Assembly (NCBI GenBank): GCA_030615715.1
Contig: JAUWYS010000004.1
Coordinates: 1 to 15,632, forward strand
Direction of reading: 5' to 3'
From: a bacterium
GTDB taxonomy: Bacteria > Patescibacteriota > Minisyncoccia > Minisyncoccales > CG1-02-41-26
Length of the DNA stretch: 15,632 nt
Positions 1 through 15,632 of the stretch are shown here, piece after piece. The notes under the pieces were generated by a model, which was given only the letters and a program-made list of their open reading frames with translations, searched no databases and had not been told where the DNA came from. A program made the translations under genes and the position numbers. Position 1 is the stretch's first letter. Every line of letters starts with the position of its first letter.

Positions 1-146
1 AATTTTGAAGTAATTTTTCTGATGGCTCTCCCTAAAATCTCCAACTTCCCAAAATCCTTAGTAAAAATACTAAAAAGCTGGTCGGCCTCTCCCCGACCCT
101 CCTTTTTCAAAAAAATCCCCTTCGTCCTGTAATGAGTAAACGGCAT
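1..146 (-). CDS. recO: DNA repair protein RecO, N-terminal part (runs off the left edge)
   Basis: The start of a minus-strand gene, cut by the window edge after 48 codons. The ATG at 146-144 gives a protein beginning MPFTHYRTKGIFLKKEG, followed by GEADQLFSIFTKDFGKLEILGRA. This fits the N-terminal OB-fold of RecO, where a 'T.giiLk....gE.d.l.tift...Gk......ga.r' pattern is typical. RecO loads RecA onto SSB-coated single-stranded DNA together with RecR. The start lies one base after the trpF-like stop, so the two genes are almost certainly co-transcribed. The upstream sequence shows no clear Shine-Dalgarno. The identification rests on about 48 residues, and the zinc-binding C-terminal half is not visible. 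Confidence 0.75.
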   Translation of the reverse strand, partial: MPFTHYRTKGIFLKKEGRGEADQLFSIFTKDFGKLEILGRAIRKITSK

Positions 147-147
147 T

Positions 148-771
148 TTATTTTTCGGCTTCTCTTACTACTTGGACGAATTCTTTGACTTTTTCTTCGC
201 TTATTTTATCGTCTTCCATTACGCCTCCACTGACATCTATTCCCCAGGGATGGAGTAATTTTATGACTTCACCAACATTCTCGGTTGAAAGACCTCCGGC
301 TATCATAATGTCGTAATTTTGGCATGCTTCTTTAGCCATGTTCCAATCAAAGGTTTGGCCAGGTTGGCGAGCTTTATCGTGAGGAGTATCAAGAAGAAAT
401 TTATCTACTATCCCTTCATAGGGTTCGAAAATCTTTAAATCTAATCCATCCATTACCTCAAAAGCTTTAATGAGTGGGGTTTTTATCAAGCGGCAATATT
501 CCGGACTCTCTCTACCATGAAGTTGAATGTAAGAAAGGTTACATTGAAAAGCAATAGAATTTATTTTCTCTGGATTCTCATCAACGAATACACCAACTAG
601 TCTTGCTTCTTCTGGTAGTTCTTTAATAATTTCTAAAGCTTTTTCCAAGGTTATGGGTTTTTTAGCGAAGGAGATAAACTGGAAGCCAAGAAAATCCGCC
701 CCACCCTCAATAATAGCCGAAGCGTCTTCCAAAGTTCTCACTCCACAAACTTTTATCTTAATCCTTGGCAT
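148..771 (-). CDS. trpF: Phosphoribosylanthranilate isomerase-like protein (TrpF family)
   Basis: A 207-residue TIM barrel of the TrpF family, which isomerises N-(5-phosphoribosyl)anthranilate in tryptophan synthesis. Visible family marks are IKVCGVRTLEDA at 5-16 with the catalytic Cys9, VGVFVDENPE at 59-68, IQLHGRE at 82-88, LLD with the likely catalytic Asp128, IAGGLSTENV at 157-166 and GIDVSGGV at 177-184. Several conserved positions differ: the usual phosphate-binding 'SPR' near residue 36 reads AKK, 'GGTG' before FDW reads PGQT, and 'DVSSGVE' reads DVSGGVM. The ATG at 771 is preferred because family members begin close to the KVCG motif. A GTG at 792 would add seven residues. No other trp gene is in the window, so the pathway role is uncertain. 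Downstream recO starts after one base. Confidence 0.8.
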   Translation of the reverse strand: MPRIKIKVCGVRTLEDASAIIEGGADFLGFQFISFAKKPITLEKALEIIKELPEEARLVGVFVDENPEKINSIAFQCNLSYIQLHGRESPEYCRLIKTPLIKAFEVMDGLDLKIFEPYEGIVDKFLLDTPHDKARQPGQTFDWNMAKEACQNYDIMIAGGLSTENVGEVIKLLHPWGIDVSGGVMEDDKISEEKVKEFVQVVREAEK

Positions 772-822
772 ATAAAATCTATTACTACCCACAGCTTCCT
801 ATTTTAATTTGTGGGTGTTGAT

Positions 823-1194
823 TTACGAGGTGTCGGTGGTTTTCTTGAGCCATCTAATGTGTTGGTCAATTTTTATCCCCTCATCATAAGTTTTTGCTTT
901 ATCTTTTTTTTCTTTGAGTTTGTCAATTACGCTTCGGGCGTCGTCACGACCAATATCCGGACCATGTTTTCCATAAGTAAACTCTTTCGCAAGATTCTCT
1001 TTTTCTTCTGTACTCATCGGTCTTGTAGTGCCTGGAATCGCTGAAGGAGCGTTTCTAAATTTTCCCGTTAATCTTGAAAGGGGAACAGAACCGCCTGGAC
1101 CGTAAAAATCCGGCTTGCTGGGTTTCTTTTCTGGGGGCGGTGACGATGGAGCTTTGCGAGGAACTCTTGGTTTGTTTTGAAATGGTAATGCCAT
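823..1194 (-). CDS. Hypothetical protein, proline-rich N-terminus and helical C-terminus
   Basis: A 123-residue protein that I do not recognise. The first 45 residues are rich in Pro, Lys and Ser and look disordered (for example RKAPSSPPPEKKPSKP). From about residue 60 the protein is highly charged and likely helical, ending in KIDQHIRWLKKTTDTS. There is no signal peptide or membrane segment. The ATG at 1194 lies 14 bases after the ileS stop on the same strand, so it is probably translated from the aaRS transcript. No clear Shine-Dalgarno precedes it. The long open frame in a gene-dense region and the unbroken strand order support it being real. The overlapping plus-strand frame at 811-1044 is rich in Phe and is a shadow. 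Confidence 0.65.
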   Translation of the reverse strand: MALPFQNKPRVPRKAPSSPPPEKKPSKPDFYGPGGSVPLSRLTGKFRNAPSAIPGTTRPMSTEEKENLAKEFTYGKHGPDIGRDDARSVIDKLKEKKDKAKTYDEGIKIDQHIRWLKKTTDTS

Positions 1195-1208
1195 ATATAT
1201 TTTAATTC

Positions 1209-4097
1209 TTACTTTTTGTCGACCTTTCTGATAGCTAAATTAAGTTCTTCATTATCAATTTTAAGTTTCTTTTCCTCAGCAGTAACCTCTTTTTCTGATA
1301 AACGGGTGAGGTCTTTAGTCTTGGTTTCTTTTTGAATCAAGGTTTTGTTTTTGAATAAAATTTTAGCTAATTTGGGACTGCCTGAATAATAGATTGAAAT
1401 TTTATCTTGGGGTGTTAAGCCGGCCTTCTTTCTTAGTGCTTGGAGATGACGGATAATTTCCCGAACCTGACCTTCCTCTTTCAATTCTGGGGTAATTTTT
1501 GTGTCTAATTTTGTTTCTGTTTTTCCAATTTTGTGAGTTATTTTTTTAACATTTATTTCTTCTTTTATTAATTCCAATAATTCTCTTTTGGATTTAGAAG
1601 AAGATAGAGAGGAAGATGAATATGATGACGAAGTTGATGAAGAAGAAGACAGTGAAGAAAGAGGTTGTTTTATCTTTTTTCTTGCTTTTGCCCTTTCTGC
1701 CAATGCTTTTGCAACAATCTCACGAACTTCTACCATTGCATTTTCTAATTCGTCATCAATCAATTTTTCATTTGCTTTGGGCCAGTCTGCCAAGTGAACA
1801 CTCTCTTTTTTTGTTAAATCCTGATAGATTTTCTCTGATAGAAACGGGATAAAGGGAGCAGTTAATTTGCTTAAATTCAAAAGAATAAATCCCAGGGTTG
1901 CTGTACTCTCTCTCAGTTCTTTTTCGCTGGCAGGTTTTTGAAACCGTTTTCTGGAGCGCCTGATATGCCATAAAGAGAGGTTCTCAACCACAAAATTTTC
2001 TATTTTCCTGGTGACGCCGGTAATATCATATTTTTCCAGGCCCCGGGTAACTTCCGAAATTAATCTATTGAAACAGGAAAGAATCCATTTGTCCAAAATA
2101 TCTTCGCTTTTATCGTGATAGTCAAATTTTTTTGTTAAATAGGTCTGGAAAAATAAATGGGAGTTCCAGAAAGTCATGATGAATCTTTTTAAAACGTTGT
2201 TTAAATCTTTTTCAGAGAAAAGTTTTGAGTCGCCAGGTTGATTCAAGGTGTAGAAATACCAACGAAGAGCATCAGCTCCATACTTATCAGTAATCTCCCA
2301 GGGGTCAACGATGTTTCCTTTGGATTTTGACATCTTCTCTCCTCGGGCATCTAAAACATGTCCCAAGCAAAGAACATTTTTGTAGGGAGTCCCCTTACAA
2401 AGTAAGGTAGCGATGGCTAAAAGGGTATAAAACCAACCTCTGGTCTGGTCAATGGCTTCAGCAATATAGTCAGCTGGATATTGTATCTTTTCATCAATCA
2501 GGTCTGAGTTTTCAAAAGGATAATGATACTGGCTGAAAGGCATAGCCCCTGAATCAAACCAAACATCAATGACTTGAGAAACACGCTTCATTTTCCCTCC
2601 ACATTTTTCACATTTAAGAATCACCTTATCAATGTAAGGACGGTGGAGGTCTTCTATCTTATCATTAGCAGTTTGTAGCTCTTCAATTTCCTTGATTGAA
2701 CCAAGACATCTTTGATAATCGCATTCTTGACACTGCCAAATGGGCAAAGGAGTTCCCCAATATCTCTCGCGAGAAAAAGCCCAATCTTTAACTTCTCGCA
2801 GCCACTCACCAAAACGACCTTGCTTAAGGTGAGAAGGAACCCAGTTTATCTTTTTATTATTAGTTAAGAGCTTCTCTCTCAAGGCAGTCATCTTAATGAA
2901 CCAGCTTTTTTTAGCGTAATAAATCAGCTTGGAATTACATCGCCAACAGAAGGGATAGTCATGTTCGTAAAGTTCTTCTCGGAACAAAAGTTTCTTTTTT
3001 TGGAGTTCTGTTATAATTTCTTTATTTAATTTCTCATCGGTAACACTCTGGCCTGCCCAGGGTTTAACCTCCTTGGTAAATTTACCTTCCTCATCAACAT
3101 TGACAATAACTGACAAATTATTTTTCTTGCCAATTTGCATATCATCTTCACCAAAAGCTGGAGCCATATGAACCAAACCCGTCCCTTCATCTCGAGAAAC
3201 AAAATCTCCAGCAATCACCGAATAGGCTTTTTTCTCTGGTTTAGCAAAATCAAAAAGTGGCTGGTACTCCATACCCAGTAATTCCTTTCCCTTAAATTCC
3301 TCAACAATCTTATATTCTTTGTCCAAAACATTCAATCTTCCTTTGGCTAAGATTAAAAATTCTTCAGCCACCTTTACTTTGACATAACTGAACCCTGGAT
3401 TAACTGCCACCGCCACGTTGCCCGGTAAAGTCCAGGGAGTAGTTGTCCAAACCAACAAATAAGTATTTTTCTCTCCTTTAACCGGGAGCTTTAGATACAA
3501 AGAAGGCTCTTTAATCTTTTTATATCCTTGAGCTACTTCGTGGCTTGAAAGAGTAGTGCCGCATCTCGGGCAGTAAGGAACAACCTTGAAATCCTGATAC
3601 AAAAGCCTCTTATCCCAAATTTGTTTAATAATCCACCAGAGTGTTTCCATGTATTCTTTGTCATAGGTGGTGTAGGGGTCATCCATATCGACCCAATAGG
3701 CAATTCTCTCGGTAATATCTCTAAAAAGTGGCAAGTATTTTTGGACATTTTTCCTGCATTCTTTGTTGAATTTTTCAATGCCAATTCTCTCAATGTCTTT
3801 TTTGGTTTTGAAGCCCAGGTTTTTCTCCACCTCAATTTCCACTGGCAAGCCGTGGGTGTCCCAGCCATTTTTTCTTTTGACATAAAAACCTTGCATGGTC
3901 TTGAAACGAGGAATGACATCTTTATAGATTCTAGCTAAAGTCATGTGAACGCCAGGTCGAGCATTAACCGTAATCGGTCCATCAAAAAAAATAAGTCTGG
4001 GACAGTTTTCTGTCTTTTTTAGGGTCTTTTCAAAAATCTTATTATCTTTCCAGAATTTTAGAATCTCTTTCTCAATTTTGGGGAATTCTGGAGTCAT
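1209..4097 (-). CDS. ileS: Isoleucyl-tRNA synthetase
   Basis: A 962-residue class I synthetase that charges tRNA-Ile. In order: the nucleotide-binding signature at residues 39-56, where the usual HIGH reads HMTL (51-54); WDTHGLPVEIEVEK at 79-92; a CPRCG cysteine pair at 176-180; the CP1 editing domain with WTTTPWTLPGNVAVAVNP from 217; a GTGLVHMAPAFGEDD editing motif; further cysteine pairs (CWRC, CQEC, CEKC); WFDSGAMPFSQ; KMSKS at 588-592; and a C-terminal anticodon-binding region. The length, the split HxxL signature and the sequence around it fit the eukaryote-like IleS subgroup. A serine-rich tract at 814-834 interrupts the C-terminal domain between KQPLSSL and LLELIKEE. The ATG overlaps the stop of the phosphatase gene as ATGA, indicating translational coupling. 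Confidence 0.96.
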   Translation of the reverse strand: MTPEFPKIEKEILKFWKDNKIFEKTLKKTENCPRLIFFDGPITVNARPGVHMTLARIYKDVIPRFKTMQGFYVKRKNGWDTHGLPVEIEVEKNLGFKTKKDIERIGIEKFNKECRKNVQKYLPLFRDITERIAYWVDMDDPYTTYDKEYMETLWWIIKQIWDKRLLYQDFKVVPYCPRCGTTLSSHEVAQGYKKIKEPSLYLKLPVKGEKNTYLLVWTTTPWTLPGNVAVAVNPGFSYVKVKVAEEFLILAKGRLNVLDKEYKIVEEFKGKELLGMEYQPLFDFAKPEKKAYSVIAGDFVSRDEGTGLVHMAPAFGEDDMQIGKKNNLSVIVNVDEEGKFTKEVKPWAGQSVTDEKLNKEIITELQKKKLLFREELYEHDYPFCWRCNSKLIYYAKKSWFIKMTALREKLLTNNKKINWVPSHLKQGRFGEWLREVKDWAFSRERYWGTPLPIWQCQECDYQRCLGSIKEIEELQTANDKIEDLHRPYIDKVILKCEKCGGKMKRVSQVIDVWFDSGAMPFSQYHYPFENSDLIDEKIQYPADYIAEAIDQTRGWFYTLLAIATLLCKGTPYKNVLCLGHVLDARGEKMSKSKGNIVDPWEITDKYGADALRWYFYTLNQPGDSKLFSEKDLNNVLKRFIMTFWNSHLFFQTYLTKKFDYHDKSEDILDKWILSCFNRLISEVTRGLEKYDITGVTRKIENFVVENLSLWHIRRSRKRFQKPASEKELRESTATLGFILLNLSKLTAPFIPFLSEKIYQDLTKKESVHLADWPKANEKLIDDELENAMVEVREIVAKALAERAKARKKIKQPLSSLSSSSSTSSSYSSSSLSSSKSKRELLELIKEEINVKKITHKIGKTETKLDTKITPELKEEGQVREIIRHLQALRKKAGLTPQDKISIYYSGSPKLAKILFKNKTLIQKETKTKDLTRLSEKEVTAEEKKLKIDNEELNLAIRKVDKK

Positions 4098-4657
4098 AGT
4101 TTTTTAACTTCGCCAACTTCAAGGGAAAGTTTAGCTTTTTGTTCTAAAAGTTCGTCCTCATTTAACTCTTTTATTCCTCCTTGCAGGAGCCATAAAGGAC
4201 AGCCGTGACTAACAATCAAAATATTCTTTCCTTGATGTTTTTTATCAATATCTTTTAGAAAATCTATTACTTTCTGTTTAACATCATCCCAGCTCTCACC
4301 TTGAAGAGGGGGCTTGGAGAATTTTTCTTTGCGAATAGGAAAAGCCCGCCGGTATTCCTCTATTGGTTTTCCTCGATAAATCCCCATATTTCTCTCCCAA
4401 AGCCGAGGGTCAAAAATTATTTCAACACCAAGCTCTTTAGCCACCATTTCAGCTGTCTGGCGGGTTCGGGGCATGTCTGAAGCATAAATCAAATCAATTT
4501 TCTCTTTCTTGAGTTTTTCAGCTGCAACTTTTGCCTGTTCTTTTCCTTTCTCGGTTAATAAAATTGGGGAAGGTTCTGGCCAAGGGTACAATATCTTCTC
4601 CTTCTGAAGCTGATAGGGTGTTTCCCCGTGCCTTAAAATAAAATAAGTGTTTCGCAT
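4094..4657 (-). CDS. Histidine phosphatase superfamily protein (phosphoglycerate mutase-like)
   Basis: A 187-residue branch 1 histidine phosphatase. The phosphohistidine motif RHGE is at 9-12 (His10). The second part of the pocket is seen as YASDMPRTRQTAE at 58-70, with a phosphate-binding Arg. LWERNMGIYRGKP at 86-98 corresponds to the common 'L.E..fG.weG' block. GESWDDV at 120-126 and VSHG at 149-152 (His151) complete the site. The substrate cannot be told from sequence: phosphoglycerate mutase, alpha-ribazole phosphatase and broad phosphatases share this core. I chose the ATG at 4657 rather than 4702 because RHGE normally lies within about 10 residues of the start, and because the earlier start would overlap argS. 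It starts one base after argS and overlaps ileS by four bases, so it sits coupled between two synthetase genes. Confidence 0.85.
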   Translation of the reverse strand: MRNTYFILRHGETPYQLQKEKILYPWPEPSPILLTEKGKEQAKVAAEKLKKEKIDLIYASDMPRTRQTAEMVAKELGVEIIFDPRLWERNMGIYRGKPIEEYRRAFPIRKEKFSKPPLQGESWDDVKQKVIDFLKDIDKKHQGKNILIVSHGCPLWLLQGGIKELNEDELLEQKAKLSLEVGEVKKL

Positions 4658-4658
4658 A

Positions 4659-6347
4659 TTACATTTTTTCTGGAGCAGAAATGCCAAGGAGAGAAAGAGC
4701 ATTTTTTAATACTTGGGCAATCGCAGCCGTTAAAGCCAATCTAAATACTTTAAGCTCAGGAGTTTCGGCTTTAATAATTGGATGTAGGGTATAGAAAAGA
4801 TTGTATCTTTGGGCTAAACCAAAGATGAAATTACAAATCAAATTAGGAGAAAAATTCTTAGCTGCTTCTTCAATTACTTCAGGGAATTCGTAAATTATTC
4901 TCAAAATATCTTCTTCTTCTTTATTCAAGTCAATAGACTTTATCTTCTCATCCTTAACTTTATATTCAGCTTTTCTAAGTACACTTTGGCATCGAGCAAA
5001 GGTATATTGCAAATAGGGACCGGAGTTTCCCTTAAGATTTAAAATTTTATCCCAATCAAAGATAATATCTCCACTGTAATGCTGAGATAAATCGTTATAC
5101 TTTACAGCACCAATTCCTACTGCTTCCCCCACTTTCTCTTTTTCTTCTTTGGATAATCCTCTACCTGTCTCTGATTGTTCAATAATCTTTCTTGCTCTCT
5201 TAATTGCCTCTTTCAAAACTTCTTCTAAATGAATTGTCCTGCCTTTCCTGGTAGAAAGTTTTCCCTCTTTGAAACGAATGAGTCCATGAGCTACATGGAA
5301 AAACTTTTCTCTCTTTGCCCATCTTAAAAGTTCTACTGCCCAAAACAATTGTTTGAAATGAAGATACTGCTCAGCTCCAACTTCATAAAGGATTAAATCT
5401 GGTTTCCATTTTTTTAATCGGTATTTTATAGTGGCTAAATCTCGAGTTAAATAGGTGGTGGCTCCATCAGATTTCAAAATCATGGCTGGAGGTAACTTTT
5501 CTTGGGGGTATTTAATAATCAAGGCACCCTGACTTTTAGTAGCAATTTTTTTCTTAATTGCTTCATCAATGACTTTTTTTAGCATTCCTTGGTAAAAACT
5601 CTCTCCCAAAGCACAATCAATTTTTATTGCAAGGAGTTTATAGATTCTATCAAATTCTTTCAAACTTAAATCTACACAAGCTTGCCAAATTTCTTTAGCC
5701 TCCTTATCTCCTTTTTCTAATTTTTTAAACCAAGACCTTGCCTCTTCTCCCATCTTCGGAGTTTTCTCTGCTTCTTCATGAAATTTGACATACAATTTCT
5801 CTAATTCTTCAATGGTTAAGTCTTCCAAGATTTTATTTTTTTCCTTCCCTGCCTTGTCTTTTAATTTGTCTTTCTTTAATTGATAAATTAGTTCCCCAAA
5901 CTGGGTTCCCCAATCTCCCAGGTGATTATCTCCAATGCATTGCCAACCTAAAAATTCATAAATATTGTAAAGGGCTTGACCAATAATGGTTGAACGTAAG
6001 TGACCTATACCAAAGGGTTTGGCAATATTTGGCGCAGAATAATCTATTACTAACGTTTTTCCTTGTTCTGCTCCACCATATTTTTCTTTTTGTCTTAGAA
6101 TCTGAGTTATTGTATCAAGTAGAAATTCTTTGGTAAGAAAAAAGTTAATAAAACCGGGTCCAGCCACCTCAACTTTTTCAAACATGGGATTATCCTCAAT
6201 CTTTCTTGCAATTTCCTTAGCGTCAAGCTTAGCCTCCATAGCTATGTTAGTTGAGTAATCACCATGCCCAGCATCTGCTGGATGCTCTATCCTTGCTTCC
6301 TTGCCAGTAATTTCTCTGAGTAATTTTGCTATTTCATTTCTTATCAT
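4659..6347 (-). CDS. argS: Arginyl-tRNA synthetase
   Basis: A 562-residue class I synthetase that charges tRNA-Arg. The N-terminal Add1-like domain (about 1-95) includes GDYSTNIAM. The active site has IDYSAPNIAKPFGIGHLRST at 101-120, with the HIGH equivalent GIGH at 113-116, then GDNHLGDWGTQFG at 139-151. The KMSKS equivalent is KLSTRKG at 363-369, followed by RTIHLEEVL. The C-terminal DALR anticodon-binding domain ends in NALSLLGISAPEKM, a typical ArgS ending. The length is close to the normal 560-580. The ATG at 6347 is only 38 bases from the divergent smpB start. A weak TAAACT hexamer at 6360-6355 would place transcription start almost at the ATG. It heads the run phosphatase, ileS, unknown, trpF, recO. 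Confidence 0.97.
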   Translation of the reverse strand: MIRNEIAKLLREITGKEARIEHPADAGHGDYSTNIAMEAKLDAKEIARKIEDNPMFEKVEVAGPGFINFFLTKEFLLDTITQILRQKEKYGGAEQGKTLVIDYSAPNIAKPFGIGHLRSTIIGQALYNIYEFLGWQCIGDNHLGDWGTQFGELIYQLKKDKLKDKAGKEKNKILEDLTIEELEKLYVKFHEEAEKTPKMGEEARSWFKKLEKGDKEAKEIWQACVDLSLKEFDRIYKLLAIKIDCALGESFYQGMLKKVIDEAIKKKIATKSQGALIIKYPQEKLPPAMILKSDGATTYLTRDLATIKYRLKKWKPDLILYEVGAEQYLHFKQLFWAVELLRWAKREKFFHVAHGLIRFKEGKLSTRKGRTIHLEEVLKEAIKRARKIIEQSETGRGLSKEEKEKVGEAVGIGAVKYNDLSQHYSGDIIFDWDKILNLKGNSGPYLQYTFARCQSVLRKAEYKVKDEKIKSIDLNKEEEDILRIIYEFPEVIEEAAKNFSPNLICNFIFGLAQRYNLFYTLHPIIKAETPELKVFRLALTAAIAQVLKNALSLLGISAPEKM

Positions 6348-6370
6348 ATGTTTTAGTTTAGCTCATTTTT

Positions 6371-6379
6371 TGTTAGAAT
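6371..6379 (+). promoter_or_regulatory. Extended -10 promoter for smpB-ssrA, predicted leaderless
   Basis: The sequence TGTTAGAAT reads as an extended -10 element: TG, one base, then TAGAAT, five of six matches to TATAAT. No good -35 is visible, as is allowed for extended -10 promoters. A start seven bases past the hexamer would be at about 6386, the A of the smpB ATG, so the mRNA would be leaderless. No Shine-Dalgarno is present between the element and the ATG, which agrees. Confidence 0.5.
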
Positions 6380-6385
6380 TAAAGC

Positions 6386-6844
6386 ATGCGAACCATCATT
6401 GAAAATAAAAAAGCGCTGTTTAACTACCAGGTTTTGGAGAAATTTAAAGCTGGCATTGTTTTAATTGGCCAGGAGGTAAAATCAATTAAAACTGGGAAAA
6501 TAAGTTTAAGGGGCAGTTTTGTGGTACTCAAGGGAGAGGAAGTTTTTTTGATAGGAGCTAACATTCCTCCCTACCAACCCAAAAATGCTCCCAAAGATTA
6601 TCTTCCTCAGAGAAGCCGAAAGCTCCTTTTGAAAAAGGCGGAAATCAAGCATTTAATTGGTAAGGCCCGCCAGAAAGGCTTGACGATGGTGCCTTTAAGG
6701 GTGTATACTGATAAGGGTAAAATCAAGCTCGAGTTCGGGATTGCCCGCGGAAAAAAGAAATTTGACAAAAGAGAAAAAATCAAAAAAAGAGAAGTTGAGA
6801 GAGAAATACGGAAAGCTCTAAAAGGGGACGCACGGATTCGATAG
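6386..6844 (+). CDS. smpB: SsrA-binding protein SmpB
   Basis: A 152-residue SmpB, the partner that carries alanyl-tmRNA to ribosomes stalled on mRNAs lacking a stop codon. Family marks are ENKKALFNY at 6-14, FKAGIVLIGQEVKSIKTGKISLRGSF at 20-45, RSRKLLL, LIGKARQKGLTMVPLRVY, GIARGKKKFDKRE and a basic C-terminal tail. The tail lacks the Trp found in the E. coli protein. The start is fixed by the family N-terminus and by the promoter just upstream. The last six codons (GDARIR) and the TAG stop lie inside ssrA. The tmRNA 5' end at 6824 is exactly the first base of codon 147, so RNase P processing of a joint transcript would remove the stop codon and leave 146 whole codons. Confidence 0.96.
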   Translation: MRTIIENKKALFNYQVLEKFKAGIVLIGQEVKSIKTGKISLRGSFVVLKGEEVFLIGANIPPYQPKNAPKDYLPQRSRKLLLKKAEIKHLIGKARQKGLTMVPLRVYTDKGKIKLEFGIARGKKKFDKREKIKKREVEREIRKALKGDARIR

Positions 6845-7165
6845 GAGTTTCTCTGAAGCTAGCAAGCTGAGGTGTGGATCCTCATTAAACTTTCACAAAA
6901 AATAAGTGAGAACTTATTCGCTAAACCCGCTTACGCATTAGCGTAAAGCCATCCGAGTTGCTGATTCTCGATAAGTAACTTTGGGTGTCATATCATCGAG
7001 ATAGGTAGTTGCTCTACCCCAAACAATTACTGAAATCTATGGGGTTCGGACATCAGAAGTTTCGTTTGCTTCTTGTTCTGATGTTCTAAAAAATAAAGCA
7101 AACTAAGCTTGTAGATTTGCTTTCAGAAAATCTTCTACACGTGGGTTCAATTCCCACCGTCTCCA
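6824..7165 (+). ncRNA. ssrA: tmRNA (transfer-messenger RNA)
   Basis: One-piece tmRNA of about 342 bases before CCA addition. The acceptor stem pairs GGGGACG (6824-6830) with CGTCTCC (7158-7164), including the G3-U wobble that marks alanine identity. The discriminator is A7165. CCA is not encoded: CAG follows. The conserved GGATTCGA is at 6833-6840, and the T-arm GTGGG-TTCAATT-CCCAC is at 7141-7157. Pseudoknot 1 pairs TGAGG 6868-6872 with CCTCA 6880-6884 and TGTGGA 6873-6878 with TTCACA region 6892-6897. A second knot pairs 6966-6972 with 6995-7001 and 6980-6985 with 7018-7023. A third pairs 7050-7058 with 7076-7084 and 7064-7071 with 7096-7103. The linker between the second and third is short, so one of the usual four pseudoknots may be reduced or absent. 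Confidence 0.96.
6908..6946 (+). other. tmRNA tag reading frame, predicted tag (A)ENLFAKPAYALA
   Basis: The mRNA-like part of tmRNA. A frame ending GCA TTA GCG TAA at 6935-6946 gives the ...YALA end typical of degradation tags. The resume codon is placed at GAG 6908-6910 by analogy with E. coli: it lies 10 bases after pseudoknot 1, begins with G, and has T6903-A6904 at positions -5 and -4, as the E. coli U85-A86 pair does before its resume codon. The tag would be alanine from tmRNA plus 12 encoded residues. It ends in ALA rather than the commoner ALAA. The terminus is solid; the exact first codon is inferred. Confidence 0.8.
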
Positions 7166-7178
7166 CAGAATCAAAATT

Positions 7179-7688
7179 TTGCCAAAAAGAGTCTTTATCA
7201 ACAATCAAATAAGAGCTGACAAAGTAAGGGTAATTGACCCAGACGGCAAGCAGCTTGGGATTTTTAATTTACAAGAAGCCATTCAAAAAGCCAAAGAAGC
7301 AGGGTTAGACCTTATTTTAATAACTCAAAAAGTGCAACCTCCGATTTGTAAGATAATGGATTATGGGAAGTATCTCTACCGAGAGAGTAAAAAAGAAAGA
7401 AAGAAGAGAGCAACCAAGGCCGGCGAGTTAAAAAACGTTAGATTGAGTTTTAATATCTCAGAGCACGATCTGGAAACTCGAGTTAGGGCAGCCGAAAAAT
7501 TCTTAAAAAAGGGTTATCGGGTCAGGGTTGAAATGGTGCTCCGTGGAAGAGAAAGAGCCCTCAGCAATTTTTCTAAACAAAAAATAAATCACTTTTTGGA
7601 AGTTCTGAAGGAAACTGTGCCCATTAAAATTGAAAGAGAATTAAAAAGAGAGGGCAGAGGATTAACCATGATTATCGCTAAAGAATAA
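7179..7688 (+). CDS. infC: Translation initiation factor IF-3
   Basis: A 169-residue IF3, which binds the 30S subunit, prevents premature 50S joining and rejects non-AUG starts. The N-domain begins with INNQIRADKVRVIDPDGKQLG at about 7-27, followed by a basic linker (KKERKKRATKAGE). The C-domain contains ISEHDLETRVRAAEKFLKKGYRVRVEM and RGRE. The start is TTG at 7179, directly preceded by an in-frame ATT at 7176. No ATG or GTG lies in frame upstream before the tmRNA body. IF3 genes with AUU or other rare starts are known to be autoregulated because IF3 discriminates against them. No Shine-Dalgarno is visible; the 13 bases before the start follow directly on the tmRNA 3' end. rpmI starts three bases after the stop. 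Confidence 0.96.
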   Translation: MPKRVFINNQIRADKVRVIDPDGKQLGIFNLQEAIQKAKEAGLDLILITQKVQPPICKIMDYGKYLYRESKKERKKRATKAGELKNVRLSFNISEHDLETRVRAAEKFLKKGYRVRVEMVLRGRERALSNFSKQKINHFLEVLKETVPIKIERELKREGRGLTMIIAKE

Positions 7689-7691
7689 TTT

Positions 7692-7874
7692 ATGAAAACG
7701 AGAAAATCACTAAAAAAGAGATTTAAAATTACCAAGACCGGCAAGGTGATGAGAAGGGCTACTGGTCAAGACCATTTCCGGGCAAAGAAATCGGGAAAGA
7801 AAATAAGACAGACCCGCAAATGGGTTCACGTTTCAAAGCCCTTGGCCAAAAAGATAAAGAAGCTAATGGGCTAA
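7692..7874 (+). CDS. rpmI: Large-subunit ribosomal protein bL35
   Basis: A 60-residue, strongly basic ribosomal protein with the bL35 pattern: MKTRKSLKKRFKITKTGKV at the start, then RRATGQDHFRAKKSGKKIRQ and a KPLAKKIKKLMG tail. Length and position between infC and rplT are normal for the family and for the widespread infC-rpmI-rplT operon. The ATG follows the infC stop after three bases, so its translation is probably coupled to that of infC. The classical L20 operator upstream of rpmI in E. coli needs long leader pairings, and I could not identify one in this short junction. Confidence 0.96.
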   Translation: MKTRKSLKKRFKITKTGKVMRRATGQDHFRAKKSGKKIRQTRKWVHVSKPLAKKIKKLMG

Positions 7875-7884
7875 TTTAAAATTC

Positions 7885-8232
7885 ATGGTTCGTGTCAAAC
7901 GAGGAAAAACTGCTCATAAAAAAAGAGAGCGCCTCCTTAAAGAGACGAAAGGTTTTCGTTGGGGCAGAAAGACGAAATACCGCCAAGCCAAAGAAGCCCT
8001 CATCCATGCCAGAAAATATGCCTACAGAGACAGAAGAGTCAAGAAAAGAGAGGCAAGGCGTCTTTGGCAAATCCAAATTGCAGCTTTCTGCAAAGAATTG
8101 GGAATTTCTTATAGTAAATTTATCAATGGTTTGAAGAAAAATAAAATTGAGCTTGATAGAAAAATCTTAGCTCAACTTGCCCGAGAAAAACCAGAGATTT
8201 TCAAAAAAATCGTGGAGGAAGTAAAAGGATAA
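7885..8232 (+). CDS. rplT: Large-subunit ribosomal protein bL20
   Basis: A 115-residue bL20, an early assembly protein of the 50S subunit that in many bacteria also represses this operon. The N-terminal extension MVRVKRGKTAHKKRERLLKE and the block KGFRWGRKTKYRQAKEALIHARKYAYRDRRVKKREARRLW are typical, as is the globular part AFCKELGISYSKFINGLKKN and the final LAREKPEIFKKIVEEVK. The ATG is 10 bases after rpmI. It is the last gene of the plus-strand block; a hairpin terminator follows 21 bases after the stop. The overlapping frames at 7876-8076 and 7892-8134 are shadows. Confidence 0.97.
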   Translation: MVRVKRGKTAHKKRERLLKETKGFRWGRKTKYRQAKEALIHARKYAYRDRRVKKREARRLWQIQIAAFCKELGISYSKFINGLKKNKIELDRKILAQLAREKPEIFKKIVEEVKG

Positions 8233-8253
8233 GCTTAATCTAAAAAGAATTGG

Positions 8254-8282
8254 AAAGAGCCCACTATGGTGGGCCCTTTTCT
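8254..8282 (+). terminator. Rho-independent terminator after rplT, possibly bidirectional
   Basis: GCCCAC (8259-8264) pairs with GTGGGC (8269-8274) around a TATG loop. After one A-C mismatch, AAAG (8254-8257) pairs with CTTT (8276-8279), and a short T run follows at 8277-8280. It ends the infC operon. The converging minus-strand gene has its stop at 8266-8264, inside the hairpin. Read on the minus strand the hairpin is followed by TCTTTCC, a weaker tail, so it may serve both directions. Confidence 0.8.
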
Positions 8283-8515
8283 TCAAGCTTAATTCTTTTC
8301 TCTAATGCTATTTCTCTAATTTCCTCCACGGATTTGAGAGTAGAACAAATCTCACCGCTCAAAGCTAATAATTCCTGGATGGTCTTTTCAGCTGAGTCAT
8401 CCGGATTTTTAATTCCCTGCAGTATTCTTTGTAAATCAGTGCTGATTTTCTTAGCTTCTTTCCCAATCTCACCAACAGCCTTTATTATTCCGTCTAAATC
8501 TTTTACCTTTCTCAT
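8264..8515 (-). CDS. Small helical protein of unknown function
   Basis: An 83-residue protein that I do not recognise. It has no signal peptide or membrane segment. Hydrophobic residues recur every three to four positions (VKDLDGIIKAVGEIGKEAKKI, then ELLALSGEICSTLKSVEEI), which suggests a two-helix or coiled-coil protein. The start at 8515 is supported by AAGGAG eight bases upstream, one of the few clear Shine-Dalgarno sequences in the window. It is the last gene of the minus-strand run and its stop lies within the shared terminator hairpin. The plus-strand frame at 8250-8576 covers the same bases but has a less protein-like composition. Confidence 0.65.
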   Translation of the reverse strand: MRKVKDLDGIIKAVGEIGKEAKKISTDLQRILQGIKNPDDSAEKTIQELLALSGEICSTLKSVEEIREIALEKRIKLEEKGPP

Positions 8516-8541
8516 TCCCTTTACTCCTTTTAAGGTGCTAT

Positions 8542-8826
8542 TTATTTTTTACTATCAAAGCGTTTGCCATCTTTAATTATATTACCTTCTTCTCTTAATA
8601 GTTCAATCTTCTTTCTCGCTCCTTTATTATAACCTCCAATTTTTCCATCGGTTCTGATGACCCGGTGGCAGGGAATGTTTGGGTTTTTGTTTTTAGCTAA
8701 AATATTCCCTACCGCTCTCCAGGCTTTAGACCTGCCGGCTCTTTGAGCTACTTTCTTGTAAGTCAGAACTTTCCCCTTGGGAATTTTTTTAACTATTTCA
8801 TAAACTTTTTCTTGAAAGGAATTCAT
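8542..8826 (-). CDS. MGMT-family protein, DNA-binding/active-site domain only (alkyltransferase-like)
   Basis: A 94-residue protein consisting only of the C-terminal domain of O6-alkylguanine-DNA alkyltransferase. Marks are FQEKVYEIVKKIPKGKVLTYKKVA at 4-27, the helix-turn-helix with RAVGNIL at 37-43 (Arg37 is the likely base-flipping 'arginine finger') and the acceptor motif IPCHRVIRTDGKIGGY at 51-66 with Cys53. Full MGMT proteins have an additional N-terminal domain. Alkyltransferase-like (ATL) proteins of this length often have Trp in place of Cys; here Cys is kept, so methyl transfer to the protein is possible. ATL-type flagging of lesions for nucleotide excision repair is the alternative. 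The ATG at 8826 overlaps the Nudix gene by 29 bases, and this start matches the family N-terminus. Confidence 0.9.
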   Translation of the reverse strand: MNSFQEKVYEIVKKIPKGKVLTYKKVAQRAGRSKAWRAVGNILAKNKNPNIPCHRVIRTDGKIGGYNKGARKKIELLREEGNIIKDGKRFDSKK

Positions 8827-9223
8827 TGGCTTTTCTTAAAACCTCTTTGGAACCCTTAAAGGTTAAACGGTTGATGGCTTCCTGATAGGGAAGCCAGAGA
8901 TAATCTTTGTGTTCGTAAGACAGTTTTACCTTTTCTGTTTTAGTTTGGGCCAAAAGGAAGATGACAATCTTCATCACATTCTCTCCCCTGGACTTGAAGA
9001 AAAACTTTATCCACTCTTTAAATCCAGGGATAAACTTAATCTCCTCTAAAGCCACCTCTTCTTTAATTTCCCGCCTGGCCGTATCTTCCAGGGACTCCCC
9101 TTTCTCAATAAGACCTCGGGGAAATTCCCAGTGGCCTCTTTGATATTGGATTAAAAGATATTTTATTTCTTCGTTTCGTCGGAAGACAATGGCGCCTGCC
9201 GATTTTTCTATTGGCATATTCAC
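8798..9223 (-). CDS. Nudix hydrolase
   Basis: A small Nudix-fold pyrophosphohydrolase of 141 residues (139 if started at the ATG at 9217). The box GX5EX7REUXEEXGU appears as GLIEKGE...REIKEEVAL, residues 37-59. The metal-binding REXXEE is intact, but the usual Gly after EEX is Ala. KSAGAIVFRR at the start and GHWEFPRGLIEKGE resemble bis(5'-nucleosyl)-tetraphosphatases, so Ap4A-type or other nucleotide clean-up is possible. The GTG at 9223 shares the bases GTGA with the stop of the small membrane peptide gene, a classic coupling overlap. The ATG six bases later is an equally acceptable start. No Shine-Dalgarno is seen for either. It overlaps the next gene by 29 bases. Confidence 0.9.
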   Translation of the reverse strand: MNMPIEKSAGAIVFRRNEEIKYLLIQYQRGHWEFPRGLIEKGESLEDTARREIKEEVALEEIKFIPGFKEWIKFFFKSRGENVMKIVIFLLAQTKTEKVKLSYEHKDYLWLPYQEAINRLTFKGSKEVLRKANEFLSRKSL

Positions 9224-9363
9224 TTATAAACCCAAGAAGATAACAGCCAAAAAAGTAATATGGCTGCTATTCCTAAAACCACCCAAATAAATTGATTTGG
9301 TTTCTGGGTTTTTTCCTGGGGCTTCTGGGGGGCTTGAGTTTGGACTTGTTTTTGATTTTCCAT
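9220..9363 (-). CDS. Small single-span membrane protein (47 residues)
   Basis: A short gene that I found by translating the gap between polX and the Nudix gene. The ATG at 9363 opens a 47-residue frame. Residues 1-24 are polar and rich in Gln, Lys and Pro (MENQKQVQTQAPQKPQEKTQ). Residues 25-45 form one strongly hydrophobic helix (FIWVVLGIAAILLFWLLSSW), ending in VYK. The polar N-terminus lacks a signal peptide cleavage pattern, so a single-anchor protein is likely; its topology is not clear. It starts 18 bases after the polX stop and its TGA overlaps the Nudix GTG as GTGA, which supports it being translated. No function can be assigned. Confidence 0.6.
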   Translation of the reverse strand: MENQKQVQTQAPQKPQEKTQKPNQFIWVVLGIAAILLFWLLSSWVYK

Positions 9364-9381
9364 AGATTTTTCTATTTTAAG

Positions 9382-11124
9382 TTATTTGAAGAATTTTAGC
9401 AATTTCTCTAAGGGTTGAGTGTTGATGATGTCTTTTTTCTCAGCCCAACCTCGGCGAGCGGTGGCTACGCCATATTCCATGAACCTTAATTGGTCCTTAT
9501 GGTGAGAGTCAGTGTTGATTATCAATTTTATCCCTGCCCCAACGGCTCTTTTAACATTAACATCATTCAAGTCCAATCTTTCAGGAAAAGAGTTTACTTC
9601 CAAGATGGTTTTTGTTTCTCGGGCAGCTCTTAAAATTTTATCAATGTCAATTTGGTATTCGTCCCTTCTTTTCAGAATTCTGCCAGTGGGGTGGGAGATA
9701 ATTTTGATATAGGGATTTTTCATGGCTCTGATAATCCTTTCGGTCATTTTCTCTTTAGCCATCTTCATATTTGAATGAACGCCAGCAATGGCATAATCCA
9801 ATTTCTTCAAGGCCTCATCTTTGATGTCTATTGAACCATCATTTAAGATATTGGTCTCCGCTCCTTGGAGAATCTTAAATTTGGCATTTGATGTTTGGAT
9901 TTTGGCATTTAGCTTGTCTATTTCTTTTCTCTGTTGAGCCAATTTTGTCTCATCTAAGCCATGCTCAATCCTTAAGAATTTAGTGTGGTCAGCAATGCCC
10001 AGGTATTGATAACCTTGAGCCATGGCCTCTTGAGCCATTTCCAAAATGGTATTCTCTCCTCCGTCCCATTTGGAATGGCAATGTAAATCACCCTTGATAT
10101 CTTTCAATTCTACTAATTTAGGTAATCCATTGGGCTTGCCCTGAGCTTGCCGAAGGGCTGCTCCAATTTCTCCCCTGTTCTCTCTTATTTCTGGAGGAGG
10201 GCATTTCATGCCCAAGATTTTGTAAACCTCCTCCTCGGTTTTGCCAGCCACCTGCTTTTTCCCTCTAAAAACTCCGTATTCATTAAGTTTCAACCCCTTA
10301 TCCATGGCAATTTTCCTGGTTTGAATATTATGCTCTTTTGAACCGGTAAAATACTGCAAGGCCGAGCCGTAAGATTTTCTGGGAACAACTCGCAAATCCA
10401 TGCCAAAGCCCTCTGCTAATCTTACGGAGGACTTAGTTATTCCGGTACCCCAAATTTTAACAATGCCGGGCAGAGAACAAAAAAAGTCCATCACTTTTTG
10501 AGGACTTTTTGTCACCACCAAAAAATCAACATCTCCAATGGTCTCTTTCATTCTCCTGACTGAACCGCAAACACTAATCTCTTCCACTTCCTTTAGATTT
10601 TTCAAGCTATTTTCAATTTCTCTGACTCGAGGTAAAATTTCCCCCAAAAGAAATCTCCCCTTGCTCCTTTTCAAGAATTTAATTCCTTGTAAAATGTTTT
10701 TCTCTGTCTGTTCGCCGAAATTGGGAAGGTTTCTAATCTTGCTGGCTCTGGCAGCTTTTTCTAAATCTTTTAAATTCTTAATCTTCAGATGTTTGTACAA
10801 ATCCCTGACCATTTTGGGACCCAACCCTTCAACCGAAGTAAGCTCAGCCATATCCACTGGATATTTCTTTTGGTAATCCTGATAATGTTTTATTTTGCCA
10901 GTTTTTAGATATTCAATAATTTTCTCAGCGATATTTTTACCAATACTTGGAATCTCCTCCAGCGCCTTCTTGCCCCCTCTTTGGTAGATCTCTCCAATAT
11001 CTTCACCCAGAGTTTCCAAAGCCAAGGCTGCTTTTTGATAAGCATAGGGTTTGAAAGCCACTTCTTCCATTTCCAAAAAATCAGCAATCTCATAAAATAT
11101 CTTGGCAATTTCCTGGTTTTTCAT
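9382..11124 (-). CDS. polX: DNA polymerase/3'-5' exonuclease PolX
   Basis: A 580-residue bacterial family X polymerase with a PHP domain, acting in base-excision or gap repair. Residues 1-150 are the helix-hairpin-helix region (IPSIGKNIAEKI, VEGLGPKMV). The polymerase site has GSVRR at 187-191, GDVDFLV at 197-203 (Asp198 and Asp200) and GMDLRVV with Asp243. The PHP metal ligands are visible: DLHCH (His348, His350), ADH (His380), GAE (Glu423), GVH (His450), SHP (His478) and NTDSHH (Asp539, His541). The frame extends to 11223, but the ATG at 11124 matches the family start (MKN.EIA.IFYEIAD) and avoids overlap with the MFS gene. Two repeat-like inserts interrupt it: residues 324-333 between the domains and about 406-415 in the PHP domain. 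Confidence 0.96.
   Translation of the reverse strand: MKNQEIAKIFYEIADFLEMEEVAFKPYAYQKAALALETLGEDIGEIYQRGGKKALEEIPSIGKNIAEKIIEYLKTGKIKHYQDYQKKYPVDMAELTSVEGLGPKMVRDLYKHLKIKNLKDLEKAARASKIRNLPNFGEQTEKNILQGIKFLKRSKGRFLLGEILPRVREIENSLKNLKEVEEISVCGSVRRMKETIGDVDFLVVTKSPQKVMDFFCSLPGIVKIWGTGITKSSVRLAEGFGMDLRVVPRKSYGSALQYFTGSKEHNIQTRKIAMDKGLKLNEYGVFRGKKQVAGKTEEEVYKILGMKCPPPEIRENRGEIGAALRQAQGKPNGLPKLVELKDIKGDLHCHSKWDGGENTILEMAQEAMAQGYQYLGIADHTKFLRIEHGLDETKLAQQRKEIDKLNAKIQTSNAKFKILQGAETNILNDGSIDIKDEALKKLDYAIAGVHSNMKMAKEKMTERIIRAMKNPYIKIISHPTGRILKRRDEYQIDIDKILRAARETKTILEVNSFPERLDLNDVNVKRAVGAGIKLIINTDSHHKDQLRFMEYGVATARRGWAEKKDIINTQPLEKLLKFFK
9880..9910 (-). repeat. In-frame 21-base direct repeat inside polX
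   Basis: TTTGGCATTT occurs at 9880-9889 and again at 9901-9910, a period of 21 bases or seven codons. On the coding strand it gives a repeated NAK(I/F) unit (NAKIQTSNAKFKIL). From memory, related PolX proteins have a shorter link here, so this may be a small tandem duplication or part of an interspersed repeat. Confidence 0.5.
10132..10158 (-). repeat. Palindromic interspersed-repeat-like element inside polX
   Basis: A 27-base GC-rich island in AT-rich DNA. It contains inverted arms GCCCT (10138-10142) and AGGGC (10154-10158), and direct copies of GCTTGCC (10134-10140 and 10145-10151). On the coding strand it is read in frame as LRQAQGKPNGL between the polymerase and PHP domains. The CTTCGGCAAGCTCAGG core resembles a short repeat I recall from many uncultured bacterial and Chloroflexi genomes. 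It occurs only once in this window, so the repeat status is inferred. Confidence 0.6.
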
Positions 11125-11161
11125 ATTTTGAACACCAGCAAAAATTATCCCTAGAGGTATA

Positions 11162-11797
11162 TTACCGAGGGAGAGGAGGCTCAGCCGGGCCAAAAGGAAC
11201 TCCTTTTTCTTTCTTGGGGACAATTAGAGCTTTATAGATAAGAAGAGGCAGGAGGCCTCCAATAATTCCTAAAATTCCTACCACAATAAAGACTGGCTCA
11301 AAACCAAATTTAGAAACCATAAAGCCGCCGATTGCTCCAGCAATTCCTACTCCTAACCCTACGGCTGTTCCATCTAATCCCCATTCAGTAGCTTCTTTCC
11401 CTTTGTCAATATGGCGAGTAAAGATGGCTGCCCAGCCAGAAGTATTTAAAGCTATCCCTAAACCGTAAAAAGCTTGAAGTAAATAAATATGCCAAGGTAA
11501 AGAAGCCAGTAAAAAACCAAAAGGAACTAGGCCAGCCATTAAAAAACCAGAAACTATAAACCAAAAATCATCTTTTTCTCCGTAGTTTTTATCCAAAAAC
11601 AAGCCCATCGGTACTCTTAAAATAGATCTTAAAATCCAGAAAATAGCTGAGGCGATTCCTACAACTACTATATCTCCTCCTTCAATTTTCTCGACAATAA
11701 AAATGGCAAAAATTGGGGTAATTAGACCCCAACCACTCCAAAATGCTAAATCACTCAAGATAAGGTATTTGACAATGCGGTTAATTTTGAATTTCAT
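11162..11797 (-). CDS. Half-size MFS-type membrane protein (six helices)
   Basis: A 211-residue protein with about six hydrophobic helices (roughly 9-36, 43-66, 78-98, 102-125, 143-165 and 168-190). RVPMGLFLDKNYGEKD between helices 2 and 3 resembles the MFS motif A loop (G...DR.GRR), and the proline- and glycine-rich helices fit an MFS transporter. Normal MFS proteins have 12 or more helices, so this is half the usual size. The frame ends cleanly in a basic, Pro-rich tail (VPFGPAEPPLPR) and the next gene follows normally, so it may work as a dimer rather than being a fragment. The substrate is unknown. The ATG lies two bases after the yjbQ stop, so they are in one transcript. Confidence 0.75.
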   Translation of the reverse strand: MKFKINRIVKYLILSDLAFWSGWGLITPIFAIFIVEKIEGGDIVVVGIASAIFWILRSILRVPMGLFLDKNYGEKDDFWFIVSGFLMAGLVPFGFLLASLPWHIYLLQAFYGLGIALNTSGWAAIFTRHIDKGKEATEWGLDGTAVGLGVGIAGAIGGFMVSKFGFEPVFIVVGILGIIGGLLPLLIYKALIVPKKEKGVPFGPAEPPLPR

Positions 11798-11799
11798 TA

Positions 11800-12204
11800 T
11801 TATTTACCAATTACCTTAACTAATATTTCCCTTTCTCTTGGCCGGTTGTCGAAGTCCAAGAAAACGATTTGCTGCCATTGGCCTAAAACTAATTTCCCAT
11901 TTTCAATGGGTACGGCTAAAAATGGTTTAAGCAGGGCTGACCTGACATGGGCGTAACCATTGCAATCGCCCCACTTCTGGCAATGCTTATAATCTTCATT
12001 CATCGGAGCAATCCTTTCCAGAGCCCTTTTTAAATCTTCAATTACTCCTTCCTCATATTCAATGGTGGTCAGGCCACAAGTTGAGCCAGGAGAAGATATC
12101 AAACAAATCCCCTCTTTCACTTTTGATTCTTTGACCAATTGAGAAAGCTTATCGGTTATATTAATTATATCATTGAAACCTTTTGTTGAAACAGAAAATT
12201 TCAT
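11800..12204 (-). CDS. YjbQ family protein (UPF0047)
   Basis: A 134-residue member of the YjbQ/UPF0047 family, some of which show secondary thiamine-phosphate synthase activity; the real role in the cell is unsettled. Marks are PGSTCGLTTIEYEEG at 39-53, IEDLKRALERIAP at 55-67, NGYAHVRSALL at 82-92 with His86, and the family signature VPIENGKLVLGQWQQIVFLDFDNRPRERE from 98. The central 'LGTWQ' reads LGQWQ and 'GHAH' reads GYAH. The GST...TTIE form resembles the thermophile and archaeal branch I remember rather than the HT(S/T)A form of E. coli. It overlaps the upstream flippase-like gene by ATGA and leads into the MFS gene after two bases. Confidence 0.9.
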   Translation of the reverse strand: MKFSVSTKGFNDIINITDKLSQLVKESKVKEGICLISSPGSTCGLTTIEYEEGVIEDLKRALERIAPMNEDYKHCQKWGDCNGYAHVRSALLKPFLAVPIENGKLVLGQWQQIVFLDFDNRPREREILVKVIGK

Positions 12205-13229
12205 TTTAGTTTCTTTAAGTTGTCAATGAATCCTAAAATTTTAACTTCAGCAAGTTCCGCCCCGAATTTAACCAAGAAAACGACCCCTATCAGACACAAA
12301 AATAAATCGGCCCCCCGCCAAACCATGCCGAAAATTGTTCCGGTGGCAAAGCCCAAGCCCAAGGTTCCAAAACTAAAAGCTGAAGCTGCCTCCAAGCTTC
12401 CCAGACCAGCCGGCAAAGGAAAAAGTAACCCCAGGTTGGCGAAACCATAAATAGCCAGCGCCCTGGAAACCTCAATCCCCTCTTTCAAAAAGAAGATTAA
12501 CAGAGCCGCCCTTAAAAAAAGTAAAAAGTATCTTAAAAAACTTAAACTAAGCCCCTTCCAGAAAGCCCTTCTCCGAGGTGAGAAAAAACGAATAACCTCT
12601 TTTTCGGTACCAAATATTATTTTGCCGTTTGGCGTGTTCTTAAACTTCTCTTTTCTAATTCCAAAAACTTTCAAAAACCATTCCAGAACACTCTCTCTGT
12701 TGACGGCTTTAAAATAGAAAAGCAACAGAATCCCCAATAATCCCAAAATTATTAAAGCTACCAGCCAAGCCATCATGTGAGAAGGAAAATGACCATAAAA
12801 CAAAAAAGCCAGAATCCCGACTATCAGAAACATCAAAAACAAAGTGCCGTCCAAAATTTTGTCAATGATGACTGAGGCGGCACTTTTTTCCCAGCTGAAA
12901 TTAAATTTTTTCTTTGTTAGATATATTCGGAAAGCCTCTCCCCCGAGAAGAGAGATCGGGGTAAGGAAACTTATGGCAAATCCCACCGACCATAACTTCC
13001 CCAAATCTTTGACCCTGGCATCCAAACCCTGAGATCGCAAGATTAGTTTCCACCTTAAAACGCTGATGGCTGCTATGACGAAAGTTAGCAGGACAATTAT
13101 TATTCCCTTAAAGCTCAAAAATAAAACAAAGGCTTCGCTCAATCTGTCCCAGCCAGCCCTTCCCATAACAAAGCCGAAAATAACCAAACCAATTGATAAA
13201 GCAATGACAAATTTTAGAACTTTCTTCAT
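12201..13229 (-). CDS. Flippase-like integral membrane protein (lysylphosphatidylglycerol synthase TM / AglD family)
   Basis: A 342-residue integral membrane protein with about eight hydrophobic segments, beginning with VLKFVIALSIGLVIFGFVM at 4-22. RWKLILRSQGL at 60-70, FLTPISLLGGEAFRIYLTKKK at 93-113 and ASVIIDKILDG at 123-133 fit the UPF0104 / LPG synthase transmembrane family. The LPAGLGSLEAA block near 276 also fits. In MprF this fold flips lipids; stand-alone members are linked to cell-envelope lipid or glycolipid metabolism. The soluble aminoacyl-transfer domain of MprF is absent. It heads the minus-strand run, with an extended -10 promoter just upstream. The ATG is about six bases from the predicted transcription start and has no Shine-Dalgarno. 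Confidence 0.85.
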   Translation of the reverse strand: MKKVLKFVIALSIGLVIFGFVMGRAGWDRLSEAFVLFLSFKGIIIVLLTFVIAAISVLRWKLILRSQGLDARVKDLGKLWSVGFAISFLTPISLLGGEAFRIYLTKKKFNFSWEKSAASVIIDKILDGTLFLMFLIVGILAFLFYGHFPSHMMAWLVALIILGLLGILLLFYFKAVNRESVLEWFLKVFGIRKEKFKNTPNGKIIFGTEKEVIRFFSPRRRAFWKGLSLSFLRYFLLFLRAALLIFFLKEGIEVSRALAIYGFANLGLLFPLPAGLGSLEAASAFSFGTLGLGFATGTIFGMVWRGADLFLCLIGVVFLVKFGAELAEVKILGFIDNLKKLK

Positions 13230-13241
13230 TAATATTTTATT

Positions 13242-13250
13242 ATTATACCA
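13242..13250 (-). promoter_or_regulatory. Extended -10 promoter for the flippase-like gene and the polX run
   Basis: On the minus strand the sequence reads TGGTATAAT: TG, one base, and a perfect TATAAT at 13247-13242. No clear -35 lies 16-18 bases upstream. Transcription would start near 13235, about six bases before the ATG at 13229, so the mRNA would have almost no leader. It follows directly on a terminator for the upstream genes, which supports a new transcription unit here. Confidence 0.7.
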
Positions 13251-13285
13251 GAAATTTCAAAAGTTGCCTGGCATTTAGAGTAAAT

Positions 13286-13311
13286 AAAAAAAATCGGCCG
13301 GGGCTGGCCGA
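13286..13311 (-). terminator. Rho-independent terminator after the greA / M49-like pair
   Basis: On the minus strand TCGGCC pairs with GGCCGA around a six-base AGCCCC loop, followed by eight T residues (plus-strand A run 13286-13293). This is a standard intrinsic terminator 28 bases past the stop of the M49-like gene. The same strand has its next promoter about 40 bases further on. Confidence 0.9.
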
Positions 13312-13338
13312 GATAAATGTCGGGAAAAGACCTAACCA

Positions 13339-14694
13339 TCACTTCTTCAGAAGTTTCTTCAGCCGGGGCAAAAATGACTTGAAAATATCAGAAGAGCCGT
13401 ATTCTCCAATAAACCTTTTAGCTTCTTGATAGCTTCCCAGGGCTAAATGATATTCAAGAAGTCGGCAAAGATGGTCAATACAAATACAAAGTCTAGTAAA
13501 ATCAGGCCAAGAAATTCCCTTATCTACTTTTATAGCTTTCTCTTGTAAAAAATAATTAGTAGCAATAGCCGCTCCTTTAGCGTAATGAAAAACATCAGGA
13601 TTTTTAATTGAATCTAACCACCAAGTAAAGTTGCGACAGATGTGCATAATTAGAATTGCCTCAAGTTCTTTCTGGGTTAAAACTCCTTTTAGGAGTAAAG
13701 TTCCACATCCTTTAATGCCTAAGATGTAAGCAAAGAGTTCATCAAGAGCTGGAAAGAGGTCTTTCAATCTTTCCTCGGCATCTCGATAACGAATAATGCT
13801 GTGGGCTACTTCATGCAAGATGATACACCTCAATGACGCCTTAAAGAGTTCCTCGTCAGAGTAGGACTTTTGTAAATTCTTATCAAAAACAGTTTGGAAA
13901 ATTGGTAAATGATCTTCTTTGAAATTCAAATCCAGAGATGTTTTAAATATTGAGACGGTTGAGCCGTATTTCTCCATCAACTCAACATCGTTAGGAAGAT
14001 TGGTTCCAGTAAAAGAGAAGTCAGCTATCAAGCCAGAAAAGATAGCAGTTTTATCAATCCTAATGTCCAACTTCGAAACATCCACTTTTTCGGAACCAGG
14101 GAGAATTTTTCTTCGACCCACCAAGACTGCATCTTTGAGTTGTTTAGCCTCAGCTGTCTCTTTTTCGTCCAAAATTCCCAGCCAAGCTTGGTAGGCACAT
14201 TTTACAAAAAATAACTTATCCAAGTATCGTTCAATGGGACCAATAACAAAACCGAATTTAAAGACTTTACTTTCCAACCAGAAAATTTCGCTCTCCTTAT
14301 AATTACCGTTAATTAGTGATTGGGCTCTTTTTTTGAGATAAATAGAAAAATCTTCATCATCCGAGAGTTCGGCCGCCTCTTCTAAGAGTTTACTAATTGG
14401 CTGAAGTTCCTTAGCAAATTTAACATGGAAGGGTATAGCTATTAGCTCACCAGATTTGTCACGCTCAACAAAGGTATAAGGATCTAAAATAGCGGGGTCT
14501 CTTTCAGCTGCTTTCTTAATTTCTTCTTTTGAAGCATCAGGGGGATAAAAATTAGCCCCTGGATATTTTTGGTTTTTCTGTTTGAGATAAAGAGGCCGAA
14601 TAAGTTCAGCAGTCTTCATTAATTTATCAAAAAGAACTTTCTCTCTTTGAGAAAGTTCCCCTGTATCAATTTTGAATTTCTTAATTCCCTCCAT
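13339..14694 (-). CDS. M49-like (dipeptidyl peptidase III-related) metallohydrolase
   Basis: A 451-residue protein that looks like a bacterial relative of peptidase family M49. Numbering from the ATG at 14694, HEVAH is at 294-298 and a downstream LDELFAYILG has Glu319 as a likely third zinc ligand. Upstream, IFWLESKVFKFGFVIGPIERYLDKLFFVKCAY at 137-168 matches the 'W......IGPiE.Y.D.lf..Ka.y' block of the family, and IYLKKRAQSLINGNYKESE precedes it. Classical DPP III has HExxxH; the shorter HExxH here is the usual gluzincin form. No signal peptide, so it is probably cytoplasmic. A TTG at 14700 gives two more residues. It follows greA by 25 bases and ends at a strong terminator. The family call rests on remembered motifs; the substrate is unknown. 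Confidence 0.65.
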   Translation of the reverse strand: MEGIKKFKIDTGELSQREKVLFDKLMKTAELIRPLYLKQKNQKYPGANFYPPDASKEEIKKAAERDPAILDPYTFVERDKSGELIAIPFHVKFAKELQPISKLLEEAAELSDDEDFSIYLKKRAQSLINGNYKESEIFWLESKVFKFGFVIGPIERYLDKLFFVKCAYQAWLGILDEKETAEAKQLKDAVLVGRRKILPGSEKVDVSKLDIRIDKTAIFSGLIADFSFTGTNLPNDVELMEKYGSTVSIFKTSLDLNFKEDHLPIFQTVFDKNLQKSYSDEELFKASLRCIILHEVAHSIIRYRDAEERLKDLFPALDELFAYILGIKGCGTLLLKGVLTQKELEAILIMHICRNFTWWLDSIKNPDVFHYAKGAAIATNYFLQEKAIKVDKGISWPDFTRLCICIDHLCRLLEYHLALGSYQEAKRFIGEYGSSDIFKSFLPRLKKLLKK

Positions 14695-14719
14695 AATCAA
14701 AAACTTTCATTTAAGGGGA

Positions 14720-15202
14720 TTATTTTTTATTGTCATACTTTATGGCTAATATTTTACAGATATGATTTACCATCTCTGTCTTAGCTGCCACTATATCTCC
14801 TACCCTATGCCCTAATAAGGATTTTCCTATAGGCGACTCATTGGAAATCTTCTTTTGCGAAGGGTTAGCTTCTAAGGTCCCGACAATTGTAAATTCGTCA
14901 ATTTCATCATCCAATTCAACTTTTAAAGTTGCGCCCAAATGGACTTTGTCTCTTTCTTTGGGGGAAGGGGGTTTAATAAGTTCAATGTTTTTCAAAATAT
15001 GTTCCAGTTCCTCAATTCTCGATTCCAGAAGGTCAAGGTCTTCCCGGAAAGCAACGAATTCAGCACTTAATTCTTCAGAGTGAAAAACCGAAGGAACATC
15101 GCCTTTTGATTTGAGTTTTCTTATTTTTAATAACTCCTCATACTCTCTTTTTAGCCCTCTCAATCCCTCTTTAGTTAGGTAGTAGTTTGGAGAATCTGGC
15201 AT
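14720..15202 (-). CDS. greA: GreA/GreB family transcription elongation factor
   Basis: A 160-residue GreA-like protein. It has an N-terminal helical hairpin (about 9-75; YLTKEGLRGLKREYEELL, then LLESRIEELEHIL) and a C-terminal FKBP-like domain with VHLGATLKVEL, DEFTIVGT and the typical SNESPIGKSLLGHRVGDIV at 120-138. Gre factors enter the RNA polymerase secondary channel and stimulate cleavage of backtracked RNA through acidic residues at the hairpin tip. The usual tip motif GDLSENAEY reads HSEELSAEF at 41-49, so the two catalytic acids are not in their normal places. It may be a weakly cleaving or non-cleaving Gre-like protein. A TTGACA / TAAGAT promoter lies just upstream, giving a leader of about nine bases without a Shine-Dalgarno. 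Confidence 0.88.
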   Translation of the reverse strand: MPDSPNYYLTKEGLRGLKREYEELLKIRKLKSKGDVPSVFHSEELSAEFVAFREDLDLLESRIEELEHILKNIELIKPPSPKERDKVHLGATLKVELDDEIDEFTIVGTLEANPSQKKISNESPIGKSLLGHRVGDIVAAKTEMVNHICKILAIKYDNKK

Positions 15203-15217
15203 GTTGTATTACATCTC

Positions 15218-15245
15218 ATCTTAACTCTTTTAATTTCCTTGTCAA
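15218..15245 (-). promoter_or_regulatory. Sigma-70-type promoter for greA
   Basis: On the minus strand a perfect TTGACA (plus positions 15245-15240) is followed after 16 bases by TAAGAT (15223-15218), four of six matches to TATAAT. Transcription would start near 15211, only about nine bases before the greA ATG at 15202. This is the best two-element promoter in the window. Confidence 0.7.
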
Positions 15246-15324
15246 CCCCTTTAGAAATCGGAATTTTTCTAACGGGGCCAATAGATGTAGTTGTGATTAT
15301 TTTAAAGGGAGCTAAAATGAAGTT

Positions 15325-15632
15325 ATGATTGAAGTTGATGGTTCAAAATTTGAAGGGGGCGGACAAATTCTGAGAACGGCAGCGGCCCTGTCGGCAGTCA
15401 CTCGTCAACCCTGCCATGTTTTTAACATCAGAAAAGGCAGAGAAAAATCAGGCTTGATGCGACAGCACCTTTTCGGCCTCCGAGCTTTGGGGGAGCTTTG
15501 TCAAGGAAAGTTAGAGGGCGATGAATTGGGGTCAGAGGAAATTTGGTTTTCTCCCGAAGAAATCAAATCAAAAGATATTCAAGTTAAAATTGAGACAGCT
15601 GGCAGCATTACTTTGGTTCTGCAAACTTTAAT
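15325..15632 (+). CDS. rtcA: RNA 3'-terminal phosphate cyclase, N-terminal part (runs off the right edge)
   Basis: The first 102 codons of RtcA, which converts RNA 3'-phosphate ends to 2',3'-cyclic phosphates with ATP. Family marks are MIEVDGSKFEGGGQILRTA at 1-19, NIRKGREKSGLMRQH, LEGDELGSEE and, at the window edge, ETAGSITLVLQTL, which match the 'GSyGEGGGQiLRtal' and 'GTAGSITLVLQTL' patterns. The catalytic His lies beyond the edge. An AAAGGGAG run at 15304-15311 could be the ribosome site, but it is 13 bases from this ATG and 5 from an earlier ATG at 15317. That earlier ATG opens a three-codon frame whose TGA overlaps the rtcA start. The gene is divergent from greA; its own promoter is unclear (a weak TGTGATTAT at 15292-15300). 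Confidence 0.93.
   Translation, partial: MIEVDGSKFEGGGQILRTAAALSAVTRQPCHVFNIRKGREKSGLMRQHLFGLRALGELCQGKLEGDELGSEEIWFSPEEIKSKDIQVKIETAGSITLVLQTL

Follow-up and report, generated by a model that had tools for sequence, protein, structure and literature searches.

An smpB gene that closes inside its partner tmRNA gene, and a promoter-like element within smpB, in Patescibacteria

SmpB and tmRNA together rescue ribosomes on mRNAs without stop codons. In the patescibacterial DNA described here, the gene for the protein (smpB) runs into the gene for the RNA (ssrA) on the same strand. The 5′ ends of tmRNA are made by RNase P, as stated in the accessible part of PMC3985003. The locus thus raises a question: does the maturation of tmRNA remove the stop codon from its partner's message and, if so, is this geometry a selected control or a product of genome compaction? 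The first-pass annotation, made from the letters alone, had read the junction as a built-in feedback loop. The window, meaning the whole stretch of DNA analysed, is an entire 15.6-kb contig of a 330 kb assembly in 55 contigs; its features are given in Table 1. The named relatives with SmpB, among the best 80 of 427 matches, are Patescibacteria/Parcubacteria, including Nealsonbacteria, Gribaldobacteria, Wildermuthbacteria and Portnoybacteria.

Table 1. Features of the smpB-ssrA region (window coordinates)
Feature	Position	Strand	Basis or detail
smpB	6386..6844	+	152 codons + TAG; ORF, Pfam PF01668
Promoter-like element, smpB codons 99-108, TTGACG-N18-TATACT	6680..6709	+	consensus scan and comparison
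smpB/ssrA overlap	6824..6844	+	21 bases, phase 0
ssrA (tmRNA)	6824..7166 (ARAGORN); 6824..7168 (Rfam)	+	ARAGORN, Rfam RF00023
tmRNA acceptor 5′ strand GGGGACG	6824..6830	+	pairs 7/7 with 7158-7164 CGTCTCC
tmRNA tag frame, AKPAYALA + stop	6920..6946 (gene positions 97-123)	+	ARAGORN
infC (IF3)	7179..7688	+	directly downstream of ssrA

Both genes are strongly identified. The reading frame matches the SmpB profile at 174.7 bits, with residues 4-146 covering positions 1-142 of 143, and the Pfam match together with matches to solved SmpB chains shows the domain to be complete as far as residue 146; of the solved chains, 7ljp scores best and continues for three residues beyond the position aligned to K146. 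The Rfam tmRNA model is matched across its whole length (132.1 bits, E 4.8e-52), and ARAGORN identifies the tag AKPAYALA. Full pairing of the acceptor stem makes the tmRNA 5′ end secure. Its third pair is G-U (6826-7162), which is the rule for alanine tRNAs; 7164 is the last paired acceptor base and 7165 the discriminator A, and the CCA is incompletely encoded (ACAG). The first tmRNA nucleotide is the first base of smpB codon 147 and the smpB TAG (6842-6844) is tmRNA nucleotides 19-21, such that the last six codons (GDARIR) and the stop are also tmRNA sequence. As the SmpB domain match stops at residue 146, the GDARIR residues fall outside it. ARAGORN, Rfam, the ORF and Pfam confirm in full this geometry, which the first-pass annotation had described.

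An error of assembly or sequencing in the A/G run before 6824 might have created the overlap in this genome, given the repeated bases of the run AAAAGGGG and the fragmented assembly. This is very improbable: the acceptor pairing fixes the GGGG, and all three frames, read by eye, have their first stop inside the tmRNA, so that the genes overlap for any length of the A run. In addition, two genomes of the same family (G007, G013) have the same phase and two of the same genus (G001, G002) overlap by 8.

What would the overlap do to the smpB message? The RNase P protein (RnpA) is found in 18 of the 20 genomes examined, including the window's own, ClpP in all 20, and no terminator-like site was found in 6250-7250. 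Given the same-strand overlap, maturation of a full-length transcript by RNase P should thus give a non-stop smpB mRNA. The cut at 6823/6824 would keep the conserved domain and lose the stop, since the domain match ends at residue 146. Because the smpB frame closes only inside the tmRNA, each transcript with complete smpB and its stop carries tmRNA sequence. From the established action of RNase P, we infer that once the tmRNA is complete and folded, the cut would leave smpB without a stop codon; stop-terminated SmpB would then come mainly from ribosomes done before the cut, and later ribosomes would stall at the 3′ end, their products tagged or lost, amounting to a mild negative feedback.

The loop as originally proposed had a second arm, in which SmpB would be released only if rescue fails. 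That arm finds no known releaser. The RF-1 family has two matches per genome in the 20 genomes (one in G011), as expected for RF1 and RF2, and no ArfB-like third protein is evident among them, a possible exception being a 127-aa RF-1 frame in the window's own assembly (G000:C22). Likewise, RqcH-like matches in the 20 genomes cover about a quarter of the profile at most. NFACT_N matches, present in 13 of the 20, cover about 69-105 of 456 positions, with one exceeding the cut-off, and would represent proteins other than RqcH. With neither kind of releaser evident, a ribosome on the cut mRNA would depend on tmRNA-SmpB itself.

To place the junction among its relatives, we surveyed 147 genomes of the order, finding an SmpB match in 138 and a tmRNA over the cut-off in 137. 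After removal of nine genomes with no SmpB match, two with no tmRNA over the cut-off (G024, G088) and one with the tmRNA on the other strand (G135), 135 pairs were kept in which smpB lies upstream of the tmRNA on the same strand and contig. The smpB stop lies inside the tmRNA, or ends on its first base, in 45 of these pairs. Such recurrence, and the strong identification of both genes, rule out two doubtful genes overlapping by chance. Relatives with the stop upstream of ssrA had been named as a sign of mere read-through; they form the majority (90/135; gap 0-10 nt in 41, larger in 49), yet the overlap recurs in 21 of 45 families. The overlap is gained and lost repeatedly in evolution.

The sizes of the 45 overlaps are far from even: 38 are of 8 nt, two of 18, and one each of 30, 21, 19, 17 and 1. 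In the 8-nt class, present in 18 families, smpB stops at a UGA that forms part of the tmRNA acceptor strand (nucleotides 6-8); these tmRNAs start with GGGG[A/G]UGA (G140 has GGGAGUGA) and the predicted RNase P cut falls between codon positions 1 and 2. Across all overlaps the predicted cut is between positions 1 and 2 in 39 of 45 and between 2 and 3 in two. A cut on the codon edge, for which the first-pass annotation had asked whether it is constant among relatives, occurs in just four (the window's genome, G007, G013 and G029), and the codon edge as a design is rejected. Within the window's genus, G001 and G002 belong to the 8-nt class; the window's acceptor GGGGACG is without that UGA and smpB extends to the UAG at nucleotides 19-21.

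The phase bias has a simple origin. The UGA at nucleotides 6-8 is carried by 82 of the 135 tmRNAs, and the median distance from the tmRNA 5′ end to the first in-frame stop is shortest in phase 1 (8 nt), against 36 nt in phase 0 and 64 nt in phase 2. An smpB gene losing its own stop beside ssrA therefore ends cheaply mainly in phase 1, giving the bias without special selection. The geometry would thus probably stem from genome compaction, the tmRNA 5′ strand GGGGNUGA offering a ready-made stop in one frame; most overlapping relatives close on this stop, and the window's lineage, with ACG instead of UG, reads on to the next.

Outside the order, a phylum-wide sample of 136 genomes (three from the order itself) had a tmRNA over the cut-off in 121 and SmpB in 125. 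At the DNA level the comparison covers 20 near-adjacent loci, fetched because the smpB match ends at most 70 nt from the tmRNA as read from match tables, and 20 smpB genes not followed by ssrA. Three of the 20 loci overlap: L143 and L156 by 12 and L146 by 1. At L128 (genome G046) and L146 (genome G278) the smpB TAG and tmRNA nucleotide 1 have just the final G in common; the predicted cut there leaves an mRNA ending in TA, to which 3′ A addition could restore the stop. In mitochondria, coding sequences end in or at RNA genes, excision of the tRNAs that punctuate the transcript trims the stop, and A addition completes it. By comparison, only the TA|G junctions of G046 and L146 would be mendable in this way.

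The source of the tmRNA matters for the feedback. A consensus scan of the kilobase 6250-7250 picked out the promoter-like element TTGACG-N18-TATACT inside smpB, which matches 10 of 12 consensus positions and ends 114 nt before the tmRNA 5′ end; with three sites against 1.8 expected, the scan alone is weak. Comparison makes the case strong. In a scan of synonymous codon usage in 132 genes and 146 codon columns, leaving out fragments and genes with masked bases, the two most biased columns are codons 99 and 108, the former opening the -35 hexamer and the latter closing the -10. Leucine 99 is written TTG in 123 genes, TTA in one and CTT in one (G per codon 2.48; mean 0.336, sd 0.299). At codon 108, threonine is ACT in 101 of 102 genes and asparagine AAT in 12 of 12 (G per codon 1.42).

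The element follows the gene neighbourhood. With G023 excluded for masked bases, TTGAC plus TATAnT stands at the aligned site in 40 of 45 genes that overlap, in 63 of 69 with a gap of 0-60, in 16 of 19 with a gap of 61-400 and in 15 of 20 adjacent loci of other orders; it is absent from all 21 smpB genes without a following ssrA and from the one whose ssrA is 1196 nt distant. Of the 21 non-adjacent controls, 20 come from other orders, so relatedness is partly confounded with adjacency in this contrast; the within-order cases are G135 and G034. The exact form is absent from 15 of 134 own-order genes. Being equally frequent with and without overlap, the element is tied to adjacency and not to the overlap. 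A search at any position (TTGAC, 16-21 nt, TATA) gives the same picture: 121 of 134 own-order smpB genes have the motif, whereas 20 synonymous shuffles give 12.15 on average and never more than 19. Of the 20 adjacent loci from other orders, 17 have it (opposite strand: 1 of 20); it is in 0 of 21 non-adjacent genes, whose stretches are shorter. Exactly one motif lies between the smpB start and the tmRNA in 126 of 135 loci (122 in smpB, 4 in the gap) and none in nine. Two members of family f10 (G078, G120) have no internal copy and carry TTGACT-17-TATATT 15-20 nt before the tmRNA, in a wider gap. As a counter-case, G024 retains the motif, with no tmRNA above the cut-off found in that genome.

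The element is also visible in the protein. Among own-order SmpB proteins with a gap of at most 400, 123 of 133 carry Thr, Asn or Ser at residue 108, as do 17 of 20 from adjacent loci elsewhere; among non-adjacent proteins 2 of 21 do, Leu or Phe being commoner there (13/21). The two hexamers are conserved beyond coding need and tied to a downstream ssrA. Judging from this comparative signal, ssrA very probably has its own promoter within smpB, with transcription expected to start near 6716. A promoter directly upstream of the tmRNA was considered and rejected, as -35/-10 scores there are close to those of control positions inside smpB: with the -10 ending 4-12 nt before the tmRNA, the best score is 7.0 (controls 6.78) in the 45 overlapping loci, 6.91 (controls 6.66) for gaps of 0-60 (n=69) and 6.05 (controls 6.52) for larger gaps (n=21). 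No paper describing a promoter inside smpB was found by title or abstract start in the open-licence literature, and within the literature searched this element appears new.

A transcript starting within smpB can yield tmRNA, and a joint transcript is thus not required. The original proposal had derived a non-stop smpB mRNA from every joint transcript that gives tmRNA and had named a separate ssrA promoter as its undoing. For joint transcripts the first step is supported by the overlap, the lack of a terminator-like site, RnpA and ClpP; such transcripts are simply not needed for tmRNA. The separate promoter is predicted, but full-length smpB transcripts would still be expected to be cut. The predicted promoter also lends weight to a reading in which the overlap has no effect, with smpB translation nearly all done before the cut, tmRNA made from its own promoter and non-stop mRNA negligible. 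Since the acceptor stem can form only once its 3′ end, about 340 nt further on, has been made, ribosomes that follow the polymerase closely could finish first. Later ribosomes would nonetheless be free to read the cut mRNA, and the kilobase scanned offers no terminator-like site; we consider an overlap without effect quite improbable.

Is the overlap then selected, as an autoregulatory loop in which tmRNA maturation makes smpB mRNA non-stop and SmpB is tagged when rescue is active? As a control we used tRNA genes from 800 kb of two relatives and 30 further loci, with ORFs of at least 80 aa called mechanically. Same-strand upstream CDS-tRNA pairs overlap in 4 of 49 cases (3/28 in the 800 kb, 1/21 in the further loci), which rules out an overlap unique to smpB-ssrA. 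With relatedness ignored, the smpB-ssrA overlap is commoner (45/135 against 4/49, Fisher p 5e-4), also among pairs at most 10 nt apart (45/86 against 4/17, p 0.036, relatedness again ignored). In G087, ORFs end inside, or on the first base of, tRNA-Leu, tRNA-Gly and tRNA-Ile genes, the stop in the tRNA-Gly case being the D-loop TAG; at L200 the end of a protein-coding ORF runs into, or onto the first base of, a tRNA-Ala gene. RNase P would turn the mRNAs of these ORFs non-stop too.

We also placed both states on a FastTree SmpB tree of 133 rows, leaving out two contig-edge fragments (G097, G126); as the tree of one gene it is a weak test. The 8-nt state takes 32 changes against 33.2 in shuffles (72/200 as low), a scatter about as random that leaves it unsupported as an inherited clade marker. 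Overlap as such takes 31 against 37.4 (1/200 as low) and is somewhat clumped. The coming and going of the 8-nt state fits compaction plus easy stop capture better than strong selection. The excess over tRNA genes and the slight clumping mean that compaction alone is maybe not the whole story, and may leave room for selection.

Recurrence in many families, the excess over tRNA overlaps, the clumping and the presence of tag and ClpP all speak for a selected loop. It must contend with the random scatter of the 8-nt state, the 90 pairs that manage without overlap, a frame bias explained by stop positions in the tmRNA and a second arm with no evident backup releaser in 20 genomes. A selected loop is, on balance, unlikely, and selection for feedback is unproven. 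We judge the smpB-ssrA junction to be a compaction architecture with negative feedback as a likely side effect. The explanation we favour, with a probability of roughly 0.65, is that smpB and ssrA have been squeezed into one nested unit: a promoter within the smpB coding sequence, for which the comparative basis is strong, could supply tmRNA alone, and the cut would leave non-stop smpB mRNA and a mild feedback. A bolder extension of this favoured explanation would be a two-layer homeostat across Patescibacteria, in which the intragenic promoter sets tmRNA supply and dictates SmpB residue 108, matured tmRNA destroys its partner's message and the SmpB:tmRNA ratio is fixed by geometry; SmpB would then be made only in a short window before RNase P acts. 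We regard this extension as doubtful.

The logic of the feedback has precedents, though the first-pass annotation knew of none. For Carsonella, Hudson, Lau and Williams 2014 (PMC4131195), in the accessible part of their paper, call the smpB-ssrA overlap an interesting feedback situation that is not widespread, credit Mao et al. 2009 for it, and tally 250 CDS-upstream overlaps for 115,660 t(m)RNA genes. As at our locus, whose smpB stop also lies inside a same-strand ssrA, maturation should there make smpB mRNA non-stop and a substrate of its own product. According to the same text, the Carsonella overlap is present in half of the strains and was found nowhere else; here it is in nearly half of the families surveyed, mostly on one captured UGA and with a promoter-like element inside smpB. 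Carsonella SmpB lacks the C-terminal tail and central loop, whereas the domain here is complete; a lost tail is thus a trait of Carsonella and not of the overlap.

A second precedent is selB/tRNA-Sec, where, in the portion of Mukai 2021 available (PMC8124441), a protein gene likewise overlaps its partner RNA gene, and processing is proposed to leave the protein's own mRNA without a stop and the downstream mRNA without a leader. There, however, the entire tRNA gene is nested in the selB frame, and the loop stays open because the partner RNA is a different molecule from the rescue RNA. ArfA of E. coli and BrfA of B. subtilis, as presented in the accessible parts of PMC10107115, PMC11633108 and PMC4131195, also have mRNAs made non-stop by processing and expression that depends on trans-translation; they differ in that RNase III is described as cutting before the stop codon, and in that what is made is a backup rescue factor outside trans-translation. 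In Streptomyces ssrA lies beside smpB and most tmRNA comes from its own promoter, with a location inside smpB not stated in the available text (PMC2635970). The accessible part of PMC12320835 mentions smpB mRNA solely as an RNase R target, and those of PMC11915505 and PMC11633108 contain nothing on a smpB-ssrA overlap. No open-licence paper was found that brings together tmRNA, Patescibacteria and smpB. Within the literature searched, the spread of the overlap in Patescibacteria looks new; the feedback logic was already published.

The neighbourhood holds further features. The infC start lies about 10-14 nt past the tmRNA 3′ end, with in-frame ATT 7176 or ATC 7170 as possible non-canonical starts, so tmRNA 3′ processing would leave infC nearly leaderless; a ribosomal L20 gene follows from 7885. 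Of the 135 loci, some of them ending early, 93 have an IF3-like start motif at most 330 nt after the tmRNA. On the minus strand, 1209-4097 encodes an IleRS-like protein with a serine-rich low-complexity run, SSLSSSSSTSSSYSSSSLSSSKSK, near its C-terminal part.

With these results, a curiosity of half the Carsonella strains becomes a recurrent feature of a large bacterial group. The results also offer a simple route to overlap, in that a neighbouring gene can capture a stop codon in the tmRNA 5′ strand. The promoter-like signal in smpB, tied to adjacency and visible in the protein, would be a case of one stretch of DNA serving as both protein code and promoter. Two questions become testable: does the maturation of tmRNA restrict its partner protein, and by what means do ultra-small genomes separate overlapping outputs?
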